Shown here: positions 1-64,000 of the stretch, piece after piece | How the letters are laid out: each line of letters starts with the position of its first letter | How positions within the stretch are numbered: the stretch's first letter is position 1 | Source of the DNA: a candidate division LCP-89 bacterium B3_LCP | GTDB lineage: Bacteria; Electryoneota; B3-LCP | Direction of reading: 5' to 3' | Assembly: GCA_005223185.1 (NCBI GenBank) | Contig: NJBN01000002.1 | Span: 1 to 64,000, forward strand | Length of the DNA stretch: 64,000 nucleotides | The notes under the pieces: generated by a model | Databases searched by the model: none | Told to the model about the DNA's origin: nothing | What the model saw: only the letters and a program-made list of their open reading frames with translations | Made by a program: the position numbers and the translations under genes

Positions 1-1
1 A

Positions 2-37
2 ATGCGAACTGTTTGAGCGTAGCGAGTTTTCGCATTT
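2..37. repeat. Hairpin-forming intergenic repeat
   Basis: AATGCGAA at the left pairs with TTCGCATT at the right, enclosing TGAGCGTAGCGAG. It lies in the gap before the first gene, and no second copy was noticed in this window. It has the look of the palindromic intergenic elements found elsewhere here; the function is unknown. Confidence 0.4.
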
Positions 38-146
38 TAGCTGAACGGAACTTAAAATCCGAAATGGCTCGCTTAAGCGCGCAAAATATGCTTTTGCCAT
101 ATGAAATTCCCAAATGCGTTAACCCTGTCGCTCAAAAATTCCTAAG

Positions 147-175
147 TTGACATCATGGATAATTTTTTATATATT
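147..175 (+). promoter_or_regulatory. Sigma-70-type promoter of the FecR-like secreted protein
   Basis: TTGACA at 147-152, a 17-base spacer and TATATT at 170-175. Transcription should begin near 182, leaving a leader of about 55 bases before the ATG at 237, which has an AAAAAGGAG ribosome site. Confidence 0.75.
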
Positions 176-236
176 AATCTACTATCGCTTACAGATATTT
201 TAAATCCCGTTCATTTTCCAAAAAGGAGTTAATATT

Positions 237-2117
237 ATGCTTTGTGTAAGAAAAAATAAAATCACATTCAAAGGAATGGCGATCTTCACTCTGCTGGTGT
301 TTGCATCAACTGCTTTTTGTGCCGGATTGTCTTTGGGAAGAATAATACCCAAGGGTAAGGTTACATTATATCAAGGGAACCAGAAGATTGGAGAGTTCAG
401 TGCCGAAGCACCTCTTCCCGAAGACACCCTATTATCTGTCCAGGGTGAATGCGGTGTCAAAATGAGGGATCTTTATCTGGTAGCGATAGATAAGAGCCTG
501 TTTTCCGTTACAACAAAATCCACCTCCCGCAAATTGACAGTTGAGCATGGAACGGTTTATTTTGCACTTTCTTCCTTGCCGCGCACCCTTGTATTCCAAA
601 CACCCGAAGGAGTGATAACCACCAGCGAAGTCATGCTGAAAGCATCTGCGGATACCGGATTGCTGGAAGGCTATGTCTCGGTTGCAGACGGCATCTCCAA
701 AGTCGGAGTCCTTGAAGGCGGGTCAATGTTTTTGTCGGTGGGTGATGGCGAGACAATGAGGGTCAAGGCCGGTCAAGAACTCAGATTGGCCCAGGCGGAT
801 CTGTTTGGAGAGGAAAAGAAAGAAAAAGAGGAAGAACCGACTGAACCGGCTGAAGGCATGTCAACAACTACAAAGATTATTATCGGGGCTTGTACTATAG
901 GTGCTGTGGCTGCTGTTGCAGGCGGTGGCGGTGGCGGCGGCGGTGGCGGCGGCGGTGGCGGCGGCAAATTTCCAGGTGGTCAAGGTGGTAGTGGCGCCTG
1001 TGGTGGTTTATATACCACGTGGTCCGCTGGATTGGGTGGCTCCGGTGGTGGCGGCGGTGGCGGCCAAGCCGGCAGCATCATTGGTTCATACTGGAATATA
1101 GAAATTCTTCCAGGGCTCGGCGGTTTCGGCGCACACGCTATCGGCTACAACACTGTCGGAGGTGGCGCAGGCAGTCCAGGCAATCTTGTTCTCGGAGCAA
1201 TAGGCGAAGATGTAACTGTTGCGGGTGCAATATCGCTGCTTGCAGGTAACCCCCCCGAGGGCGGAATGGGTGTCCTTTCGGTTTATGGTACTTTGATTAG
1301 CGACTGCACCTATGTGGAAGCCAACATAAACGTGTCCAATGGAGTTAACGTCGAAGCATGGTACGTCAACGGTGGAGCCGGGGGCGGTGGTGAGGGTGGT
1401 CCAGGTGTGCAAGACACCTTGGAATGCGTTGGGGTCATGCTGACACCCTACAACCCGCCCATCCTCATCCCAGCTTCAGGTGGTAGCTTCGATTATAACA
1501 TTGGTGTGGGAAATGGTAGCCCCACAACCGAAAATTTCGACTTTTGGTGCGATGTAACCTTGCCCAACGGTTCAATCTACGGGCCGGTGCTTGGACCGTT
1601 TAACCTGACTTTTCTCGCAGACATGTATGCTGATCGCGATCGTAGCCAGAATGTGCCTGCTCACGCTCCTGCAGGTGAATATAGCTTCAATGCGTATGTG
1701 GGCTTCTATCCGGATAGCGCCACCTTTGGACACAGTTTCCCCTTTGAAAAGCTATCTGATGGATCGCTTGCCGTTGGCGATTGGACGGAAGGCTGGACCA
1801 ACAGCGGCGAGCCTTTCGACGAATGGCTGACACAAGCGGCTGTAGTTCTTCCTGAGGAGTACTCCTTCTCACAAGTCTATCCCAATCCTTTCAACCCGCT
1901 GGCGCGGCTGAGTTTCAGCTTACCTGAAGTTTCCCACGTCAAACTGGCCATCTACGATTTGCAGGGCCGTTTAGTCGCCAACTTAGTGGACGGGATGAGT
2001 GAAGTAGGTGCTCACGAGTTCACCTTTGACGCTACGAACCTATCTTCTGGTATCTACATTGCCCGGTTGGAAGCGGGTTCATACAGTGCTTCCCAGAAAC
2101 TGGTGTTGATGAAATAA
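237..2117 (+). CDS. FecR-like, glycine-rich secreted protein with C-terminal type IX sorting domain
   Basis: Exported protein of unknown role. Residues about 1-29 form a signal peptide (VFASTAFCA). Residues 33-190 read as a FecR-type beta domain (start GKVTLYQGNQKIG). A charged EEKKEKEEE stretch follows, then a hydrophobic run at 213-228 that passes directly into 15 consecutive glycines (GGC/GGT codons, 921-965) and further glycine-rich blocks. From about 410 to 535 lies the domain shared with other secreted proteins here (GG..F...V.N, FD.W, LPNG..YGP, RDR.Q..PA.AP.G.Y). The last 85 or so residues are a Por sorting domain with YPNPFNP and the ending KLVLMK, so the protein should be sorted by the type IX system. 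Strong RBS and promoter. No enzymatic motif is visible; an adhesin or surface structural role is only a guess. Confidence 0.8.
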   Translation: MLCVRKNKITFKGMAIFTLLVFASTAFCAGLSLGRIIPKGKVTLYQGNQKIGEFSAEAPLPEDTLLSVQGECGVKMRDLYLVAIDKSLFSVTTKSTSRKLTVEHGTVYFALSSLPRTLVFQTPEGVITTSEVMLKASADTGLLEGYVSVADGISKVGVLEGGSMFLSVGDGETMRVKAGQELRLAQADLFGEEKKEKEEEPTEPAEGMSTTTKIIIGACTIGAVAAVAGGGGGGGGGGGGGGGKFPGGQGGSGACGGLYTTWSAGLGGSGGGGGGGQAGSIIGSYWNIEILPGLGGFGAHAIGYNTVGGGAGSPGNLVLGAIGEDVTVAGAISLLAGNPPEGGMGVLSVYGTLISDCTYVEANINVSNGVNVEAWYVNGGAGGGGEGGPGVQDTLECVGVMLTPYNPPILIPASGGSFDYNIGVGNGSPTTENFDFWCDVTLPNGSIYGPVLGPFNLTFLADMYADRDRSQNVPAHAPAGEYSFNAYVGFYPDSATFGHSFPFEKLSDGSLAVGDWTEGWTNSGEPFDEWLTQAAVVLPEEYSFSQVYPNPFNPLARLSFSLPEVSHVKLAIYDLQGRLVANLVDGMSEVGAHEFTFDATNLSSGIYIARLEAGSYSASQKLVLMK

Positions 2118-2138
2118 CCCTGCGCAGTTTCATGAATA

Positions 2139-2176
2139 AGGGGCGTTCCACCATAGTGAGAACGCCCCTACTTTTT
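2139..2176 (+). terminator. Rho-independent terminator
   Basis: GGGGCGTTC pairs with GAACGCCCC and is followed by TACTTTTT on the plus strand. It ends the FecR-like gene. The convergent gene on the minus strand stops just beyond it, and the T-run there is weaker. Confidence 0.75.
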
Positions 2177-2194
2177 CCTTTTTAGTTTAACCTC

Positions 2195-3811
2195 TTACTT
2201 TACAAGAACAATCTTCCCGCTGATGTTGTTATTGCCAGCGTTCAGACGGTACAGGTAGATTCCTGAAGCTAGATCTGAAGCATCGAAGGCGACCTCGTGC
2301 GTACCAGCATCCCTCATACCGTCAACCAGAGTACTCACAAGCTGTCCCCGCAAGTTATAAACTGAGAGCTTCACATGGGAAGCTGCGGGCAGGGCAAAGC
2401 TGAATTGTGTGGTTGGGTTGAAGGGATTGGGGTAGATACCGGAGAAAGCAAAGTCTTGTGGTATCTCAGTCCTGAAAATTGGATTCGACATCCATTGATC
2501 GAACTCTTCTCCCCAATTTAGCCAGCCTTCGACGAAATCGCCACCGCCATCGCTCTGTTTGGTGAATTCAAAGTTGTCGATACACCAGATTGAATCCGGA
2601 TACATACCTAAATAGGCATTATACATATAATCTCCAACAGGAGCACCGGCAGGGACACTTTGAATACGATCGCGGTCAATAGCGGTGCTGCTCTGCATGG
2701 TCAGATTAACCGGGCCAATCACCGGACCGTAATATTGGCCGTTGGGCAAGGTTATATCACACCATACATCGAAAGTCTGAACGTAGAAATCGTGATTGGC
2801 TACTTCAATGTTGAATTCCAGTTCACCACCTGGTGGGGGGATACTGGTGGGGTATACCGGATCCAGAGTAACCACCACTGCAGGATTCAATATACCGTGC
2901 GCTACATGAAAGGGTATGTTCTGAGGTACCAACGGTGTTGTGGAAATGGAATCAACCGATACCTTGTGATAGATGACATCATTCAGTGTCCATGCTCCCG
3001 AGGTGTAAATGACCGAACCAGCATCATAATCCAGGATGTACATGATATCACATTCACCATCGACTGTTTTTCGCATAGACGGTGTATACTCGGACAGGCA
3101 TTCTCCGGGTGGGGCATTCTGAGGCGTGATGGTATTGGTAACGTTCTTCCCTTCCGACCAGTTTAAACCTCCATCGGTTGACACTGAAATATAAATCTCA
3201 CCTGAAGGATGCCCCGCTTCTGACTGATGCGTTGGATCCAAGTCGAAGACCTGATACATGCAGTACAAGTAGCCGGAACCGGGATCTTGCCCTAATGAGG
3301 GACGTTGGGCAGCGAAATTCCAGGCACCGCATTCAGTCGTGTCAGCTGGAGCTATGGCTTCATGGATGATGCTGAAATCTTCCGGATATTGTTCTGACCA
3401 ATGCCAGATGATGGAAGAATTAGCGTGAGTCGTATCCCATAATTCAAAGTAGCAGCAGGTGGAGAAGGCGGCATGAACGTAATCGTTCTGATCGATATAC
3501 AGGCTTAGATCAGCGACTGCCCGCAACGTATCCATGCATGCCATGAGTGTATCAGGACATAGAAGTGTATCTGGACTGATAAAATTCGTGAGATTCAAAG
3601 AACCGCGGAAATCCGGTTCCTGACCATCTTCCTCTATCTTCAAGTAGATATCATTATTATAGCTGGAGAAAAAGGAAAGACATTCGGGGAAACAATTCCA
3701 TCGGCTATAACTCCATCCAACGGCAGTCTTATCAGAAACCTCAGAAGTAGCAATATCTGCAGCTAAGGTTACTGACCAATCAACTAATTCCCAATCACTC
3801 TCGAAATTCAC
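2195..3811 (-). CDS. 3' part of a UGA-interrupted sorting-domain protein
   Basis: This 538-codon frame (apparent GTG start at 3811) is the continuation, in the same reading frame, of the gene starting at 4528. The two parts are separated only by one TGA (3869-3871) and 19 sense codons. It aligns throughout with the truncated gene at the right edge of the window (shared runs such as IIWHWSEQ, AQR..LGQDP, YPSGEIY.SVSTDGG), which is not interrupted. Residues about 310-440 are the domain shared with neighbouring secreted proteins, and the last 85 or so are a type IX sorting domain ending KIVLVK. The 3811 GTG has no convincing ribosome site and lies inside a conserved stretch, so this is more likely the stranded 3' part of a pseudogene (or of a read-through gene) than an independent gene. 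Confidence 0.7.
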   Translation of the reverse strand: MNFESDWELVDWSVTLAADIATSEVSDKTAVGWSYSRWNCFPECLSFFSSYNNDIYLKIEEDGQEPDFRGSLNLTNFISPDTLLCPDTLMACMDTLRAVADLSLYIDQNDYVHAAFSTCCYFELWDTTHANSSIIWHWSEQYPEDFSIIHEAIAPADTTECGAWNFAAQRPSLGQDPGSGYLYCMYQVFDLDPTHQSEAGHPSGEIYISVSTDGGLNWSEGKNVTNTITPQNAPPGECLSEYTPSMRKTVDGECDIMYILDYDAGSVIYTSGAWTLNDVIYHKVSVDSISTTPLVPQNIPFHVAHGILNPAVVVTLDPVYPTSIPPPGGELEFNIEVANHDFYVQTFDVWCDITLPNGQYYGPVIGPVNLTMQSSTAIDRDRIQSVPAGAPVGDYMYNAYLGMYPDSIWCIDNFEFTKQSDGGGDFVEGWLNWGEEFDQWMSNPIFRTEIPQDFAFSGIYPNPFNPTTQFSFALPAASHVKLSVYNLRGQLVSTLVDGMRDAGTHEVAFDASDLASGIYLYRLNAGNNNISGKIVLVK

Positions 3812-3868
3812 TGACCCTGTTCCAGGGTTGTAGCTGGCAGTGATGTAGTACTGCCGCTGAGCGTTCGT

Positions 3869-4528
3869 TCACGTGGCGGGATTCTCAGCCGCTACGATGT
3901 GCATCAATCCGTTGCGGTCAAACTGCATTTTGGGCCAGCATATTTCGTAAATAAAGTACCAGGGATCATAAATATCCGGCGTATAGTAATTGATGAAGGT
4001 ACCCGAATGAGGATAGAAGTCGGTGCCGACAGCAGTCCAGAAATTAGCATCGGGTTCGCTGTACTGGTGAAAAACTGGGAAAGCTCTGCCATCATAAGCA
4101 ACATCCAGAGTAACATACCCAGCGCGTGTAGCGTAATCCACCTGGTATCCGGTTCCGGGCCAGCCTTGATTACCACTGGAATCGATGTAATTATAATAAA
4201 TGTGCCTTTGACTGGCTCCTGAATTTAAACCGTTCATCCAGGCGAAATGCATATAGCCGAATTCATCCTTTTCCAGCATTCTCCCGGTGGAACCGTTGTG
4301 CTGGTTTTCGTGCCATGTGGTACCGATGACAACCGTATCCCCGACTACGTCCAGATCATCCGTTGGGTGGATTTTCGGGTAAGGTGGGAAAGCAACCGGA
4401 GCGTTGATCTCCTCATTCCCAGTCATAACGGGATGATTGACAACCGGGCTGAGAACGGGTTGGTCAGCGATTGAGGATAGAGCGAACAGGAGAACTGCTA
4501 AGGTGGCGATAAAGATTGTGATTTTCAT
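3869..4528 (-). CDS. 5' part of a UGA-interrupted sorting-domain protein
   Basis: 219 codons with an ATG at 4528, a good GGAGG ribosome site, its own promoter and a signal peptide (MKITIFIATLAVLLFALSSIA). It aligns from the N-terminus with the intact paralogue starting at 62667: FPPYP....DDLD.VGD, IGTTW.EN, YYNY.D.SGNQ.WPGTGY. The frame stops at TGA (3869-3871) after ENPAT. At the corresponding place the paralogue has a sense codon, and homology resumes in the same frame after the stop. The full gene would encode about 777 residues. As it stands the product would lack the shared domain and the sorting signal and would not be surface-anchored. Sequencing error, recent nonsense mutation and read-through cannot be told apart here. 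Confidence 0.7.
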   Translation of the reverse strand: MKITIFIATLAVLLFALSSIADQPVLSPVVNHPVMTGNEEINAPVAFPPYPKIHPTDDLDVVGDTVVIGTTWHENQHNGSTGRMLEKDEFGYMHFAWMNGLNSGASQRHIYYNYIDSSGNQGWPGTGYQVDYATRAGYVTLDVAYDGRAFPVFHQYSEPDANFWTAVGTDFYPHSGTFINYYTPDIYDPWYFIYEICWPKMQFDRNGLMHIVAAENPAT

Positions 4529-4573
4529 AAATCCTCCAGTTTTGGTTGTTTATTACTAAACACTCCATCCTTC

Positions 4574-4601
4574 AATATAGCAATTTTTTCGGTAAAGTCA
4601 A
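4574..4601 (-). promoter_or_regulatory. Promoter of the UGA-interrupted gene
   Basis: Read on the minus strand: TTGACT, a 16-base spacer and TATATT. The spacer is one base shorter than in the other promoters of this type here. It lies about 45 bases upstream of the ATG at 4528. Confidence 0.6.
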
Positions 4602-4795
4602 GCTCTTTTTTATTTGGGGGTATTTTTTCAATCAAAAGGTGTCGGGGTCAGGGGCGACCCCGACTACGAAATATTAGAAAACCGTCAGGTCTCATCCTGC
4701 CAGAGCGGGACAGGCTCCCTGCCTCCTGATAAATTAGTTTATATTTAGGAGGCTGGATTGCAGGATGCCCTACCCACACCGATGAGGATTTTGTA

Positions 4796-4831
4796 CAACA
4801 AAAAGGGCATCCCGCATTAGCCGAGATGCCC
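4796..4831 (-). terminator. Rho-independent terminator of the C25 protease gene
   Basis: On the minus strand GGGCATC pairs with GATGCCC and is followed by TTTTTGTTG, about 25 bases after the stop codon at 4859. Confidence 0.75.
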
Positions 4832-4858
4832 CAATTAATCCTTTAGACTTTATCCTTT

Positions 4859-7800
4859 CTATTTGACCAGTACCATTTTCCCACTGATGTTGTTGCTACC
4901 AGCGCTCAAACGGTACAGGTAGATTCCTGAAGCCAGATTAGAGGCATCGAAGGAAACGTCGTGTGTGCCGGCATCTCTCATACCGTCAACCAGAGTGTTC
5001 ACAAGCTGTCCCCGCAAGTTATAAACTGAGAGCTTCACATGGGAAGCTGCGGGCAGGGCAAAGCTGAATTGTGTGGTTGGGTTGAAGGGATTAGGATAGA
5101 TGCCGCCGAAGGTGAAATCATCGGGAATGATCAATTCTGTTTGAGCAGTAATGATCTCTTCGAACGGATCAAGTACATTGGCAGGTTTCCAGGGCACAAA
5201 ATTGGCATCGGCAGCACCAGCCTTCTGCCAATCGAAACTGCTCTGATCCCAGGCAACCGAAGGATGAATCCCAACTTTCCCGGTCATGGTGTAATTACCA
5301 CCTGCATAAGATTCCGGCACGGGGAAGTATGCATCCGGACGATTGATCTGCCAGCCGGGTAGATAATTTGTCATACTGCGCAGAATCATAGTTTCAGGAG
5401 GTCCACCTTCATAAGATAGCTCTATCCAGGCGTCAAAGTCCAGGGGAACGCTGCCGACATTCTCGCCGAATATGGCGTAGTATAGAGTACCACCGGTAGC
5501 CGGTATTGGGGACCCTGAGACGTAACTCAACTCTATGGTCATTTCAGGCGTGGTTCCGGTCGGCAATCCAATGATTTCAACGTCGTCTATATACCAGCCT
5601 TCATTGTTGGTATTGTCATCGGAACCGAAGACGAACCTGAGCTGGATATCACCGACGTAAGCCGCCAGATCTGCATTTACTTCAGTCCAGTTGAAGCTGC
5701 CTGAGTAAACTGGAGTCTGTGGCGCAAAGGGACCGGAATAGGGATTGCCCCCGCCAGCTTCTGCGCGGATATAGTGCGTGTAGGCAAGATCCAGAATGCC
5801 CCAGGGACCGCCGTTATGAGAAACTTCAACGCAGCCGCCGTCGTATGCCGAATCAGCGTATGCTCCGGAAGCTTCAGCCTGTATCCTATGCCAGAAGGTC
5901 AGTTCGCAGGCATCGCCAATGCTGATGACAGGCGAAATGAGCGTTCCGTGAGCATGGTCGGCGTAATTGCCGCCTACATCGCCGAATTTCCAGGAGTGCG
6001 TGGGTGAGTGGCTGTTTTCAGTTGAGTAGTGCCACTGGTCAGCCCAACCCGGGGTGACGACTTCGTGCGTCCAGCCGCCGATACCGCTTTCCATGTCATC
6101 GGAGAACAGAATACCCAGAATCAGGAAGCTGTAAGTATCCGTGGTGCCGGTGTTAGCCGCTGGAGCCGCATCTGTGGCTTCAAGGTAATAGTCAATGGTT
6201 GCGCCCACCGCCTGACCGGGGATATCACCTACCCAGGTATCGCCGACCGTGTTGACCATAGCTACTTCGTCGAAGTTGGAGCCGTCAGTGCTGTACCAAA
6301 CGGAAGCAGAAGCTACTCCGGAGTAATCCATTATGGTCGCTTCTACTGTATAAGGTCCGGAACTGGTGGTGTTTTCCAGTGGTGTATGAGCAATCAGCGG
6401 GGGCCAGAGATCAGGGCCACCGGATACGACCGGAAGTTGCACGATATACGGCATGGCGTTAAACGCTGTAACAGTTAGGTCAACATAACCAGGAGGAAGT
6501 GTTCCTGGCGTGATTTGTACAGAGGCCAGTCCTTGTGCATTAGTCAAGGCGGATCCAAACAGTTCGCCCTCCCAGGAAATCGCTGCCATGGCGCCTTCGA
6601 TACCAGTTACGATAACCTCGAAAGTGGGATTATTGGGATCGATCTGGTTATCATGAGCTACTGCCATTGTGAAAGGAGTATCTGTGCGTACCTGTAAAGA
6701 TGGATCACCGAAAATGGTCCAGTGATCGGCTTCATTTTCACCAGATCCGCCGGTCTCGTCAATCATCAAGGCGGCACCGTTCGTGCAGAGACCTCCGAAT
6801 GTATTCTTCAGTTCGGGGGTCAATAAGTCGATGACTTCATCCTGCGCGTACATAGGTGGATTCCACGATTGACTTATGGAAGAACCCCAGAAACCGATAC
6901 ATCCAGTCGGTTCCCCGAGATTGGTAGCGCGCAGCCATGCTTCACCAAAGCAGGTGGCATTAGCAAAGTTGCCATTTACGCACGCTACACTGGTAGCAAA
7001 TGGAAGCATACTATTGTTAACCAAGGCATTGACGTTTGTATTGCTGAACCCGGTTGTGCCCCAGGAAGTGGTGCTGCCGTGTCCGCAATAGGTGATGATG
7101 CTGCGGCCTTGATTGAGTGCATTGCTGATCATGGATTGCGTTGCAGTAGGATCATAGATCTGATCAACTGCCGTGTAAGTGAAACTCAGCAATTGATCGC
7201 GGATAAGATCCACGTGCTCATCGTCATATTCACCATAATGACCGGGACCCTGGTTTGAGGCAATACCGGTCCCTTTGTGATACCAATCAGCTCCTGACTG
7301 AGGATATTTCTCGTAACTGATAGTTCGTTCAACCTGAGTGTTGACATGGTCTAAGTTTTCGGCAGAAAAGCGGCCAATGAACAGCTCGGAATAGTGGTCG
7401 TTTCCAACAAGATAACCATAGGTAGGATCCTCGCCACCGCTGGGTGTCGCCACCTGAGCCGCATCACCGACCAGCAAAACGTATTTCAGGTCACTGGTGT
7501 TGTAGAGATTCTGGATGTAGTTCTTTATGGCAGTGGCGTTGTTGCCAATAGTGCCAACATTGACCATCGTGGTAGAAAGACCTTTCTGATTCTTCCAATT
7601 AACGAGGGGCATCATGGCATTGTACCAGGCATCGTGCACAATCACCAGCATAGATCCTTCTTCTTCCACCGGAGTATAGTCCAAACCATAATTCAGAAAG
7701 TGACGATCGTAAATCCGCTTGAATTCAGGATCGATGGTTTCAATATCACCGGAACGTTCCAGTACGTTAACTCCGCCGGAGCCTACCTGCTTCACTTCGA

Positions 7801-8368
7801 TAGTCAATTGAGTGTAAACGCGCAGTACCTGAGTAACCGGGTTGTACTGGAAGGCATTCACTTCCACAACCTGCCCGCGAATGTCACGCAAGATGTAAGG
7901 ATTGCGAAGCTGGACGATATTTTGGGGATACCAGGCATCTTGCTGATAGATTTCTCCGAATTCGTAAGGCACGTCACCCGGATTGATTTCACGGGAGAAA
8001 TGCCCCTTTGAAGGAAGCACTTTAATACCGGAAATATCCCTGTATTCGGAAGATACTACTCGCGCGCTCATCAAGGCATTGTCCGGGATCATAATACTGC
8101 GGCACAGACGCGGCAGTTCGGGATTCCCTTTTGCCCAGAGGCGGCTTTCACTTTTTAGTGCTATCAGATCGTAAGCTTCTCCCTCGACGATCACCTGGTC
8201 CTGGATAAACCCGTTGATCCGGTAATCGAGCAGAATGTTACCAGCATCGGATTTCAGGACTTCCACAGCGGGTGCTTCGGATGAACCTGTCAGGTTCACC
8301 ACTTGAGCCGCACCTGCGAAATTGACCAGGAGAATTAAAGCAAACATTAAACTGCAGAATTTCTTCAT
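4859..8368 (-). CDS. Gingipain-type C25 cysteine protease, secreted, with type IX sorting domain
   Basis: Large secreted cysteine protease. I start it at the ATG at 8368 (MKKFCSLMFALILLVNFAGA signal peptide), because GAGAGGG precedes that ATG; an ATG 15 bases upstream is also in frame. Residues about 25-205 resemble a gingipain propeptide. The caspase-like C25 catalytic domain spans about 235-555 and shows both expected catalytic motifs, YCGHGS (His430) and SVACVNGNF (Cys463). Next come an Ig-like domain, a second Ig-like domain of the kind used in adhesins, and a jelly-roll-like segment (DDMESG...W, GWYIDDVEI). A divergent copy of the domain shared with neighbouring proteins follows, then a Por sorting domain ending KMVLVK. 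C25 proteases are typical type IX cargo. Substrate specificity cannot be read from sequence. Confidence 0.88.
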   Translation of the reverse strand: MKKFCSLMFALILLVNFAGAAQVVNLTGSSEAPAVEVLKSDAGNILLDYRINGFIQDQVIVEGEAYDLIALKSESRLWAKGNPELPRLCRSIMIPDNALMSARVVSSEYRDISGIKVLPSKGHFSREINPGDVPYEFGEIYQQDAWYPQNIVQLRNPYILRDIRGQVVEVNAFQYNPVTQVLRVYTQLTIEVKQVGSGGVNVLERSGDIETIDPEFKRIYDRHFLNYGLDYTPVEEEGSMLVIVHDAWYNAMMPLVNWKNQKGLSTTMVNVGTIGNNATAIKNYIQNLYNTSDLKYVLLVGDAAQVATPSGGEDPTYGYLVGNDHYSELFIGRFSAENLDHVNTQVERTISYEKYPQSGADWYHKGTGIASNQGPGHYGEYDDEHVDLIRDQLLSFTYTAVDQIYDPTATQSMISNALNQGRSIITYCGHGSTTSWGTTGFSNTNVNALVNNSMLPFATSVACVNGNFANATCFGEAWLRATNLGEPTGCIGFWGSSISQSWNPPMYAQDEVIDLLTPELKNTFGGLCTNGAALMIDETGGSGENEADHWTIFGDPSLQVRTDTPFTMAVAHDNQIDPNNPTFEVIVTGIEGAMAAISWEGELFGSALTNAQGLASVQITPGTLPPGYVDLTVTAFNAMPYIVQLPVVSGGPDLWPPLIAHTPLENTTSSGPYTVEATIMDYSGVASASVWYSTDGSNFDEVAMVNTVGDTWVGDIPGQAVGATIDYYLEATDAAPAANTGTTDTYSFLILGILFSDDMESGIGGWTHEVVTPGWADQWHYSTENSHSPTHSWKFGDVGGNYADHAHGTLISPVISIGDACELTFWHRIQAEASGAYADSAYDGGCVEVSHNGGPWGILDLAYTHYIRAEAGGGNPYSGPFAPQTPVYSGSFNWTEVNADLAAYVGDIQLRFVFGSDDNTNNEGWYIDDVEIIGLPTGTTPEMTIELSYVSGSPIPATGGTLYYAIFGENVGSVPLDFDAWIELSYEGGPPETMILRSMTNYLPGWQINRPDAYFPVPESYAGGNYTMTGKVGIHPSVAWDQSSFDWQKAGAADANFVPWKPANVLDPFEEIITAQTELIIPDDFTFGGIYPNPFNPTTQFSFALPAASHVKLSVYNLRGQLVNTLVDGMRDAGTHDVSFDASNLASGIYLYRLSAGSNNISGKMVLVK

Positions 8369-8561
8369 AACCCTCTCTCCCATTTTTATGTATGATTTAT
8401 CTTAACTGTTCAAGCAACGTCAACAAACATAGCTTAATTAATAAAGGCAAACGCTATGCCCGACTATTTCAACCTGAAGTATAGAATTTAATCGGGCAAT
8501 GCGGGTTGTCTGTATGCCGATTTTGCGCACTATTTTACATCGGTATCTTTTAAACCAGTAT

Positions 8562-8590
8562 AATATACGGCTTTTTTCGCCGAAAGTCAA
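8562..8590 (-). promoter_or_regulatory. Promoter of the C25 protease gene
   Basis: On the minus strand: TTGACT, 17 bases, TATATT. The spacer itself is a near-palindrome (CGGCGAAAAAAGCCG). Confidence 0.7.
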
Positions 8591-8650
8591 GCGATAAAGT
8601 GAAACCAGCACGATTTATTCTGGTGATCAAGTGATCCTGAGTAATATGAC

Positions 8651-8679
8651 TTGCATTTTAGAAAGCTATTAATTATATT
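8651..8679 (+). promoter_or_regulatory. Promoter of the TPR protein gene
   Basis: TTGCAT, 17 bases, TATATT. The predicted start near 8686 leaves only about 15 bases before the ATG, enough for the AAAGGAA ribosome site. Confidence 0.6.
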
Positions 8680-8700
8680 TTTCTACCAAAGGAAATAATT

Positions 8701-9750
8701 ATGAGAAATTCACTGATCATTTTCCACCTGGTTTGTTTCTGTACGGTGGGGTTTTGCAGAACCATTGTATTCGAAGACAGTTCAAATCGAGCCTCTGTAC
8801 AGGAAATATTGGAGAAGACATTCCTGCTGGAATATGAAGAGGCGCTTGATAGCGTCGACAAACTGCAAGAGAGACTGCCCGATCATACCATAGGTCCATT
8901 ATTACGTGCTGGTGTGTTGTACTGCCGCATGCTCGATTTAGAAGACCGGCTCGATATGGATCAATTCGTTCGGGAGTATGAGAAAGCGTGGGAATTATCC
9001 GAAGTGTTGAAAAAATCAGGGGAAGAAGCCGAAGCCAACCTCTACCAGGGAGTTTTATTAGGCTACAGGGCTCTGTTAGAACAGAGGCGGGGGCGATGGT
9101 GGCCTGCAGTGAAGATAGGGATTAAGTCGGTAGGGCGTATGAAGGCCTGCTTGAAGGCTGATTCCACTTTTTCTGACGCTTTGCTGGGGGTGGGAACGTA
9201 TAAATACTGGAGCAGCAAGGCCACCGATTTCATCAACTGGCTGCCCATCATTCCGGATCAGAAAGAAAAGGGCATTGAGTTGATGCGGCGCGCTATGAAT
9301 GAGGGTCTATTCGCTCGTGAAATTGCACGCAGTACGTTAGTCTGGACTTTGATCGACGCGGGACAACCTCATGAGGCTGTGGAACTATCACTGGAAGGTT
9401 TGCGGCTGTACCCGGGAAGCCGGCATTTTCTATGGCCTCTGGCGGATGGATATTTTCTATTGAAACAATTTAATAAAGCGGTTGCTACGTATCAGCAGCT
9501 CTATGATTCCATACAGCCACTGAAACGCAATAATCATTATAACGAATTGATCGTCTGCAAACAGATGGCACGGATTTATTATCGATTAAGCCAGCCTGAG
9601 GAAGTCCTGAAATGGACCGAACGCGGGCTTTCATATCCTTTGGATGATGATGTAAAAAAACGGAAGAAACAGAGTCTGGGAAAGCTTCAGGAGTTGCGAG
9701 ATAAAGCGATGAAAACAATCGAAAAAAGAAGCGCCGGACCCGATAATTAA
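8701..9750 (+). CDS. Exported TPR-like protein of unknown function
   Basis: 349 residues with a short signal peptide (MRNSLIIFHLVCFCTVGFC) and an otherwise helical protein. Regularly spaced motifs such as G..L..GV.YC, ALLGVGTYKYW, ALADGYFLLKQF.KA...Y and MARIYYRLSQPEE.LKW suggest tetratricopeptide-type repeats over residues about 45-330. No catalytic motif was seen. It is preceded by its own promoter and followed 15 bases later by the CCA-adding enzyme, so the two may share a transcript, although no functional link is obvious. A periplasmic scaffold or assembly role is inference only. Confidence 0.7.
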   Translation: MRNSLIIFHLVCFCTVGFCRTIVFEDSSNRASVQEILEKTFLLEYEEALDSVDKLQERLPDHTIGPLLRAGVLYCRMLDLEDRLDMDQFVREYEKAWELSEVLKKSGEEAEANLYQGVLLGYRALLEQRRGRWWPAVKIGIKSVGRMKACLKADSTFSDALLGVGTYKYWSSKATDFINWLPIIPDQKEKGIELMRRAMNEGLFAREIARSTLVWTLIDAGQPHEAVELSLEGLRLYPGSRHFLWPLADGYFLLKQFNKAVATYQQLYDSIQPLKRNNHYNELIVCKQMARIYYRLSQPEEVLKWTERGLSYPLDDDVKKRKKQSLGKLQELRDKAMKTIEKRSAGPDN

Positions 9751-9765
9751 GCAGATTACAGAGAA

Positions 9766-11175
9766 TTGAAGGCAGGTAAAATATTACAACAATCCGCGCT
9801 GCGCACCATAGTTCAGGAGGCACGACAAAGGGGTGTGCAATTATACTTGGTCGGCGGCGTTATGCGATCAAGGCTCTTATGTCCGGAGGAGGACGCCCAA
9901 GACATAGACCTGATGCTGATCGGCGACTTGCAGTCTTTCGCGGAAAATGTGGCTGATGTTTTTAAGAGCCGCGTTGTCAGTATCAACCGGCAATTCGATA
10001 CGGTTATGATTCCTTCACGGAAAGTCAATTTCGAATTGTCCGGGCCGCGTATAGCCAGATATATTGACGATGAATCTCTATCTTTACCCTCCGATCCGTT
10101 AGAACGGGATTTGCTGCTACGGGATTTCACTATCAACGCTTTGGCGCTGCCGTTATCGCCCCAAAAAGGCGATGTTGTCGATCCCGCTGGCGGCAGAAAA
10201 GACATCGCTGACCGGGTGATCAGAACACCTATAGAGGCAGATATTACTATTCAAGAAGATCCATTGAGATTGATGAGAGCAGCGCGATTTGCGGCACAAC
10301 TGGATTTCTCCGTTGCGCCTCCATTATTAAAAGCGATGCATAGAAACCGGAAATTGTTGGCTAAGGTGAGCATCGAAAGAATAACTGCTGAGCTGTTAAA
10401 GATAATATCCACTCCCAAGCCTTCAATCGGTTTGAAATTATTATACGTGACTGGAATTCTGGATACATTTTCCCCGGAACTGTCCGAACTGGCAAATCTA
10501 AACCAGGACAAGCGTCATCATCACAAGAACATCTTTGAACATACGCTTAAAGTATTAGACAATGTCGCTGAAAATGGAGGTTCTCTGCATACACGGTTGG
10601 CAGCACTACTGCATGATATTGGAAAACCTGTCACGAGGCGGTATGATAAGGTGCAGGGATGGACCTTTCACGGTCATGAGGTCATCGGTGAGAGGATGGT
10701 CAGGCGTTTAGGGAAAAGCTGGAAAATGCCGTCATCGCTGATGAATACAACCTCCAAACTGGTGCGTTTGCACATGCGCCCGATCAACCTGACAGATGAA
10801 GGCGTAACTGATAGTGCAGTTCGCCGTCTGGGCTTTCAAGTCGGGGAACATATAGACGATCTGATTACCCTGTGCAGAGCCGACGTTACCTCATCTGATC
10901 CTCGCCGGGTGAAGCGATATTTGGCCAATTTTGAGAGAGTTGTGGCACACTTGAAAAAAGTCGAAGAGAAGGACGAAATCAGGGCATTTCAATCACCGGT
11001 GCGAGGGGAAGTGATAATGGCAGAAGCCGGTCTGGAACCGGGTCCTGAAGTAGGGAAATTGAAGAAGATGATTGAAGAAGCCATCTTAGACGGCAAAATC
11101 CCCAATGACTATGACGCGGCGCTGGAGTACTTGAGAGATCAAATAGGTACGGGTGAAAAGAGTAAGAGAAGCTAA
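9766..11175 (+). CDS. cca: CCA tRNA nucleotidyltransferase / poly(A) polymerase family, with HD domain
   Basis: Adds or repairs the 3' CCA of tRNA (or polyadenylates RNA) in the cytoplasm. The class II nucleotidyltransferase head has the VGG.(V)R motif and the DIDLML catalytic acids near residues 45-50, followed by the conserved RDFTINALAL and the ...DPLRLMRAARFAAQL helix. An HD domain follows (HHHKNIFEHTL and LLHDIGKP). The length of 469 residues fits the bacterial CCA/PAP group with HD domain. The start is a TTG at 9766 and no better ATG is available upstream of the conserved GG motif. The tRNA-Thr in this window has no encoded CCA, so the genome needs such an enzyme. Confidence 0.88.
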   Translation: MKAGKILQQSALRTIVQEARQRGVQLYLVGGVMRSRLLCPEEDAQDIDLMLIGDLQSFAENVADVFKSRVVSINRQFDTVMIPSRKVNFELSGPRIARYIDDESLSLPSDPLERDLLLRDFTINALALPLSPQKGDVVDPAGGRKDIADRVIRTPIEADITIQEDPLRLMRAARFAAQLDFSVAPPLLKAMHRNRKLLAKVSIERITAELLKIISTPKPSIGLKLLYVTGILDTFSPELSELANLNQDKRHHHKNIFEHTLKVLDNVAENGGSLHTRLAALLHDIGKPVTRRYDKVQGWTFHGHEVIGERMVRRLGKSWKMPSSLMNTTSKLVRLHMRPINLTDEGVTDSAVRRLGFQVGEHIDDLITLCRADVTSSDPRRVKRYLANFERVVAHLKKVEEKDEIRAFQSPVRGEVIMAEAGLEPGPEVGKLKKMIEEAILDGKIPNDYDAALEYLRDQIGTGEKSKRS

Positions 11176-11217
11176 AGTGAAGTGAATATAAATTCGTCGG
11201 TAAAAGGAGATCTTCAA

Positions 11218-11955
11218 ATGAATGAAAGTAACGATACACCAGAAGTAACTATCACGCAGGAAGAGAAACCCCATCTATCACCGCTTCAACGCCTGATCGG
11301 TGTTTTCAGCGCACCGAAGCAGACGCTGGAAGACATCGCCATTCGTCCATCATGGGTACTGCCTTTTATCCTGACAATTGTTATTACTATAGGGGCAACA
11401 CACGTTCTGCGTGAAGCCATAGTCGCCGATTTCAAGACGAGTCCCGCGTACGACAAGCTGATGGAGAACGACCAGCTCACTGTAGAGCAGGTGGAACGGG
11501 CACGCGACATGCAGATTACGGGAATGAGGAATTTCGCGGCAATTGGTGGGGGAATAGCTACCGTTCTGGCGATATTTGTGGTTGCGGCTATACTGCTTTT
11601 TGTCGGTAATGTCGTATTAGGAGGTACCGGCTACTTCAAGCAGACGCTGGCGATATTCTGCTGGAGCGGTCTTATCGGCACTTTAGGTTATATCCTCCAG
11701 GTCCCAATTTCACTGCAGAAGCTGAGCATGAAGGTGTATTTCAGTCCGGCAGCGTTTATGTCAGCAGAAATGGAGGAAACGGCTCTATTTAAGATCGCCG
11801 CTGCACTGGACGTCTTCGTGATATGGCGCATTATAGTGTTGGCAATGGGTTTCGCTGCTATCTATAAGTTCAGCATGAACAAGTCACTTGCTGCGCTGGG
11901 TGGTCTCTACGCGCTGTTCGTCCTCATCGTAGTTGTTTCCGGGGGATTGTTTTAA
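11218..11955 (+). CDS. Yip1-family integral membrane protein
   Basis: About 245 residues. The ATG at 11218 is chosen because AAAGGAGATC lies at the right distance; the frame is open further upstream from a GTG at 11182 with no ribosome site. After a short polar N-terminus comes LQRLIGVFSAPKQTLEDIAIRPSWVLPFIL, typical of bacterial Yip1-domain proteins, and then five hydrophobic segments. It precedes the tolC-macAB-like operon, separated by about 120 bases that include a possible sigma-54 promoter. The function of bacterial Yip1 proteins is not established. Confidence 0.75.
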   Translation: MNESNDTPEVTITQEEKPHLSPLQRLIGVFSAPKQTLEDIAIRPSWVLPFILTIVITIGATHVLREAIVADFKTSPAYDKLMENDQLTVEQVERARDMQITGMRNFAAIGGGIATVLAIFVVAAILLFVGNVVLGGTGYFKQTLAIFCWSGLIGTLGYILQVPISLQKLSMKVYFSPAAFMSAEMEETALFKIAAALDVFVIWRIIVLAMGFAAIYKFSMNKSLAALGGLYALFVLIVVVSGGLF

Positions 11956-11964
11956 GCCGGTGCG

Positions 11965-11980
11965 TGGCATATCCTTTGCT
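11965..11980 (+). promoter_or_regulatory. Candidate sigma-54 (RpoN) promoter upstream of the tolC-like operon
   Basis: TGGCAT, five bases, TTGC then T, matching the -24/-12 layout of sigma-54 promoters. It lies about 97 bases upstream of the ATG at 12077, in a gap with no obvious TTGACA/TATATT promoter. No enhancer site was identified. Confidence 0.45.
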
Positions 11981-12076
11981 TTAATTGCGCACCAGATGAT
12001 CTGTCACGCACAGATGGGATGATTTTCCAACCTAAAGAGTAGCAATACGATACAAAAACGATTTCTGGAGAAGGAA

Positions 12077-13540
12077 ATGAGTATAAAACAGGTTATTAAC
12101 GCTTTTACAATCACGGTACTACTGGTTTCAATATCAGTCGGCGGGGAACGCGAAAATTTGGAGACGCCGCTTATAAACTCAGCCGAACTTCTGACTCCAG
12201 ACGATCTATTCGAGATGGCTCTGAAGTATAACCCCGATCATCAGATATTTATTCAGAATGCTTCTCTGTCAGGTGCGAATTTGAGAAGCGCCTGGGGAAC
12301 GCTAATGCCTTCTTTAGACGTAAATTTCCAGCTCAGCCGATCCGAATATTATAACCCCTCTTACGTCGAAGCGAATGGATCGGTGGCGGCTTACCCGATA
12401 ACTGAGCAGGGTTACGCTATGACCATCGATACGCTGGCAAACGGGCATATAGTAGTCGGATTCGATCCCAATTCACCGACTGCGATAACCTATGGCGTTC
12501 CGCAAGGCAAATCATCAGCTTCATATGGGTGGGCAAACCTGAGGGAGACAATAAACTTAGGCGGTCAGCAGTATTATACTATCAAGAACGCCGGACTTCA
12601 AAATGATATGAACGAACTCCAGGTGGCTGCATCCAAGCAGGGTCTGCAGTACAGTGTCAAACAGAACTATTACACCGTGTTGGCACAGAAGAAACTGTTC
12701 GATCTAACCCTGAAAGTCCTGCAGCAGAAACAGGAACAACTCCATTTAGCACAAGCTCGATATGAAGTCGGATCTGTCACAGAATTGGACGTCCTGCAAG
12801 CGGAAATAGACGTGGGGAATCAGGAGAATGCCGTTATCGAAGCGGAAAACAGCCTGAAGTTAGCGCGTGAAGAATTGAATCGAGTTCTGGGTATCGACCT
12901 GAATTCGGAATATTCGTTGGCAGAGGAATTCAGCATATTCAACCCTGACTTCGATCTGGTAACCCTCAGTGCACAAGCCGTTACCGCCCGACCTGATTTT
13001 TTAGTTTATCAGAAACAGGAGATTTACAGTAACAACAGTGTCAAAATCAACCGTGGCGAATTCCTCCCTGATTTGAGCGCCTCATTTTCGCACACAAGGT
13101 CGCAGAATTCCGGCAAGGACATGGATTTTACCTTGAATCCCCGCAATAAGAACACCTCACTTTCGTTGACATTATCATGGAATTTGTTTTCCGGTTTTGC
13201 GGATGAGGCTAATTACCAGGGCAGTAGAGTGGCTCTACGTAATGCTCAATTTGACCGCAAGAAGCAGGAACAACTGATCGATCAGGAAGTACGCCAGGCG
13301 TATTATAATCTAGTCCAAACTTATGAACAATCGCGTGTCACTGAGAAGAATCGGGAATTAGCTTCACGGCAACTGGCATTAGAACGGGAACGATACCGTT
13401 TGGGTGCTTCGTCTCAGTTGAACCTGCGCATTGCACAGATTACCTTTGAACAGGCTGAGGTGGACTACATTTCGAGTATTTTTAATTTCTGGTCCAATTT
13501 AGCAGCTTTAGAACGTGCAGTGGGAAGTAAACTCAATTGA
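12077..13540 (+). CDS. TolC-family outer-membrane efflux/secretion channel
   Basis: 487 residues with a signal peptide (residues 1-24 or so) and two halves of long coiled coil, each with the family's pattern (ALKYNPDHQIF...GANLRSAWGTLMPSLD, and LAQARYEVGSVTELDVLQAEIDV / LALERERYRLGASSQLNLRIAQITFEQAEVDY in outline). This is the trimeric outer-membrane channel of the export system encoded with the next three genes. RBS GGAGAAGGAA. The 46-base gap to the adaptor gene suggests one operon. The substrate is unknown. Confidence 0.88.
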   Translation: MSIKQVINAFTITVLLVSISVGGERENLETPLINSAELLTPDDLFEMALKYNPDHQIFIQNASLSGANLRSAWGTLMPSLDVNFQLSRSEYYNPSYVEANGSVAAYPITEQGYAMTIDTLANGHIVVGFDPNSPTAITYGVPQGKSSASYGWANLRETINLGGQQYYTIKNAGLQNDMNELQVAASKQGLQYSVKQNYYTVLAQKKLFDLTLKVLQQKQEQLHLAQARYEVGSVTELDVLQAEIDVGNQENAVIEAENSLKLAREELNRVLGIDLNSEYSLAEEFSIFNPDFDLVTLSAQAVTARPDFLVYQKQEIYSNNSVKINRGEFLPDLSASFSHTRSQNSGKDMDFTLNPRNKNTSLSLTLSWNLFSGFADEANYQGSRVALRNAQFDRKKQEQLIDQEVRQAYYNLVQTYEQSRVTEKNRELASRQLALERERYRLGASSQLNLRIAQITFEQAEVDYISSIFNFWSNLAALERAVGSKLN

Positions 13541-13586
13541 GAAACATTTAAGAAGATAAAAATTAAGCTTAATCAGAGAGTATTAA

Positions 13587-14873
13587 ATGGCTAATAAGAA
13601 AAAAAGGCGCTGGTTGAAGATCCTCATTATTGTCGGTGTGATCTGTATAATCGGCGTATTTGTCGCTGTGAATATGTCTAAGAATAGGGACCGGTCAACA
13701 GAAGTGATGGTTAAGAAAACCAAGCGCGGCAGGTTGGTGGAGACCATCCCGGGAACGGGGCGAGTACAGCCTGAGGTTCAGGTGAATATCTCGGCTAACG
13801 TTTCCGGCAAAATAACCGGTCTTTTTGTAGAAGAAGGCGAATTCGCGCATAAGGGCGATCTGCTGATAACGCTGGATAAGGAACGCTACAGCGCCGTGGT
13901 GGAACAAGCGGAATCAGGATTGAAGTCCGCACAGGCAGCTCTGAAAAAGTCCCGCAGTGAACTGAAGAGGACGAGCCAGCTCTTCAAACAGGGAGGGGCG
14001 TCAGAGGCTGATCGTGAATCAGCGGAAGCTGATTTACAATACAGAAACGCTGAAGTGGAAAGTAGCAAAGCTTACTTGAAACAGGCGAATGACGATTATA
14101 ATAAGACGTCCATTTATTCACCTATGGATGGGATCGTCTCCATAATTTACAAAGAGTTAGGTGAAATGGCTTTGGGCGCTCAGTATCAACAGGACATCAT
14201 ATTGATCGTCGCTGACTTGAGCAAAATGGAAGTGGAAGTTGAGGTTGATGAGAGCGACATAATCAACGTGAGTCTCTCAGATACGGCAAAAGTTGATATA
14301 GACGCTTATCCCGATACAACCTTCCGAGGTGTTGTGCGAGAGATTGCTCATACAGCCACCACCCGCGGATTGGGCACGTCTGAAGAGATGACCAACTTTG
14401 AAGTCAACATAACGCTTTTAGATGTTCCCGCAAGCCTGCGTCCGGGGATGTCAGCAACAGCGGACATTATCACGGAAGTGCGTGAAGACGCACTTTACCT
14501 TCCTATTCAGTGCGTGGTATTGAAGTACCCCTTAAAGGAAGAGAAGTCTGGTGAAGAGGAAGCTGAAGAGTCTCAAGCGACGGAGAATACTACTTCCGAA
14601 GATGAGATGGACGAGGACGAAACAGAAAAAGAGATGATCGAAGTTGTATTCCGCGTGGAAGAGGGGACGGCGAAGCAGGTAGCAGTCGCAACGGGCATTT
14701 CCAGCGATACGGATATTGAAATTATCTCTGGTTTGGAAGAGGGTGATAAGATCGTAAGTGGTCCTTTCAGAACTCTGAGCCAACGTTTGGAAGATGGTGA
14801 CAGCGTCAAAGAGAAAAAGCGATCTGATAGAAAGAGAGATAGTAACAGCGAAGATACCTCCGATGATGAATAG
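13587..14873 (+). CDS. MacA/HlyD-type periplasmic adaptor
   Basis: 428 residues. An N-terminal membrane anchor (about 10-30) is followed by a biotinyl-lipoyl half ([22 protein letters not shown]), an alpha hairpin of about 90 residues and the second lipoyl half ([10 protein letters not shown]). A beta-barrel region ends with the [10 protein letters not shown] motif. Between the barrel and the membrane-proximal domain lies a very acidic insert (residues about 313-350, rich in E, S and T), and the C-terminus is a charged S/D/E tail. It links the inner-membrane ABC unit to the TolC-like channel. Its stop overlaps the start of the ATPase gene by about 11 bases, so translation is probably coupled. 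Confidence 0.88.
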
Positions 14874-15594
14874 TAATATAGAAACAAGTAAACCAGGTGA
14901 CGCCTCGTTAATTCACTTCAAGGACGTTGACAGGACTTATCAGGTGGGTCAGATAAAGGTACCTGCTTTACGCCAGATCAATATGGACATTGTCAGGGGT
15001 GAATACGTAGCTATCATGGGTCCTTCGGGATCAGGCAAGAGCACGTTGATGAACCTGATTGGCTGCCTTGATACCCTAACCTCGGGGGAATACTGGCTAA
15101 GCGGTGATGACGTATCGAAATTGACAGATAATGAACTGGCTCACATACGCAACCGGCGTGTGGGATTCGTATTTCAGACGTTTAACCTGCTGCCGCGTGC
15201 CAATGCATTTCGTAACGTTGAGCTGCCGCTGATATACGCCGGGATTACTCCGCGGAAGCGTAAGGACATGGCGCTGAAAGCGTTGGAATCTGTGGGTCTA
15301 TCTGACAGGATCAATCACAAACCAACCGAACTTTCCGGTGGACAACGACAGCGGGTTGCCATAGCCAGAGCTTTAGTGAACAACCCATCCATAATCTTAG
15401 CTGATGAACCTACCGGTAACTTAGACAGCGCCACCGGTGAAGAGATATTACAGTTGTTCACTGATCTGCACGCTGCTGGAAATACCATGATAGTGGTGAC
15501 TCATGAGGAATCGGTGGCAGCCCGAGCGGCGCGGGTGGTAAGATTGTTGGATGGCAGGATTGTGTCAGATACGTTGAACAGCCATTCTGATTGA
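14863..15594 (+). CDS. ABC transporter ATP-binding protein, MacB/LolD type
   Basis: Nucleotide-binding subunit with Walker [11 protein letters not shown]-loop VFQTFNLL, signature LSGGQRQR, Walker [13 protein letters not shown] and H-loop VTHE. FNLL and NLDS are typical of the MacB/LolD/FtsE class, which powers mechanotransmission rather than substrate passage. The frame extends upstream to 14794 inside the adaptor gene, but the ATGs at 14863/14866 give a product of normal length (about 243) and overlap the adaptor stop. The permease is encoded separately downstream, unlike fused E. coli MacB. Confidence 0.88.
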
Positions 15595-15632
15595 TATGTT
15601 CACGGAGCAGTACTATTCAGTTTTATGCGACA

Positions 15633-16856
15633 ATGAAAACCTTACTCTGGGATATAGTTGAAGCTGCCGGTATCGCTTTTGATGCTCTAAGGGCAAACAA
15701 GGTAAGGTCCGTACTGGCAACGTTGGGTATCGTCATCGGTGTGATGACGGTGGTCCTGATGGTTACGATCGTGGCTGGTTTGAACCAGTCATTTGAGCGT
15801 CAACTGCGCGTAATCGGATCGGGCACCGTTTATATCCAGCGCTATCCCTGGATTGTGAATGACGATTACTACATTTACAGAAATCGCCCCCGCCTGAAAC
15901 GCAAAGATTTCGAATTTGTTAAGGAATATTGTCAGAATGCCAGTGCGGTAGCTCCGAATGGGGAGACGATGCGATCTGTCGCTTATGGATCGGAGGTTCT
16001 AAAGCGTGTCTATATTTTGGGCACTAATGAAGATTACATTGAGACCTCAGATACCATGCCGGAGGTGGGCCGCTTCATTTCGGCAATCGATGCTTCAGCT
16101 AACCGGGATGTGGCTGTTATTGGAAAAACAGTGGCTGACAAGCTCTTGGAGAAACGTAATCCCATCGGACAACGAATTCGCATAGGACCGCACGGGTACA
16201 AAGTTATCGGGGTGTTGGAAGAGCAAGGCACTGTTTTCGGTTTCAGTCTGGATAATCAAATAATAATTCCATTGGGATCGATGCTGAAGCACTTCGGGCG
16301 GCGAAGGGATATCTCCATCGTCGTAAAAGCCAAAGACCCTGCTGCAATTGACGAACTCAAGAATGAATTGATCGGTATAATGCGGAGATCCCGTGGACTA
16401 ACGCCTGGTGAAAAGGACGACTTTTCCATCAACGAGCAGGGGCAGTTGATGGATCTATACACTCAACTTACTTCGGGTATTTATGGGGCGGGTATAATCA
16501 TCGGGGGGATCTCATTGTTAGTCGGCGGAATTGGTATTATGAACATCATGCTGGTTTCCGTAACTGAGAGGACGCATGAGATCGGAATTCGTAAGGCGTT
16601 GGGAGCCCGGAGAGGTCAGATTTTACGGCAATTTCTGATCGAATCAGCGCTGATATGTTCTGTTGGAGGGATTATCGGCATTGGGTTAGCCTGGGCTGGA
16701 GGACGCCTCATCGAACAATGGCTTCCCGTATCCATGCCTCTCTCGGTGATAATCGGCGGTACGCTTTTCGCCGCTTTCATCGGAATCTTCTTCGGTCTTT
16801 TCCCCGCTGCAAAAGCCGCGAAATTGGATCCAATCATAGCCCTCCATAGAGAATAA
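15633..16856 (+). CDS. ABC transporter permease, MacB/FtsX type
   Basis: About 407 residues. One N-terminal membrane helix (VRSVLATLGIVIGVMTVV) precedes a periplasmic MacB_PCD-type domain of about 230 residues, and three C-terminal helices form the FtsX core with the signature GIMNIMLVSVTERTHEIGIRKALGA. It partners the ATPase just upstream. The start is uncertain: a TTG at 15591 overlapping the ATPase stop and the ATG at 15633 are both in frame, and neither has a strong ribosome site. The gene closes the four-gene export operon (channel, adaptor, ATPase, permease). The substrate is unknown; peptide, lipid or lipoprotein export are all possible. Confidence 0.87.
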   Translation: MKTLLWDIVEAAGIAFDALRANKVRSVLATLGIVIGVMTVVLMVTIVAGLNQSFERQLRVIGSGTVYIQRYPWIVNDDYYIYRNRPRLKRKDFEFVKEYCQNASAVAPNGETMRSVAYGSEVLKRVYILGTNEDYIETSDTMPEVGRFISAIDASANRDVAVIGKTVADKLLEKRNPIGQRIRIGPHGYKVIGVLEEQGTVFGFSLDNQIIIPLGSMLKHFGRRRDISIVVKAKDPAAIDELKNELIGIMRRSRGLTPGEKDDFSINEQGQLMDLYTQLTSGIYGAGIIIGGISLLVGGIGIMNIMLVSVTERTHEIGIRKALGARRGQILRQFLIESALICSVGGIIGIGLAWAGGRLIEQWLPVSMPLSVIIGGTLFAAFIGIFFGLFPAAKAAKLDPIIALHRE

Positions 16857-16967
16857 CCTTCTTAAAATCCTCCCAAAGAGTTGACCCAGCTCACTGAATA
16901 TGGGATTCCTTATGATTACCTTCCCTCCTGAAACCTGATTGCTCATTCTAAATAACATAAAAATATC

Positions 16968-16996
16968 TTGACTAAATCTTACTTTATCCTTACTTT
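16968..16996 (+). promoter_or_regulatory. Possible promoter of the M23 peptidase gene
   Basis: TTGACT, 17 bases, TACTTT. The -35 is good but the -10 is weaker than in the other promoters of this window. Confidence 0.4.
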
Positions 16997-17048
16997 AAGT
17001 TGATATTTAGATAAGCTAGATCACGAAATAACAGGTGGAGAACGTTCG

Positions 17049-17960
17049 ATGCTGACGCGTCGATTTAAACTGATATACCTCTCCGGAGGCACTTCAAAAA
17101 AATGCGAATTCGACTTCAGTAAGAGGTTATTCCTACTCTCGTTTGTCGCTTTCACCACAGCTTTTTTCCTGCTCAGTGTGGTCGTTGGTGGGCTGCTTTT
17201 CAACAGGCACAGCGCCGGGCAGATAGCCTCGCTGGAATTTAAGAATTCCGCTCTGGATGCGAAACTCAACCAGGCGGACGACCGCTTTGAGGAATTGCAG
17301 GGGAAAGTCGAACTGTTAGCCCAGAACGGCAATGATTTAAGGTTATATACCAACCTGCCCGTTCTTGATCCTGAAATTCAGCAGATGGGAATCGGCGGGT
17401 CGTTACCTTATCATGAATCAATCAACACTGGCGCTGAGGGACTTTTAGCGAAGATCGAACAGCTTGACAGGCAGATAAATTTGCAGGAGAATTCACTTCA
17501 GCAGGTTAGAGAAGAGATAGAAGAACAAGCAGAGTATTTACGGACTGTACCATCTATTAGACCTACCAACATCGGTGCTTTCAGTTCACTGTATGGACGG
17601 CGGCGTGATCCTTTTACCGGTCAGTGGGAGCCTCACATGGGGGTAGATATTTGTGCACCTACCGGCACACCGGTTTACTGCACTGCTGACGGCACTGTCC
17701 TTCACACCAGCAGACAGCCTGGTTTTGGTAAGGTGCTGGTGGTGGATCACGGGAATGGATACCGTACCCTGTATGCTCACCTTCACCGCTTCCGCTCCGT
17801 CAAAGGACAGAAGGTGGAACGGGGAGAGCTGATCGCCGAATTGGGCAATACCGGAAGATCTACCGGACCGCATCTGCATTATGAAGTGCTCAAGGACAAA
17901 CGTTATCAGAATCCTTTAGATTACATGTTCGATGGTTACGCTATGGCGCGTTTACCTTGA
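17049..17960 (+). CDS. Membrane-anchored M23-family metallopeptidase
   Basis: 303 residues. One membrane helix (about 27-50) precedes a periplasmic coiled coil (60-165) and a LytM/lysostaphin-type domain (170-290). The zinc and catalytic residues are present: HMGVD (His196, Asp200), YAHLH (His244) and GPHLHYE (His275, His277), so it should be an active peptidoglycan endopeptidase rather than an EnvC/NlpD-like degenerate activator. Good RBS (GGTGGAGAAC). It stands alone between the export operon and thiC and is closed by a strong terminator. Confidence 0.88.
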   Translation: MLTRRFKLIYLSGGTSKKCEFDFSKRLFLLSFVAFTTAFFLLSVVVGGLLFNRHSAGQIASLEFKNSALDAKLNQADDRFEELQGKVELLAQNGNDLRLYTNLPVLDPEIQQMGIGGSLPYHESINTGAEGLLAKIEQLDRQINLQENSLQQVREEIEEQAEYLRTVPSIRPTNIGAFSSLYGRRRDPFTGQWEPHMGVDICAPTGTPVYCTADGTVLHTSRQPGFGKVLVVDHGNGYRTLYAHLHRFRSVKGQKVERGELIAELGNTGRSTGPHLHYEVLKDKRYQNPLDYMFDGYAMARLP

Positions 17961-17982
17961 TAGACAGATAGATTTGTAACTC

Positions 17983-18009
17983 AAAACGCCGATTTTATCG
18001 GCGTTTTTT
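17983..18009 (+). terminator. Rho-independent terminator
   Basis: AACGCCGAT pairs with ATCGGCGTT and is followed by TTTT, right after the M23 gene. Confidence 0.85.
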
Positions 18010-18033
18010 GTTTTTATATCCCACTTGATCTAC

Positions 18034-18086
18034 GCACGAATGAATTCGTACGCCCAAATCTTAGGCAAAGTCGCTGAAGCGACTGA
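18034..18086. repeat. Dispersed intergenic repeat, copy 1
   Basis: Begins ACGAATGAATTCGTACGCCC and ends AAAGTCGCTGAAGCGACTGA. The second copy, with a few substitutions, is at 59543-59597, and the last part (AAGTCGTTGAAACGACT) also occurs near 62324. It contains two small palindromes. Confidence 0.65.
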
Positions 18087-18120
18087 GTGAATAGAGCTTA
18101 TTGAATTTATTCAATTGGAT

Positions 18121-18178
18121 CTACAAATTGAGCACCGGAACTTTCCCGAAGGGATCCCTATGGGATAGTCCGGTGCAT
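18121..18178. repeat. Dispersed hairpin repeat (GCACCGGA...TCCGGTGC)
   Basis: ATTGAGCACCGGAACTT leads into a nested palindrome (TCCCGAAGGGATCCCTATGGGA) and closes with AGTCCGGTGC. A shorter version without the inner palindrome is at about 62404-62440. Confidence 0.6.
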
Positions 18179-18222
18179 ATAAACGGAATTTTTCAGCCAT
18201 AAATTTCGACACTAAAAAGACC

Positions 18223-18251
18223 TTGCATCCGGCGCTATTTTTACGTATATT
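18223..18251 (+). promoter_or_regulatory. Promoter of thiC
   Basis: TTGCAT, 17 bases, TATATT. The predicted start near 18258 leaves a leader of only about 30 bases, too short for a riboswitch. Confidence 0.6.
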
Positions 18252-18286
18252 TTCAAGATAGATCAATATGATATAGGAAATTTAAC

Positions 18287-19582
18287 ATGACACAGTTAAG
18301 CCAGGCTAAAGAAGGGATCATCACCGAAGAGATGCGTGAAGTAGCCGGGCAGGAAAATATGGATGCTGAAACTTTGCGGCAAAAAATCGCTGCAGGGCAC
18401 GTGGTCATCCCCAAGAATCATGCCCGGGATTTCTTCATTAAGGGGATCGGCTCAGGTCTGACTACCAAGGTTAACGCCAATATAGGGACTTCTCCGGAAC
18501 ACTACGATATAGACGAAGAGATCAAGAAACTGCAAGTTGCCATGGCTTCAGGCGTTGACAGCGTTATGGACTTATCAACTGGTGGAGATCTGGACGCTAT
18601 CCGCAAGGCGATACTGGAGCATTCCTGCGTGATGGTCGGCACGGTGCCTATCTACGGTGCGGCGGCGCGCTTGCTGCAACAGGACAAAGAACTGGTGCAG
18701 ATGAAAGCGGAAGGTCTTTTCGAGGAGATCGAAAGGCAGTGCGAACAGGGAATTGATTACATAACCGTACACTGTGGAGTTACCCAACGGGTGCTGGAAA
18801 TGCTGGAAAACACGCCGCGTGTTGCTGGCATGGTCAGCAGAGGGGGATCTATTTTAGCCCTCTGGATGAAACATTACGGCAAGGAAAACCCTCTGTACGA
18901 ACAGTATGACAGGCTATTGGACATCGTCTTTAAGTATGACGTCACACTCTCGCTGGGTGACGGCTTGCGACCCGGCGCTATAGCAGACGCCGGTGACCGT
19001 CCTCAAATTGAAGAGTTAGTGGTGTTGGGTGATCTGGCGAGGCGCGCTCGTTCAAGGGGTGTTCAGGTGATGATCGAGGGTCCCGGACACGTTCCACTTC
19101 AGGATATAAAATCGCACATACAGATGGAGAAAACAGTCTGTGACGGCGCTCCTTTCTACGTCTTAGGACCGTTGACCACGGACATAGCGCCGGGATACGA
19201 TCACATCACTTCAGCTATAGGCGGCGCTATCGCAGCGGCTGAAGGCGCTGATTTTCTCTGCTACGTAACGCCTGCTGAACATCTGCGTCTGCCGACATTG
19301 CCTGAGGTTCGCGAAGGAGTTTATGCGGCTCGCATCGCGGCTCATTCTGGCGACATAGCCAAGGGCGTACCCGGGGCGACAAATAGAGACCTGCAGATGT
19401 CGCAGTACAGACGTGCGTTAAACTGGGAAGGCATGTACGAGCAAGCTTTAGATTCCGAATTAGCCAGATCGAAAAGGCGGGACAGCGAAGCTTATGACCA
19501 GATTATCTGCACCATGTGCGGAAAGCTCTGTTCGATAAATATGGGAAAAACGGACGACGAAAAGGAGGATGAGGAGGTCTAA
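18287..19582 (+). CDS. thiC: Phosphomethylpyrimidine synthase ThiC
   Basis: Radical SAM enzyme converting aminoimidazole ribotide into hydroxymethylpyrimidine phosphate for thiamine synthesis. 431 residues, as in the short (non-proteobacterial) forms. Recognised by long family motifs: [60 protein letters not shown] and CYVTPAEHL. The C-terminal cluster motif reads CTMCGKLC, that is CX2CX3C, one residue shorter than the CX2CX4C of the best-studied ThiC enzymes. No other thiamine gene is nearby. hpt follows 43 bases later with a tiny coupled frame between. Confidence 0.95.
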
Positions 19583-19629
19583 TGCAAACCGTCAAGAACT
19601 CAATTTCGCCGTATAGGTATAAAATATGA
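19582..19629 (+). CDS. Possible 15-residue coupling/leader peptide between thiC and hpt
   Basis: An ATG overlaps the thiC stop (TAATG) and has a near-ideal GGAGG four bases upstream. The frame runs 15 codons and its TGA overlaps the hpt ATG (ATGA). The geometry suggests translational coupling of hpt to thiC, since hpt has no ribosome site of its own. The peptide sequence itself has no recognisable feature, and this could be chance. Confidence 0.35.
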   Translation: MQTVKNSISPYRYKI

Positions 19630-20183
19630 CTGAAAATAACTCCATAAATTTTCAAAGAGAACCGTTGCTCACCGAGACAGAAATCAAAGTACGTATGGCG
19701 GAGATGGTTCTTGAAATAGCACGTGATCTTCAACATGAAGAGCTGACTGTAATAGGCATTTTACGCGGCAGCTTCATGTTCATGGCGGATCTAGTTCGCC
19801 TTCTATACGTCAACGATATTCACCCCTTGATAGACTTCGTCTTCGTCACCAGCTACGAAGGCACCGAATCCACCGGACATTTGAATTTACTGCGAGATAT
19901 GTCGTTAGACGTCAAAGACCGAAAAGTGTTAATAGTCGATGACATATTGGATACCGGTAGAACGCTTAAGTTCACCAAGGAATATATTATCGAGCGAGAA
20001 GCGATGGAAGTAAGCACCTGCGTACTGTTGGACAAACCATCGCGAAGAACCGTACCGATAAATGCTGATTATGTCGGTTTTTCGATCAATGACGTCTTTG
20101 TTGTTGGCTATGGATTGGACTATAACGGTAGGTACAGAGACTTGCCCTATTTAGGGGTTATCGATTGTGTAGAAGTTGAGTAA
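19626..20183 (+). CDS. hpt: Hypoxanthine phosphoribosyltransferase
   Basis: Purine salvage enzyme transferring phosphoribose from PRPP to hypoxanthine or guanine in the cytoplasm. 185 residues, the usual size. The PRPP-binding motif VLIVDDILDTGRTL is complete, the GILRGSFMFMADL segment matches the pyrophosphate loop, and the hood region DYVGFSINDVFVVGYGLDYNGRYRDLPY is the family signature. Probably co-transcribed with thiC. Confidence 0.93.
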   Translation: MTENNSINFQREPLLTETEIKVRMAEMVLEIARDLQHEELTVIGILRGSFMFMADLVRLLYVNDIHPLIDFVFVTSYEGTESTGHLNLLRDMSLDVKDRKVLIVDDILDTGRTLKFTKEYIIEREAMEVSTCVLLDKPSRRTVPINADYVGFSINDVFVVGYGLDYNGRYRDLPYLGVIDCVEVE

Positions 20184-20200
20184 TCGTACCTCTGTCGAAA

Positions 20201-20275
20201 CCGGGACATCCCCGGAGGGGCTCTCCTTAGGAGTCCTACGGACCTATGGAGCAAGCTGTTCCAGCCACCTAACCA
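20201..20275. repeat. Composite hairpin repeat
   Basis: CCGGGACATCCCC...AAGCTGTTCCAGCCACC matches the outer arms of the element at 60226-60275 and the start of the one near 59486. The inner block at 20223-20251 (CTCC.TAGGAGTCCTA.GGACCTA.GGAG) recurs at 62222-62250. Confidence 0.6.
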
Positions 20276-20291
20276 GTGCAAAAAATTTCGC

Positions 20292-20320
20292 TTGACTTTC
20301 TGCTTTTTATTTTTTATACT
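20292..20320 (+). promoter_or_regulatory. Promoter of the sorting-domain protein gene at 20471
   Basis: TTGACT, 17 bases, TATACT. It would give a leader of about 145 bases. Confidence 0.6.
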
Positions 20321-20470
20321 CTGACCAATACACTCACTTGAACTTGCCCTGAAACACACCTGAATTAACCAGCTTTACAACCCCTCACTGCTCTTCTTTG
20401 ATACGGGGATGAAACAGTATCAGTATCATTGACTGAACACTACATTATCCATTAAAGACGGAGGAGTAAA

Positions 20471-22585
20471 ATGAAAGAAGGAAAATTTATCTCAGTGCTT
20501 ATCCCAACGTTTATGGTAGTCTTGTTCATCGCTCTGCTTTATCCTGTAGGTGTGGATGCGACAAAACTTGAATTGCCGCCGGTGACTATAGATCCAATAG
20601 TCAATCGGTCAGACGGGCAAGTAACATTTGCCACGGAATGGAGTGGCGCTCACTGGGTGGTTGATTACTCACCACTTGATGGAACATATTATGGTGAGAG
20701 TAAAGAGAATTGGAATGCGATATCTTCAATGGGGAATCAAGCAACCTACCCGCTCGTCACCGCTTTTGTACTCCATGACATCTGGGAACTTACTCAGCGA
20801 AATGATTATGATTACAATACCTTCTGTATAGTAGGTATCGATGGCACGAAGATCACAACCTGGGTTTTTGATGACCTGGATTGCAGGAATGATAGGCGAT
20901 GGCTGGGTGGTTCCGGTTTGACCGGACCTCAATACAGTGCTGGTGTGGATGACCGTGGCTACATCGTCCGTAAGAACGACGATCCTACCACTGACGTACA
21001 TTGGTTTCCCGGTATGGCTGAACCTGGCGATCCTGGCTGGAGCTGGCCGCCCTGGTACGGCTTCTTTGGTACTTATGGGTTCAATAACACACCCTACACA
21101 CAGGGTCTTGCTGGTTCACAAACTGTCAGTGATCCTCGTGAGATTTACGAAGTAGCTTTTCGAGATCCGACGGAGACCGGGAGCGCCGGATTCCAACCTG
21201 GTGTGAGCCTGTATCTGGCTATATGTGACGTAGCAGGAGACGATCCAAGTTCACGAGCGAATGCGATGCGTATGAAAGGATCGAATACTGTACAGAATCC
21301 CGATCCATATAGGTATGTTCTTATGACTGCCGAAGAAATGGGGATGAATGTTACGTTTGGCGATACTTCAAATTTGCCCATTAATTTCAGAAACGTCACA
21401 GGGACTAGCCATACCACGACCTATACAGCGTACGACAGCAAGAGTTGGGGCGTTTCTCCCCCATCCGGGAGTTTGGTGTTAGCAGGCGAAACGGATCAAA
21501 CGATTAACTTCGAAATTGTGATTCCCGATGATTCTACGCAAGTAGGGGCGAGGGATACTCTCTGGGTAATATCTGATGAGGATACCTGCTATTCCTGGTT
21601 CGAGGTAGCTGATGAATTAGCCACTGTACAGATAACCCCTGACTCGGCCTTGATACATCCCGATAGCATAGTTTTCTTCGGTGCAACGGGGTATGACTCC
21701 CAGGGTAGAATTCTGCACATTGAATTAGAAACTGATTGGTATCTCGAACAGCTATTTGGCGACTACGAGGACTGGCCTTGGGATCATCTACCAACATATG
21801 TCCCCATAGTATCTCTTCACGCTCTCGCTCAAAGTCAAGGTTTCCTCATTGCTCAATTACCAGGATTAGTGTTTGGCGCGGCATACATCGTTATTTGTCC
21901 GGATGTTGCGACTAATTTAGTTCCATATAATCCGCCGATCACGATACCTGCTATGGGCGGCATGGCCGAATTCAACATATCCGTAATCAATGATGATCCA
22001 AATATGGCTACATTCGATATTTGGACTGAAGTAGTACTACCTAATGGAATCGCCTTTGGTCCACTCATCGGTCCCATAACAATCACTGTTCCACCTGGTG
22101 TTATGATTGAACGTGATCGTTTCCAGATGGTACCTGCCGGTGCTCCATCAGGTGCGTACACCTACTACAGTTATGTGGGTGTGTATCCAGACACAGTTTG
22201 GCACGAAGCCAGTTTTGATTTCGAAAAACTGCCATTTGGTGATGGCCAACCGGTAGAAGAATGGACTTGCGGAGGAGAGTCGTTTGAAGCATATTTGGCT
22301 CAACCTGAGTCAATTGTTCCGGAAGAGTACAACTTCTCAGCAGCTTATCCTAATCCCTTTAATCCTGCAGCGATGTTAAGTTTTACTCTGCCTGAAGCTT
22401 CACAGGTTAAACTGTCGATTTATGACATTCAGGGTCGCTTAGTAGCCATACTGGTAGATGAACTGCGTGATGCGGGTACCCACGAGATTACCTTCGATGC
22501 GACGAACCTGCCTTCAGGTGTCTATATCGCCAGGATGGAAGCCAACGATTTCCACCGTACACAGAAATTAGTCATGATTAAATAA
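20471..22585 (+). CDS. Secreted protein of unknown function with type IX sorting domain
   Basis: 704 residues, signal peptide/anchor at about 8-31 and RBS CGGAGGAG. The N-terminal 270 or so residues are rich in W, Y, G and D (WRLGGSGLTGPQYSAGVDD-like text) and match nothing I recognise. An Ig-like section follows at about 290-375 (SWGVSPPSGSLVLAGETDQTINFEIVIP, the layout of a BACON/NPCBM-associated type fold). Residues about 478-610 are the domain shared with three other proteins here (NPPITIPAMGG, FDIWTEVVLPNG, ERDRFQMVPAGAPSG, YVGVYPD). The final 85 or so residues are a Por sorting domain (YPNPFNPAAMLSF..., ending KLVMIK). It is expected to be exported and surface-anchored or released by the type IX system. 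Confidence 0.8.
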   Translation: MKEGKFISVLIPTFMVVLFIALLYPVGVDATKLELPPVTIDPIVNRSDGQVTFATEWSGAHWVVDYSPLDGTYYGESKENWNAISSMGNQATYPLVTAFVLHDIWELTQRNDYDYNTFCIVGIDGTKITTWVFDDLDCRNDRRWLGGSGLTGPQYSAGVDDRGYIVRKNDDPTTDVHWFPGMAEPGDPGWSWPPWYGFFGTYGFNNTPYTQGLAGSQTVSDPREIYEVAFRDPTETGSAGFQPGVSLYLAICDVAGDDPSSRANAMRMKGSNTVQNPDPYRYVLMTAEEMGMNVTFGDTSNLPINFRNVTGTSHTTTYTAYDSKSWGVSPPSGSLVLAGETDQTINFEIVIPDDSTQVGARDTLWVISDEDTCYSWFEVADELATVQITPDSALIHPDSIVFFGATGYDSQGRILHIELETDWYLEQLFGDYEDWPWDHLPTYVPIVSLHALAQSQGFLIAQLPGLVFGAAYIVICPDVATNLVPYNPPITIPAMGGMAEFNISVINDDPNMATFDIWTEVVLPNGIAFGPLIGPITITVPPGVMIERDRFQMVPAGAPSGAYTYYSYVGVYPDTVWHEASFDFEKLPFGDGQPVEEWTCGGESFEAYLAQPESIVPEEYNFSAAYPNPFNPAAMLSFTLPEASQVKLSIYDIQGRLVAILVDELRDAGTHEITFDATNLPSGVYIARMEANDFHRTQKLVMIK

Positions 22586-22608
22586 GGATAACCAAAATCC
22601 AATTGATA

Positions 22609-22635
22609 GCCGAGGTATAATAGCCTCGGCTTTTT
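22609..22635 (+). terminator. Rho-independent terminator
   Basis: GCCGAGG pairs with CCTCGGC and is followed by TTTTT, 24 bases after the preceding stop codon. Confidence 0.85.
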
Positions 22636-22817
22636 ATTTGTGCGCCCTGCCGGACGTATTCACTTAAGTCTGTATGTCCCTTACAGACTCGGGTTGGGGG
22701 AACTGTTGGCTGGACGGCAAGGGTGTCGAGCGCGAGGTGGAATCTGCAGCGAATCTGAAGTCGCAGCATTGGTACCCTTTGATAGCTTTCTAAAAGGTAG
22801 CGCCTTACACTACCAAA

Positions 22818-24320
22818 CTACCTGATCCAAACCCGCCCTAAAGTAATCAAAAACAGAGCTAACAACATCCAGCCTATTAGACCCTCGCACATGGCAAGCG
22901 TCCTGAAACGTATCGGCAGAGTTATCTTAAACCTTCCCGGTCCTATCTTCAGTTTTTCCGCTGTTGGATACCAATCACCGTACCCGACCGTAGTAAACGT
23001 ATTGACGCTGAAATACAACGCATCTCGAAAGCGTGCCCAGCGGTTTCTTTCGTCTTTATTCACTCCTTCTTTCTTCGATTTTAAAGCCGGATCATCGAAT
23101 TTGCGCTCCTGGATGGCTCCGTGCAAATAGTAGAACAACGCAAATAAAATAATCACAAAAAAAGATGTGAAAATAACCCGCCCCGGCTTGACGCCGTACC
23201 CACAGGAATAGTGCAGTAACGTCTTTAACAACCAGTCGCCTATGTTGGCATGTCTTCGCTCAATGGTCATGCGTTCATAATAGCACGCATCCTGATCCTC
23301 AAATTGCCCCAAGTTGGCAAAGTTATTTTCTAAGTGTATAAATACCTTGCGAAGCCTATTTATGTCATCGAATCTCTTCGCGGGTATTACACCCAAATTG
23401 CGGTCATAAAAATGTAGGTGCTCTTCCAACTGCAACCATGATAATTCGATATTTCTTACCTCGATATCCTCAAGTAAAATACGACAGTTCTGTAAAAAGC
23501 TAGTTGTTTTCAAATTTAGTGATTCTAAAAACTTCGCACCAGTGAGGTCTATTGTGGAAGTTGAATAAATTTCATGGAAGAAAACTACACCACTAAAGTT
23601 GGTATAACCTGAAAAAAATCCCTTTTCAAAGGATACATTGCCATAGAAATCGGTATTCTCAAAATCGACATTGCCTGAGAATGTTGTTTCTCGAAAGTAA
23701 GCATCCCCAAAGAATTCGGCAATATAGAACCGAGTCTCTCCAGAAAAAATGGTCGAAATAAAAACTGAATTATCATGAAAAACTGCAGAATTATAATAAA
23801 CATCACCAGAGAAAATCGCTTCTTCAAATCGTACTCCCTCTTTGAAAATAACACCCCTAAAATAAGCATTACAGTTGAAAGTTGCCTTACTGAAGTATGT
23901 ACCATGGGAAAAAGTTGCATCGTCAAAATATGCATTGTCATGGAAAATCCCTTTACTGAAATTCACATTACCATGGAAAATCGTTCTCTCAAAATAAACA
24001 CATGAAGAGAAATTAACTTGGCCGCCTGTATTTTGCAGAGTGAAGTCATCAGAAAATTCCGAGTCTGAAAACCTTATAATACATTTAACGGTATCAATAC
24101 CTGATCCTGAAATGTTTATTTTACCTGAAATTATTAGGCTATCACACCTGAGCACATCAGACGTATCCTGCAATACCTTAATCGCCTCTATAATCTTATC
24201 TGCTGAGATGGTGTCCGTGGTGGTGCTGTCACGCAGGTCTATCACTCGCGCCTGTAATTCGGCTCCCGCTGGCAGTAAGCACAAAAGCACTAAGGCAAAC
24301 AGAATAATCCGCTTGTTCAT
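22818..24320 (-). CDS. Exported pentapeptide-repeat protein fused to a K+-channel pore (Ion_trans_2)
   Basis: 500 residues. Residues 1-24 or so form a signal peptide (MNKRIILFALVLLCLLPAGA). Residues 80-275 are a long run of five-residue repeats with a phenylalanine core (F.G...F..A.F), which should form a right-handed beta helix of some ten coils. A helical linker follows (300-375). Then come one membrane helix (381-399), a pore helix and complete potassium filter TTVGYGD (443-449), and a last membrane helix (479-498). Pentapeptide proteins with this pore are a known architecture, but a signal peptide would put the repeats in the periplasm and reverse the pore relative to KcsA-type channels. 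The strongly basic loop between the first helix and the pore (400-432) agrees with a cytoplasmic location for that loop. RBS GAGGA. Ligand or mechanical gating is unknown. Confidence 0.82.
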   Translation of the reverse strand: MNKRIILFALVLLCLLPAGAELQARVIDLRDSTTTDTISADKIIEAIKVLQDTSDVLRCDSLIISGKINISGSGIDTVKCIIRFSDSEFSDDFTLQNTGGQVNFSSCVYFERTIFHGNVNFSKGIFHDNAYFDDATFSHGTYFSKATFNCNAYFRGVIFKEGVRFEEAIFSGDVYYNSAVFHDNSVFISTIFSGETRFYIAEFFGDAYFRETTFSGNVDFENTDFYGNVSFEKGFFSGYTNFSGVVFFHEIYSTSTIDLTGAKFLESLNLKTTSFLQNCRILLEDIEVRNIELSWLQLEEHLHFYDRNLGVIPAKRFDDINRLRKVFIHLENNFANLGQFEDQDACYYERMTIERRHANIGDWLLKTLLHYSCGYGVKPGRVIFTSFFVIILFALFYYLHGAIQERKFDDPALKSKKEGVNKDERNRWARFRDALYFSVNTFTTVGYGDWYPTAEKLKIGPGRFKITLPIRFRTLAMCEGLIGWMLLALFLITLGRVWIR

Positions 24321-24356
24321 TATGTCCTCATTCTTAAGAAAACGAAAGTTTGCCTG

Positions 24357-24385
24357 AATATATCCATCTCTGAGGTAAGTATCAA
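24357..24385 (-). promoter_or_regulatory. Promoter of the pentapeptide/channel gene
   Basis: On the minus strand: TTGATA, 17 bases, TATATT, ending about 36 bases before the ATG. Confidence 0.6.
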
Positions 24386-24461
24386 GTTCTATTTGGCGGG
24401 ATTGGTTTCCAGTTGTTAGGTGGGCAGGCGCACTGGGTGGTGGCCCGATCCCTCAAAAAAC

Positions 24462-24501
24462 GTTGCGTCGGGTCTCCGTTGTACTAAGGACCTGACGCAA
24501 C
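24462..24501. repeat. Inverted repeat GTTGCGTC(G/A)GGTC...GACCTGACGCAAC
   Basis: A 13-base stem with one mismatch. The same arms form the terminator-like hairpin near 30082-30121, and a partial relative (CGTCAGGTC) lies near 4683. Confidence 0.6.
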
Positions 24502-24658
24502 AACTAAATACACATATAGTTTCCTTGTTCCCTAATTAGGTGATCAAAATTTGGTAAAACTGTCTAATAAATTAGCAATTAAACGTATAATATGTGTAAC
24601 GGTGGTAGGCTAAGGACAATAAAGTAGTTATCACACAATAAAACTTAAGGAGATAACT

Positions 24659-24997
24659 ATGAAAAACGGATTAATATTTTTACTGGTAATCGCATTTCTG
24701 GGGGTCGGTGTCACCATCACACCAAATGACGCGTTTGCTAAAAATCCCAAAGTGAAGTACAATAAAGCCAGTACTCTCAATTCAGAAGAGACTGTAAGAT
24801 TGATTGCAGACATTGCGAATCCCCTGGTATCGACTACTGCCTTGATAACGAAGATCAACCGAGGTGAGGAAGTGACAGTTATCGATGTAGCTATGGTTGC
24901 AACAGATTTCGTTGTACCTCTAGCTTTCATGAGGGTTGCCAAGAAAGCAAAGAAAGGTTACTGGCTCGCAAATGCCCTTGAAGCAGCATTTCGTTAA
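24659..24997 (+). CDS. Small exported protein of unknown function
   Basis: 112 residues with an AAGGAG ribosome site, a clear signal peptide cleaved near residue 27 (TPNDAFA) and a basic mature part of about 85 residues. The mature part contains a hydrophobic segment (VIDVAMVATDFVVPLAFMRVA) and ends KKGYWLANALEAAFR. Not recognised. It is divergently transcribed from the pentapeptide/channel gene, so shared regulation is possible, and it is closed by its own terminator. The lysine-rich mature part with one hydrophobic stretch could sit in or on a membrane. Confidence 0.65.
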   Translation: MKNGLIFLLVIAFLGVGVTITPNDAFAKNPKVKYNKASTLNSEETVRLIADIANPLVSTTALITKINRGEEVTVIDVAMVATDFVVPLAFMRVAKKAKKGYWLANALEAAFR

Positions 24998-25025
24998 CTC
25001 ATGTCTCATATCCATTCAATAGAAC

Positions 25026-25055
25026 ACTCTTCCCAGGTAATGGGAAGAGTTTTTT
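25026..25055 (+). terminator. Rho-independent terminator
   Basis: ACTCTTCCC pairs with GGGAAGAGT and is followed by TTTTT. Confidence 0.85.
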
Positions 25056-25129
25056 GTTTATACACTTGAGTATTATTCTTTATCTTCGGGCGGGTGGCCC
25101 GGACAGCTAGATATCCGGGTACAACTTCT

Positions 25130-25546
25130 CTAGGACTGCAAAACGTCCGGATAGATTCCGTTGATGATGGTGTTGAGGTCTTCTAAGTGGAAGGGTTTGC
25201 GCAGTAATCCCAAGGATCTATCTATTAAGTACTGACGTGATCCTTCGAAGGAATAGCCTGTAATGAAGAGGAAGTTCTGATCTGGTTTCAACTTAAGGAT
25301 TTTCTCATATACTTCAAAGCCGTCCATGCCCGGCATAGAAACGTCGCATATTATCAGCCCGAAAGCATCCTCCTTTAATGCTTTTATTCCATCAGATCCC
25401 GTCGCTGCCGTGTGGACGTCCAATCCGATGATTCCGATATATTCCTTCAGCAGTGTTCGGATCGCTTCCTCATCATCGATGATGAGGACTTTGCGAGGTA
25501 GATCTATTTCAGTTTGCGCAGAAGCAGTGAGTTCGGGATTATTCAT
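25130..25546 (-). CDS. Single-domain response regulator (CheY-like receiver)
   Basis: About 138 residues from the ATG at 25546: a 20-residue polar lead and then a receiver domain. The acidic pocket IIDDEE, phospho-acceptor LIICDVSMPGMDG and switch lysine LLRKPF are visible; Thr is in FLFITGY. No output domain follows, so it must act by protein contact or in a phosphorelay. The frame is open upstream to 25771, but the predicted -10 at 25658-25663 lies inside that extension, which favours the internal start. No sensor kinase is adjacent. An FNR/CRP-type palindrome lies just upstream. Confidence 0.8.
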   Translation of the reverse strand: MNNPELTASAQTEIDLPRKVLIIDDEEAIRTLLKEYIGIIGLDVHTAATGSDGIKALKEDAFGLIICDVSMPGMDGFEVYEKILKLKPDQNFLFITGYSFEGSRQYLIDRSLGLLRKPFHLEDLNTIINGIYPDVLQS

Positions 25547-25657
25547 AGCGTATTCTGGTATCCGTTTGATTCGAAGTCCGTCGATTATTTTAACAATCGC
25601 GAACAGTTCTCCGTGATCGAATCTAATATGGGGTGCATAATGCGATTTTACAAAATT

Positions 25658-25663
25658 AATATA
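25658..25663 (-). promoter_or_regulatory. -10 element of the receiver gene
   Basis: TATATT on the minus strand, with no TTGAC-type -35 at 17 bases. Instead the palindrome at 25678-25698 occupies that place. Confidence 0.45.
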
Positions 25664-25677
25664 AAAGATTCGTGGGG

Positions 25678-25698
25678 TTGTGATGATCTGCATCACAA
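25678..25698. promoter_or_regulatory. Candidate FNR/CRP-family operator
   Basis: A 21-base palindrome: TTGTGATG, a 5-base centre, CATCACAA. It contains TGAT-CTGC-ATCA (25684-25695), the core layout of FNR-type sites. It is centred about 31 bases upstream of the receiver gene's -10 edge. A second site with the same core lies upstream of the GtrA-family gene. Confidence 0.5.
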
Positions 25699-25756
25699 TA
25701 CGGCAAGTATTTCGCACCGTTGGGTTGCGATCGATGGATAATCGTCCCCTTGCAAC

Positions 25757-25785
25757 TTGACATCTTGCCAAATTTGACCTATATT
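25757..25785 (+). promoter_or_regulatory. Promoter of the hydantoinase gene
   Basis: TTGACA, 17 bases, TATATT. The start near 25792 excludes translation from the in-frame ATG at 25784 and supports the ATG at 25826. Confidence 0.75.
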
Positions 25786-25825
25786 GTTTAACTTTCTAAA
25801 GAATATAAGGCATCTTCAGCATACC

Positions 25826-27904
25826 ATGAGAATAGGAATTGACGTCGGTGGTACCTTCACCGATATAGTCGGATTCGACGATGACAGCGGTCAGATCCAC
25901 TACGCTAAAACGCTGACCACACCACATGACCTCACCCAGGGTGTCATACAGGGAATAAATGACCTGTTAAGCGAAGCTGGCATCGAAGGCAGTTCCCCAA
26001 ATCGTGAAAACCCTTCGATTCAGGGTGTGGTGCATGGAACCACCATTGGAACCAACGCCTTAATCGAGAAAAAAGGCGCTCTGACCGGTCTAATTACCAC
26101 GGAAGGTTTCCGAGACGTATTGGAAATAGGTCGGGTGCAGCGCCCCCCCGAAGCGCTGTATGATTTTACCGTGGATAATCCACCACCGCTGGTGCCCAGA
26201 TTCCTGCGTCTCGAAGTTAAAGAGAGGGTTGGCGCGGATGGCAGTGTGGTAGTGCCGCTTGATGGAGATTCAGTCCGGAAATCCGTACGCTTTTTAAAAG
26301 AACAAGGAGTGAAATCAATAGCTGTCTGTCTGCTTTTCAGCTTCCTGAATGATAATCATGAAAAACGTGTAGCTGATATAATTACAGCTGAGATCCCTGA
26401 TGCGTTTGTCACGCTTTCCAGCATTATCTCCCCCGAATTCAGAGAATATGAGAGAACTTCCACGACTGTGCTTAATGCCTATCTGTTGCCTATCATCAAG
26501 AAGTACTTAGATGACCTTTCCAGGCGACTTAAAGGTGAATATTTAGTAAACGATCTCCGCATTATGCAGGCATCCGGAGGGTCGATGACCGTTAAAGTGG
26601 CTCGCGAACGCGCGATCAATACGGTCAATTCCGGCCCCGCCGGTGGCGCTTTAGCCGGGGCTTTCATGGGGTCAATCGTTGGAGAGCCGAAACTTATCAC
26701 CGTGGATATGGGCGGAACGAGCTTTGATATAGGGTTGGTCGAAGACGGCAAACCGAAAGTTTCATCCGACGGAGTATTAGAGGACTATCCCGCCAAAATC
26801 CCCATGGTGAATATCTATGCAATCGGTGCCGGTGGTGGTTCACTGGCACGCGTTGAACCGGGGGGAGTGCTGGAAGTTGGTCCTCAATCTGCCGGTGCGG
26901 ATCCCGGTCCGGTCTGTTATGGGCATGGCGGTCAACAACCCACTGTAACTGACGCAAACCTGGTATTAGGTAGGTTGAATCCTGATTACTTCTTAGGAGG
27001 CCGAATTCATCTTGAAGTAGAAGCAGCTAAAGAGGCAATGCAGGATAAAATAGCTTCCCCGATGGGTTTGACATTAGAGGAAACTGCGGCCGGAATTCTC
27101 AGAGTTATAAACGCTAAGATGGCGAAAGGCATCACCACCAGGACTACTCAGAAAGGTCTGGACATCCGCGAATTCGCTCTGATGGCGTTCGGGGGTGCGG
27201 GAGCCCTTCATGCTGCCGAAATCGCGGAAGAACTGGGCATGACCCGGGTGGTGGTTCCGCCGTATGCAGGTAACCTCTCAGCCTTAGGTTTGTTAGTCGC
27301 CGATGCGCGGCATGATTATACTAAGACAATAATGCTGAAAGATGACGACCTCAAGGTGGGGAATATAGCTGAAGTTCTTGAGGAGTTACAGCAGGAAGGC
27401 TACCGTCAGCTTCATGCTGAAGGGATCCCGGATGAAAGGGCATCGTTCATTCTATCTGCTGATTTAAGATTGGAAGGGCAGTCTTATGATTTGAACGTCG
27501 TCTTCCCTGACTTTAAAGGCAAGTGTACCCGCAAGGTACTGGACAGAATTGTTAAGGATTTTCACCGGCTTCACGAACAGGTTTATGCGTTTAAAGCTGT
27601 AGATGAAGTGACGGAATGGGTGAATCTGCGCGTTACCGCGATAGGGCATGCCGCAGAATTGAATCTGCCGGAGTTAAAACCCGGCGCTGGCGAAAAACCC
27701 CGCCCCAAGAGAAGACACCAGGTATATTTCTTCGGTAAAGGATTCAAAGAGGTGCCGGTTTACGAACGGAGCGAGTTTGCCCCTGGTGACGCTGTTAAAG
27801 GTCCCTGCCTCATCGAAGAAATTATTTCCACTACAGTTCTTCCCCCAGGCTGGGATTTGGCAGTTGACAAAAGCGGTTGTCTGTTGCTGAATAAAGTCGA
27901 TTAA
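25826..27904 (+). CDS. Hydantoinase/oxoprolinase family protein, HyuA type
   Basis: About 692 residues starting MRIGIDVGGTFTDIVGFDD, the actin-like ATPase N-terminus of N-methylhydantoinase A / 5-oxoprolinase A subunits. Further family motifs: VVHGTTIGTNALIEKKGA, RVQRP, ILPEFREYERTSTTVLNAY-like text, SGPAGGALAGAF, TVDMGGTSFDIGLV, NIYAIGAGGGS, GP.SAGADPGPVCYG and MAFGGAGALHAAEIAEELGM. The enzyme would hydrolyse a five-membered cyclic amide at the cost of ATP. The usual HyuB partner gene is absent downstream (the next gene is a pentapeptide protein), so it may act alone or with a subunit encoded elsewhere. The true substrate cannot be assigned. Confidence 0.87.
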   Translation: MRIGIDVGGTFTDIVGFDDDSGQIHYAKTLTTPHDLTQGVIQGINDLLSEAGIEGSSPNRENPSIQGVVHGTTIGTNALIEKKGALTGLITTEGFRDVLEIGRVQRPPEALYDFTVDNPPPLVPRFLRLEVKERVGADGSVVVPLDGDSVRKSVRFLKEQGVKSIAVCLLFSFLNDNHEKRVADIITAEIPDAFVTLSSIISPEFREYERTSTTVLNAYLLPIIKKYLDDLSRRLKGEYLVNDLRIMQASGGSMTVKVARERAINTVNSGPAGGALAGAFMGSIVGEPKLITVDMGGTSFDIGLVEDGKPKVSSDGVLEDYPAKIPMVNIYAIGAGGGSLARVEPGGVLEVGPQSAGADPGPVCYGHGGQQPTVTDANLVLGRLNPDYFLGGRIHLEVEAAKEAMQDKIASPMGLTLEETAAGILRVINAKMAKGITTRTTQKGLDIREFALMAFGGAGALHAAEIAEELGMTRVVVPPYAGNLSALGLLVADARHDYTKTIMLKDDDLKVGNIAEVLEELQQEGYRQLHAEGIPDERASFILSADLRLEGQSYDLNVVFPDFKGKCTRKVLDRIVKDFHRLHEQVYAFKAVDEVTEWVNLRVTAIGHAAELNLPELKPGAGEKPRPKRRHQVYFFGKGFKEVPVYERSEFAPGDAVKGPCLIEEIISTTVLPPGWDLAVDKSGCLLLNKVD

Positions 27905-27941
27905 CTATATTCATAGATTAATCAACAATATAGGTAGCGCG

Positions 27942-28003
27942 GGGGCTTGCCCCCATTGATGGGTGGCATGCTTCTGGATCGCCGTAGGCGAGACGAAGCA
28001 TGT
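27942..28003. repeat. Hairpin repeats, including a dispersed CATGCTTC...GAAGCATG element
   Basis: GGGGGCTTGCCCCC (27942-27955) is followed by the 43-base element 27961-28003. In the latter CATGCTTC pairs with GAAGCATG and inner CGCC with GGCG. The same 43-base element is at 49090-49132 with two or three changes. Confidence 0.7.
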
Positions 28004-28071
28004 TCCTAATAAGCGACAGATGAACTGCCGCACTACCATCGAGTGTCAACACAATCAGCTAAATACCATAT

Positions 28072-28926
28072 ATGAATGATATAACTCAGGTAAAAATCTG
28101 CCGCCACCAGGACTGCCGCTATAAAGCGTTAGCTCTTGCTGAATACTGCTGGTTCCATCTGGAGAATAAGAGACATTATCGCGGAGACCTTGAACTGCGA
28201 GTGGAGATGGGAACGGACCTAAGTGGAGCAAATTTAGCTGGCGCCGTTCTGGAAAAAATCCGCCTGCCCAATGCGAAGTTAGCACACGCTGATCTTTCCG
28301 GCGTTCGCTTCGCTTCTGTTGATCTATCCGGCGCTGATCTTTCCGGCGCGGAGTTGCATGGAAGTGATTTACGATCTGCACGTTTACTACGCTTGCAGGG
28401 GAGTGGGGCGCGTTTCGAAGGCGCTTTTCTAAGTGGCTGTAACTTTGAATACGCCCAATTGGCTGATACCAATTTCTCCCATGCTGACCTGAGAGGAGCA
28501 CAATTTACAGGCGCTTCACTGTACCAGGCACGAATGGATTTTGCGGTATTGGAAGGCGCTGATTTCAGTAACGCCGATCTTTCCTTTGCCATATTGGGTG
28601 GTGCTCACGCTTCTGATGCCATCTTCCATGAAGCGGATCTTTCCCGTTCTAACTTAGTCGGAACGGATCTCGAACGAGCAAATTTAAGTGGCGCAAATCT
28701 TTTCTATGCGCGCCCCGGCAGAGCTAAACTTCGCAAGGCAAACCTGACCAATGCCAGGCTGGAAAGAACGATCTTCCGCGAAGCCGATCTCACGGAAGCA
28801 AAATTGGTGAAAGCTGACTTGAGCGGCGCCGTGCTGGAACGTGCCATTTTAGAGGGTGCGGACCTTAGCGATTCTAACCTTGGCGCTGCTAATATCAACT
28901 GCGCGCTTCTGTCGGATGAGGTATAA
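28072..28926 (+). CDS. Pentapeptide-repeat protein with N-terminal zinc-knuckle motif
   Basis: 284 residues, no signal peptide. The N-terminus holds C-X4-C-X10-C-X2-H (CRHQDC...YCWFH), a likely small zinc-binding knuckle. From about residue 48 to the end runs an almost unbroken series of classic A(D/N)L-X-X pentapeptides (about 45), predicted to form a regular beta-helical rod. Such proteins can mimic DNA or act as scaffolds, but nothing here identifies a partner. No convincing ribosome site. The next gene follows at once, its ribosome site (GAGG) lying in the last codons of this gene, so the two are probably co-transcribed. Confidence 0.82.
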   Translation: MNDITQVKICRHQDCRYKALALAEYCWFHLENKRHYRGDLELRVEMGTDLSGANLAGAVLEKIRLPNAKLAHADLSGVRFASVDLSGADLSGAELHGSDLRSARLLRLQGSGARFEGAFLSGCNFEYAQLADTNFSHADLRGAQFTGASLYQARMDFAVLEGADFSNADLSFAILGGAHASDAIFHEADLSRSNLVGTDLERANLSGANLFYARPGRAKLRKANLTNARLERTIFREADLTEAKLVKADLSGAVLERAILEGADLSDSNLGAANINCALLSDEV

Positions 28927-28927
28927 C

Positions 28928-29488
28928 ATGATCATCGAACATTTTCTCCTTTCAGTAAACGAAACCAATAGTTACATCGTTGCGTGCAGCGAAACGCGTA
29001 GTGCAGTAATTATCGACCCCGGCGAATGGAGTCCGCAAATGGCTGAATTTGTCAATCAACAGGAACTGGAGGTTGAGTCAATATTGATCACGCACGCGCA
29101 TTATGACCACACAGGCGGTGTTCAGGCTTTAAGAGAGCAATATGCTGGAGTACAGGTTTATAGCCATGCAAGCGACGATCTGAAGGATGGTAACGTATCA
29201 GATGGGGACGTTTTGGAGTTAGGCAAATTGAAAATCAGAGTGTTCGAAACGCCAGGTCATACCGATGATTCGATCACTTTCGTGGTGGGATGCGATGTAT
29301 TCTGCGGTGACCTGCTCTTCGCCGGATCGGTGGGGGGGACGCCTGACGATGAACATTTTTATGAGGAAATTAAGTCTATTCGCGAAAAAATAATCCCTTT
29401 AGGTGATGACATGTTAGTCCATCCCGGTCATGGTCCCGCCACCACTATAGCCATTGAGCGTTTATATAATCCTTTCCTGATGACCTGA
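28928..29488 (+). CDS. MBL-fold metallo-hydrolase, glyoxalase II-like
   Basis: About 186 residues starting MIIEHF, with the metal motif THAHYDHTGG (His56, His58, Asp60, His61), ETPGHTDDSI, DLLFAGSVG and a last histidine in VHPGHGPATT. These are the complete zinc ligands of the hydroxyacylglutathione hydrolase group. The length matches the short bacterial form without the C-terminal substrate domain, so glutathione-thioester specificity is not implied. Its start is set by GAGG at the end of the preceding gene. Confidence 0.88.
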   Translation: MIIEHFLLSVNETNSYIVACSETRSAVIIDPGEWSPQMAEFVNQQELEVESILITHAHYDHTGGVQALREQYAGVQVYSHASDDLKDGNVSDGDVLELGKLKIRVFETPGHTDDSITFVVGCDVFCGDLLFAGSVGGTPDDEHFYEEIKSIREKIIPLGDDMLVHPGHGPATTIAIERLYNPFLMT

Positions 29489-29542
29489 TCAGAATTTGAA
29501 AGAGCAGCCCTATCGCTATCTGGACAGATGTTTGTTGAAAGA

Positions 29543-29554
29543 TGATCTGGATCA
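29543..29554. promoter_or_regulatory. Candidate FNR/CRP-family operator upstream of the GtrA-family gene
   Basis: TGAT-CTGG-ATCA. Its centre is 34.5 bases from the edge of the TATATT at 29578-29583, hence about -41.5 from the expected start, the classical class II activator position. The -35 hexamer is not consensus, as expected for an activated promoter. Confidence 0.5.
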
Positions 29555-29577
29555 CGATACCTTATTGGCTTTATAGA

Positions 29578-29583
29578 TATATT
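29578..29583 (+). promoter_or_regulatory. -10 element of the GtrA-family gene
   Basis: TATATT, with a predicted start near 29590 and a leader of only about 20 bases. Confidence 0.45.
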
Positions 29584-29608
29584 ATCTAAATTATCTTTGT
29601 GAAACCTG

Positions 29609-30043
29609 ATGAAATTGCCCAGCAGACTAACGGTAAAACTTTTCCTGAACTACATCTGGATAGGCGGGCTGGCGACAGTAGTGGATACTTTCGCGCTACT
29701 GGTGTTCCGTGTCAAATTTGGAATGTACGTCTGGCTATCTGCGGCTTTGGCTTACGCCTGTGGTATGGCAACGAATTTTGTTCTGAATAAATACCTAAAT
29801 TTCACTTCCAAGGAAAGGCACATCTTAAAACAAGCCCGCACCTTTTTCATCGTTGCATCCATTGGTTTATGTTTGAAGGCTCTACTGATGGAAGTTTTCG
29901 TCCAGGTAGTTCACATGCGTTTGCTCATAGCGCAAGCTTTCGGTGTTGCCATCGTTATGATCTGGAGCTTCTGGGGACACCATAAAATGACCTTTCGGGG
30001 CGGGATCAGATCATATCTTTCGGATAGATTGAATAAAGAATAA
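29609..30043 (+). CDS. GtrA-family membrane protein
   Basis: 144 residues with four hydrophobic helices. Family features are the N-terminal F.NYIWIGGLATVVDTFALLVF, the conserved YACGMATNFVLNKYLNF between helices 2 and 3, and a C-terminal basic HHKMTFR. GtrA proteins are thought to take part in moving lipid-linked sugars for cell-surface polysaccharide modification. Here no glycosyltransferase is adjacent (a GT-C enzyme lies at 57982), so the pathway is not identified. Its promoter looks FNR/CRP-activated. Confidence 0.85.
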   Translation: MKLPSRLTVKLFLNYIWIGGLATVVDTFALLVFRVKFGMYVWLSAALAYACGMATNFVLNKYLNFTSKERHILKQARTFFIVASIGLCLKALLMEVFVQVVHMRLLIAQAFGVAIVMIWSFWGHHKMTFRGGIRSYLSDRLNKE

Positions 30044-30081
30044 GGGGTATTCCACCAGAGCGGAGTGTGCCCCGATTCTTG

Positions 30082-30130
30082 TTGCGTCAGGTCTTGTCCC
30101 GCGTTAGCAGGGTGTGACCTGACGCTTTTT
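30082..30130 (+). terminator. Rho-independent terminator built from a dispersed repeat
   Basis: TGCGTCAGGTC pairs with GACCTGACGC and is followed by TTTTTATCC on the plus strand. The same arms occur at 24462-24501 without a T-run. A second hairpin (GGGGTATTCCAC...GTGTGCCCC) lies at 30046-30075. Confidence 0.65.
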
Positions 30131-30143
30131 ATCCTTTATCCTT

Positions 30144-32360
30144 TCACTTCAAGTGTTCCTCAAAGTAATCGGCTATCGATTTCATCACGTGCACGTCCGA
30201 TTCATCGCGGGAAAAACCGTGGTTTTCACGTGGATATAGAAGCAGATCGAACTGCTTACCCAACTTGATCAATTTGTCTATCAACAGAATCGTATCCTGG
30301 GAATGCACGTTGCTGTCCTTCATGCCGTGAATCAGCAGTAATTTGCCCTGCAATCCTTCTGCAAAGGTAATCGGTGAAGATTGGTCATAAGCTTCCGGGT
30401 TTTGGTCAGGATCCTTGAACCGCTGCATCGTGTATTCCAAATTATAATTACGCCAGTCATTCACTGCAGCCACTGAACAGCCCACCTTGAATATGTCCGG
30501 TCGTTTGAACATCGCCATATTGGTCATAAAACCGCCGTACGACCACCCCCAGATACCCACATTATTCGGTTTGCCCCAGCCTTCTTCGATGCAATAGTTG
30601 GCGGCATCAACTGCATCGTCCAGATCCTTTCCGCCGGTATGTTGATATATCCCCACGCGCCAGTCCCTTCCGTATCCAGATGATCCCCGGTAATCGATAT
30701 CCACTATAGCGAATCCTTCTTGTGCCAGATAACGGTGAAAACGATCTTCATAACCCCAGGCGGCTTTTTCAACGTTTTGATGATATCCAGCGCCGTGTAT
30801 GTAAACTATCAAGGGCGCTGGTAGCCTGTCCGCACTGGGTAACCACAACTTTGCCGGGAAGGATAAACCATCGGATGTCGGTATGGCTACGTATTGCGGG
30901 CTGAACCAATTGTGTTGGCCGAAAGCCGCAGGTTGAGAAAAGATCAGTCGCTGTATGGTTTCATCAGAGCTAATGTCGCACCAGTACAGGTCGTAGGGAT
31001 TTTCCAGGTCACCGTATATTAGGGCAGCTTTGGAGCCGTCCTCCGAAATCACAAATGATCTGATCCATCCTTTGGCGGTGGTGATGCGCTGCTTTTTTCC
31101 AGATGGCAAATCAGTCTTGTATAAGTGCCGTTCTGATGGATGGTCTTCACTGGAAATAAACACTAATGTTTTCCTATCTTCTGACAGGCGCCAATCGTTG
31201 CTGCCTCCCCATGATCCTGATGGTATCTCCCATTCTCCGGAAGTCAGAGCCTGCACTATCTGACTTTCAGAACCTGTTATGGGAATGGAATAGAGGTGAC
31301 ACCATCCGCTCATTTCCGATCCAAAAATCGCCCGTTTACCCTCCGGACCAAAACGGACGCGCGCCATGTTGCGAGGGATCCATTTGTCATCGCTCTCATG
31401 CCATATAGTGTCAACTTTCCCCGTAGCAACGTCTGCCAGAAGAATATAGCGATCCAGCATATCGCGAAGCATGACTTCGATCAAAAGTTTATCCGATTCC
31501 GGCGACCAGTCTATGGATCGCAGATAGAACTGTTCATCTGATGGTAAATCCATCCATATTGGCACTTTATGCGCTGCTTCGGGGCTCACTATCCCAAGTC
31601 TTATGGCGGGTAATTTGCCACCGGCGATTTCTCTCTGCTGCTTGTGAACTTCGACCTTTTGGGTGGTATAATCAGGAATCAGCATCCTTTCAAAACCGGT
31701 GACGTCGTGTTGCACGAAGGCTAACTTGCGGCTATCCGGCGCCCAGAAAACCCCCCGTAAATAGGTATCGTACGCTCCCGTACCGTTACGTATATCACCA
31801 CTTCCATCTCCGGTTAGCTGAACGATTCTGCCATCCGTTGTCGAAACCGCGAAGATATCGTTACCAGACGTGTAGGCGATCCAATCCCCGGCTTTATTGA
31901 TGGAAAAGTTTCCCTCACCGCCCTGGGTCTGGAAGTGCCTGCTCGTTTCTTCGCCAGCTTTCGCTTTAACGCTGTATAAATCCCCCCTGAATCCGAAATA
32001 AATCCTCTTCCCATCCTGTGACCAGAAAGGCTGCGACAATCCCCAATCGAGGACTCTCTCATCATCCTTTTCCTGCTCGGTGCGGTCATCATCCTCGATC
32101 TCCCATCTGGGTTGATCCTTGAAGTCGGTCAGCCGCTCAATCTTTCCGGAAGTGCTGGCAATGTACAGGTCCCTGAACCTGTTTCCATCCGCATTCCATA
32201 AAAACGCCAGTTTCTTTCCATCCGGCGACCAGGTTAATCCCGAGGGGGGGTAGCCGACGATAAGGGGATGTGTGTAAAGGTCTTTCACCTGGAATTTTTC
32301 TGTGGCAAAACAAGTGGTCGTCAGCAGCGATAGGAGGAAGAAGATCAGTTTCAAGCGCAT
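30144..32360 (-). CDS. S9-family serine peptidase (dipeptidyl peptidase IV/acylaminoacyl peptidase type), secreted
   Basis: About 738 residues. I start at the ATG at 32360, which has AAAGGAAAA upstream and begins a signal peptide (MRLKLIFFLLSLLTTTCFA); the frame is open 45 bases further. Residues about 25-480 are a WD/beta-propeller of the DPP IV or WD40-like type (repeated WSPDGKKLAF, WAPDSRKLAF, WSPESDKLLI). Then comes an alpha/beta hydrolase domain with nucleophile GWSYGG (Ser607), GMKDSNVH (Asp682) and RENHGF (His714). It should cleave short peptides in the periplasm, perhaps feeding on products of proteases such as the C25 enzyme in this window. No sorting domain. Confidence 0.9.
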   Translation of the reverse strand: MRLKLIFFLLSLLTTTCFATEKFQVKDLYTHPLIVGYPPSGLTWSPDGKKLAFLWNADGNRFRDLYIASTSGKIERLTDFKDQPRWEIEDDDRTEQEKDDERVLDWGLSQPFWSQDGKRIYFGFRGDLYSVKAKAGEETSRHFQTQGGEGNFSINKAGDWIAYTSGNDIFAVSTTDGRIVQLTGDGSGDIRNGTGAYDTYLRGVFWAPDSRKLAFVQHDVTGFERMLIPDYTTQKVEVHKQQREIAGGKLPAIRLGIVSPEAAHKVPIWMDLPSDEQFYLRSIDWSPESDKLLIEVMLRDMLDRYILLADVATGKVDTIWHESDDKWIPRNMARVRFGPEGKRAIFGSEMSGWCHLYSIPITGSESQIVQALTSGEWEIPSGSWGGSNDWRLSEDRKTLVFISSEDHPSERHLYKTDLPSGKKQRITTAKGWIRSFVISEDGSKAALIYGDLENPYDLYWCDISSDETIQRLIFSQPAAFGQHNWFSPQYVAIPTSDGLSFPAKLWLPSADRLPAPLIVYIHGAGYHQNVEKAAWGYEDRFHRYLAQEGFAIVDIDYRGSSGYGRDWRVGIYQHTGGKDLDDAVDAANYCIEEGWGKPNNVGIWGWSYGGFMTNMAMFKRPDIFKVGCSVAAVNDWRNYNLEYTMQRFKDPDQNPEAYDQSSPITFAEGLQGKLLLIHGMKDSNVHSQDTILLIDKLIKLGKQFDLLLYPRENHGFSRDESDVHVMKSIADYFEEHLK

Positions 32361-32846
32361 GATAGTAGTTTTCCTTTTATTTCGACATAATCCAGTTAGA
32401 ACCATTCAACCAAGCTGATAAGCACGGAATCATCATTCCATGTTGAAGTACTCCTTCAGATTTACCTGAATAAAACTGCACCAGTTCCATCAAAACGACT
32501 CAACGTACTATGGTTGCAGCCGTTCTGGTTTCAGGTAATTTAAATATCCCACTTTCTTAAGTGAAAATCAATAAATAAGTGTAAAATTTTCAATGGAATG
32601 AACGTGAGGATCCCCATAATGTCACTCTGAGCGTAGCGCTCCAAAGGAGTCCCTATGGGAAAGAGTCTCATTCCTCTTTACCAAGCAGCTTCACCGGTGA
32701 ATATTAAAGCAAAAACTTCAATAAAAATCCCAACTGAAAAACAGCCCCCTCGAACCATTAGTGAATAAATACGCTATTATGTTGTATTATAAAGAATTAT
32801 GAATAAACTAATTGAGAGAAAAATCCCAAAAATAATAAAAAAGGTC

Positions 32847-32875
32847 TTGACATTAAGTGGGGAATTTGTTATACT
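32847..32875 (+). promoter_or_regulatory. Promoter of the division/cell-wall (dcw) cluster
   Basis: TTGACA, 17 bases, TATACT, some 30 bases before the mraZ ATG. It is the only strong promoter found before ftsZ. GTGGGG inside the spacer and AGGGT/TGGGG between promoter and ATG (32889-32902) are possible MraZ boxes. Confidence 0.75.
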
Positions 32876-32888
32876 AAAACCCACATAA

Positions 32889-32902
32889 AGGGTAATATGG
32901 GG
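32889..32902 (+). promoter_or_regulatory. Possible MraZ operator repeats
   Basis: AGGGT and TGGGG spaced 9 bases apart, with a third G-run (GTGGGG) at 32857-32862 in the promoter spacer. In E. coli MraZ binds TGGGN repeats spaced 10 bases apart in its own promoter. The spacing here is imperfect. Confidence 0.3.
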
Positions 32903-32904
32903 TT

Positions 32905-33432
32905 ATGAGCAAAGAGCCAGAAAAGAAAACGGGTAAGGGCAAAAGCAATCCGTTTCCTAATTCCTTTACGGATGAGTTCCTCTATACGATAGACAATCGG
33001 GGACGCATAAATTTCCCCGCGCCCTTCCGCCGCATCCTCTCTGATGCATCAAAAGACCGGGTTGTTATCGCCAGAGGTCTGGATAACTGCCTGCTCATTT
33101 ACCCCCGAGACGTCTGGGAAGTACGGCGCAAAGATTTTAATCCATCCCCATACGCATCCAGAAACCAGAGACGGCTTCAGCGGGAGTTGTTGCACGGCGC
33201 CAGGGAATCATCTTTCGATTCGCAGGGGCGCATCTCCATCCCATCGCGCTTGATGAAATTGGCAAAACTCGAAAAGGAAGCGCTTATCATCGGTGTCGGA
33301 GACTGGGTAGAGGTTTGGAATCCATCCGTCTATGAACAGTACTTAGCGCAAACTGATCAACAGGTTGAGAGTATTCTGGAAGATTACGCCAACCGTTCCT
33401 CTTCGTCCACAAGCGACTCCACCGATAAATAA
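32905..33432 (+). CDS. mraZ: Transcriptional regulator MraZ
   Basis: DNA-binding AbrB-like protein that autoregulates the dcw cluster. 175 residues, somewhat longer than typical because of a charged N-terminal lead (about 25 residues) and a serine-rich tail. Two SpoVT/AbrB-like halves are seen: YTIDNRGRINFPAPFRRIL and SFDSQGRISIPSRLMKLAKLEKEALIIG. The DXXGR motif is present in each. First gene of the cluster. Confidence 0.93.
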   Translation: MSKEPEKKTGKGKSNPFPNSFTDEFLYTIDNRGRINFPAPFRRILSDASKDRVVIARGLDNCLLIYPRDVWEVRRKDFNPSPYASRNQRRLQRELLHGARESSFDSQGRISIPSRLMKLAKLEKEALIIGVGDWVEVWNPSVYEQYLAQTDQQVESILEDYANRSSSSTSDSTDK

Positions 33433-33485
33433 AATAGATCGGATTATCATCCGCATATAACCGGAAACTGACAAACTGCTGTTTT

Positions 33486-34439
33486 ATGACACCAGAATCA
33501 TGCATCACTCTCCATCGGCCGGTGATGGTCGATTCCGTCATGAAACTCCTTCTGACGTCAAATCCGGATGATGATATTTTAACGGGCACAATGGTCGATG
33601 GCACCGTGGGCGGGGGAGGGCATGCCGAGGCGATCCTCGAGAAACTCTCCCCCGCGGGGCGTATCTTCTGTTTCGACCGTGATCCCGCCGCCATTAGCAT
33701 AACACGCCAAAGACTAAAAAGTGATCCTCGAATTCAGTTGGTGCATGACAGCTACTCTGAGATCGGCGAATATCTGGATTTGGGTTCTGCTGCGGGTGTC
33801 ATCCTAGATCTGGGGCTTTCTTCCGATCAATTGGAAGCAGCTCGCGGGTTTTCTCACAGTCAGGATTCCATCCTCGATATGCGCTTTGATCCATCAGCCA
33901 GGATAAATGCGCATGATGTGATCAATAGTTATTCAATCGAGAAATTACGAAATATTTTTTTCAGATATGGCGAAGAGCCACTCTCACCTCGAATTGCCAG
34001 GAATATCTCCAATGCGCGCCAAAAAGGAGCAATAAGAACCAGTGAACAATTAGCCGCAGTCATCAAGAACTCTGTTCCGGCGAGGTTTGAGATGAAAGCT
34101 GTATCGAGGATCTTTCAGGCGATTCGTATTGAGGTAAACAGTGAGATAGAGCTGTTGGAGGCAGGGTTGAAAGCATGCTGGGATATATTGAAGGATGGTG
34201 GTGTTCTCTGTGTGATATCCTACCATTCCATCGAGGATCGGCGCATGAAGCGCTTCATAGCAGAAAAAGTAAAGGGCTGCGTCTGTCCACCTAAGCTCCC
34301 GGTATGTGCCTGCGGGCAAAAACCATCCGCGCAAGTTTTAACTTCTTCGGCTTTACGTCCTTCACCCAAAGAAATTCGACTGAACCCCCGTTCCCGAAGC
34401 GCCAGGCTGCGCGCCGCCAGGAAAATTCCCAGCAAATAG
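33486..34439 (+). CDS. rsmH: 16S rRNA (cytosine-1402-N4) methyltransferase RsmH
   Basis: SAM-dependent methyltransferase acting on C1402 of 16S rRNA. 317 residues, normal length. Family motifs: HRPVMVDSVMKLL, MVDGTVGGGGHAEAIL (SAM loop), FDRDPAAI, GVILDLGLSSDQL, RGFSH..D..LDMR, AVSRIFQAIRIEVN.E and VISYHSIEDR. In its standard position after mraZ. Confidence 0.95.
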   Translation: MTPESCITLHRPVMVDSVMKLLLTSNPDDDILTGTMVDGTVGGGGHAEAILEKLSPAGRIFCFDRDPAAISITRQRLKSDPRIQLVHDSYSEIGEYLDLGSAAGVILDLGLSSDQLEAARGFSHSQDSILDMRFDPSARINAHDVINSYSIEKLRNIFFRYGEEPLSPRIARNISNARQKGAIRTSEQLAAVIKNSVPARFEMKAVSRIFQAIRIEVNSEIELLEAGLKACWDILKDGGVLCVISYHSIEDRRMKRFIAEKVKGCVCPPKLPVCACGQKPSAQVLTSSALRPSPKEIRLNPRSRSARLRAARKIPSK

Positions 34440-34473
34440 ACGGGGTTTTAAGATACCACAAACCGGTCTTATC

Positions 34474-34920
34474 ATGCCCAAATCGAAGACTACAAAAAGC
34501 GTGAATTCGCGCCGGGGAACCGCGAATTCCCGGCAAAAGCGTGCGCGCAGTCAGGCTATAAGACCTCCAGGACCCTATCGCCCCAAGCGTAAACCACGTC
34601 CGAGCAAGGATTTCAGGCTTAGATTATACTGGTTTGCGATTGCACTGATTGTTCTGGCGTTCTGCTTGGGTGAAGTATGGAAATCTCATCAGGTTAATCG
34701 GCTATGTGCCCGACTGGATAAACTCCGCAGTCAACAAGCGAAATTGGAAGAGGAATATTTAAACTTGCAGCTCAAGGCTGATGAAGTATTCTCTTATCAT
34801 CACGTCGAGCCGCTGGTGAAAGAACGGTTGGGAATGATTCCATCAAAGAAATCACCAATAGTTATTACGCCCCTGGATGATGAATTTTTGGCTTACAGAC
34901 AGAAGAGAGTAAAACTATGA
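34474..34920 (+). CDS. ftsL: Cell-division protein FtsL-like
   Basis: 148 residues. A very basic cytoplasmic lead of about 45 residues is followed by one membrane helix (about 49-67, LRLYWFAIALIVLAFCLGEVW), a short periplasmic coiled coil (VNRLCARLDKLRSQQAKLEEEYLNL in outline) and a VEPLVKERLGM segment typical of FtsL. Assigned by topology and its position between rsmH and ftsI, since FtsL is poorly conserved. Its stop overlaps the ftsI start (ATGA). Confidence 0.8.
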   Translation: MPKSKTTKSVNSRRGTANSRQKRARSQAIRPPGPYRPKRKPRPSKDFRLRLYWFAIALIVLAFCLGEVWKSHQVNRLCARLDKLRSQQAKLEEEYLNLQLKADEVFSYHHVEPLVKERLGMIPSKKSPIVITPLDDEFLAYRQKRVKL

Positions 34921-36983
34921 CAGCTCGCAAGAAGTCGAATGGAAGAAAGAGCCGCAGAAAGGTTCATAAGAACGTTTCCAAGCGCTATGTGTGGAGAATG
35001 CGCATTCTGGCTTTCACCATCATAGTCCTCTTTTTTGTCTTAGGCGGTCGTCTGTTTCAGTTGCAGATAGTTGATGGTCAGAAATACGCACAGATAGCGC
35101 GCAGGCAGCACATTCGCAAGGTGAAATTAGAATCCCGCAGAGGCTCTATCGTCGATCGTGCTGGACAGGAAATTGCCTTAGACCATCCGCAGTATTTCAC
35201 TTGCGGTGTCAGACCCGCTCAATTGAAAAGTGCGGGGACTCTCTGCACCGAACTGGCAGCTTTTACTTCCAGGCCAGCCAGCCATTACCAACGCAGGTTA
35301 CAATCACATTCGCCTTTTGTGTATTTAGAATGGCGCTTGACTGCCTCACAGGCTGACAGGCTGCAGAGCCTCGGCATGAACGGGATGAACCTGAAGAAAA
35401 CCTCAGGGAGATTCTATCCATTCTACCGTGCGACTTCACAACTACTGGGTTATACCGATGTTGATGGCTCCGGTATTGCTGGTCTCGAGGTACAATGTGA
35501 TGAAGCTCTGCAAGGAGAGAAAGGCTGGGAAATTCATCAGAGGGACGCCCGCGGCGTCAGCATTTGGGACCCGTTGCGTAGTTATGCTCAACCACGTGAT
35601 GGTGGCACTGTAAGGCTATCGATTGATATTCTCTCTCAAGAAATACTGCATGATGCGTTGATACAGGTGCAGGAGAAATATCAGGCTAATTGGGCAGGAG
35701 GCGTGCTGTTAAACCCCAAAACCGGCGAGATATTAGCAATTTCCAGTGTTCCCGATTTTGATCCTATAAGACCGGAAATTGGGCCTTTGGCCAATCACAA
35801 GCTGAAACCGATTACAGATTTATTTGAACCAGGATCGGTATTCAAAGTTGTCGCAGCTACTGCCGCTTTGGAAAAGGGGATTGTCTGCCTGGATGATTCC
35901 ATTTTTTGTGAAAACGGCAGTTACCGAATTGGCAGAAAACGGCTAAAAGACACTCACGAATACGGATGGCTGACATTCGAGGACGTCATAGTGTATTCGA
36001 GCAATATAGGTATGGCGAAAGTTGCCGAAAAACTGGGATCGAAAGAGATCTATCGCTTTGCAGCGCGATACGGTTTCGGTACACCAACTGGCATTGACTT
36101 CCCCGGTGAGAACTCCGGGAGATTACGTCCCTATGATAAATGGAAGGATATCGACCGCGCCAATATAGCTATGGGACAGGGGATCGCTGCCAATATGCTG
36201 CAGTTGGCTTTGGCATTTGGAGCCATAGCTAATGATGGAATACTGATGGAGCCCCGTCTGGTTCTCGATCGAACGGACATGAAGGGAAATCACCGGTCCT
36301 ATCCGCCTCGGGAAGTGCGCAGGGTAATGGAACCCGAAACCGCCAGACAGCTAAGGCAGGTTCTAATCAAATGCGTTGATGAAGGCACCGGGAAGAACGC
36401 CGCACTTGATGGTTCCGCTGTCGCCGGTAAAACTGGTACGGCTCAGGTTCCTGATCTAATAAAGGGTGGGTATTATGACGATAGATTCGTCTCTTCTTTT
36501 GCTGGTTTCATTACCGATGGCAAGGAAGACCGGCTGCTGGTTATAACCGTCTGTGAACCCCAAGAAGAACACTTCGCTTCGCAGGTAGCAGCGCCGGTAT
36601 TCAAAAAGGTGATGCAGAGGCTTCAACCTGCTGACGTCATTAGAAAAACCTGGAAACCAAATCCCATCGAACTGGCGGACGTTTCTGGAGGAATCGGGAA
36701 AATGGTGAGTCTCCCCGATAGGAACATCGATCTGAAATGGCTGCGCGGTCCAGCACTATCAGATATATCAGAGCTTGCCCGGGAAGATGAGTCTATCGAA
36801 CAAACTGAAGTTCTTCTTCCCGATCTAAGAGGAATATCCATACGCGAAGCTACAAGAATTTTAACCAGTTACGGCATTACAGTGGAAATAGACGGCAGCG
36901 GCTGGATCGTAAAACAATCCTTTAAGCCCGGGACGTCTCTGATTAAGTGCAGTACTTGCCGGCTTAAAGCTAAACCATTATAG
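34917..36983 (+). CDS. ftsI: Division transpeptidase FtsI (penicillin-binding protein 3 type) with PASTA domain
   Basis: Septal peptidoglycan DD-transpeptidase. 688 residues: basic lead, membrane helix (about 30-46), pedestal domain with RRGSIVDRAGQEIA, then the transpeptidase domain with SVFK (nucleophile Ser307), SSN (361-363) and KTGTAQ (505-510). A C-terminal PASTA-like domain (about 632-688, LPDLRGISIREATRILTSYG) follows, as in SpoVD-type enzymes. Overlaps ftsL and precedes murE by six bases. Confidence 0.94.
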   Translation: MTARKKSNGRKSRRKVHKNVSKRYVWRMRILAFTIIVLFFVLGGRLFQLQIVDGQKYAQIARRQHIRKVKLESRRGSIVDRAGQEIALDHPQYFTCGVRPAQLKSAGTLCTELAAFTSRPASHYQRRLQSHSPFVYLEWRLTASQADRLQSLGMNGMNLKKTSGRFYPFYRATSQLLGYTDVDGSGIAGLEVQCDEALQGEKGWEIHQRDARGVSIWDPLRSYAQPRDGGTVRLSIDILSQEILHDALIQVQEKYQANWAGGVLLNPKTGEILAISSVPDFDPIRPEIGPLANHKLKPITDLFEPGSVFKVVAATAALEKGIVCLDDSIFCENGSYRIGRKRLKDTHEYGWLTFEDVIVYSSNIGMAKVAEKLGSKEIYRFAARYGFGTPTGIDFPGENSGRLRPYDKWKDIDRANIAMGQGIAANMLQLALAFGAIANDGILMEPRLVLDRTDMKGNHRSYPPREVRRVMEPETARQLRQVLIKCVDEGTGKNAALDGSAVAGKTGTAQVPDLIKGGYYDDRFVSSFAGFITDGKEDRLLVITVCEPQEEHFASQVAAPVFKKVMQRLQPADVIRKTWKPNPIELADVSGGIGKMVSLPDRNIDLKWLRGPALSDISELAREDESIEQTEVLLPDLRGISIREATRILTSYGITVEIDGSGWIVKQSFKPGTSLIKCSTCRLKAKPL

Positions 36984-36989
36984 GTCTTC

Positions 36990-38441
36990 ATGAAACTTTC
37001 AGAAATAGCAGCGGGGATTCCCGGATCAGCAATAAAAGGCGTTTCTGATCCTGAAATAGCTAAAGTTGATTATGATTCACGGCAGGTGAACGCGGGGAGT
37101 CTCTTTTTCGCCCTTCAGGGTGAGCGTGAGGATGGGCGCAAATTCATCCCTCAGGCTTTAGAACGAGGTGCGGCTGCTGTAGCTTTGTCCGCTGAACCGG
37201 ACAGCCCGCTGGACGTGCCTTATATCATCGTTTCACAACCGCGTCAGGCATTGGCTTTGGCGGCGGGCATTGTAACCGGTTACCCGGATCAACATATCGA
37301 TCTGGTGGCAGTGACCGGTACTAATGGAAAAACCACCATAATTTCGCTAGTTGGTGAAATTCTAAAATACGAAACCGGCAAATCGGGCGTAATTGGGACT
37401 TTAGGTGGGGTAATCGGTGATCGCACACATTCATTAGAACGAACCACACCGGAAGCGCCGGATATTTACGCTCTCTTAGCGGAGATGTACCGGGAAGGCA
37501 TCCATCAAGCAGCCATGGAAGTTTCTTCACATGCGCTTTCATTGGAGCGTGTCTTCGGTATGAAATTCTCCGCCGCGGTTTTTACCAATCTAAGCCGTGA
37601 TCACCTGGATTTCCATGAAACCATCGATGAATATTTTAACGCCAAAGCTAAACTATTCAGCGACTACAAAGTCGGAACGGCGATCATCAATGTCGATGAT
37701 CAATATGGACAAAAACTGGTTTCGTTGACGGATAGCGACGTGCTGACCTTTGCCCTGGAATCGAGTGCAGATGTGCATCCTACCGATTTGCAGGTTACCG
37801 GAGATGGCATATTCATAAAGGCAGGCACACCGCGTGGTGAAGTCGAGTTCCAGTCGCCGCTTTTGGGTAGATTTAATGCCTATAACCTCCTCGGTGCTTT
37901 AGCTGTAAGTGAAGTTCTTAAAACCTCTCATGAAGCATTCGTCAGTGCGGTGAAAGAATTCAAGGGTGCGCCCGGCAGGTTGGAACAGATTATCCTAAAG
38001 GACCGCCGGGTGTTCATTGATTACGCTCACACCCCGGAAGCTTTGAAACTCGTATTGACCGAGATAAAAAGAATAAGTGAAGGTCCCCTCGTCGTAGTCT
38101 TTGGATGCGGCGGCGACCGAGATCAGGAAAAACGACCCATTATGGGTAGGATAGCAGAAGAGAATTCCGATACAGTCTATATCACGACCGATAATCCGCG
38201 CACGGAACGACCTGCGAGAATCATGTCCGAAATCTTATCCGGCCTCCAGCGTCCCCAGGATGTGATGACGATTCTGGACAGGCGGCACGCTATCTCGACT
38301 GCTCTGCACAAGCTTCCTGCAGGTGGCACCTTATTGATTGCCGGGAAGGGTCATGAAACATATCAGGAAATCAACGGCAAGAGATTTCCTTTTGATGATA
38401 GAGCAGAAGTTATTAAATACCAACGTGAACTGGTGCGATGA
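36990..38441 (+). CDS. murE: UDP-MurNAc-tripeptide synthetase MurE (meso-DAP type)
   Basis: Adds the third amino acid to UDP-MurNAc-L-Ala-D-Glu in the cytoplasm. 483 residues, with the ATP loop VTGTNGKTT (108-116), YDSRQV...LFFAL for UDP binding, EVSSHAL, DYAHTPEAL and FGCGGDRD. The DNPR motif (401-404) is that of enzymes adding meso-diaminopimelate, so the peptidoglycan is probably of the DAP type. Overlaps murF by 4 bases. Confidence 0.95.
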   Translation: MKLSEIAAGIPGSAIKGVSDPEIAKVDYDSRQVNAGSLFFALQGEREDGRKFIPQALERGAAAVALSAEPDSPLDVPYIIVSQPRQALALAAGIVTGYPDQHIDLVAVTGTNGKTTIISLVGEILKYETGKSGVIGTLGGVIGDRTHSLERTTPEAPDIYALLAEMYREGIHQAAMEVSSHALSLERVFGMKFSAAVFTNLSRDHLDFHETIDEYFNAKAKLFSDYKVGTAIINVDDQYGQKLVSLTDSDVLTFALESSADVHPTDLQVTGDGIFIKAGTPRGEVEFQSPLLGRFNAYNLLGALAVSEVLKTSHEAFVSAVKEFKGAPGRLEQIILKDRRVFIDYAHTPEALKLVLTEIKRISEGPLVVVFGCGGDRDQEKRPIMGRIAEENSDTVYITTDNPRTERPARIMSEILSGLQRPQDVMTILDRRHAISTALHKLPAGGTLLIAGKGHETYQEINGKRFPFDDRAEVIKYQRELVR

Positions 38442-39835
38442 GTCTGTTTTTTGAGGAGCTTCCGGCTCTCATTCACTGCAGCTTGAAACCGGCAAATTTA
38501 CGGGGGAAAATGGGACCTTCGTGTATCGATTCCCGGATTTTAAAGAAAGGAGAGGTCTTCTGGGCGCTCAAAGATGAAGCCGATGGTCATGATTTCGTTG
38601 CGGACGCTTTCAGGAAGGGAGCGCAAGCTGCAGTCGTTAGCAGGAATTGGTTGAAAAAGGCGCCCCCAATCCAAAAAGCGGCCTATATAGCAGTGTCTGA
38701 TCCATTGAAAGCTCTGCATAACCTGGCAAAATCTCACCGCAGACGGTTTCATATTCCCGTAATAGCCATAACCGGAAGCAACGGAAAAACCGCCACAAAA
38801 GAGCTGTTAGCCACAGCTTTGAGTCTTCGTTACAATCTATTAAAATCTCAAGGTAATTATAATAATCATATAGGATTACCGCTGACATTATTGCAATTGC
38901 ATCCGGATATTGAAATGGTGCTCCTGGAAATGGGCGCTAATCAACCAGGGGACGTCGCTAAGTTGTGCGGCATTGCCAATCCCAATTATGGGCTGGTGAT
39001 CAACGTCGGTCCAGCGCATCTTGAAGGATTAGGAAGCCTCGAAGGTGTAGCCAGCGAGAAGAGTTCTCTGTTCAATTCCCTTCCATCCACCGGCACCGCT
39101 TTTATAAACTGCGATGACGCCAAAGTCTGCGCTATGGATTCAACCGCAACTTCAATGGTATGTTACGGGTTCGATGCGGAAAGGGCAGGAGAGGAATGTG
39201 ACCGCATGGTCTGCGCTGAGATGCTGGAACCCGCTGATGACAATAGAGCACGTTTCCGTATCAGAGACACGGTATTCACTTTAAGTTGGTCGGGACTTCA
39301 TCAAGCCAGTAACGCTCTGGCAGCTATAACTGTTGCCGACCGGTTTGGCGTTCCCATGGATGAAATGGCGGAAGCTTTCGCATCATTGCCGCCTCTTGAA
39401 GGCAGGCTCCAGACCGAAGAGATTGCAGGTGTTACCATAATAAATGACGCCTATAACGCCAACTTAGGATCGACGAAATCTGCTTTAGAGTTTCTCCAGG
39501 CGCTGAAGACTTCCGGTAAGAAGTTCGTGGTGATAGGTGATCACCTGGAATTGGGAACAGCCAGCGATGAACAACATTGCCAGATCGGTCACCTGCTGGC
39601 TGATAGCGATATTGACGGTGCGTTCTTAGTGGGGCAAAAAATCCAGAGTATCTCAAGATTAGTCCCGGAGCTGGTACTTTTTTATGTAGCTAACGAACCT
39701 TACGATTCGCTTGTAAAGGAGATCTTAGCGACAATTCAGAACGGCGACGTTATCATGTTTAAGGCTTCCAGAGGTATGCAGTTGGAAAGAGTCATGGACT
39801 CTTTAAAGTTCAAGTTAACGGAGAAAGGAGTCTGA
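38438..39835 (+). CDS. murF: UDP-MurNAc-tripeptide:D-Ala-D-Ala ligase MurF
   Basis: Adds D-Ala-D-Ala to complete the pentapeptide precursor. 465 residues with IDSR, GEVFWALKDEADGHDFV, the ATP loop ITGSNGKTATKELL, QGNYNNHIGLPLTLL, LEMGANQPGD and NDAYNAN. Stop and mraY start overlap by one base (TGATG). The D-Ala-D-Ala ligase gene ddl, which often sits in this cluster, is not here. Confidence 0.95.
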   Translation: MSLFFEELPALIHCSLKPANLRGKMGPSCIDSRILKKGEVFWALKDEADGHDFVADAFRKGAQAAVVSRNWLKKAPPIQKAAYIAVSDPLKALHNLAKSHRRRFHIPVIAITGSNGKTATKELLATALSLRYNLLKSQGNYNNHIGLPLTLLQLHPDIEMVLLEMGANQPGDVAKLCGIANPNYGLVINVGPAHLEGLGSLEGVASEKSSLFNSLPSTGTAFINCDDAKVCAMDSTATSMVCYGFDAERAGEECDRMVCAEMLEPADDNRARFRIRDTVFTLSWSGLHQASNALAAITVADRFGVPMDEMAEAFASLPPLEGRLQTEEIAGVTIINDAYNANLGSTKSALEFLQALKTSGKKFVVIGDHLELGTASDEQHCQIGHLLADSDIDGAFLVGQKIQSISRLVPELVLFYVANEPYDSLVKEILATIQNGDVIMFKASRGMQLERVMDSLKFKLTEKGV

Positions 39836-40953
39836 TGTTTTACCATCTATTATACCCCTTTCATCAGGAAATTTCCTGGCTGAACCTCTTCAGATACATA
39901 ACTTTCCGTTCTGCTGGAGCTGCGATTACTGCGCTTCTGATAAGTTTTTTAATCGGTCCATTTATCATTCGCAAGTTACAACAGCTTCAGATAAAAGAGG
40001 AGATTAGGTCGGACGGACCTCAAACACATCTGACCAAGAGGGGTACGCCCACCATGGGAGGTTTGATAATTCTCTGTGCGGTGATAATTCCCACTTTTCT
40101 ATGGGCCAGACTCGATAACCTTTACGTGGGCATCATCCTGTTAGCGACCGTCTGGATGGGTTTCGTGGGTTTCTACGATGATTACCTAAAAGCCGTTAAG
40201 AAGAAAAAGAAAGGGTTAGTGGCTAAGTATAAGCTTGCGGGTCAAATATCGTTAGGTATTCTGATAGGCGTAATTCTTCTATCAGCGCCAAGAGCGTTGG
40301 GACTTAACTTTTCCCATCATGTCACTGAAACCACCATTCCGTTCTTCAAAGATCTCTTGCTTAATTTTGGCGTTCTCTATATCCCCATGATAGTGATAGT
40401 GGTAACAGCCACTTCCAACGGCGTCAACCTGACCGATGGTCTTGACGGTCTGGCTATCGGTATTGTCGGTATCGCCGCTGCTGCCTTTGGAATGATCTGT
40501 TACGTTTCCGGACACGTACAATTCAGCGACTATCTCAATATAATATATTTAGATACTTGCGGGGAATTGACCGTATTCTGTGCAGCTTTGATGGGCGCAT
40601 CTTTAGGTTTTCTCTGGTTTAATTCGCATCCTGCTGAAATCTTCATGGGCGATACCGGCAGTTTGGCGTTAGGAGGCGCCTTAGGAACTCTGGCGGTGCT
40701 GGTCAAGAAGGAATTCCTTTTAGTCATCATCGGTGGAATTTTCGTCATCGAAGCGGCATCTGTGATCTTGCAGACAACTTATTTTAAATACTCTCGCGCT
40801 CGTACTGGTACCGGTCGCAGGATATTTCGCATGGCGCCAATCCATCATCACTTCGAACAGTTAGGCTGGCCTGAGAACAAAGTGGTAGTGCGCTTCTGGA
40901 TCATACAGATTTTATTAGTGCTCATCTCCCTGACGACATTTAAGATCAGGTGA
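39835..40953 (+). CDS. mraY: Phospho-MurNAc-pentapeptide transferase MraY
   Basis: Integral membrane enzyme making lipid I from UDP-MurNAc-pentapeptide and undecaprenyl phosphate. 372 residues and about ten membrane helices. Conserved cytoplasmic motifs: RSDGPQTHLTKRGTPTMGGL, GFYDDYLK, NGVNLTDGLDGLA, FMGDTGSLALGG and the HHH motif MAPIHHHFE. Confidence 0.96.
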   Translation: MFYHLLYPFHQEISWLNLFRYITFRSAGAAITALLISFLIGPFIIRKLQQLQIKEEIRSDGPQTHLTKRGTPTMGGLIILCAVIIPTFLWARLDNLYVGIILLATVWMGFVGFYDDYLKAVKKKKKGLVAKYKLAGQISLGILIGVILLSAPRALGLNFSHHVTETTIPFFKDLLLNFGVLYIPMIVIVVTATSNGVNLTDGLDGLAIGIVGIAAAAFGMICYVSGHVQFSDYLNIIYLDTCGELTVFCAALMGASLGFLWFNSHPAEIFMGDTGSLALGGALGTLAVLVKKEFLLVIIGGIFVIEAASVILQTTYFKYSRARTGTGRRIFRMAPIHHHFEQLGWPENKVVVRFWIIQILLVLISLTTFKIR

Positions 40954-40959
40954 TGATTC

Positions 40960-42342
40960 ATGCTGCGATCTGAAGACGTTTATAACTGGGACAGATTACC
41001 GCCCGATCTAAAAGGCATGAAGGCATCTGTTCTGGGAATGGCGCGCAGTGGAATGGCGGCAGCACAGTTGCTGAACGAATCCGGCTGTCATGTTTTAGTC
41101 AGCGATTCAGCCGATTCTGCCTCACTGAAAGAAAATGCGGCGGTGTTAGAGAACCTGGGCGTTGATGTCGAACTGAGCGGGCATTCAGATCGCGTTTTGC
41201 AGAGTGATTTCATCGTCCGTAGTCCGGGCATTCCCAGAGACATTCCCATTTTGTATGAAGCCCGCCGCCGGGGCATTTTGATAGTCTCTGAGTTAGAAGT
41301 TGCCTTCTGGTTCAACCGGGCCTCGGTTATCGCGGTTACCGGTTCTAACGGAAAGACCACAACGGTTGAATGGCTGGGTGATCTATTCAATAGAGCTGGC
41401 AAGAAAGCGTTCGTATGTGGAAATGTGGGAAGATCCTTCTCTTCAATCGCAGCGATAACCGCACCTGATGACATCGCCGTAGTTGAAGTCTCCAGCTTTC
41501 AATTAGAAGACATTGTCCTTTTCAATCCACATATTGCGCTTATCACCAATTTTTCTCCAGATCATTTAGACCGATACCAGTCATATGAAGAATATAAAAG
41601 AACCAAGTGCAGGATATTCGCCAACCAGCATGCTGATGATTTATTGATCTACAACAGGAACGATGATGATCTGGCTACCTATGTCACGAAAGTCCCTGGA
41701 CGCAAGTCCTCTTTCGGGCTGGACGAGCCGGAAACTCCGGGCATTGGTTTAAAGGACGAAGACGTCATAATCTCTGATGCTTCACGTCAAATAAATCTCT
41801 TAAACCGGAAAAATCTGTCACTTCCCGGCCGTCATAACCTGGAAAATGCGCTGGCTGTCGCTTATGCAGCCTGGAGTCTGGGAATTGCTAAAGAGATAAT
41901 TGTCGAATCACTAAAAATATTTCCCGGAGTACCGCACAGGCTGGAAAAAGTGGTGGAACGGGACGGTGTCCTCTGGATCAACGATTCCAAAGCAACCAAC
42001 GTGGCATCAGGAAAGGTGGCTTTGGAAAGCATGCATCGTCCGGTGATCCTCTTAGCCGGTGGGCGTGATAAGGGCGGAGCATTTTCTGATATAATAGATA
42101 CTTCTGCTGATAAGATCAAACAGGTCATAGCTTTTGGAGAAGCTGGCGGCACAATCGAGTCCGCCTGGAATGGACATTTACCTGTAATGCGTGTTGATTC
42201 GTTGGCTGAGGCTATCACCAAGGCTGATGATATTGCCGAATCAGGCGATGTGGTGCTCTTATCTCCCATGTGCGCCTCTTTCGATGAATTTGAAAATTAC
42301 GAACAGCGCGGTGATTATTTTAGAAATAGAGTCATAGAATAA
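40960..42342 (+). CDS. murD: UDP-MurNAc-L-alanine:D-glutamate ligase MurD
   Basis: Adds D-glutamate in the cytoplasmic phase of peptidoglycan synthesis. 460 residues: Rossmann-like N-domain (VLGMARSGMAAAQLL), SPGIP, ATP loop VTGSNGKTTTVEWL, GNVGRSF, EVSSFQLE, NFSPDHLDRY, NDSKATN and LSPMCASFDEFENYEQRGDYF. The stop overlaps the ftsW start by one base. Confidence 0.95.
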   Translation: MLRSEDVYNWDRLPPDLKGMKASVLGMARSGMAAAQLLNESGCHVLVSDSADSASLKENAAVLENLGVDVELSGHSDRVLQSDFIVRSPGIPRDIPILYEARRRGILIVSELEVAFWFNRASVIAVTGSNGKTTTVEWLGDLFNRAGKKAFVCGNVGRSFSSIAAITAPDDIAVVEVSSFQLEDIVLFNPHIALITNFSPDHLDRYQSYEEYKRTKCRIFANQHADDLLIYNRNDDDLATYVTKVPGRKSSFGLDEPETPGIGLKDEDVIISDASRQINLLNRKNLSLPGRHNLENALAVAYAAWSLGIAKEIIVESLKIFPGVPHRLEKVVERDGVLWINDSKATNVASGKVALESMHRPVILLAGGRDKGGAFSDIIDTSADKIKQVIAFGEAGGTIESAWNGHLPVMRVDSLAEAITKADDIAESGDVVLLSPMCASFDEFENYEQRGDYFRNRVIE

Positions 42343-43475
42343 TGCCAGGGAAAATCCAGAAAAACTCAATCTTAGGGTTCACATTCCCGCAATCCGAGTC
42401 TCTTCATGGTGACCGTTTGTTCATTCTCAGCATAGCGCTTCTATGCGCAGTTGGCATTCTCATGGTTTACAGCTCATCGTTCTACATGGCCTGGCAGGAT
42501 TTCCGCAATCCGTATTATTTCTTAAAGAGACATTCGCTACGATTATTGATCGGTTTTGTCGCTTTTATGGCGGCGTACAAGTTCAATTATCATCACCTGC
42601 GGCGTTGGAGTATCATACCTCTTATCATATCGATAATACTGCTAATCTGGGTACTCATAACAGGCAGTAGATGGATTTCAGTTGGTGGGATAACCTTGCA
42701 GCCCTCAGAATTTGCCAGAATAGCGCTCTTAGTGTATCTTGCTGACTGGTGTTCGCGCAACGCCAACAAACTGCGCCAATCTCCGAAAGGATTTCTGTTT
42801 GTTCTAACGCTGGTGATGATCACCACCGGGTTGGTGATGGCAGAACCCAGCTATTCAGCAGCTGTTATGATTCTAATCTCCGGAGTGGCATTACTGGTGA
42901 TGTCTGGAGTCAAGTGGCGGTACTTGATTGCCGCAGCACTTCCGATCCTACCTGTAGCAGGCTATATGGCAGTAGCAGCGTCTTACCGCTTCAGACGCGT
43001 CTTCAGTTTCTTAAATCCTTTAGCTGATCCACAAGGCGCTGGTTATCACACTATTCAATCGAAGATTGCAGTTGGCAGCGGACAGATCTGGGGTTTCGGT
43101 TTCGGCATGAGCGGTCAGAAATTTCACTTTCTACCTGAATCTCACTGCGACTTTATCTTTTCCATACTCTGTGAAGAGAGAGGTTTCATCGGTGCGGCTC
43201 TGGTTCTGTTACTGTTCATCCTGTTTTTCTGGCGCGGTATAAGAATAGCCGTCAAAGCACGAGATCATTTTGGCTTTCTATTAGCTGGTAGTCTAATTTT
43301 CTGTATTGCTTTTTTTGCCCTGGTCAACATCGGTGTTGCGTTAGGTTCACTGCCTGTAACAGGTCTTCCACTGCCTTTTATATCTTATGGTGGCAGTGCT
43401 TTAATAACCAATCTGCTGGCTTGTGGAATAGTGCTGAACGTTTCCAAGCATAATAATTCACCGGAGCTGACTTGA
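42342..43475 (+). CDS. ftsW: Septal peptidoglycan glycosyltransferase FtsW (SEDS family)
   Basis: Polytopic membrane protein of 377 residues that polymerises lipid II at the septum together with FtsI. SEDS motifs: VYSSSF near helix 1, QPSEFARI in the first cytoplasmic loop, LNPLADPQGAGYH..QS..A.GSG..WG.G.G.S.QKF.FLPE.H.DF.F, and the C-terminal GLPLPFISYGGSAL. Position between murD and murG favours FtsW over RodA. Confidence 0.94.
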   Translation: MPGKIQKNSILGFTFPQSESLHGDRLFILSIALLCAVGILMVYSSSFYMAWQDFRNPYYFLKRHSLRLLIGFVAFMAAYKFNYHHLRRWSIIPLIISIILLIWVLITGSRWISVGGITLQPSEFARIALLVYLADWCSRNANKLRQSPKGFLFVLTLVMITTGLVMAEPSYSAAVMILISGVALLVMSGVKWRYLIAAALPILPVAGYMAVAASYRFRRVFSFLNPLADPQGAGYHTIQSKIAVGSGQIWGFGFGMSGQKFHFLPESHCDFIFSILCEERGFIGAALVLLLFILFFWRGIRIAVKARDHFGFLLAGSLIFCIAFFALVNIGVALGSLPVTGLPLPFISYGGSALITNLLACGIVLNVSKHNNSPELT

Positions 43476-44569
43476 GTTCCCCGCGCGTTCTCATCGTTGG
43501 GGGAGGTACCGGCGGACACTTATTTCCCGCGCTGGCGGTTGCGGACAAGCTGAGTGAAAAAGGCGCCCAGATCATCTTCGCAGGTACCAGAGCAGGCATT
43601 GAAGCTAAGTTAGTACCCGCCAGAGGTTACTCTTTGAAATTTTTGTGGCTTTCAGGTTTTAAGCGCAACCGTATTATTTCTAATCTGTTATTACCGCTGA
43701 AGGTTCTCATATCCCTGGTGCAGTCTCTGGCAATTATATGGAAGTTCCAGCCACAGGCTGCACTGGGAACGGGCGGATATACCTGCGGACCTCTGCTGTT
43801 AATAGCTTCATTATACAGGATTCCCGTATTCCTGCAGGAACAGAACAGCTTTCCCGGTGTGACCACCAGGATGTTGGCGCGCTTTGCCAGGCGGGTCTTT
43901 CTCAATTTTCCCGAAGCGTCAGAGTTCCTCCCTAAAAGAACCAGGTGGAGCCAATCAGGCAATCCAGTTCGGGCTGACATTGATCAAATCAGCAGAGAAG
44001 ATGCGCTCTCAAAGTGGGGTCTTGATCCTTCACTGCCGATCCTGCTGGTATTTGGAGGTTCACAGGGCGCTGCCAGTATTAACCGGGCGGTTAATGAGTG
44101 TCTGGAAGAACTTTCGGCCATGTGCAACTTGATCTGGGGACATGGTAGCAGGGATCAGAAGGAAGTTGATAGTTGGACAGGTAAGGGTAAATTGATAGAG
44201 AAGTCGTTTATCGAAGATATGCCTTCAGCTTATGCGGCAGCTGATTTAGCTATCTGCCGCAGCGGGGCTATGACCCTGTCCGAACTGCAAGTAGCAAACG
44301 TGCCAGCGCTGTTAATTCCCTATCCTTACGCTGCGGGAGATCATCAGATGCATAATGCTATAGCTTATTCGAAAAAGGGTGGCGCTGTGGTGATTCCTGA
44401 TGCGGAGTTGAACGGGACTAAGCTTATCGCGGAAGTAAAAAATCTTCTGAACAATCCTGAAGAGCTAAAGAATATGCGTAGCGCATTATCCGGGATTCAA
44501 AGTATAAACGCCAGCGAGATGATAGCCGAAGAGATCATTGATTCCATCAGCGAGAAGGTGAAGAGTTAA
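43472..44569 (+). CDS. murG: Lipid II synthase MurG (GlcNAc transferase)
   Basis: Peripheral membrane glycosyltransferase adding GlcNAc to lipid I. 365 residues, TTG start at 43472 overlapping ftsW by four bases. Motifs: VGGGTGGHLFPALAVAD, GTGGYTCGPLLLIASL, LQEQNSFPGVTTRMLARFA, GNPVR, GGSQGAASIN, CRSGAMTLSEL and PYPYAAGDHQMHNA. Confidence 0.95.
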   Translation: MSSPRVLIVGGGTGGHLFPALAVADKLSEKGAQIIFAGTRAGIEAKLVPARGYSLKFLWLSGFKRNRIISNLLLPLKVLISLVQSLAIIWKFQPQAALGTGGYTCGPLLLIASLYRIPVFLQEQNSFPGVTTRMLARFARRVFLNFPEASEFLPKRTRWSQSGNPVRADIDQISREDALSKWGLDPSLPILLVFGGSQGAASINRAVNECLEELSAMCNLIWGHGSRDQKEVDSWTGKGKLIEKSFIEDMPSAYAAADLAICRSGAMTLSELQVANVPALLIPYPYAAGDHQMHNAIAYSKKGGAVVIPDAELNGTKLIAEVKNLLNNPEELKNMRSALSGIQSINASEMIAEEIIDSISEKVKS

Positions 44570-44574
44570 TTCCT

Positions 44575-45951
44575 ATGTTCCTGCGTCTGAAAAATTTGCA
44601 TTTTATCGGTATAGGCGGTATCGGTATGTCCGGGATAGCTGAAGTCCTGCTTAATCAAGGATTTAGTGTCAGCGGTTCCGATCTGATGGATTCAGAAACT
44701 ATAGATCATCTCCGAAGGCTCGGCGCTGACGTACATATCGGTCATGCTAAGGCTAACGTCAGAAAGGCGCAGGTGGTTGTCTATTCGTCCGCAGTTAAAC
44801 CGGACAACGTGGAATATATCGAAGCGAAGCGCCAGGGTGTGCCCATCATCGCGAGAGCGGAAATGCTCAGCGAACTTATGCGCATGAAATACGGTATAGC
44901 TGTAGCTGGAACTCATGGCAAGACCACCACCACGTCTATGGTTGCGGCTATAATGACTCAGGCGGACCTTGACCCCACATTTATAGTCGGTGGCAAAGTA
45001 AAATCATTGGCTACCAACGCGCGCCTGGGTTCTGGTGAATTCTTAGTGGCGGAAGCGGATGAATATGACCGCTCATTCTTAAAACTGACACCGGCAATTG
45101 CTATAATCACTACGCTGGAAACAGAGCATTTAGATACCTACGGAAATCTGGCGGAAATCCGTCGGGCATTCGTAAGATTCACTGAACGGGTTCCTTTCTA
45201 CGGATCAATTGTCCTTTGCCTTGATGAACCTGTGGTAGCGTCACTGATCTCTGACATTCGCCGACCCGTAATAACCTATGGAATCGATGCCGGCGCCGAC
45301 ATAAGCGCTGTAGATATTTCATTTTCAGAAATGCAATCGACTTTCGATCTGATCGTCAGGGGTGATAGTAGAGGAAAGGTAACTATCAATCAGCCCGGGT
45401 TGCATAATGTCAAGAACGCTCTGGCTGCCATCGGAGTAGCCGAAGAACTGGAGATAGCTTTTGATTCTATTCAGAAAGGGCTGTCGGGATTTCGTGGCGT
45501 AGAGAGGCGCTTTGAGATAAAAGGTCAGGCTAAGGGCGTGATGGTAGTGGACGATTATGCACATCATCCCACCGAAGTAAGAGCGACCTTGGCGGCTGCC
45601 AGGAATGGATTCGACCGTCGCATTATAGCGGTCTTTCAGCCTCATCTATTCAGCCGAACCAAGGATTTCACTGAGGACTTCGGAAGGAGTTTCTCCGATG
45701 CTGACGTCTTAATTGTAACGGACATTTACGCCGCGCGCGAAGAACCTATTCCTGGCGTTAATGGTGAATTGATCGCTGATGCGGCTAAAAATACCGGTCA
45801 CGAAAATGTGCTTAACATTCCCGAAATGGAAGACATTTCACCAGAATTATCGAAGATAGTGCAATCCGGAGACATGGTGATTACTCTGGGAGCAGGCAAC
45901 ATCTGGAAAGTTGCACGAGATTTCCTTAAATATCTTGAAGATGATGAGTAA
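44575..45951 (+). CDS. murC: UDP-MurNAc:L-alanine ligase MurC
   Basis: First amino-acid-adding ligase of the precursor pathway. 458 residues with HFIGIGGIGMSGIAEVL, VVYSSAVKPDNVE, the ATP loop VAGTHGKTTTTSMV, EADEYDRSFL, TTLETEHLDTYG, RRFEIKG, DDYAHHPTE and FQPHLFSRT. Two bases separate it from murB. Confidence 0.95.
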   Translation: MFLRLKNLHFIGIGGIGMSGIAEVLLNQGFSVSGSDLMDSETIDHLRRLGADVHIGHAKANVRKAQVVVYSSAVKPDNVEYIEAKRQGVPIIARAEMLSELMRMKYGIAVAGTHGKTTTTSMVAAIMTQADLDPTFIVGGKVKSLATNARLGSGEFLVAEADEYDRSFLKLTPAIAIITTLETEHLDTYGNLAEIRRAFVRFTERVPFYGSIVLCLDEPVVASLISDIRRPVITYGIDAGADISAVDISFSEMQSTFDLIVRGDSRGKVTINQPGLHNVKNALAAIGVAEELEIAFDSIQKGLSGFRGVERRFEIKGQAKGVMVVDDYAHHPTEVRATLAAARNGFDRRIIAVFQPHLFSRTKDFTEDFGRSFSDADVLIVTDIYAAREEPIPGVNGELIADAAKNTGHENVLNIPEMEDISPELSKIVQSGDMVITLGAGNIWKVARDFLKYLEDDE

Positions 45952-45953
45952 TC

Positions 45954-46856
45954 ATGCATCTGCCCGCGGAAATATCCGAAAATGTTTTAATGGGACCGAT
46001 GACCTCCTATTCTATAGGCGGACCGGCGAAGTATTATGCAAAACCTGCTGAACAGGAAATACTTATTCGCATATTGCAGTGGGCTTTTGACAATGGGGTA
46101 CAGACTTTCATCTTGGGCGGAGGAACCAACATACTGGTTTCCGACCGAGGATTTGAGGGGCTAGTCGTCCATTTGAAAGACCTTGATGTAAAGCCCGTTG
46201 AAATAAATGAGAACGGTGAATGCACAGTAGGGGCCGGTACTATGCTAACTCCCTTTGTCCGGCATTTAGCCGGTAGAGGTTTCAGCGGTATGGAGGATTT
46301 GATCGGGATACCCGGTACCGTAGGTGGAGCGCTCATTATGAATGCCGGTGCTTATACTCAGGAGATAAACCAGTCTCTGATCTTCGTTGACGTACTGACT
46401 GAAAACATGCGAGTTAAGCGAGTAAAGAAAGAGGAGATAGGTTTTCAATACCGGTCAGCGCCGGGGCTAAAAGGTAAGATTGTGTTGTCCAGTAAATTTC
46501 GCTTTACACCTGGTGATCCACAGAAGCTCATGACACGCGTGCGCGAAGTAACAGCAATGCGGCGGGATCGCCAACCGCTGAAATGGCATTCCTGCGGATC
46601 CGTATTCAAGCGACCACCGGGTGACTATGCCGGTAGGTTGATCGAAGCAGCCGGATTGAAAGGAACTTCAGTCGGTGGCGCTGAAATTTCTGACAAACAC
46701 GCCAACTTCATAATCAATCGGGGTAACGCTTCCGCTTCTGATGTGATTGAATTGATAAGAATTGCCAAACGCCGCGTGGAAGAGGAGTTCAGTGTTTCTT
46801 TACAGAGAGAGGTATCGTTAATTGGCTTTAAGAAAAAGGAAATCCAGGACACATAA
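45954..46856 (+). CDS. murB: UDP-N-acetylenolpyruvoylglucosamine reductase MurB
   Basis: FAD enzyme reducing enolpyruvyl-UDP-GlcNAc to UDP-MurNAc. 300 residues with TSYSIGGPAKYY, ILGGGTNILVSD, GFSGMEDLIGIPGTVGGALIMNAGAY and the short-type catalytic GSVFKRPPGDYAGRLIEAAGLKG. Its end overlaps the ftsQ start by about 35 bases. Confidence 0.95.
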   Translation: MHLPAEISENVLMGPMTSYSIGGPAKYYAKPAEQEILIRILQWAFDNGVQTFILGGGTNILVSDRGFEGLVVHLKDLDVKPVEINENGECTVGAGTMLTPFVRHLAGRGFSGMEDLIGIPGTVGGALIMNAGAYTQEINQSLIFVDVLTENMRVKRVKKEEIGFQYRSAPGLKGKIVLSSKFRFTPGDPQKLMTRVREVTAMRRDRQPLKWHSCGSVFKRPPGDYAGRLIEAAGLKGTSVGGAEISDKHANFIINRGNASASDVIELIRIAKRRVEEEFSVSLQREVSLIGFKKKEIQDT

Positions 46857-47637
46857 AAAGGGCAAATCGCATTCATTGCGAATCCTCGTCAGCATATTGA
46901 TTGCAACGTCAATGGTGTCGTTGGTGGTCATTGTCGGCTGGTTTTTAAGCCCCAACGTTCTACAATACCTTTCCCAACAGGAATGTTTCAAACTGGAGGA
47001 AGTCTGCTTTACGGGTAACGAACACATTGAAGAGACGGATCTTCTGTCCCTTCTTCCTGAAGTGATCGGTATCAATCTCTTCTCTCTGGACTTAAATATC
47101 ATAAAGCATGCGGTACTACAGCATCCCTGGGTTTTGGAAGCGTCAGTGCACAGGCGCTTGCCGGATAGACTCTTGATTAGAGTAGAAGAGAAGCAACCAG
47201 TTGCCTTAGTAAAGCTAAAAACTCTTCAGGCAATATCAGCCAGTGGTGATCTTCTGCCTCTGGATAAATGGCATGGTGCCATAGACCTACCGCTAATTCA
47301 AGCGGCAAAATTTCAAAATTCCCTGAAAGATGATAAAATAAATAACCGACGTTTAATGGATATAACCAGAAGTGTCGCTGCCCTGAAGAAGAGAATCCCC
47401 GATCTCTGGCTGTTAATTTCGGAAATAACACTTGATAGAAAGGGACGCATAGTGATGTACCCTTCCTGTAGCCATACGTGTATTTTAGTAGGAGATGAAC
47501 TTGGCTGGCAGCAGATGCGCGATTTTTATTCCTTTATCATCTTCCAGGGTTCACCAAACGGTATGGTTGATATCAGCTTTGTGGATTTGCGATTTCGGGG
47601 GAAGGTAATCGTTCGAAGAACCAGCAGCGACACCTGA
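46822..47637 (+). CDS. ftsQ: Cell-division protein FtsQ
   Basis: Bitopic divisome protein, 271 residues. Basic lead, membrane helix (about 22-43), then a POTRA domain (FKLEEVCFTGNEHIEETDLLSLL and LNIIKHAVLQHPWVLEASVHRRLPDRLLIRVEEKQPVA in outline) and the beta domain ending in LRFRGKVIVRR. The start is a TTG at 46822 inside murB with GAGAGG upstream; no ATG precedes the basic lead. Confidence 0.9.
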   Translation: MALRKRKSRTHKKGKSHSLRILVSILIATSMVSLVVIVGWFLSPNVLQYLSQQECFKLEEVCFTGNEHIEETDLLSLLPEVIGINLFSLDLNIIKHAVLQHPWVLEASVHRRLPDRLLIRVEEKQPVALVKLKTLQAISASGDLLPLDKWHGAIDLPLIQAAKFQNSLKDDKINNRRLMDITRSVAALKKRIPDLWLLISEITLDRKGRIVMYPSCSHTCILVGDELGWQQMRDFYSFIIFQGSPNGMVDISFVDLRFRGKVIVRRTSSDT

Positions 47638-47677
47638 TGATCAGCAGGTGCGATCTTTCACCTTTTGCGAGGTACTA

Positions 47678-48967
47678 ATGAACAACAGAAAGCGGAACCC
47701 CGGTGAAGGGGAACAGGATGTGGTCGTAGGATTAGACCTGGGAACTTCCAGGACTACAGTTGTAATCGCCGAGCGAGATGGTCATTCCCTGAACGTAATC
47801 GGTCAGGGAACGAGTCCTTCCACAGGATTGAAGAACGGTGTGGTGGTCAATATCGAAGGGACGGTCGAAAGCATAATTAACGCTGTCGAAGCTGCTGAGA
47901 GGATGGCTAACACGACCGTCAATTCCGCCTATACGACTATTTCCGGTGATCATATCCGTTCGGTTAATTCCAAAGGTATGATCGCTGTGGGCAGGTCCGG
48001 CAACGGGATTGGCAGTAAGATTTCACGTGAGGATATTCACCGGGTGATAGATACGGCGAGGACAGTTACCTTCCCTGCTGATCGTGAAGTACTCCATGTC
48101 GTGCCGCAGGATTTCTTAGTTGACAATCGCATGGGTTTTAAGGATCCCGTGGGGATCGTGGGTTTAAGACTGGAAGCCAACGTCCATATTATCACAGCTG
48201 CGCAGGCGGCTGCTCAGACGATTCTGTTCTGCCTGCAGGAAGCTAATATACAACCTGAAGACCTGGTCTTTCAGGCATTAGCAGCCAGTCAATCGGTTCT
48301 GACCGAAGACGAACGCGAATTGGGTATAGCTTTAATTGATATAGGTGCAGGAACGATGGACATAGCAGTCTATCATGAAGGCGCTATCAGGCATACGGCA
48401 GTTATCGGTTTAGGAGGCGAAAGCGTTACCCGTGACCTTGCGCATGGGCTGCGAATCCCCAGAAATGACGCAGAAAATCTGAAACTTGAATTCGGATGTG
48501 CGTTAGCTTCCTGCCTGGAAAATGATTCACCCATAGTCTTGAACGGCAATGAGGAGAGACCCGATCGCAGCGTTGCCCCTGATATCGTCTGTTCGGTCAT
48601 TCAACCACGCATGGAAGAGATATATGATTTGGCCATAAAAGAACTCAGGCAGGCAGATTGTTTCGCTAAAATTACCGCAGGAATTGTGTTGACTGGTGGA
48701 GCTTCGATGATACCGGGAAGCGTGGAATTAGCAGAAGAGGTGTTCACCTTGCCCGCGAGGCTGGGAAAACCACGCGGTTTAGGTTGTCTCACCGAGGTTG
48801 CCAATGCTCCGGATCACGCTACCGCAATTGGGCTCGTGAAATACGGTTTGATGCAGCAGGATTCTGAAATTCGCGGCATGCGGGTTTTACGCAGACGCCG
48901 CAGAGGCTATAGATCAAAGAACAACCGCATCGAAAACATCAAGCGCTGGTTTACGGATATATTTTAA
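47678..48967 (+). CDS. ftsA: Cell-division protein FtsA
   Basis: Actin-like ATPase tethering FtsZ to the membrane. The ATG at 47678 is preceded by GAGGTACTA; an in-frame GTG lies 30 bases upstream. About 429 residues: VVGLDLGTSRTTVVIAE (phosphate 1), GDHIRSVNSKGMI, SHR-type VLHVVPQDFLVDN, ALIDIGAGTMDIAVY, GLGGESVTRDLAHGLR and VLTGGASMIPGSVELAEEVF. The C-terminal basic amphipathic helix (RIENIKRWFTDIF) is the expected membrane anchor. Confidence 0.94.
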   Translation: MNNRKRNPGEGEQDVVVGLDLGTSRTTVVIAERDGHSLNVIGQGTSPSTGLKNGVVVNIEGTVESIINAVEAAERMANTTVNSAYTTISGDHIRSVNSKGMIAVGRSGNGIGSKISREDIHRVIDTARTVTFPADREVLHVVPQDFLVDNRMGFKDPVGIVGLRLEANVHIITAAQAAAQTILFCLQEANIQPEDLVFQALAASQSVLTEDERELGIALIDIGAGTMDIAVYHEGAIRHTAVIGLGGESVTRDLAHGLRIPRNDAENLKLEFGCALASCLENDSPIVLNGNEERPDRSVAPDIVCSVIQPRMEEIYDLAIKELRQADCFAKITAGIVLTGGASMIPGSVELAEEVFTLPARLGKPRGLGCLTEVANAPDHATAIGLVKYGLMQQDSEIRGMRVLRRRRRGYRSKNNRIENIKRWFTDIF

Positions 48968-49186
48968 GGCTTTCACAAATTGATCATTTGTAGTCATTAC
49001 AGGTAATTGTATCAAATAAAAGTAAATGTCATTCTGAGCAAGCCGAAGGCGCAGCGAAGAATCTCTTGTTATCCGATAATCCCATAGTCGGGTGGCATGC
49101 TTCTGGATCGCCAAAGGCGAGACGAAGCATGTCTTACACGGCTATATAGACAGAAAAAACAAAACAATTAAATACAGGGAGCGGAA
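48968..49186. other. ftsA-ftsZ gap with dispersed repeats
   Basis: The only sizeable gap within the dcw cluster. It holds the CATTCTGAGC...GCGAAGAATCT palindromic stretch (about 49031-49065) and the 43-base hairpin element at 49090-49132. No consensus promoter was seen for ftsZ. Confidence 0.55.
49090..49132. repeat. Dispersed CATGCTTC...GAAGCATG element, copy 2
   Basis: Matches 27961-28003 almost exactly; the differences are in the loop (GCCAAAGGC instead of GCCGTAGGC) and at the end. Confidence 0.7.
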
Positions 49187-50389
49187 ATGGAGGAATTGAG
49201 AATAAGATTTGGTGATGAAGGAGTCAAGCAGGCTCGCATCAAAGTAATCGGCGTCGGGGGCGCTGGCGGAAATGCTTTGAACGGCATGATAGAAGCCAAC
49301 CTTGCCGGCGTAGAATTTATCGCCATCAATACCGATGAGCAAGCGCTGGAGATGTCCAGAGCTTCAGTCTGTTTGCCCATAGGTCATACGGGTTTAGGTG
49401 CCGGGGCAGATCCCGAAGTCGGCAGACAGGCGATGGAAGAAGACCGTGAAAAACTCTTTGATCTGTTAATCGATACCGATTTGGTATTTATTACCGCCGG
49501 ATTGGGAGGTGGAACCGGTACTGGAGCATCCCCGATCGTTGCCCAGGTTGCGCATGAAATGGGTGTGCTGACTGTCGCAGTGGTAACCAAGCCGTTCTTT
49601 TTCGAAGGGCGGCAGCGCATGGTGCGCGCCGAAGATGGTATCACCAGACTGAAGGATCATGTGGACACTTTGATATTGATACCCAACCAGCGGCTGGTAG
49701 CGATTATTGAAAGGGGTACTCCACTGAAAGAAGCCTTCCGTAAAGCGGATGAAGTTTTGCTTCAAGCGACCAGAGGTATAAGCGACCTGGTTATGGTACC
49801 CGGTTTGATCAACCTTGATTTCGCTGACGTCAAAACGGTGATGTCCGCTGGCGGGGATGCGCTTATGGGAGTCGGCGTTGCGCAGGGTGAAAATCGAGCC
49901 CTGGAAGCGGCTCAGCAAGCCATTGCTTCGCCATTTATGGAGGACGTCTGCATTCAGGGAGCTCGTGCGGTTCTAGCTAACATCACCGGCAACTTGAGCT
50001 TCGACGATTACAACGAAGCATCCAACGTCGTCCATGAAGCGGTCGGCGATGATGCCAATATCTTCGTTGGCGCAGTTGTCGATCCCAACATGAACGATGA
50101 AGTCAGGGTCACGGTTATTGCCACCGGTTTTAATCATATCAGGGAACGCAAGCAAGTAGTACCGGAAAAAGAAGCTAAACCGGCTGGCGATTACCCACGT
50201 CAGGTTGCCTATCGTCCCCTGCGTAAGATCACTGAAAGACCGGCTATATTAACTCCTGGCTCCACCGAATCCGGACCTGTGCAGCCCACTGCCAGCGCTA
50301 AAAAACTGCCGCTGGAACGCCCCACTGCCGGGATCATAAATCTGGATGACAGGAACATTCCCGCTTTCTTGAGAAAGCAGATGGACTGA
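49187..50389 (+). CDS. ftsZ: Cell-division GTPase FtsZ
   Basis: Tubulin-like GTPase forming the division ring. 400 residues, RBS GGGAGCGG. Motifs: IGVGGAGGNALN, NTDEQAL, the tubulin signature GGGTGTGASP (107-116), KPFFFEGRQRM and the T7 region with NLDFADVKTVM. After a linker of about 55 residues comes the conserved C-terminal peptide DDRNIPAFLRKQMD that binds FtsA. Confidence 0.97.
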   Translation: MEELRIRFGDEGVKQARIKVIGVGGAGGNALNGMIEANLAGVEFIAINTDEQALEMSRASVCLPIGHTGLGAGADPEVGRQAMEEDREKLFDLLIDTDLVFITAGLGGGTGTGASPIVAQVAHEMGVLTVAVVTKPFFFEGRQRMVRAEDGITRLKDHVDTLILIPNQRLVAIIERGTPLKEAFRKADEVLLQATRGISDLVMVPGLINLDFADVKTVMSAGGDALMGVGVAQGENRALEAAQQAIASPFMEDVCIQGARAVLANITGNLSFDDYNEASNVVHEAVGDDANIFVGAVVDPNMNDEVRVTVIATGFNHIRERKQVVPEKEAKPAGDYPRQVAYRPLRKITERPAILTPGSTESGPVQPTASAKKLPLERPTAGIINLDDRNIPAFLRKQMD

Positions 50390-50439
50390 AAGCATCGTCT
50401 AATGTTGTCTTATTCGGGAATCGTAAATCCGGTAAATCT

Positions 50440-51933
50440 GTGGTGAGCAAACCCAAACGCGGTCATCGGAAGCCTGAGAAGGGTCTTTTATCCGGCGAGA
50501 GGAGAGCCTTCACAATTCAGTTCCCCAGAAGACCGCAGGCGGTGATAGTTTTCCCCGCTCCCTATTCCGCCGCGATAGCTAACCTGGGCTATCTGACCAT
50601 CTGGGAAAGGCTTAACAAGGTACCCGGATTTACCTGTGACCGAGCTGTCTGGAATCCCCGCTCGAAAGATATGCCGAGAGGCATGGAGAGCGGGCTTCCT
50701 CTCTCTGACTTTCCCCTGATTTTCATCTCTTCCAGTTTTGAACTGGACCTGATCCGCTTCCTCGATATGCTAATCACCGCCGGAATAGAACCTGAAATCG
50801 TAAAGCGAGGGGAATCCGATCCGATTGTCGTGGCAGGTGGTATCACGCCAACCTTGAATCCTCATCCCTGGGAACCAGTTGTCGATCTCACCATCCTGGG
50901 TGAAGGTGAAGATAGCGTTTTGGAATGGATTGATATTTATCAGGATTGGATACTAAGTGGAAAAGACAAAGAGAGGCTTCTGGAGGCGAGTTCCCGGCTG
51001 AAATATGTCTGGATGCCGGGAAAGTCAGAAGCTGATTGCCACCAGGCAGAATATAGTTACTACCGGAAAGATCCACCCTGTTCACCGGTTGTTCACCCTC
51101 AAGGGCACTTTGGTGATTGCTTATTGATAGAGATTAACCGGGGCTGCCCGCATGGCTGTTCCTTCTGTGCTGTCTGCGGTGCGTTTCCAGCCCGGTTCGC
51201 AGACACAGAGGCGATCCTTCAGAAGATTGATGATGCTAAATCATTGAATTCGACCAAGATAGGTCTAGTTGGCGCGGCGGCGGGAGATCACCCTCACCTA
51301 AAGGAAATCGTCAGACAGATAATTGCTTCCGGCAAGGAGATAACCATATCCTCCCTGCGCATCGAACGTACCGATTCGGAACTGCTGCACCTGTTAGCTT
51401 CCGGCGGTTTTCGCACTGTAACGGTAGCTCCCGAGGTCGCTGATGAAGAGCTGCGGCGAAAGATAGGTAAGAGGGCTTCTGACGACGACTTGGTGCAATT
51501 GGCGAAGGACTCGGCACAGGCAGGTCTGTATAAAATGAGGGCTTATATGCTGATCGGTTTGCCCGATCCAGAACCTCTGGAAAAAGTGGTCGCTTTCGTC
51601 AAAATGCTGCGCCGGGAAGCTCCCACCAGTTTGAAATTAGACTTTAGTTTCTCCAGTTTTATCCCCAAGCCCAGATCGGTATGGCAGGATGCTGTCTTTG
51701 CATCCACCAAGGAACTCAATCAAACCAAACGCTATCTTCGTTCGCACCTCGCGCGGATACCCGGTGTATCCGTAAAGATGGAGTCAACCCGCACCGAACG
51801 CCTGAGCGCCGTTCTATCCCGCGGTGACTGCCATGTCGGCGAAGCCCTGATCCGTTCCCAACGATCCAGCCGTCCCCTCGAACAGGAACTGAAAGCAGCA
51901 GGGATTGAGCCGGAAAGGTACCTCGTCCCCTGA
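50440..51933 (+). CDS. B12-binding-domain radical SAM protein
   Basis: 497 residues, GTG start. An N-terminal cobalamin-binding-like part (AVIVFPAPYSAAIANLGYLTIW, VVAGGITPTLNPHPWEPVVDLTILGEGED in outline) precedes a radical SAM core with the cluster motif CPHGCSFC (Cys236, Cys240, Cys243), an unusual extra cysteine three residues on (CAVC), and GAAAGDHPHL, AYMLIGLPDPEP and FSFSSFIPKP. It belongs to the large uncharacterised group that also includes tRNA-thiomethyl- and oxygen-independent cyclase-like proteins; I cannot name a substrate. Probably not part of the dcw operon, but no promoter was seen in the 50-base gap after ftsZ. Confidence 0.82.
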   Translation: MVSKPKRGHRKPEKGLLSGERRAFTIQFPRRPQAVIVFPAPYSAAIANLGYLTIWERLNKVPGFTCDRAVWNPRSKDMPRGMESGLPLSDFPLIFISSSFELDLIRFLDMLITAGIEPEIVKRGESDPIVVAGGITPTLNPHPWEPVVDLTILGEGEDSVLEWIDIYQDWILSGKDKERLLEASSRLKYVWMPGKSEADCHQAEYSYYRKDPPCSPVVHPQGHFGDCLLIEINRGCPHGCSFCAVCGAFPARFADTEAILQKIDDAKSLNSTKIGLVGAAAGDHPHLKEIVRQIIASGKEITISSLRIERTDSELLHLLASGGFRTVTVAPEVADEELRRKIGKRASDDDLVQLAKDSAQAGLYKMRAYMLIGLPDPEPLEKVVAFVKMLRREAPTSLKLDFSFSSFIPKPRSVWQDAVFASTKELNQTKRYLRSHLARIPGVSVKMESTRTERLSAVLSRGDCHVGEALIRSQRSSRPLEQELKAAGIEPERYLVP

Positions 51934-52070
51934 TTGTTCTCTCACTAATTCTACCACCACACGGCACAAATTACCTATTATTTGCTGAATTCTGGTAATA
52001 TTTCCCTCTTCACCCAAGTGCAATTCGCGAATATTATACTATTTAAGTAGTATTCCTTGTCTTTGAAACG

Positions 52071-52086
52071 TGGCACTGCCTTTGCG
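52071..52086 (+). promoter_or_regulatory. Candidate sigma-54 (RpoN) promoter of the sulfotransferase gene
   Basis: TGGCAC, five bases, TTGC: an exact match to the -24/-12 core. The expected start near 52097 leaves about 33 bases to the ATG. The site near 11965 has the same core and a partly matching spacer (CCT before TTGC). Confidence 0.5.
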
Positions 52087-52129
52087 CTTGTATACCTGAA
52101 TAATTCCCTATTACTCAAATGGTAGAAAG

Positions 52130-53074
52130 ATGAATTATCGTCCTGTTTTCATCGGTGGGCTACGCCGTAGTGGCACGACCTTAATGCGAGGCGCTCTTGG
52201 TCGCCATCCTGACTTGGGTATCTTCCTGAACGATCTTCCCTTCTTTGAAGTGGTATATGAAAAATACAAATTCCTGAATATGAACTCCTCTTTTATTTGC
52301 TCCAAGATGGTCGATGATATATTGAACCATTACAGAATGGAAGAGGTCGAGGTGAAGTTCGATAGAAATGGCATCTTGAAGAATCTGGGATCGTACCCTA
52401 GCATAAATCCGGTCATCATAATTGAGGAAATCCTGAAAAGTTACGCCTCTGCTGTGGGAAAGCCGCGTTGGGGTCTGAAAAATCCGGTTCTTGAATTCTA
52501 TGCAGACGTCTTATTCGAACAATATCCGAATGCAATAATGGTTCATATGATCCGCGATCCCCGCGATCGCCTGGCTTCCATCAAAGCTATTAATTGGGAA
52601 TATACTCTGGAAGGTAATATTGACGAGTGGTCGAAATCGGTCGCCCTGGCGAAGGAAAACAGTATAAAATATGAAGGATCTTATTTCGTTGTTCGCTACG
52701 AAAGCTTCCTGGTTAATCCTCAGCAGTATCTAAAAAAGATAATGGAGGCTGCAGAATTGCCACTTAGTGAAGAAGTACTGGATATGGAATCGGTGATGGG
52801 GGAGAGGTCATCTCACGACAATTCGGGAGAGCCAATCAGAAAAGGTATATACAAATCCTCAATCGGAAAATACATTTTTCATCTACCTGCATTTGAAGTG
52901 TACGTTCAGCAACAAGTTTTAGGCGAAGAGATGATCAAATGGGGATATGAGCTATTGCCTCTGTCCCTGCCTACGAGCTTTAACGAAGGTGGTAGCAAGG
53001 TGCCTGAGTGGCGGGATGAGATCAGTCACACCGGCATAGCTAATCCAGAAGAACAGCTAATGGGATTAAATTAG
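52130..53074 (+). CDS. Sulfotransferase family protein
   Basis: 314 residues, cytoplasmic. The N-terminal PVFIGGLRRSGTTLMRGALGRHP is the phosphosulfate-binding loop of PAPS-dependent sulfotransferases, and MVHMIRDPRDRLASIKA is the 3'-phosphate-binding motif. The rest fits the short bacterial family (Sulfotransfer_1/3 group). It would transfer sulfate from PAPS to a sugar, lipid or peptide tyrosine; the acceptor is unknown. It stands alone, with a candidate sigma-54 promoter and a strong shared terminator. Confidence 0.85.
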   Translation: MNYRPVFIGGLRRSGTTLMRGALGRHPDLGIFLNDLPFFEVVYEKYKFLNMNSSFICSKMVDDILNHYRMEEVEVKFDRNGILKNLGSYPSINPVIIIEEILKSYASAVGKPRWGLKNPVLEFYADVLFEQYPNAIMVHMIRDPRDRLASIKAINWEYTLEGNIDEWSKSVALAKENSIKYEGSYFVVRYESFLVNPQQYLKKIMEAAELPLSEEVLDMESVMGERSSHDNSGEPIRKGIYKSSIGKYIFHLPAFEVYVQQQVLGEEMIKWGYELLPLSLPTSFNEGGSKVPEWRDEISHTGIANPEEQLMGLN

Positions 53075-53106
53075 ATTCAAATGTAAATCCCAATTGTTTG
53101 AGGAGT

Positions 53107-53134
53107 AAAAAGCCCCGCACACCGCGGGGCTTTT
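53107..53134. terminator. Bidirectional Rho-independent terminator
   Basis: GCCCCGC pairs with GCGGGGC, flanked by A4-5 and T4, so it serves both the sulfotransferase (+) and the convergent FnIII protein gene (-). Imperfect AGCTAAC repeats follow at 53137-53186. Confidence 0.85.
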
Positions 53135-53184
53135 GTTATTAACTAACTACGAACAGCTAACAGCTAACTGCCAATAGCTAACTG

Positions 53185-55779
53185 CTATTTCATCAGTACC
53201 ATCTTGGCGGTTGAAGTGAAGCTGCCAGCGGTCATCTTGTAGATGTACACGCCAGAGGCTAAGTCAGTGCCATTGAAGGTAACTTCGTAGGAACCGGCAT
53301 CCTTCCAGCCGTCAACCAGCGTTCCAACCATACGTCCGCTGACGTCATAGACAGCGATGGTTACCTTACCAGCGTCAGCGATGCTGTAGCTGATAGAGGT
53401 GGTCGGGTTGAACGGGTTGGGGAAGTTGGTGTTCAGGCTGTATTCAGAAGCCATGCTCACCGTTACTTCGATCGGATCGGAGAAGGTTACCGCACCGCTG
53501 ATGTCAGTTTCCTTCAGACGGTAGGTGTAAGTACCTTCACCGACGTTGTCCAGGTAGCTGTAGGACTGCGGTTCGATGGTTGTTCCGTGACCAGGCAGCG
53601 TAGCAATGCTGACGTTGTCACGCAGTACTGTCCATTCGTAGCAATCTGTTTCACTGGCGGTATTCCAGGTCAACAGGACGCCTTCTTCAACGACGTTAGC
53701 GTTAAATGCAGACAGTTCAACAGGTGTTGGATATTGAGGAACCGGATAAATGCGGATACCCATGTACTGTGCTGGTTCCAGCGGACCAGAACCGTCAAAG
53801 GTACATTGGACACCCATTGCTCCGAAACTATCCTCGACGCCAACTGTAGCTGAAAGAGCCGTACCTGGTGTCAGGTCGCAGTACATGTAATCGATGGTAC
53901 CATCATCGTAGAGGATGAATTCGAACTTGTAGTTACCGCCAGTTGAATAGTGAGGTACGTTATACCATTCACCAATGAAGCGGCCGCCAGCTACGTCGGA
54001 ATAGTACCATACAGAACCACCCAATGAGGGGTTCATGTCATCCCAGTACGGACAGATAAGATCGTTTGGTGTAGCTGCTGTCGGGATGGCATAGTTGATG
54101 TACGACGTCAACGTAGAGGTGAACGACGCCCAACCGTTGGAGCAGAAGTAAATCTGCGTCTGATCCGTGTAGAATGGGAAGGTGAATCCCAGAGCGAACG
54201 GACCTTCGTTATCGTCGTCAAGGACGATGCCGGTGTTGGTACCGGGGAACATCGCATAAGGTTCAGCTGGGTTGATTTCGATCCAGTCATAAGCGATCTC
54301 TTCGAACTCGGGCGGACCGACGAAGAAGGTGTTGCTGATGACTTCAGGACCGTTACCCGTAGAGTTGTAGGCTACCACACCATATTCGTAGAAACCGTTG
54401 AGGGTCATGGTGTTGTCGTAGTAGTAAGTAGCCAGACCGGTAACCGTGAAGGTTGCTGGATCAGGTCCGTAACGGTAGATGGTGTAGCCATCGATGCTGC
54501 CAGCGGGGAAGTAACCACCGTTGGCGCCCGTTGTCGGATTGTCCCAGTTGAGTTCGGCTTCTAAGTTCGTTAAAATGCCTGCGCCAACTAAGTTATCTAC
54601 ACCTGCGGGAACGTCCAGACCAATGGCTGCGTTACCTGAAACGGGAATACCGTCACCGAGACTGTTTACGCACATAACACTGTAGCCATACACGCCAGCG
54701 GAGGAAACGATGTCATCATAGGCCATGGCAGCACCAGGTGTGCTAACGCCTAAATTATCGATGACTATGCCGTCACGACTGATGACGATGTCTGTAATTT
54801 CTGTCAGAGGATCACCACCGACGGTCAAAGTCGGGTTGTCCCAGGACAAAGAAGCTAACAGATCAGCTCCGTTGTTAGCGATTGCGAAGTTCTCAGGAGC
54901 ACCAGGAGCACCAGGATCGGCAACTATGGTCAGCTCCAGAACGAACAGCATGTCATCAGGAGTACCCTGAGTTATACCAACCAGGCAAGCCAGACCAGGT
55001 GCATATTGGTCGGTCATGGACAGACCACCGGCGACCTGCGCAGTCGAACCGGGAACCAGAGGCACAACATAGGCGAAGCCCGTGAGCACGTGGTCAATCG
55101 GGTCGTACTGGTGAATGGTTGTCTGAGGAGTACCGGTCTGATCAAGGATCCACAGCCAGGGACCGTCTGCAGAGTACTCATCAAAGGCCATACCGTAGGC
55201 AGCAGTTACGCCGCTTGTGCCGGTGTACAAGACTGCACCGGAGCGGTCAAAGTTGTAGATCGGACCGCTGAATGACTGCGTCCAGAAAGTATCTGTGTCA
55301 GGATCGTAAGCCAGAGCACGGTTCGGCAGACTTGGTCCGTTGATGTTCATGGCAGGAACCAGGTTACCAGCTAAGTCGAAGGCTTCCACTGTGGTGGTGA
55401 CAGATCCATACATATAGGTCCCGTCATAAGCCAGATCACGCCAGCCCCAACCTGTTGAAGCCGCTGACTGGGTGAAAGAAAAGTTAAATGCACCAGTCGC
55501 GTCACATACATAAACGTAATTTGGATCGGCAGCATTACCGGCGCCGGTAATGTAGAAGTTGCCATCTGCGAAGTGAGGTCCCAACAACTGATTGTCAGCA
55601 CAGACGACACCAGCGTTGAAGTAAAAGATCATGTCCCAGGGATCGTCAACAGGTGGATAGTTGACCGGTCCCGCTGTTGGTGATACATCGTTCAGCAACG
55701 TTACTTCTTTATCCGCCCAGGCGGAAGTTACCATAAGCAACGCTACAAACATACATAAAACTGTCATTGTTCGATTCAT
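53185..55779 (-). CDS. Secreted FnIII-domain protein with type IX sorting domain
   Basis: About 864 residues. The start is the ATG at 55779, which has AAGGAG at the right distance; a GTG two codons upstream is also in frame. Signal peptide (MNRTMTVLCMFVALLMVTSAWA). The first 265 or so residues look like a propeller (GWRDLAYDGTYMYGS, LAYDPDTDTFWTQSF, GMAFDEYS). Two fibronectin III-like domains follow at about 290-490 (APGAPENFAI..., L.WDNPT), and then a NIDO-like or jelly-roll domain (FALGFTFPFYTDQ, CSNGWASF, ICPYWDDMNP). Another FnIII-like domain and a Por sorting domain (FPNPFNPTTSISYSI, ending KMVLMK) complete it. Role unknown; surface adhesion or polymer binding is a guess. Confidence 0.82.
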   Translation of the reverse strand: MNRTMTVLCMFVALLMVTSAWADKEVTLLNDVSPTAGPVNYPPVDDPWDMIFYFNAGVVCADNQLLGPHFADGNFYITGAGNAADPNYVYVCDATGAFNFSFTQSAASTGWGWRDLAYDGTYMYGSVTTTVEAFDLAGNLVPAMNINGPSLPNRALAYDPDTDTFWTQSFSGPIYNFDRSGAVLYTGTSGVTAAYGMAFDEYSADGPWLWILDQTGTPQTTIHQYDPIDHVLTGFAYVVPLVPGSTAQVAGGLSMTDQYAPGLACLVGITQGTPDDMLFVLELTIVADPGAPGAPENFAIANNGADLLASLSWDNPTLTVGGDPLTEITDIVISRDGIVIDNLGVSTPGAAMAYDDIVSSAGVYGYSVMCVNSLGDGIPVSGNAAIGLDVPAGVDNLVGAGILTNLEAELNWDNPTTGANGGYFPAGSIDGYTIYRYGPDPATFTVTGLATYYYDNTMTLNGFYEYGVVAYNSTGNGPEVISNTFFVGPPEFEEIAYDWIEINPAEPYAMFPGTNTGIVLDDDNEGPFALGFTFPFYTDQTQIYFCSNGWASFTSTLTSYINYAIPTAATPNDLICPYWDDMNPSLGGSVWYYSDVAGGRFIGEWYNVPHYSTGGNYKFEFILYDDGTIDYMYCDLTPGTALSATVGVEDSFGAMGVQCTFDGSGPLEPAQYMGIRIYPVPQYPTPVELSAFNANVVEEGVLLTWNTASETDCYEWTVLRDNVSIATLPGHGTTIEPQSYSYLDNVGEGTYTYRLKETDISGAVTFSDPIEVTVSMASEYSLNTNFPNPFNPTTSISYSIADAGKVTIAVYDVSGRMVGTLVDGWKDAGSYEVTFNGTDLASGVYIYKMTAGSFTSTAKMVLMK

Positions 55780-55956
55780 AACCACTCCTTCATTTTGTTG
55801 AGCATTATTACAGTTGATTTATTTTGAACTCATTTGTTAATGCAGCACATGAAGTTATGCGCATAAGTGCAACCATTAGGAGAAGCTACTCCTTAAGCTG
55901 CATATCTCACGCATATAAACCTAAAAATGTGAACTCCGGTAATTTCAACGTTATAT

Positions 55957-55985
55957 AATATAACATTTATTCAAAGCCCTGTCAA
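55957..55985 (-). promoter_or_regulatory. Promoter of the FnIII sorting-domain protein gene
   Basis: On the minus strand: TTGACA, 17 bases, TATATT. It implies a leader of about 170 bases. Confidence 0.7.
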
Positions 55986-56335
55986 GCACTTTTTTTTAAA
56001 TATACACTTATTTTATTCTTGAATATATCAATAAAAACAAGATGATAAGGTTTTTATTTGATTTTTTTGTGAAAAAAGAAACGCATGACTTTTTAGAAGA
56101 TGCAAATTTTTACATCTTTTTTCCGTACCGAGATTAAGATTTCTTCAAGTTCCACTTCAAGTGGTGTGAACCATCTTTAATGCTGTTTAGCGGTAATGAC
56201 CTCTAAAGAATGTGAATTTATGCTTGACTTTTGGCGGTATTGCGTCTTACAATTAGTGGATGTTTTTTCTCAAGTGGATGTTAGCGCCAGGAAACAGTTC
56301 TGATAGTTATCAATTACAAAGTGGGGATAAAATGT

Positions 56336-56364
56336 TTGACATGACGCATTTATTGTGCTATATT
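56336..56364 (+). promoter_or_regulatory. Promoter of tRNA-Thr
   Basis: TTGACA, 17 bases, TATATT. The expected start near 56371 is six bases before the tRNA, ideal for a stable-RNA gene. Confidence 0.8.
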
Positions 56365-56376
56365 ATCGGTTTCGAA

Positions 56377-56449
56377 GCCACCGTAACTCAGTTGGTAGAG
56401 TAGCTGATTCGTAATCAGTCTGTCGGAGGTTCGACTCCTCTCGGTGGCT
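56377..56449 (+). tRNA. tRNA-Thr (anticodon CGU)
   Basis: A 73-base cloverleaf. Acceptor GCCACCG pairs with CGGTGGC, discriminator T. The D-arm contains CAGTTGGTAGAG. The anticodon stem GCTGA/TCAGT encloses loop TTCGTAA (anticodon CGT, reading ACG), and the T-arm has GGTTCGACTCC. No CCA is encoded, so the end must be added by the CCA enzyme. It stands alone, with its own promoter and a downstream hairpin. Confidence 0.95.
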
Positions 56450-56454
56450 CTATG

Positions 56455-56487
56455 AAGAGCCCCCCAAGGCTTAAAGGGGCTCTCATC
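56455..56487 (+). terminator. Possible terminator after tRNA-Thr
   Basis: GAGCCCC pairs with GGGGCTC, followed by a weak T-run (CATCTTT). Confidence 0.5.
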
Positions 56488-56523
56488 TTTAAGTTGGAAA
56501 TCGGAAATTGGAAGAATAAGTAT

Positions 56524-57957
56524 ATGAAACCTGTTGTCATCATCGGAGCAGGCCCTTCCGGGTTAGCTGCTGCTTATGAATTAGCTATTAACAGCGTACC
56601 GGTCGTCTTAATAGAGAGACTTGGTCAAGTCGGAGGTCTCTCCCGCACCATTCGTAATAACGGCGCGCACTTTGACGTTGGGCCGCACCGTTTCTTCACC
56701 CAAAATGCGGAGATTCATCAACTCTGGGAAGATATACTGAAGGAGAACCTGCTGTCCGTTCCGCGGTTAACACGCATCTTCTATAAAAACAAGTTCTTCT
56801 ATTACCCATTAGCTCCCATGAATGCCTTCTTCGGTGTTGGGCCGGTTTCCGCCGCTGCCATAGTTACCAGTTATTTGAGTACCCGCCTGAGCCAGCGTAT
56901 TTCCCCCAATGAACCTAAAAATTTCGAGGAGTGGGTCGTTAACCAATTCGGTCGCAAACTATTCGAAACCTTCTTTAAAACTTACACTGAAAAAGTCTGG
57001 GGAATCCCCTGCACTCAGATTGGTGCTGACTGGGCTGGTCAGAGGATAAAAGGGCTATCGCTCTGGACCGCAGTAATGAACTCCATATTCAAATCCAAAC
57101 AGAAGAACATCAAGACTCTTGTCGATGAGTTCGTCTTTCCCCGTGGGGGCGCTGGCTTTTTCTATGAAGGTCTGGCTTCTGTCGTGGAAGATAAAGGTGG
57201 CAAGATCCTGTTAAACAGGTATGCTGAAGGATTCAGGCATGAGGATTCCAGGATCAAATCTGTAATTCTAAGAAATGAATCTGGTGAGCGTGAAGAAATC
57301 GAGGGCGATGCATTTCTGGTAAGCTCTCCTCTATCGGACGGGATCTCAGGTTTAACTCCAGAACCGCCAACCGAAGTTACGGAGGCTGCTAAAGGGCTTC
57401 GCTATCGCTCTCACTTAGGAGTGGACATGCAGGTTGAAGGCAACCCCTTTCCGGATAACTGGATCTACGTCCATTCCAGCGATGTGAAATTGGCGCGTAT
57501 TGCCAATTACCGCAACTTTTCCCAGGAGATGGCTGGTTCTGATTCCACCACGCCCATCACGGTAGAATATTTCTGTTTCCCTGGCGATTCTGTGTGGGAA
57601 AGGAAAGATGATGAACTTATCGATCTTGCCCGAACTGAATTAAAACACATGAAGATACTGCAGCCCGATCAGGTTCATTCATGGTTCATCGTCCGCAATG
57701 AAAAAGCTTACCCCGTAATAGAAATCGGCTATGAAAGTAAGATTCAGATTCTAAAAAGTTACATCGCCCGTTTTAAAAATTTCCAGCCCATCGGTCGTTC
57801 AGGTATGTTCAAGTATAATAACATGGATCATGCCATCATGACAGGATTATTAGCAGCACGTAATTATATGGGTAGTAAATTTGATATCTGGTCTGTGAAT
57901 ATCGATGCTGAATATCATGAATCGGCGGAAGTCCCCCAAAAGAATCATTCCCAATGA
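56524..57957 (+). CDS. FAD-dependent amine-oxidase-like protein (protoporphyrinogen oxidase/UDP-galactopyranose mutase-like)
   Basis: About 477 residues. The ATG at 56524 starts MKPVVIIGAGPSGLAAAYEL, an intact FAD-binding Rossmann motif; the frame extends upstream into the tRNA terminator, which rules out an earlier start. Next come ERLGQVGGLSRTIRNNGAHFDVGPHRFFT and TYTEKVWGIPCTQIGADWAGQRIKGLSLW, and at the C-terminus the FAD-contacting GRSGMFKYNNMDHAIMTGLLAARN. This subgroup often occurs beside glycosyltransferases and, as here, precedes a GT-C enzyme (24-base gap), so a role in modifying a sugar or polyprenyl donor is plausible. The substrate is unknown. Confidence 0.82.
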   Translation: MKPVVIIGAGPSGLAAAYELAINSVPVVLIERLGQVGGLSRTIRNNGAHFDVGPHRFFTQNAEIHQLWEDILKENLLSVPRLTRIFYKNKFFYYPLAPMNAFFGVGPVSAAAIVTSYLSTRLSQRISPNEPKNFEEWVVNQFGRKLFETFFKTYTEKVWGIPCTQIGADWAGQRIKGLSLWTAVMNSIFKSKQKNIKTLVDEFVFPRGGAGFFYEGLASVVEDKGGKILLNRYAEGFRHEDSRIKSVILRNESGEREEIEGDAFLVSSPLSDGISGLTPEPPTEVTEAAKGLRYRSHLGVDMQVEGNPFPDNWIYVHSSDVKLARIANYRNFSQEMAGSDSTTPITVEYFCFPGDSVWERKDDELIDLARTELKHMKILQPDQVHSWFIVRNEKAYPVIEIGYESKIQILKSYIARFKNFQPIGRSGMFKYNNMDHAIMTGLLAARNYMGSKFDIWSVNIDAEYHESAEVPQKNHSQ

Positions 57958-57981
57958 TGATAACTGACGGCATTACTCCTC

Positions 57982-59460
57982 ATGCAAGCCATCCACGGTA
58001 ACGATTACTCCAAAAAAAGACAGTTAATTTTTTACCTTATCTTACTAGCTCTTGTCATCTGGGCTGTCGGCTGGCTCTTATGGTACGAACCTGAACAGGA
58101 CGAAGTTGAACACTGGCATGTAGCCTGGTTGATGCACCAGGGACAGCGTCCCTTCGATGATTTTTTCGAACATCATTCCCCACTGCTCTGGAACATACTC
58201 TCGCCGATTTACTCCATAACAGGTACTTCCTTTGCTGTAATTCCGATCTCACGTAGCGCTATGATCCTGGTTTTTCTGCTTACCGTTCTGCTGATCAGGA
58301 ACATTGCGGGACACTGGGTCAATCCGGAAGCTGCCTGGATAGCAGCCCTGGGTTTTCCCCTGTACAGTTTGAGCTTACTCACTGCGCATTTGTACGTCCG
58401 CGGCGATCCATTTATACTCTTATGCCTGGTCTTTGCTCTTTGGATTGCTATCAGACTCCTTAAAGAGGACAACCGGGAGAAGCCTTACCTAAGCCGTCTT
58501 GTTTTAATTTTTATCAGTTTAGGTCTTGCTGTCGGATTTTCCCCGCGTGCGGGACTGCCCGCGCTAACTCTATTCCTCACCTTATTCATTCTAAGTCTGC
58601 GGCATTTGAAGCTTCTTCAAACTGTAGCGATATTCTTCGCAGGTGGTTTCATCATCTTGATCCCAACTCTAATACAAGCCTTAATTTACGGGTTCGATCA
58701 GTATTTTCTGTGGGTATATCGTTTTAGTGCAGGTCTTTATCCGTCATTTTCACCAGTAGGAAATCTGCAGCGAATACTCATCGCCGCCGCTCCCATCTGT
58801 CTGTTCTCAATCTATGGGTTGTACCGTTTTTTCCGGGATCGGGATCTTCGCCGCGACCGTCCGCTGATCTTGATGGTGACCATGACTGTGGTCAACTTCT
58901 TCGGTTTGTGGGCCAGTGCCAGACCTTACATGCAGCATTTCCTCATGACTATACCCTTCTTCGGTATAATGGCAGCTATCGGCTATTCCCAGATGAAGGA
59001 AAAGTTGATGGGAAGGTTTAAACCCGCCCGCTGGAATTGGGCTGCTGTGGTTTTAACTGCAGGAGTATTAGTCTTATACACCAAAACCTGGAAGATGCAC
59101 AATAGCGGATTTCAGGAAAACCGGCAAGTCTGGACCGAGCGAGCGCAATGGCTCCTGGATCATACAGATGACGATGCGACTTTTGCTGCGGGAATGGCTT
59201 ATTACCAGCCGATATTTTTGGATGATGCCTTTCATCACTGGTTTCCCGGTCGTTATGTTGTGCCCAGCATGAAACGGTTGAACCCCGGTTTTACACCGTA
59301 TTCACTTAATGATCTGCAAACCGCCTCACCTGACGTTCTGCACGAATCCTTCGCCGAAGCCTGGGGTTTCATGTGCTCCGAAGATTATCTGAACTGGCTT
59401 GAAGATAACTACAAGCCCACCCCCTACAGGGGCTACTGGTTGAAGAAATCCCATCCGTAA
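57982..59460 (+). CDS. GT-C family membrane glycosyltransferase (PMT_2/ArnT type)
   Basis: 492 residues and about eleven membrane helices. After the first helix comes a periplasmic acidic motif (EPEQDEVEHWHVAW), the catalytic acid position of dolichyl/undecaprenyl-phosphate sugar transferases. Next are GQRPFDDFFEHHSPLLWNIL and a helix-rich middle with VRGDPFILLCLVFALW, typical of PMT_2. The C-terminal soluble part is short. It would move a sugar from a polyprenyl-phosphate carrier to a lipid or protein on the outer face of the inner membrane. Probably co-transcribed with the FAD enzyme. Confidence 0.82.
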   Translation: MQAIHGNDYSKKRQLIFYLILLALVIWAVGWLLWYEPEQDEVEHWHVAWLMHQGQRPFDDFFEHHSPLLWNILSPIYSITGTSFAVIPISRSAMILVFLLTVLLIRNIAGHWVNPEAAWIAALGFPLYSLSLLTAHLYVRGDPFILLCLVFALWIAIRLLKEDNREKPYLSRLVLIFISLGLAVGFSPRAGLPALTLFLTLFILSLRHLKLLQTVAIFFAGGFIILIPTLIQALIYGFDQYFLWVYRFSAGLYPSFSPVGNLQRILIAAAPICLFSIYGLYRFFRDRDLRRDRPLILMVTMTVVNFFGLWASARPYMQHFLMTIPFFGIMAAIGYSQMKEKLMGRFKPARWNWAAVVLTAGVLVLYTKTWKMHNSGFQENRQVWTERAQWLLDHTDDDATFAAGMAYYQPIFLDDAFHHWFPGRYVVPSMKRLNPGFTPYSLNDLQTASPDVLHESFAEAWGFMCSEDYLNWLEDNYKPTPYRGYWLKKSHP

Positions 59461-59542
59461 TCCTGCAATCATATATGCTGCACAGCCGGGACATCCCCTT
59501 GATGGTAACCTTTCCACAGCTTCGAAGGAGTGGCTTCGAAAA

Positions 59543-59597
59543 GCACACGAATAAATTCGTATGCCCAGATTTTGGGTAAAGTCGCTAAAGCGACTGA
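59543..59597. repeat. Dispersed intergenic repeat, copy 2
   Basis: Second copy of the element at 18034-18086 (ACGAATAAATTCGTATGCCC ... AAAGTCGCTAAAGCGACTGA). Confidence 0.65.
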
Positions 59598-60035
59598 TTA
59601 AGGCACAAGGTCGGGTGGACATATCATGTGACAGATGTGGCGGACACAATGAAGTGTCCGTCATTTTTTGCGTCTGTTTTGTGCTTAGGAAAAGGGGTAG
59701 GCGACAGTTATGTCTTTTATATTGGGATTTGGGATTGATGGATTCTGGGTTCAGTTTGCATCAGACAAGGGCGTCTGACGCCACACTATAACGTTGGCAC
59801 ACCACTTAAGGGTCCTTACGGACGAGGGCGTGCGACAGCACTGTGCTGGAGGGGTTCTGTATATAATATACAACATTTGGCGGGAAAAAGCAAGGGAAAT
59901 TTTGGGATTTTAAGGTGGGAGTGGAGTAATGAAAGGCATGAGATCGCTTCGTCATCCGTCGGCTGACGGATTTCTCGCGATGACGGTAGTGGAGGATTGC
60001 TTCTCAATTCTGAATAGAAAGATTTGTTTGACAGT

Positions 60036-60072
60036 TTGGACTTCTCTGGATTCCCGCGTACGCGGGAATGAC
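60036..60072. repeat. Palindromic element ATTCCCGC...GCGGGAAT, copy 1
   Basis: The perfect 20-base palindrome at 60050-60069 is preceded by TTTGGACTTCTCTGG and followed by GAC. Copy 2 is at 60316-60352, with ATCCCTGC...GCAGGGAT, showing compensatory changes in both arms. Confidence 0.7.
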
Positions 60073-60159
60073 AGTGTGGGGGACGGGGGATTGCTTTGTC
60101 CGGTTTCGCCGTCCTCGTCAAATAGTGATCAATGAGGGTGGCGTCTGATGCCATTTTGC

Positions 60160-60212
60160 GTTGGGTTGTCCCGTAGGGACGGCTACGCCGCGCTGTGCTT
60201 AACCCAACCTAC
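60160..60212. repeat. 53-base hairpin element GTTGGGTT...AACCCAAC, copy 1
   Basis: Outer arms GTTGGGTT/AACCCAAC with inner GTCCCGTAGGGAC and GGCTACGCCGCGC. Copy 2 at 62454-62506 differs at only a couple of positions in the loop. Confidence 0.8.
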
Positions 60213-60225
60213 TAGCTGATCCCCC

Positions 60226-60275
60226 CGGGACATCCCCAAAGGGGTGGCTTCGCCACAAGCTGTCCCGGCCACCCG
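60226..60275. repeat. Palindrome CCGGGACA...TGTCCCGG
   Basis: Outer arms pair over eight bases, with CCCCAAAGGGG and GTGGCTTCGCCAC nested inside. Relatives are at 20201-20275 and near 59486. Confidence 0.65.
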
Positions 60276-60315
60276 CCAGGGATCAGTGAGTGAATGGGAA
60301 GATTTGGATGATACT

Positions 60316-60352
60316 TTGGACACCTCTGGATCCCTGCGTCCGCAGGGATGAC
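60316..60352. repeat. Palindromic element, copy 2
   Basis: ATCCCTGCGTCCGCAGGGAT at 60330-60349 with the same flank (TTTGGACACCTCTGG...GAC) as copy 1 at 60036-60072. Confidence 0.65.
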
Positions 60353-60384
60353 TGCATCCATTTCCCCGCAAAAAATATCCCCTC

Positions 60385-60413
60385 TTGACTTTTGGTGATT
60401 TATTTTGTATATT
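60385..60413 (+). promoter_or_regulatory. Promoter of the sorting-domain protein gene at 60458
   Basis: TTGACT, 17 bases, TATATT. The start near 60420 lies after the in-frame codon at 60392 and supports the ATG at 60458. Confidence 0.7.
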
Positions 60414-60457
60414 GTTATTTGGGTACTTGTATTTATCTTAATGTTCTGGCGGTAGCC

Positions 60458-62116
60458 ATGCGCGCTAAATTCATACTTCTACTACTTCCCACCCTTCTTC
60501 TGGCACTCCCCTACCCTCTCTCCGCCCAGTGGACACCTGACCCGTACGATGGTATGGTGACGGTTACCAATGAACCTGGAAATCAGAGTAACATCGAAAT
60601 CTTAAGCTTATCAGGAAATAACACAATTTTAGTTTGGCAAAGTACCAACAATTGGCCTCTGAAGTACTATTATCAGGTACTGGATCTGCGAGGTAGAGCT
60701 TTATTACCTGAAAACGGGGTTCCCCTTATAGATGGAAACTGGGAATATGGTTGGGGGTATGGAGGTTTGATGCCCGACGGCGAGGGCGGCTGCATTGCCG
60801 TTTTCGATGACTGGCGAGATGGATCGCGCCAGATTTACGGCCAGCGAATAGACGCCAGAGGAAGCCGCCTCTGGGGAGAAAACGGGCTTCCCCTGGCGAT
60901 TTGGCCTGAATACGATCTGAATAGTTTAGATATAGCCTATGATTCCCTGGGCAATTTCTTTGTTTGTTTTACCTATGAGACGATTCAGAGTGATTATTAT
61001 TTGTACGCACAGAAATTCGACAACAACGGAAATTGCCATTGGGGACCCTATGGCATTCCGATTTGCACATATGGTGGATATGCGATTTTTTCAGAAGCCG
61101 TACAGGATGAAGAAGGAGGCATCCTCATTGTCTGGGAGGATAGCAGGCAGAGTGGTAGTTATTATGAGCGTCTATTTTACTTTCAGCATCTGGATGCTGC
61201 AGGCAATCCCCTTCTGCTGGAGAATGGCATTCAGATTCGACTGGCTTCTGAGAGTCTTGATTGCTGCCATGATGGCGTTTCAGACGGCCAGGGTGGCGGC
61301 ATCTGGTCCTGGCAGAAGAGCGGACCCGGTATCGATTCTGAACTTGCTGCTTTCCGGCTCTCAGGAGATGGACGTACCATATGGGAGTGGTATGGAGGCA
61401 TCGTATGCACGCGTTCGTTTTTAGAAATGAAATCACATCCTGATGACGGCAATATATGGTTAAGTGATAATGAGGATAGAACCGGCCAATATGTAGGTTA
61501 TATTTATTGCTTCACAGCTGACGGAACACCGTTGTTTGGTGATGAGGGTCTTCCTTATGGTGGATGGCTTGTACCAGCTCCCGGCGGTATCATTACGATA
61601 TATTCCCCTTACTCCGAAGTTAGATCAGTTCTAAGTGCTCAATATGTGCACAATGATGGCAATCCTGGCTGGAAGACCACGATGGCGCAATGTGACACTT
61701 TGGGACAGGCTCTTACTGGACAGTGTGGTGCGCCCGACGGTTTTGGGGGTGCTGTGGTTGCAATCTATGACGACCGCATTCAGACAGCTGGTCATGACAT
61801 AGCTGCCCAACGGGTTTGTTGGGATGGCCAGGTCGCCTGGACTAAATATAAACCACCAACAAAAATTACCATCATAGATGCTGTTCTAAACTACCATAAC
61901 GGAATACTATCATACAATCTTCCTCAAGCAGGTATAATAAAACTTGACCTATTTGACGTTTTAGGGCGTAGAATAGAGACCCTGGCAGAGAGCTATAAAG
62001 ATGCAGGGCAATACAATATACACATAAACAACACACACTTACCTTCAGGAATTTACCTCACAAAACTGACTTCACCTGTAGGCAGCCATGTCGCCAAGAT
62101 GGTTGTGGTGCGGTAA
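60458..62116 (+). CDS. Secreted repeat protein with divergent type IX sorting domain
   Basis: About 552 residues from the ATG at 60458, which begins a signal peptide (MRAKFILLLLPTLLLALPYPLSAQ). Six or so repeats of about 50 residues follow, each with a motif like Y.Q..D..G..LWGENG.PL (for example YGQRIDARGSRLWGENGLPL), alternating with strands ending in a W..DGR/DWRDG turn, probably a beta-propeller-like fold. The C-terminus has the sorting-domain body (VLGRRIETLAESYKDAGQYN, LPSGIYL, ending KMVVVR) but lacks YPNPFNP. It does not carry the domain shared by other secreted proteins here. Function unknown. Confidence 0.8.
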   Translation: MRAKFILLLLPTLLLALPYPLSAQWTPDPYDGMVTVTNEPGNQSNIEILSLSGNNTILVWQSTNNWPLKYYYQVLDLRGRALLPENGVPLIDGNWEYGWGYGGLMPDGEGGCIAVFDDWRDGSRQIYGQRIDARGSRLWGENGLPLAIWPEYDLNSLDIAYDSLGNFFVCFTYETIQSDYYLYAQKFDNNGNCHWGPYGIPICTYGGYAIFSEAVQDEEGGILIVWEDSRQSGSYYERLFYFQHLDAAGNPLLLENGIQIRLASESLDCCHDGVSDGQGGGIWSWQKSGPGIDSELAAFRLSGDGRTIWEWYGGIVCTRSFLEMKSHPDDGNIWLSDNEDRTGQYVGYIYCFTADGTPLFGDEGLPYGGWLVPAPGGIITIYSPYSEVRSVLSAQYVHNDGNPGWKTTMAQCDTLGQALTGQCGAPDGFGGAVVAIYDDRIQTAGHDIAAQRVCWDGQVAWTKYKPPTKITIIDAVLNYHNGILSYNLPQAGIIKLDLFDVLGRRIETLAESYKDAGQYNIHINNTHLPSGIYLTKLTSPVGSHVAKMVVVR

Positions 62117-62221
62117 AAGAAAAAATCTGAACCGCTGATTACACGGATTTCACAGATTAACAGGGATGACAGACTGGCTAGGGCATTTGTCATTCCGGGC
62201 GAAGACCCGATGCGTAGCACT

Positions 62222-62250
62222 CTCCATAGGAGTCCTATGGACCTACGGAG
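62222..62250. repeat. 29-base palindromic block, copy 2
   Basis: CTCCATAGGAGTCC...GGACCTACGGAG; differs from 20223-20251 at three or four positions. Confidence 0.65.
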
Positions 62251-62453
62251 AATCCAGTGATTATTCCAAATTGTCACTCCGTTGTCGCACCAGAATGAAT
62301 TTCTGGTGCTCAGTATCTTAACTACAAAGTCGTTGAAACGACTAAAATACTTCAGACTGCGGTATTGGCTTTCCCGTAGGGATTCTTATGGAACAGCCAA
62401 TTTGTACTACAAAATTGAGCACCGGAACTTCAGTCCGGTATGGAACGGTAGCT

Positions 62454-62506
62454 GTTGGGTTGTCCCGTAGGGACGGCTACGCCGCGCTACGCTTAACCCA
62501 ACCTAC
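62454..62506. repeat. 53-base hairpin element, copy 2
   Basis: Near-identical to 60160-60212. Confidence 0.8.
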
Positions 62507-62578
62507 AATTTACAAACTCCCAATTTATCCTTCATCCTTATATCCTTTCATTTAAATTCCCCCTGAAAAAAAATGCAC

Positions 62579-62607
62579 TTGACTTTCCGGTAAAACATCA
62601 TTATATT
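62579..62607 (+). promoter_or_regulatory. Promoter of the partial gene at the right edge
   Basis: TTGACT, 17 bases, TATATT, about 60 bases upstream of the ATG at 62667. Confidence 0.7.
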
Positions 62608-62666
62608 ATAAATTAGGTCTATCCGCAAAGTAGTTCGCTCGTCTGTAGTACCAATGTGGAGGAGTC

Positions 62667-64000
62667 ATGAGACGCCTGACATTCCTGGTGGCTTGCATTG
62701 CTCTGATCCCCTTCCTGCTTTTTGCCGCCCAATCAACTCACAAAATTCCGGTTGAAAACTATCCCGTAACAACCGGTGATGTAACTGTAATCGCACCCAC
62801 CAGTTTTCCGCCCTACCCAATCCCCGACAATCTGGACACGGTCGGTATAGTCGAAACCATCGGCACCACCTGGTATGAAAACCAGTGCCTGGGCGCTGCC
62901 GGACGCCGGATCAACCGTACGGAAGACGGCTACACTCATTTCGTCTGGGCTAATGGGGAGAATTTCGGGTCGTCACATCGAGTTTACTATAATTATGTCG
63001 ATCCCTCTGGAAACCAGGCTTGGCCCGGGACCGGTTATCCGCTTGTATCGGAACAATCAGGTTCACCGACTCTTGATGTAAGTGATGATGGTGGTTTGTT
63101 CGCCGCCATGAATTACTACAGTCAGTTCTACGGAATGTATCACACTGCTGTTACCTATCCATCTCCATGGCAACCTATTCCCAGCCAACCACCTCTGGCA
63201 AATGGAGAGCCGGTACTCTGGCCCAAGATCAGGTTAGATCGAAATGGAGGTATACATTTGATTGCCAGTACCAATACCTCGATGCCCGGCGATCCTCATC
63301 ACGATTATTACATTTCAGGGACTTATAATCCGGTCACATACACAATCAACTGGGATCCTTCCTGGACGCCGATGGATTGGACCATGACTGTAGCGTCCGA
63401 TATTGCTGCATCCAGCGTTTCCGACCGGATGGCATACGGATGGACTTACTGCCGCGATCAGGGATTTCCTTTTTACGGCGATTTCAGCCAGCGCAACAAT
63501 GACATTTACATATTGATCGATGAAGACGGCAGTAATCCCGATTATAACGAAGCTTTCAATCTGACCAATTTCTTCTATCCGGATTATGGCTGGTTGCCGG
63601 ATACGCTCTTAGCCAACATGGATACCCTGCGGGCTTACACGGACGTCTCCCTCTTCTTCGACCAGAATGATTTTCTCCATGTGGTTTTCACCACACCGGC
63701 GTATTTTCAGTTGCAGGGAACTACCTACTGGCACGCATCCATAATCTGGCACTGGTCAGAACAGACGGAGCAGTTTTCAACAATTCACAACGCCTTCGAT
63801 GATTATTGGTGGAATTTCGTTGACTGCGGAGCCTGGAATGTCAAGGCGCAACGGGGTCAGTTAGGGCAGGATCCCAGCACCGGTTATCTTTACTGCGCTT
63901 ATCAGGTGTACGACTGCGACCCGATGGCAATCAGCGCGGGTGGGTATCCTTCCGGCGAAATCTATATGTCCGTATCGACCGATGGTGGCAACAACTGGGC
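62667..64000 (+). CDS. Secreted protein, intact paralogue of the UGA-interrupted gene (truncated by window end)
   Basis: ATG at 62667 with GGAGGAGTC upstream. 444 codons are visible and the frame runs off the window. Signal peptide (MRRLTFLVACIALIPFLLFAA). It aligns from end to end with the two parts at 3869-4528 and 2195-3811: FPPYPIPDNLDTVG, IGTTWYENQ, YYNYVDPSGNQAWPGTGYP, KIRLDRNGGIHLIA, DYYISGTYNP, ASDIAASSVSD, IIWHWSEQ, AQRGQLGQDPSTGYLYCAYQVYDCDP and GEIYMSVSTDGGNNW. The repeated LDRNG / SVSTDGG turns resemble sialidase- or BNR-type propeller blades. The rest of the gene, presumably the shared domain and a sorting signal, lies outside the window. Function unknown. Confidence 0.8.
   Translation, partial: MRRLTFLVACIALIPFLLFAAQSTHKIPVENYPVTTGDVTVIAPTSFPPYPIPDNLDTVGIVETIGTTWYENQCLGAAGRRINRTEDGYTHFVWANGENFGSSHRVYYNYVDPSGNQAWPGTGYPLVSEQSGSPTLDVSDDGGLFAAMNYYSQFYGMYHTAVTYPSPWQPIPSQPPLANGEPVLWPKIRLDRNGGIHLIASTNTSMPGDPHHDYYISGTYNPVTYTINWDPSWTPMDWTMTVASDIAASSVSDRMAYGWTYCRDQGFPFYGDFSQRNNDIYILIDEDGSNPDYNEAFNLTNFFYPDYGWLPDTLLANMDTLRAYTDVSLFFDQNDFLHVVFTTPAYFQLQGTTYWHASIIWHWSEQTEQFSTIHNAFDDYWWNFVDCGAWNVKAQRGQLGQDPSTGYLYCAYQVYDCDPMAISAGGYPSGEIYMSVSTDGGNNW

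Follow-up and report, generated by a model that had tools for sequence, protein, structure and literature searches.

The window (the whole 64,000-nucleotide stretch of DNA that was analyzed) carries on its minus strand an open reading frame of 500 amino acids at 22818-24320 (24320 to 22818), which we confirmed, with GAGGA at 24325-24329 upstream of the ATG as a plausible ribosome site. From the N to the C terminus, the protein consists of a signal peptide, an F-type pentapeptide beta-helix, a short helix, a membrane helix (TM1), a basic loop, a TTVGYGD filter, a second basic loop, and a second membrane helix (TM2). The initial annotation had listed the signal peptide, the F-type pentapeptides, TTVGYGD, and the two membrane helices, and all of these parts were borne out by the reading frame, by Pfam (Pentapeptide_3, PF13576, 7e-24; Ion_trans_2, PF07885, 7e-11), and by a predicted structure. 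The features are as follows.

22818..24320, minus strand: whole gene, predicted exported pentapeptide beta-helix plus two-helix K+ channel pore, 500 amino acids (ORF, Pfam, model)
24325..24329, minus strand: GAGGA as probable Shine-Dalgarno sequence, 4 nt from the ATG (read directly from the sequence)
24249..24320, minus strand: signal peptide, residues 1-24; the -1 Ala does not vary among four Calditrichota homologues (homologue alignment)
24021..24248, minus strand: beta-helix cap at the N-terminal end (residues 25-100), with the C59/C80 pair (homologue comparison)
23445..24020, minus strand: right-handed beta-helix of F-type pentapeptides, residues ~101-292; the loop at 240-253 has low confidence (PF13576; model)
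23253..23438, minus strand: helical linker, residues 295-356, with the family motif YYxxR (homologues; model)
23193..23243, minus strand: short amphipathic helix, residues 360-376, ending in a CGYG motif; proposed interfacial collar, not membrane spanning (insertion score; model)
23124..23186, minus strand: TM1 (residues 379-399), with a proposed outside-to-inside course (sequence; model)
23043..23123, minus strand: basic loop between TM1 and the pore (residues 400-426), proposed to be cytoplasmic (charge counts)
22971..23042, minus strand: pore helix plus TTVGYGD filter (residues 427-450), proposed to come in from the cytoplasmic side (Pfam, homologues, model)
22908..22970, minus strand: basic loop between the filter and TM2 (residues 451-471), proposed to be cytoplasmic (charge counts)
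22821..22907, minus strand: TM2 and short C terminus (WIR), residues 472-500, C terminus proposed external (homologues, model)

The signal peptide, residues 1 to 24, reads MNKRIILFALVLLCLLPAGAELQA and is followed by R. Pentapeptides, F-type for the most part, span residues ~101 to 290 and include the run of at least eight contiguous repeats, folded as a right-handed beta-helix, that characterizes pentapeptide repeat proteins (PF13576; model strands). The pore has the parts of a two-helix P-loop K+ channel, namely, TM1, a pore helix, and TM2 (PF07885 and model) with a T-V-G-Y-G filter, the full TTVGYGD occupying residues 443 to 449. The very basic loop that had been noted at residues 400 to 432 was recovered at 400 to 426, and a second basic stretch, unmentioned before, lies between the filter and TM2 at 451 to 471; from TM1 through TM2, there are 16 K/R in 83 residues. 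The tail after TM2 is nearly absent, and the C terminus is WIR.

An AlphaFold2 model built from 21 sequences, of good quality for a monomer (mean pLDDT 87.3, pTM 0.77), which like Foldseek informs on the fold and not on the membrane side, places helices at residues 3-22, 320-336, and 340-356, a short one at 360-376, TM1 at 379-399, the pore helix at 427-443, and TM2 at 472-499, with the beta-helix reaching residue 292. The top Foldseek match in the PDB was HalA (9nyi; E 3.9e-4, probability 1.00), but its TM-score was low (0.25/0.36); K+ channels of plants and of the Kir type followed, their E-values being weak. PDB searches by phmmer and profile matched the pore only, the profile matches including KirBac3.1 and KcsA, and 9nyi was absent among the sequence matches listed. 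No family was assigned to the channel by NCBIfam or PADLOC, and a structure search of viral models with the channel gave no significant match. The model of one signal-less relative, made from a single sequence (pLDDT 57), was excluded from use.

Distribution of the family and its signal peptide

Searching the genome collection by sequence with the query alone gave no match; the homologues came with an alignment as the query. Close homologues (~35-39% identity) were found in three other Calditrichota genomes, and A24 (the -1 residue), C59, and C80 are shared by all of four Calditrichota homologues; the C59/C80 pair is not conserved in groups outside the Calditrichota. Distant homologues came from Bacteroidota and from ANME and methanogen archaea, with one more in a bin labeled Heimdallarchaeota that is possibly misbinned. 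The architecture is not a product of chance, since other phyla have it in full. Signal peptides, called by a hydrophobicity rule and reading by eye, the latter correcting some labels, were present in all full-length members of the first homologue set (Calditrichota, Bacteroidota, and archaea) and in nearly all members across the whole clade. Viral contigs yielded one distant relative, which is signal-less.

Many Bacteroidota genomes encode proteins with a signal peptide, a related cap, and pentapeptides but no channel, and the module is therefore also a secreted protein by itself. These secreted stand-alone proteins (L274-L292; ~253-294 aa) are widespread in Bacteroidota genomes. The window itself encodes at 28072-28926, on the plus strand, a 284-aa pentapeptide protein with no channel, whose N-terminal Cys/His cluster (CRHQDC..YCWFH) resembles that of signal-less pentapeptide channels.

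The Calditrichota genome G025, which holds an exported pentapeptide channel, also encodes a GluR0-like channel with a TVGYGD filter and a signal peptide (L128), and at a second G025 locus (L072; G025:C240) a 123-aa ORF corresponds to residues 424-500 of the channel, its pore end, at 59-70% identity and has a longer filter-TM2 loop. An acidic insert of ~95 residues occupies the TM1-pore loop of the ANME-2 member L074; it has seven more relatives in other reading frames of the same genome (G103) and resembles a repeated protein module, possibly a mobile one. In the exported archaeal member L238, a long insert (~80 residues), cationic and in part hydrophobic, separates TM1 from the pore. The TVGYGD filter has been lost, with TM1-P-TM2 kept, in archaeal L098, L101, L105, L106, L117, L121, and their relatives; most of these filter-less members have a signal peptide, and TAQSPPKLYP and FHTHPPAHWYP are examples of their filter regions.

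Charge distribution and phylogeny of the pore

We scored pore orientation as the number of K+R in the 15 residues before TM1 and the 15 after TM2 minus the number in the 15 residues that follow TM1 and the 15 that precede TM2, such that an ordinary K+ channel is expected to be positive and an inverted one negative. RCK-type two-helix channels, used as controls, gave a mean of +2.7 (positive in 16/18), and GluR0 homologues gave a mean of -4.4 (negative in 18/18); PhoA fusions have placed Synechocystis GluR0 in a topology opposite to that of KcsA (PMC13099474). Filter-intact pentapeptide channels with a signal peptide averaged -3.1 and were negative in 11 of 13 cases, and the initial set of signal-less pentapeptide channels averaged +3.3, all 21 being positive. 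Scores of the filter-less archaeal members were closer to zero. The segment from -16 to -45 before TM1 is also K/R rich, in the signal-peptide and signal-less groups alike.

The initial annotation had proposed asking whether the signal peptide and the basic loop occur together in homologues. They do: in a wider nonredundant set, scores ran from -6 to +1 in signal-peptide members (≤0 in 30/31) and from 0 to +7 in signal-less members (>0 in 27/28), and if zero is taken as canonical instead, 25 of 31 and 28 of 28, respectively, fall on the expected side. The AUC of the score was 0.956-0.994 across windows of 8 to 25 residues; it came down to 0.78-0.91 when acidic residues were subtracted, and the query then became mostly positive (+4 to -2). 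With windows of 8, 10, 12, 15, 20, and 25 residues, the K+R score of the query was +2, 0, -1, -1, -5, and -7, weak for the narrow windows and strong for the wide ones. Its signal peptide and the reversed K+R pattern of its family would be out of place in a canonical K+ channel, with its cytoplasmic N terminus and external filter, and the GluR0-like charge score would be in keeping with an exported N terminus and an inverted pore.

In a tree of the linker and pore, all 31 signal-peptide members fell into one group of 42 rows (support 96/95), which also takes in 4 signal-less rows and 7 rows without either call. Three of the signal-less rows, L242, L109, and L122, form a clade nested in the exported clade (99/94) with a score of +2; reading upstream of them revealed no signal peptide, and L122 is interrupted by a stop. 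The fourth, L239, scored 0. L114, on a long branch outside the L242/L109/L122 clade, scored +2. The annotation had held that homologues without a signal peptide would refute inversion. Such homologues do occur, but the charges covary with the loss, being positive in the three nested members and zero in L239, and it is because the score turned positive in that nested clade that the link between signal peptide and topology gains support.

These data suggest that the signal peptide was gained once and lost at least once, the charges changing each time. Because the sequences are related, independent topology changes are few: there are at most four independent signal-peptide/charge pairs, one of them on well-supported branches, too few for significance. 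In a tree of the pore columns, the exported and signal-less pentapeptide channels lay together on one side (100/100), and a clade uniting exported pentapeptide channels with GluR0 was rejected (AU p 0.004). Since the pores group with the signal-less pentapeptide channels and not with GluR0, the inversion, if real, arose independently of the glutamate receptors. The ancestors of the exported clade were probably channels whose beta-helix was cytoplasmic; these would have gained a signal peptide and shifted basic residues to the loops, and at least one later subclade probably lost the signal peptide and reverted.

Pore orientation and a proposed external gate

To our knowledge, the ionotropic glutamate receptors are the only lineage with inverted P-loop pores, and it is still argued how the flip of a K+ channel could come about. 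The inverted pore proposed in the initial annotation is supported by the conserved signal peptide, by the GluR0-type charge pattern, and by the lack of any convincing extra membrane helix between residues 300 and 380, where a helix would have counted against it; neither the insertion score nor the model offered one. On sequence grounds, this topology appears well supported, and we consider it likely that the query represents a second and independent case of an inverted K+ pore, here carrying an external beta-helix and gated from outside.

According to this reading, the protein would be a tetrameric, K+-selective P-loop channel lying the opposite way up to KcsA. The signal peptide would be cleaved and the N terminus exported, and the beta-helix would therefore lie outside the inner membrane. 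TM1 would cross the membrane inward, the pore loop would enter from the cytoplasm, and TM2 would return, its end facing outside. The TM2 end is the usual gate of P-loop channels. Four beta-helices, connected through the helical linkers and the 360-376 helices, would sit above this external gate, the 360-376 helix forming a collar akin to the pre-M1 helix of glutamate receptors, and a ligand, a partner, or cell wall strain acting on the beta-helices could open or close it.

An exported beta-helix could instead be joined to a KcsA-oriented pore if residues 360-376 spanned the membrane from outside to inside, giving three membrane helices with the GYGVKPGR turn in the cytoplasm. The model does have a helix there, followed by a basic turn, and the segment is fairly hydrophobic in some homologues, e.g., SGFAWFGDWLLWFSCGYG. 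It is, however, only 17 residues long and contains D361, K367, and H370 in the query, and in every filter-intact member the best 19-mer around it had an insertion score between +4.8 and +8.6, the TM1 median being ~-1.3, on an approximate scale (approximated published values with a simple position weight) whose scores are comparable with each other only. Moreover, signal-less relatives, in which the N terminus is necessarily cytoplasmic, share this helix and the CGYG motif, and the arrangement would put the 16 K/R of the two loops outside, contrary to the positive-inside rule that the controls obey; we regard it as improbable. It is harder still to believe that the N-terminal hydrophobic stretch is unused as a signal, so that a cytoplasmic beta-helix, of the kind found in many signal-less relatives, is joined to a canonical pore. 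The cleavage-site Ala is kept over long distances, the cap cysteines are invariant in the Calditrichota, a related cap exists in stand-alone secreted proteins, and the charges are opposite to those of the signal-less relatives.

A different objection opposes only the gating part of the inverted-pore reading and leaves its topology in place: the beta-helix might be a mere anchor or adhesin without a role in gating, or the pore might, in some members, belong to a TIR-linked defense pair. For two of the Calditrichota homologues, the gene immediately upstream overlaps the channel gene and encodes a cytoplasmic pentapeptide-TIR protein, and HalA, the nearest fold in the PDB, is the ion channel of the Hailong phage defense system. 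Nevertheless, the copy in the window has housekeeping genes nearby and no TIR neighbor, most Calditrichota pentapeptide-TIR genes have neighbors other than the channel, and 9nyi is not among the sequence matches listed. We judge this alternative unlikely, although less so than the two that concern topology, and we rejected TIR-linked defense as the main reading because a TIR neighbor was seen at two loci only. The TIR-adjacent loci are L071:1943-2992 and L060:314-1297 (TIR_2, 6.9e-22 and 1.7e-11), and the TIR domain is partly deleted in the second.

For the family as a whole, we favor, with some reserve, a history in which the pore flipped on gain of the signal peptide, independently of the glutamate receptors, and flipped back on its loss, in which some inverted archaeal members then lost the filter, and in which the external gate is worked by the pentapeptide beta-helix. 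Envelope strain, a periplasmic ligand, and a partner protein are possible candidates for what the channel responds to in the cell. Because close relatives differ in signal peptide and charge pattern, the flip, its reversal, and the orienting charges should be testable by simple swaps. We found no earlier description of pentapeptide-K+ channel fusions, inverted or archaeal, in the open-access literature, which was the scope of the search, and the word "channel" is absent from a review of pentapeptide proteins (PMC8145042).

Comparison with known systems

Rfr32 is a secreted pentapeptide protein with a signal peptide and a pentapeptide beta-helix (PMC8145042); like the stand-alone proteins of Bacteroidota, it shares these two parts with the query but has no channel. 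Two-helix K+ channels of the KcsA, KirBac, and MthK type share the pore helix and the TVGYGD filter and differ in having a cytoplasmic N terminus, an external filter, and the opposite charge pattern. The signal-less pentapeptide K+ channels (L005, L112, L169) share the beta-helix, the YY-motif linker, CGYGxxP, and TM1-P-TM2 but have no signal peptide, often carrying an N-terminal Cys/His cluster instead; their basic residues lie before TM1 and after TM2, and an ordinary orientation is therefore expected.

HalA presumably contains a beta-helix domain as well, in a domain arrangement that, from its low TM-score, probably differs from that of the query. Since the ligand of HalA is a cytoplasmic product, the part that binds it should be cytoplasmic too, and HalA would then be a normally oriented cousin. 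PMC13275509 describes HalA (Hailong) as an ion channel blocked by poly-dA.

GluR0 and the other prokaryotic glutamate receptor channels share with the query a signal peptide, an external N-terminal domain, a K+-type filter, basic loops on the filter side, and, if our reading is correct, an inverted pore. Unlike GluR0, the query has no ligand-binding (periplasmic-binding-protein) lobes according to Pfam and no external domain after TM2, and the two do not form a common pore clade. The beta-helix in place of the ligand-binding lobe would represent a new type of sensor for an inverted pore. Glutamate receptors have likewise lost the filter, and the inverted archaeal members that lack it would, on the history favored above, parallel the path from GluR0 to the glutamate receptors of animals.

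What the first reader, a model, noticed from the sequence alone, without database searches (positions are those of the whole stretch)
29543..29583. FNR/CRP-type site at about -41.5 of a promoter lacking a -35, upstream of the GtrA gene
TGAT-CTGG-ATCA is centred 34.5 bases from the end of TATATT, hence about 41.5 from the likely start. The hexamer at -35 is CGATAC. This is the textbook class II activator layout and makes GtrA a candidate oxygen-, nitric-oxide- or redox-controlled gene.
Basis: partly seen in the sequence, partly recalled or inferred. Interest (0 to 1): 0.5.

Follow-up and report, generated by a model that had tools for sequence, protein, structure and literature searches.

The report
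CRP-type activator site before gtrA
In an uncultured Zixibacteria-type bacterium, a gene for a small sugar-lipid membrane protein (GtrA) has a promoter that appears to be switched on by a CRP-like activator sitting in the textbook position, probably answering to a cyclic nucleotide rather than to oxygen; this is a new example of a well-known kind of switch.

Summary
In detail: TGATCTGGATCA lies at 29543-29554, centred 34.5 bases before the end of TATATT (29578-29583), without a -35; TATATT ends 25 bases before gtrA. TGAT-N4-ATCA alone proves little: 35 of 40 copies in an 864 kb sample lie inside genes. Three results make the site credible. (1) The gtrA promoter of the nearest relative keeps AGATGAT (7/7), TCAC (4/4) and TATATTAT (8/8) at identical spacing; the spacer (8/22) and flanks have diverged. 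(2) The genome has one HTH_Crp_2 regulator; it and 24 orthologs carry GTSRET(I/V)SR, which predicts TGTGAT-N4-ATCACA. Exact TGTGA-N6-TCACA numbers 35 against 3 controls in six family genomes, 25 of the 35 intergenic. (3) TGA-N6-TCAC-N22-TATAWT occurs 35 times against 6 controls in 41 genomes and recurs at orthologous promoters. Most likely this is a class II site for a CRP-like activator. The oxygen/NO/redox part is not supported: the regulator has one cysteine, near its C-terminus, keeps a CRP-type FGEL...RS cassette, and a class III cyclase is encoded. Ligand, binding and sign of regulation are untested.

The parts
29541..29556 (+). CRP-type operator GATGAT-CTGG-ATCACG, 9 of 12 matches to TGTGAT-N4-ATCACA, centred 34.5 bases before the end of the -10
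   Evidence: conserved as GATGATACAGCTCACC in G001
29555..29560 (+). position where a -35 hexamer would be (CGATAC, 17 bases before the -10): no -35
   Evidence: no sigma-70 promoter with -35 found
29578..29583 (+). -10 hexamer TATATT
   Evidence: TATATTAT kept at the same spacing in G001
29590..29590 (+). inferred transcription start (about 7 bases after the -10), leader about 19 nt
   Evidence: inference from spacing; not measured
29609..30043 (+). gtrA, 144 aa GtrA/DPMS transmembrane protein
   Evidence: N-terminus aligns with the G001 ortholog

Best explanation
The site is the operator of a class II, activator-dependent promoter of gtrA. A dimer of the genome's CRP-like protein (G000:C7:254595-255269, not in the window) binds GATGAT-CTGG-ATCACG where a -35 element would be, touches RNA polymerase, and compensates for the missing -35 at TATATT, giving a transcript with a leader of about 19 nt. 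The signal is most likely a cyclic nucleotide (cAMP or similar) made by the genome's class III cyclase. Shown here: the sequence layout, its conservation in one sister genus, the existence and conservation of the regulator, the enrichment of its predicted motif, and the recurrence of the class II layout. Inferred: binding of this protein to this site, activation rather than repression, and the ligand.
For: Ortholog conservation: in G001 (GtrA 77% identical) AGATGAT (7/7), TCAC (4/4) and TATATTAT (8/8) are kept at the same 34.5 spacing, against 1/5 in the centre of the site, 8/22 in the spacer, 13/37 upstream and 7/20 downstream; such an arrangement arises in 39 of 20000 shuffles of the G001 region. 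G001 has a strong terminator-like hairpin between the MBL gene and gtrA (-21.5 kcal/mol, z -6.5), so gtrA probably needs its own promoter there. Regulator: one HTH_Crp_2 protein in the genome, orthologs at 56-82% identity in 24 of 40 other genomes; of these 25 sequences 24 read GTSRETISR and 1 GTSRETVSR. Motif: exact TGTGA-N6-TCACA 35 against 3 (reversed pattern) in the six family genomes, 198 against 37 in all 41; 12 of the 35 read TGTGAT-N4-ATCACA, where about 2 are expected if the two extra bases are random; 35 of 47 inspected sites are intergenic (25 of 35 in the family; 10 of 12 picked others) against 9.8% intergenic sequence in the own-genome sample. Geometry: -10-like hexamers (at least 5/6) end 26 or 27 bases after the operator in 5 of 42 gene-facing flanks, against 20 hits over the 60 other offsets (0.33 per offset), and in 0 of 34 other flanks; TGA-N6-TCAC-N22-TATAWT gives 35 hits against 6 in 41 genomes, 19 of 30 inspected intergenic, with orthologous promoters recurring: a 94-aa gene in G000 and G001 with its G003 counterpart, and a small Cys-rich protein in G001 and G004. 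Cyclase: PF00211, E=2.1e-23.
Against: The site itself is imperfect (9/12; 7/10 to TGTGA-N6-TCACA), and sites this good are common: at 3 or fewer mismatches 50 intergenic and 394 coding in 864 kb. Around those 50 weak intergenic sites -10-like hexamers do not peak clearly at the class II offset: 1, 3 and 0 at offsets 26, 27 and 28, mean 0.87, up to 3 elsewhere; at 2 or fewer mismatches 0 of 12 flanks. TGAT-N4-ATCA is not enriched between genes. At gtrA the site is found in only 2 of 6 family genomes; in G002-G005 gtrA sits close behind the MBL gene and no TGAT-N4-ATCA site with 0 or 1 mismatch lies in the 260 bases upstream. Genomes without the ortholog (families f4, f8) also have TGTGA-N6-TCACA above control (58 against 12), so the motif is not specific to this ortholog. 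No autoregulatory site of 10/12 or better lies within 320 bases upstream of the regulator in 25 of 25 loci; the best are 9/12. The reversed-pattern control differs in composition from the motif. There are no expression or binding data.
Confidence: 0.72

Rival explanations
1. The same operator and class II promoter, but the regulator is an FNR/DNR/HcpR-type oxygen, NO or redox sensor.
For: CRP/FNR operators look alike; exact TGTGA-N6-TCACA sites in this genome also lie upstream of a [2Fe-2S] thioredoxin-like (NuoE-type) gene and of a glutamyl-tRNA reductase (hemA) gene (families), genes under FNR-type control in some bacteria (recalled). Two orthologs (L037, L040) have clustered Cys in the translated stretch before the aligned start.
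Against: The 225-aa protein has one Cys, at 205; after the aligned start none of the 25 sequences has an N-terminal Cys cluster; helix RETISR, not the FNR type (recalled); Fnr model 38.5 bits against a cut-off of 228; best solved relatives include Crp/Fnr-family chains such as 3d0s, 3i54 and 4byy, which I recall as cAMP-type Mtb Crp and GlxR.
Confidence: 0.12
2. The regulator binds here but represses or acts at another start; the class II geometry at gtrA is a coincidence.
For: At another locus the operator overlaps a promoter-like sequence (L146, by eye), and the position of -10-like hexamers relative to operators varies.
Against: Identical spacing in two genera, no -35 element, and recurrence of the layout at orthologous promoters.
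Confidence: 0.08
3. Chance: the palindrome is one of the many TGAT-N4-ATCA in this genome and no protein binds it.
For: 35 of 40 such sites lie in genes; rank 26 of 256. Conservation at gtrA rests on one relative.
Against: About 0.2% chance of the arrangement in the orthologous region (39 of 20000 shuffles), and the block-wise conservation.
Confidence: 0.08

Closest known systems
E. coli CRP (CAP) class II promoters, e.g. gal (PMC7192510: start of abstract in a listing, and 12 found passages)
   Same: Operator centred at about -41.5 from the inferred start, no -35 hexamer, TGA-N6-TCA core, CRP-fold regulator
   Different: Regulator below the CRP equivalog cut-off (86.8 against 266 bits); preferred site extended to TGTGAT-N4-ATCACA; -10 is TATATT; target is a GtrA gene in an uncultured phylum
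Actinobacterial Crp/GlxR (PDB 3d0s, 3i54, 4byy, 4cyd; identity as Mtb Crp and GlxR recalled)
   Same: Best solved relatives by sequence (E about 6e-29 for several); FGELS...R(S/T) cassette and SRET recognition helix align
   Different: ISRV instead of VNKA after SRET; other phylum; ligand here untested
FNR / DNR / HcpR
   Same: TGAT-N4-ATCA core shared with FNR sites; class II placement common (recalled)
   Different: No cysteine cluster; half-sites fit TGTGAT rather than TTGAT; Fnr model far below cut-off

Membership tests
Class II CRP/FNR-dependent promoter | Operator centred near -41.5, replacing the -35, at a fixed distance to the -10 | tested here: met
   Spacing 34.5 to the end of TATATT, CGATAC at -35, same spacing in G001; the start itself is inferred
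Class II CRP/FNR-dependent promoter | Activation by the bound regulator | not testable with these tools
   needs transcription or reporter assay
CRP-type (cAMP) regulator | cNMP-binding domain plus Crp-type HTH | tested here: met
   PF00027 E=2.2e-23 and PF13545 E=2.7e-10 in one ORF
CRP-type (cAMP) regulator | phosphate-binding cassette GE(L)...R(S/T) | tested here: met
   FGELSVIDGLSRS in the own protein, FGEL/FGEI/FGEM...RS in 25 of 25 sequences, own included; aligns with Crp/Fnr-family chains; role of residues recalled
CRP-type (cAMP) regulator | score above the CRP equivalog cut-off (NF008732) | tested here: not met
   86.8 against 266 bits: CRP-like, not filed as CRP itself
CRP-type (cAMP) regulator | cAMP binding | not testable with these tools
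   a class III cyclase is encoded, ligand not assayed
FNR | four cysteines for a [4Fe-4S] cluster (recalled) | tested here: not met
   one Cys, residue 205 of 225; no shared cluster after the aligned start in 25 sequences; L037 and L040 have Cys clusters only upstream of it
FNR | score above Fnr model cut-off (NF008365) | tested here: not met
   38.5 against 228 bits
DNR/HcpR (heme, NO) | heme binding | not testable with these tools
   no sequence test applied
GtrA | PF04138 domain over the curated cut-off | tested here: met
   82.8 against 26.1 bits

The most novel reading that the evidence does not exclude
A CRP-like regulator conserved across several families of this phylum governs a core set of promoters hard-wired as a TGTGAT-N4-ATCACA-like operator, about 22 bases, then TATATT without a -35, and its targets lean towards surface, secretion and glycan functions (GtrA, a WecG/TagA-type glycosyltransferase, pilin-like and secreted proteins). 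The gtrA switch would then be one entry of a phylum-wide cyclic-nucleotide control of the cell surface.
Probability: 0.35. Interest if true: 0.45.

Novelty: new member of a known kind. Interest (0 to 1): 0.33.

Why it matters
It gives a concrete, testable motif and regulator for a little-studied, as far as I recall uncultured phylum, and shows how a weak half-site motif can be separated from chance by spacing at an orthologous promoter. It also moves the likely signal from oxygen/NO to a cyclic nucleotide. The mechanism itself is textbook.

Tried and rejected
TGAT-N4-ATCA as an enriched intergenic motif: rejected (5 intergenic, 35 coding). GTGAT-N4-ATCAC and TTGAT-N4-ATCAA with up to 1 mismatch: not enriched against letter permutations (ranks 14 of 30 and 15 of 20; with up to 2 mismatches 26 of 30 and 18 of 20); TGTGA-N6-TCACA ranked 1 of 30 at up to 1 mismatch (5 intergenic, 10 coding) and 6 of 30 at up to 2. 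Whole-genome count of GTGAT-N4-ATCAC with up to 1 mismatch (180 against 46 reversed): not relied on, because the reversed pattern has different composition. Class II offset around weak sites of the own genome: inconclusive (1, 3, 0 at offsets 26-28, mean 0.87, maximum elsewhere 3); spacing scan of TGA-N6-TCA to TATAWT in the 864 kb sample: too small. Autoregulation: none of 10/12 or better in 25 of 25 loci (one search had used a wrong start for at least L041, whose locus is cut by its contig, and is replaced). The AT palindrome TAGATA-TAT-TATCTA over the -10 as a second operator: dropped because the ungapped alignment does not keep it in G001. One search printed the upstream regions of L012 and L013 in the wrong orientation; corrected. 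Named relatives by GtrA protein: none found. Papers: no paper in the held library has Zixibacteria together with 'transcriptional regulator' and CRP; one paper has 'GtrA family', CRP, promoter and cAMP, on C. diphtheriae DtxR (listing only). Searches found no paper; some searches were seen as listings only; of PMC7192510 the start of the abstract and 12 found passages were seen.

Counting choices: of the 47 exact sites read, 35 are all those of the six family genomes and 12 were picked by me from other families because they read TGTGAT-N4-ATCACA; the listing was cut, so sites of other genomes were not seen. In one search three loci counted as coding but lying at an ORF start (L154, L167, L196) were kept in the flank set. 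In one search, 30 of the 35 layout hits were inspected; five from G025 had no locus. 'Intergenic' rests on a simple longest-ORF gene map of my own. The regulator reading frames were located by a fuzzy search for the helix (up to 4 substitutions) in loci brought in by whole-protein matches.

Full report
Observation. The palindrome TGATCTGGATCA is at 29543-29554 and TATATT at 29578-29583; the centre lies 34.5 bases before the end of the hexamer. The sequence 17 bases upstream of TATATT is CGATAC, and no sigma-70 promoter with a -35 was found in 29300-29700. The ORF 29609-30043 encodes GtrA (PF04138, 82.8 bits).

Is it more than chance? The half-site motif alone is not. The window has six copies against 1.75 expected, but in 864 kb of the genome (40 systematic 20 kb stretches plus the window) there are 5 intergenic and 35 coding copies, rank 26 of 256. 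The combined arrangement is rarer: 32 of 20000 shuffles of the 130 bp upstream region for a site of at least 7/8 plus a -10 of at least 5/6 at this exact spacing; this number is post hoc.

Independent test in relatives. GtrA was found in 6 of 6 genomes held for the family. In the nearest (G001, 77% identical) the gtrA promoter reads AGATGATACAGCTCACCAT...TATATTAT. Ungapped identity with the window by block is 7/7 (AGATGAT), 1/5 (centre), 4/4 (TCAC), 8/22 (spacer), 8/8 (TATATTAT), 13/37 upstream and 7/20 downstream. The operator-to--10 spacing is identical, and such an arrangement arises in 39 of 20000 shuffles of the G001 region. G001 also has a strong terminator-like hairpin between the upstream MBL gene and gtrA, so gtrA there probably needs its own promoter; the window shows no such hairpin (z -0.43). 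In G002-G005 gtrA follows the MBL gene closely and no TGAT-N4-ATCA site with 0 or 1 mismatch lies in the 260 bases upstream, so the switch is seen in two of six genera.

The regulator. The genome has one HTH_Crp_2 match and five cNMP-binding domains; one ORF has both. It lies next to a ManC-type nucleotidyltransferase gene upstream and MeaB and methylmalonyl-CoA mutase genes downstream. Orthologs at 56-82% identity are in 24 of 40 other genomes. Of the 25 sequences, own included, 24 have the recognition helix GTSRETISR and one GTSRETVSR; the phosphate-binding cassette reads FGE(L/I/M)...RS in 25 of 25; after the aligned start there is no N-terminal cysteine cluster, although L037 and L040 show clustered Cys in the translated stretch before it, which I take as untranslated. 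The own protein has one Cys, at residue 205 of 225. From recalled CRP/FNR rules, R-E-x-x-S-R should read TGTGAT, that is CRP's TGTGA plus FNR's inner T. The closest solved chains are Crp/Fnr-family proteins that I recall as actinobacterial; the Fnr model scores 38.5 bits against a cut-off of 228 and the CRP model 86.8 against 266. A class III cyclase is encoded. No autoregulatory site of 10/12 or better lies within 320 bases upstream of the gene in 25 of 25 loci.

The motif in the genomes. Exact TGTGA-N6-TCACA: 35 against 3 reversed controls in the six family genomes, 198 against 37 in 41 genomes. Of the 35, 12 read TGTGAT-N4-ATCACA, where 1 in 16 is expected if the two extra bases are random. 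Genomes of families f4 and f8, in which no close ortholog was found, also show an excess (58 against 12), so other Crp/Fnr proteins may read similar sites. Of 47 sites read in context, 35 are intergenic: 25 of 35 in the family and 10 of 12 picked from other families. Genes near these sites include DUF3800 genes in G001, G002 and G005 and, behind a 9/10 site, in G000; WecG/TagA-type genes in G000 and G005, though 613 and 472 bases from the site; genes with an N-terminal methylation (pilin) motif in four genomes of family f2; many with signal-peptide-like starts; an AspRS-type gene; hemA; and a [2Fe-2S] thioredoxin-like gene (Pfam for one member each, the rest by eye).

The class II layout. In 42 gene-facing flanks, -10-like hexamers (at least 5/6) end 26 or 27 bases after the operator five times, against 20 hits over the 60 other offsets (0.33 each), and 0 times in 34 other flanks; the window value is 27. 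With a looser -10 (at least 4/6) the counts at 26 and 27 are 5 and 4, and four other offsets reach 4. Around the 50 weak (up to 3 mismatches) intergenic sites of the own-genome sample there is no clear peak: 1, 3 and 0 at 26-28, mean 0.87, up to 3 elsewhere. The pattern TGA-N6-TCAC-N22-TATAWT has 35 hits against 6 controls in 41 genomes, 8 of the 35 in G025; 19 of 30 inspected are intergenic, and some of the coding ones look like homologous protein segments. In the own genome there are two hits: the gtrA site and one before a 94-aa gene without a Pfam match (C7:64888-64928). That gene's counterparts in G001 and G003 have the same layout (the G003 one was counted as coding because a 158-aa ORF lies on the other strand), and a small Cys-rich gene has it in G001 and G004. 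A sample-based spacing control was too small to decide.

Where it comes from. A third named locus with a 76% identical regulator is labelled Calditrichaeota (L218). I place the window in Zixibacteria, by inference from the family mate G002.

Conclusion. The best reading is a class II promoter activated by a CRP-like protein, probably with a cyclic nucleotide. The redox signal is not supported by the only candidate regulator found. This is a new member of a known kind.

Noticed in passing
window 25678-25698: Perfect inverted repeat TTGTGATG-ATCTG-CATCACAA between a response-regulator gene (-) and a hydantoinase/oxoprolinase gene (+), if the regulator starts at a later Met than the longest ORF; it also holds a 10/12 CRP-type site, and a TATATT lies downstream on the - strand (centre to end 31.5, not 34.5).
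   Followed up: partly
window 29574-29588: AT-rich palindrome TAGATA-TAT-TATCTA overlapping the -10; not kept in G001.
   Followed up: partly
G000:C7:64888-64928 (L227): Second class II layout in the genome, before a 94-aa gene without a Pfam match; the same layout stands before its counterparts in G001 and G003.
   Followed up: partly
L141, L191, L193, L205: A DUF3800 gene (MSxLVFxxESRW...; Pfam tested for L141 only) follows a CRP-type site in G000 (9/10), G001, G002 and G005: a conserved candidate target.
   Followed up: partly
L211, L215, L162, L163: Perfect TGTGAT-N4-ATCACA sites 252-281 bases before pilin-like genes in four genomes of another family (f2) of the phylum (methylation motif tested for L211 only).
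   Followed up: partly
window 28072-32405: Order pentapeptide-repeat protein, MBL-fold hydrolase, gtrA is kept in 6 of 6 family genomes; a convergent S9-type peptidase is visible next door or one gene further in L011, L012, L014 and L015.
   Followed up: partly
window 32813-32828: Weak CRP-type site (9/12) with TATAAT at the class II distance on the - strand, in the gap before the S9 peptidase gene; probably chance.
   Followed up: no
L037, L040: Clustered Cys (SCCRRC) in the translated stretch just before the regulator's aligned start in two relatives; meaning unknown.
   Followed up: no
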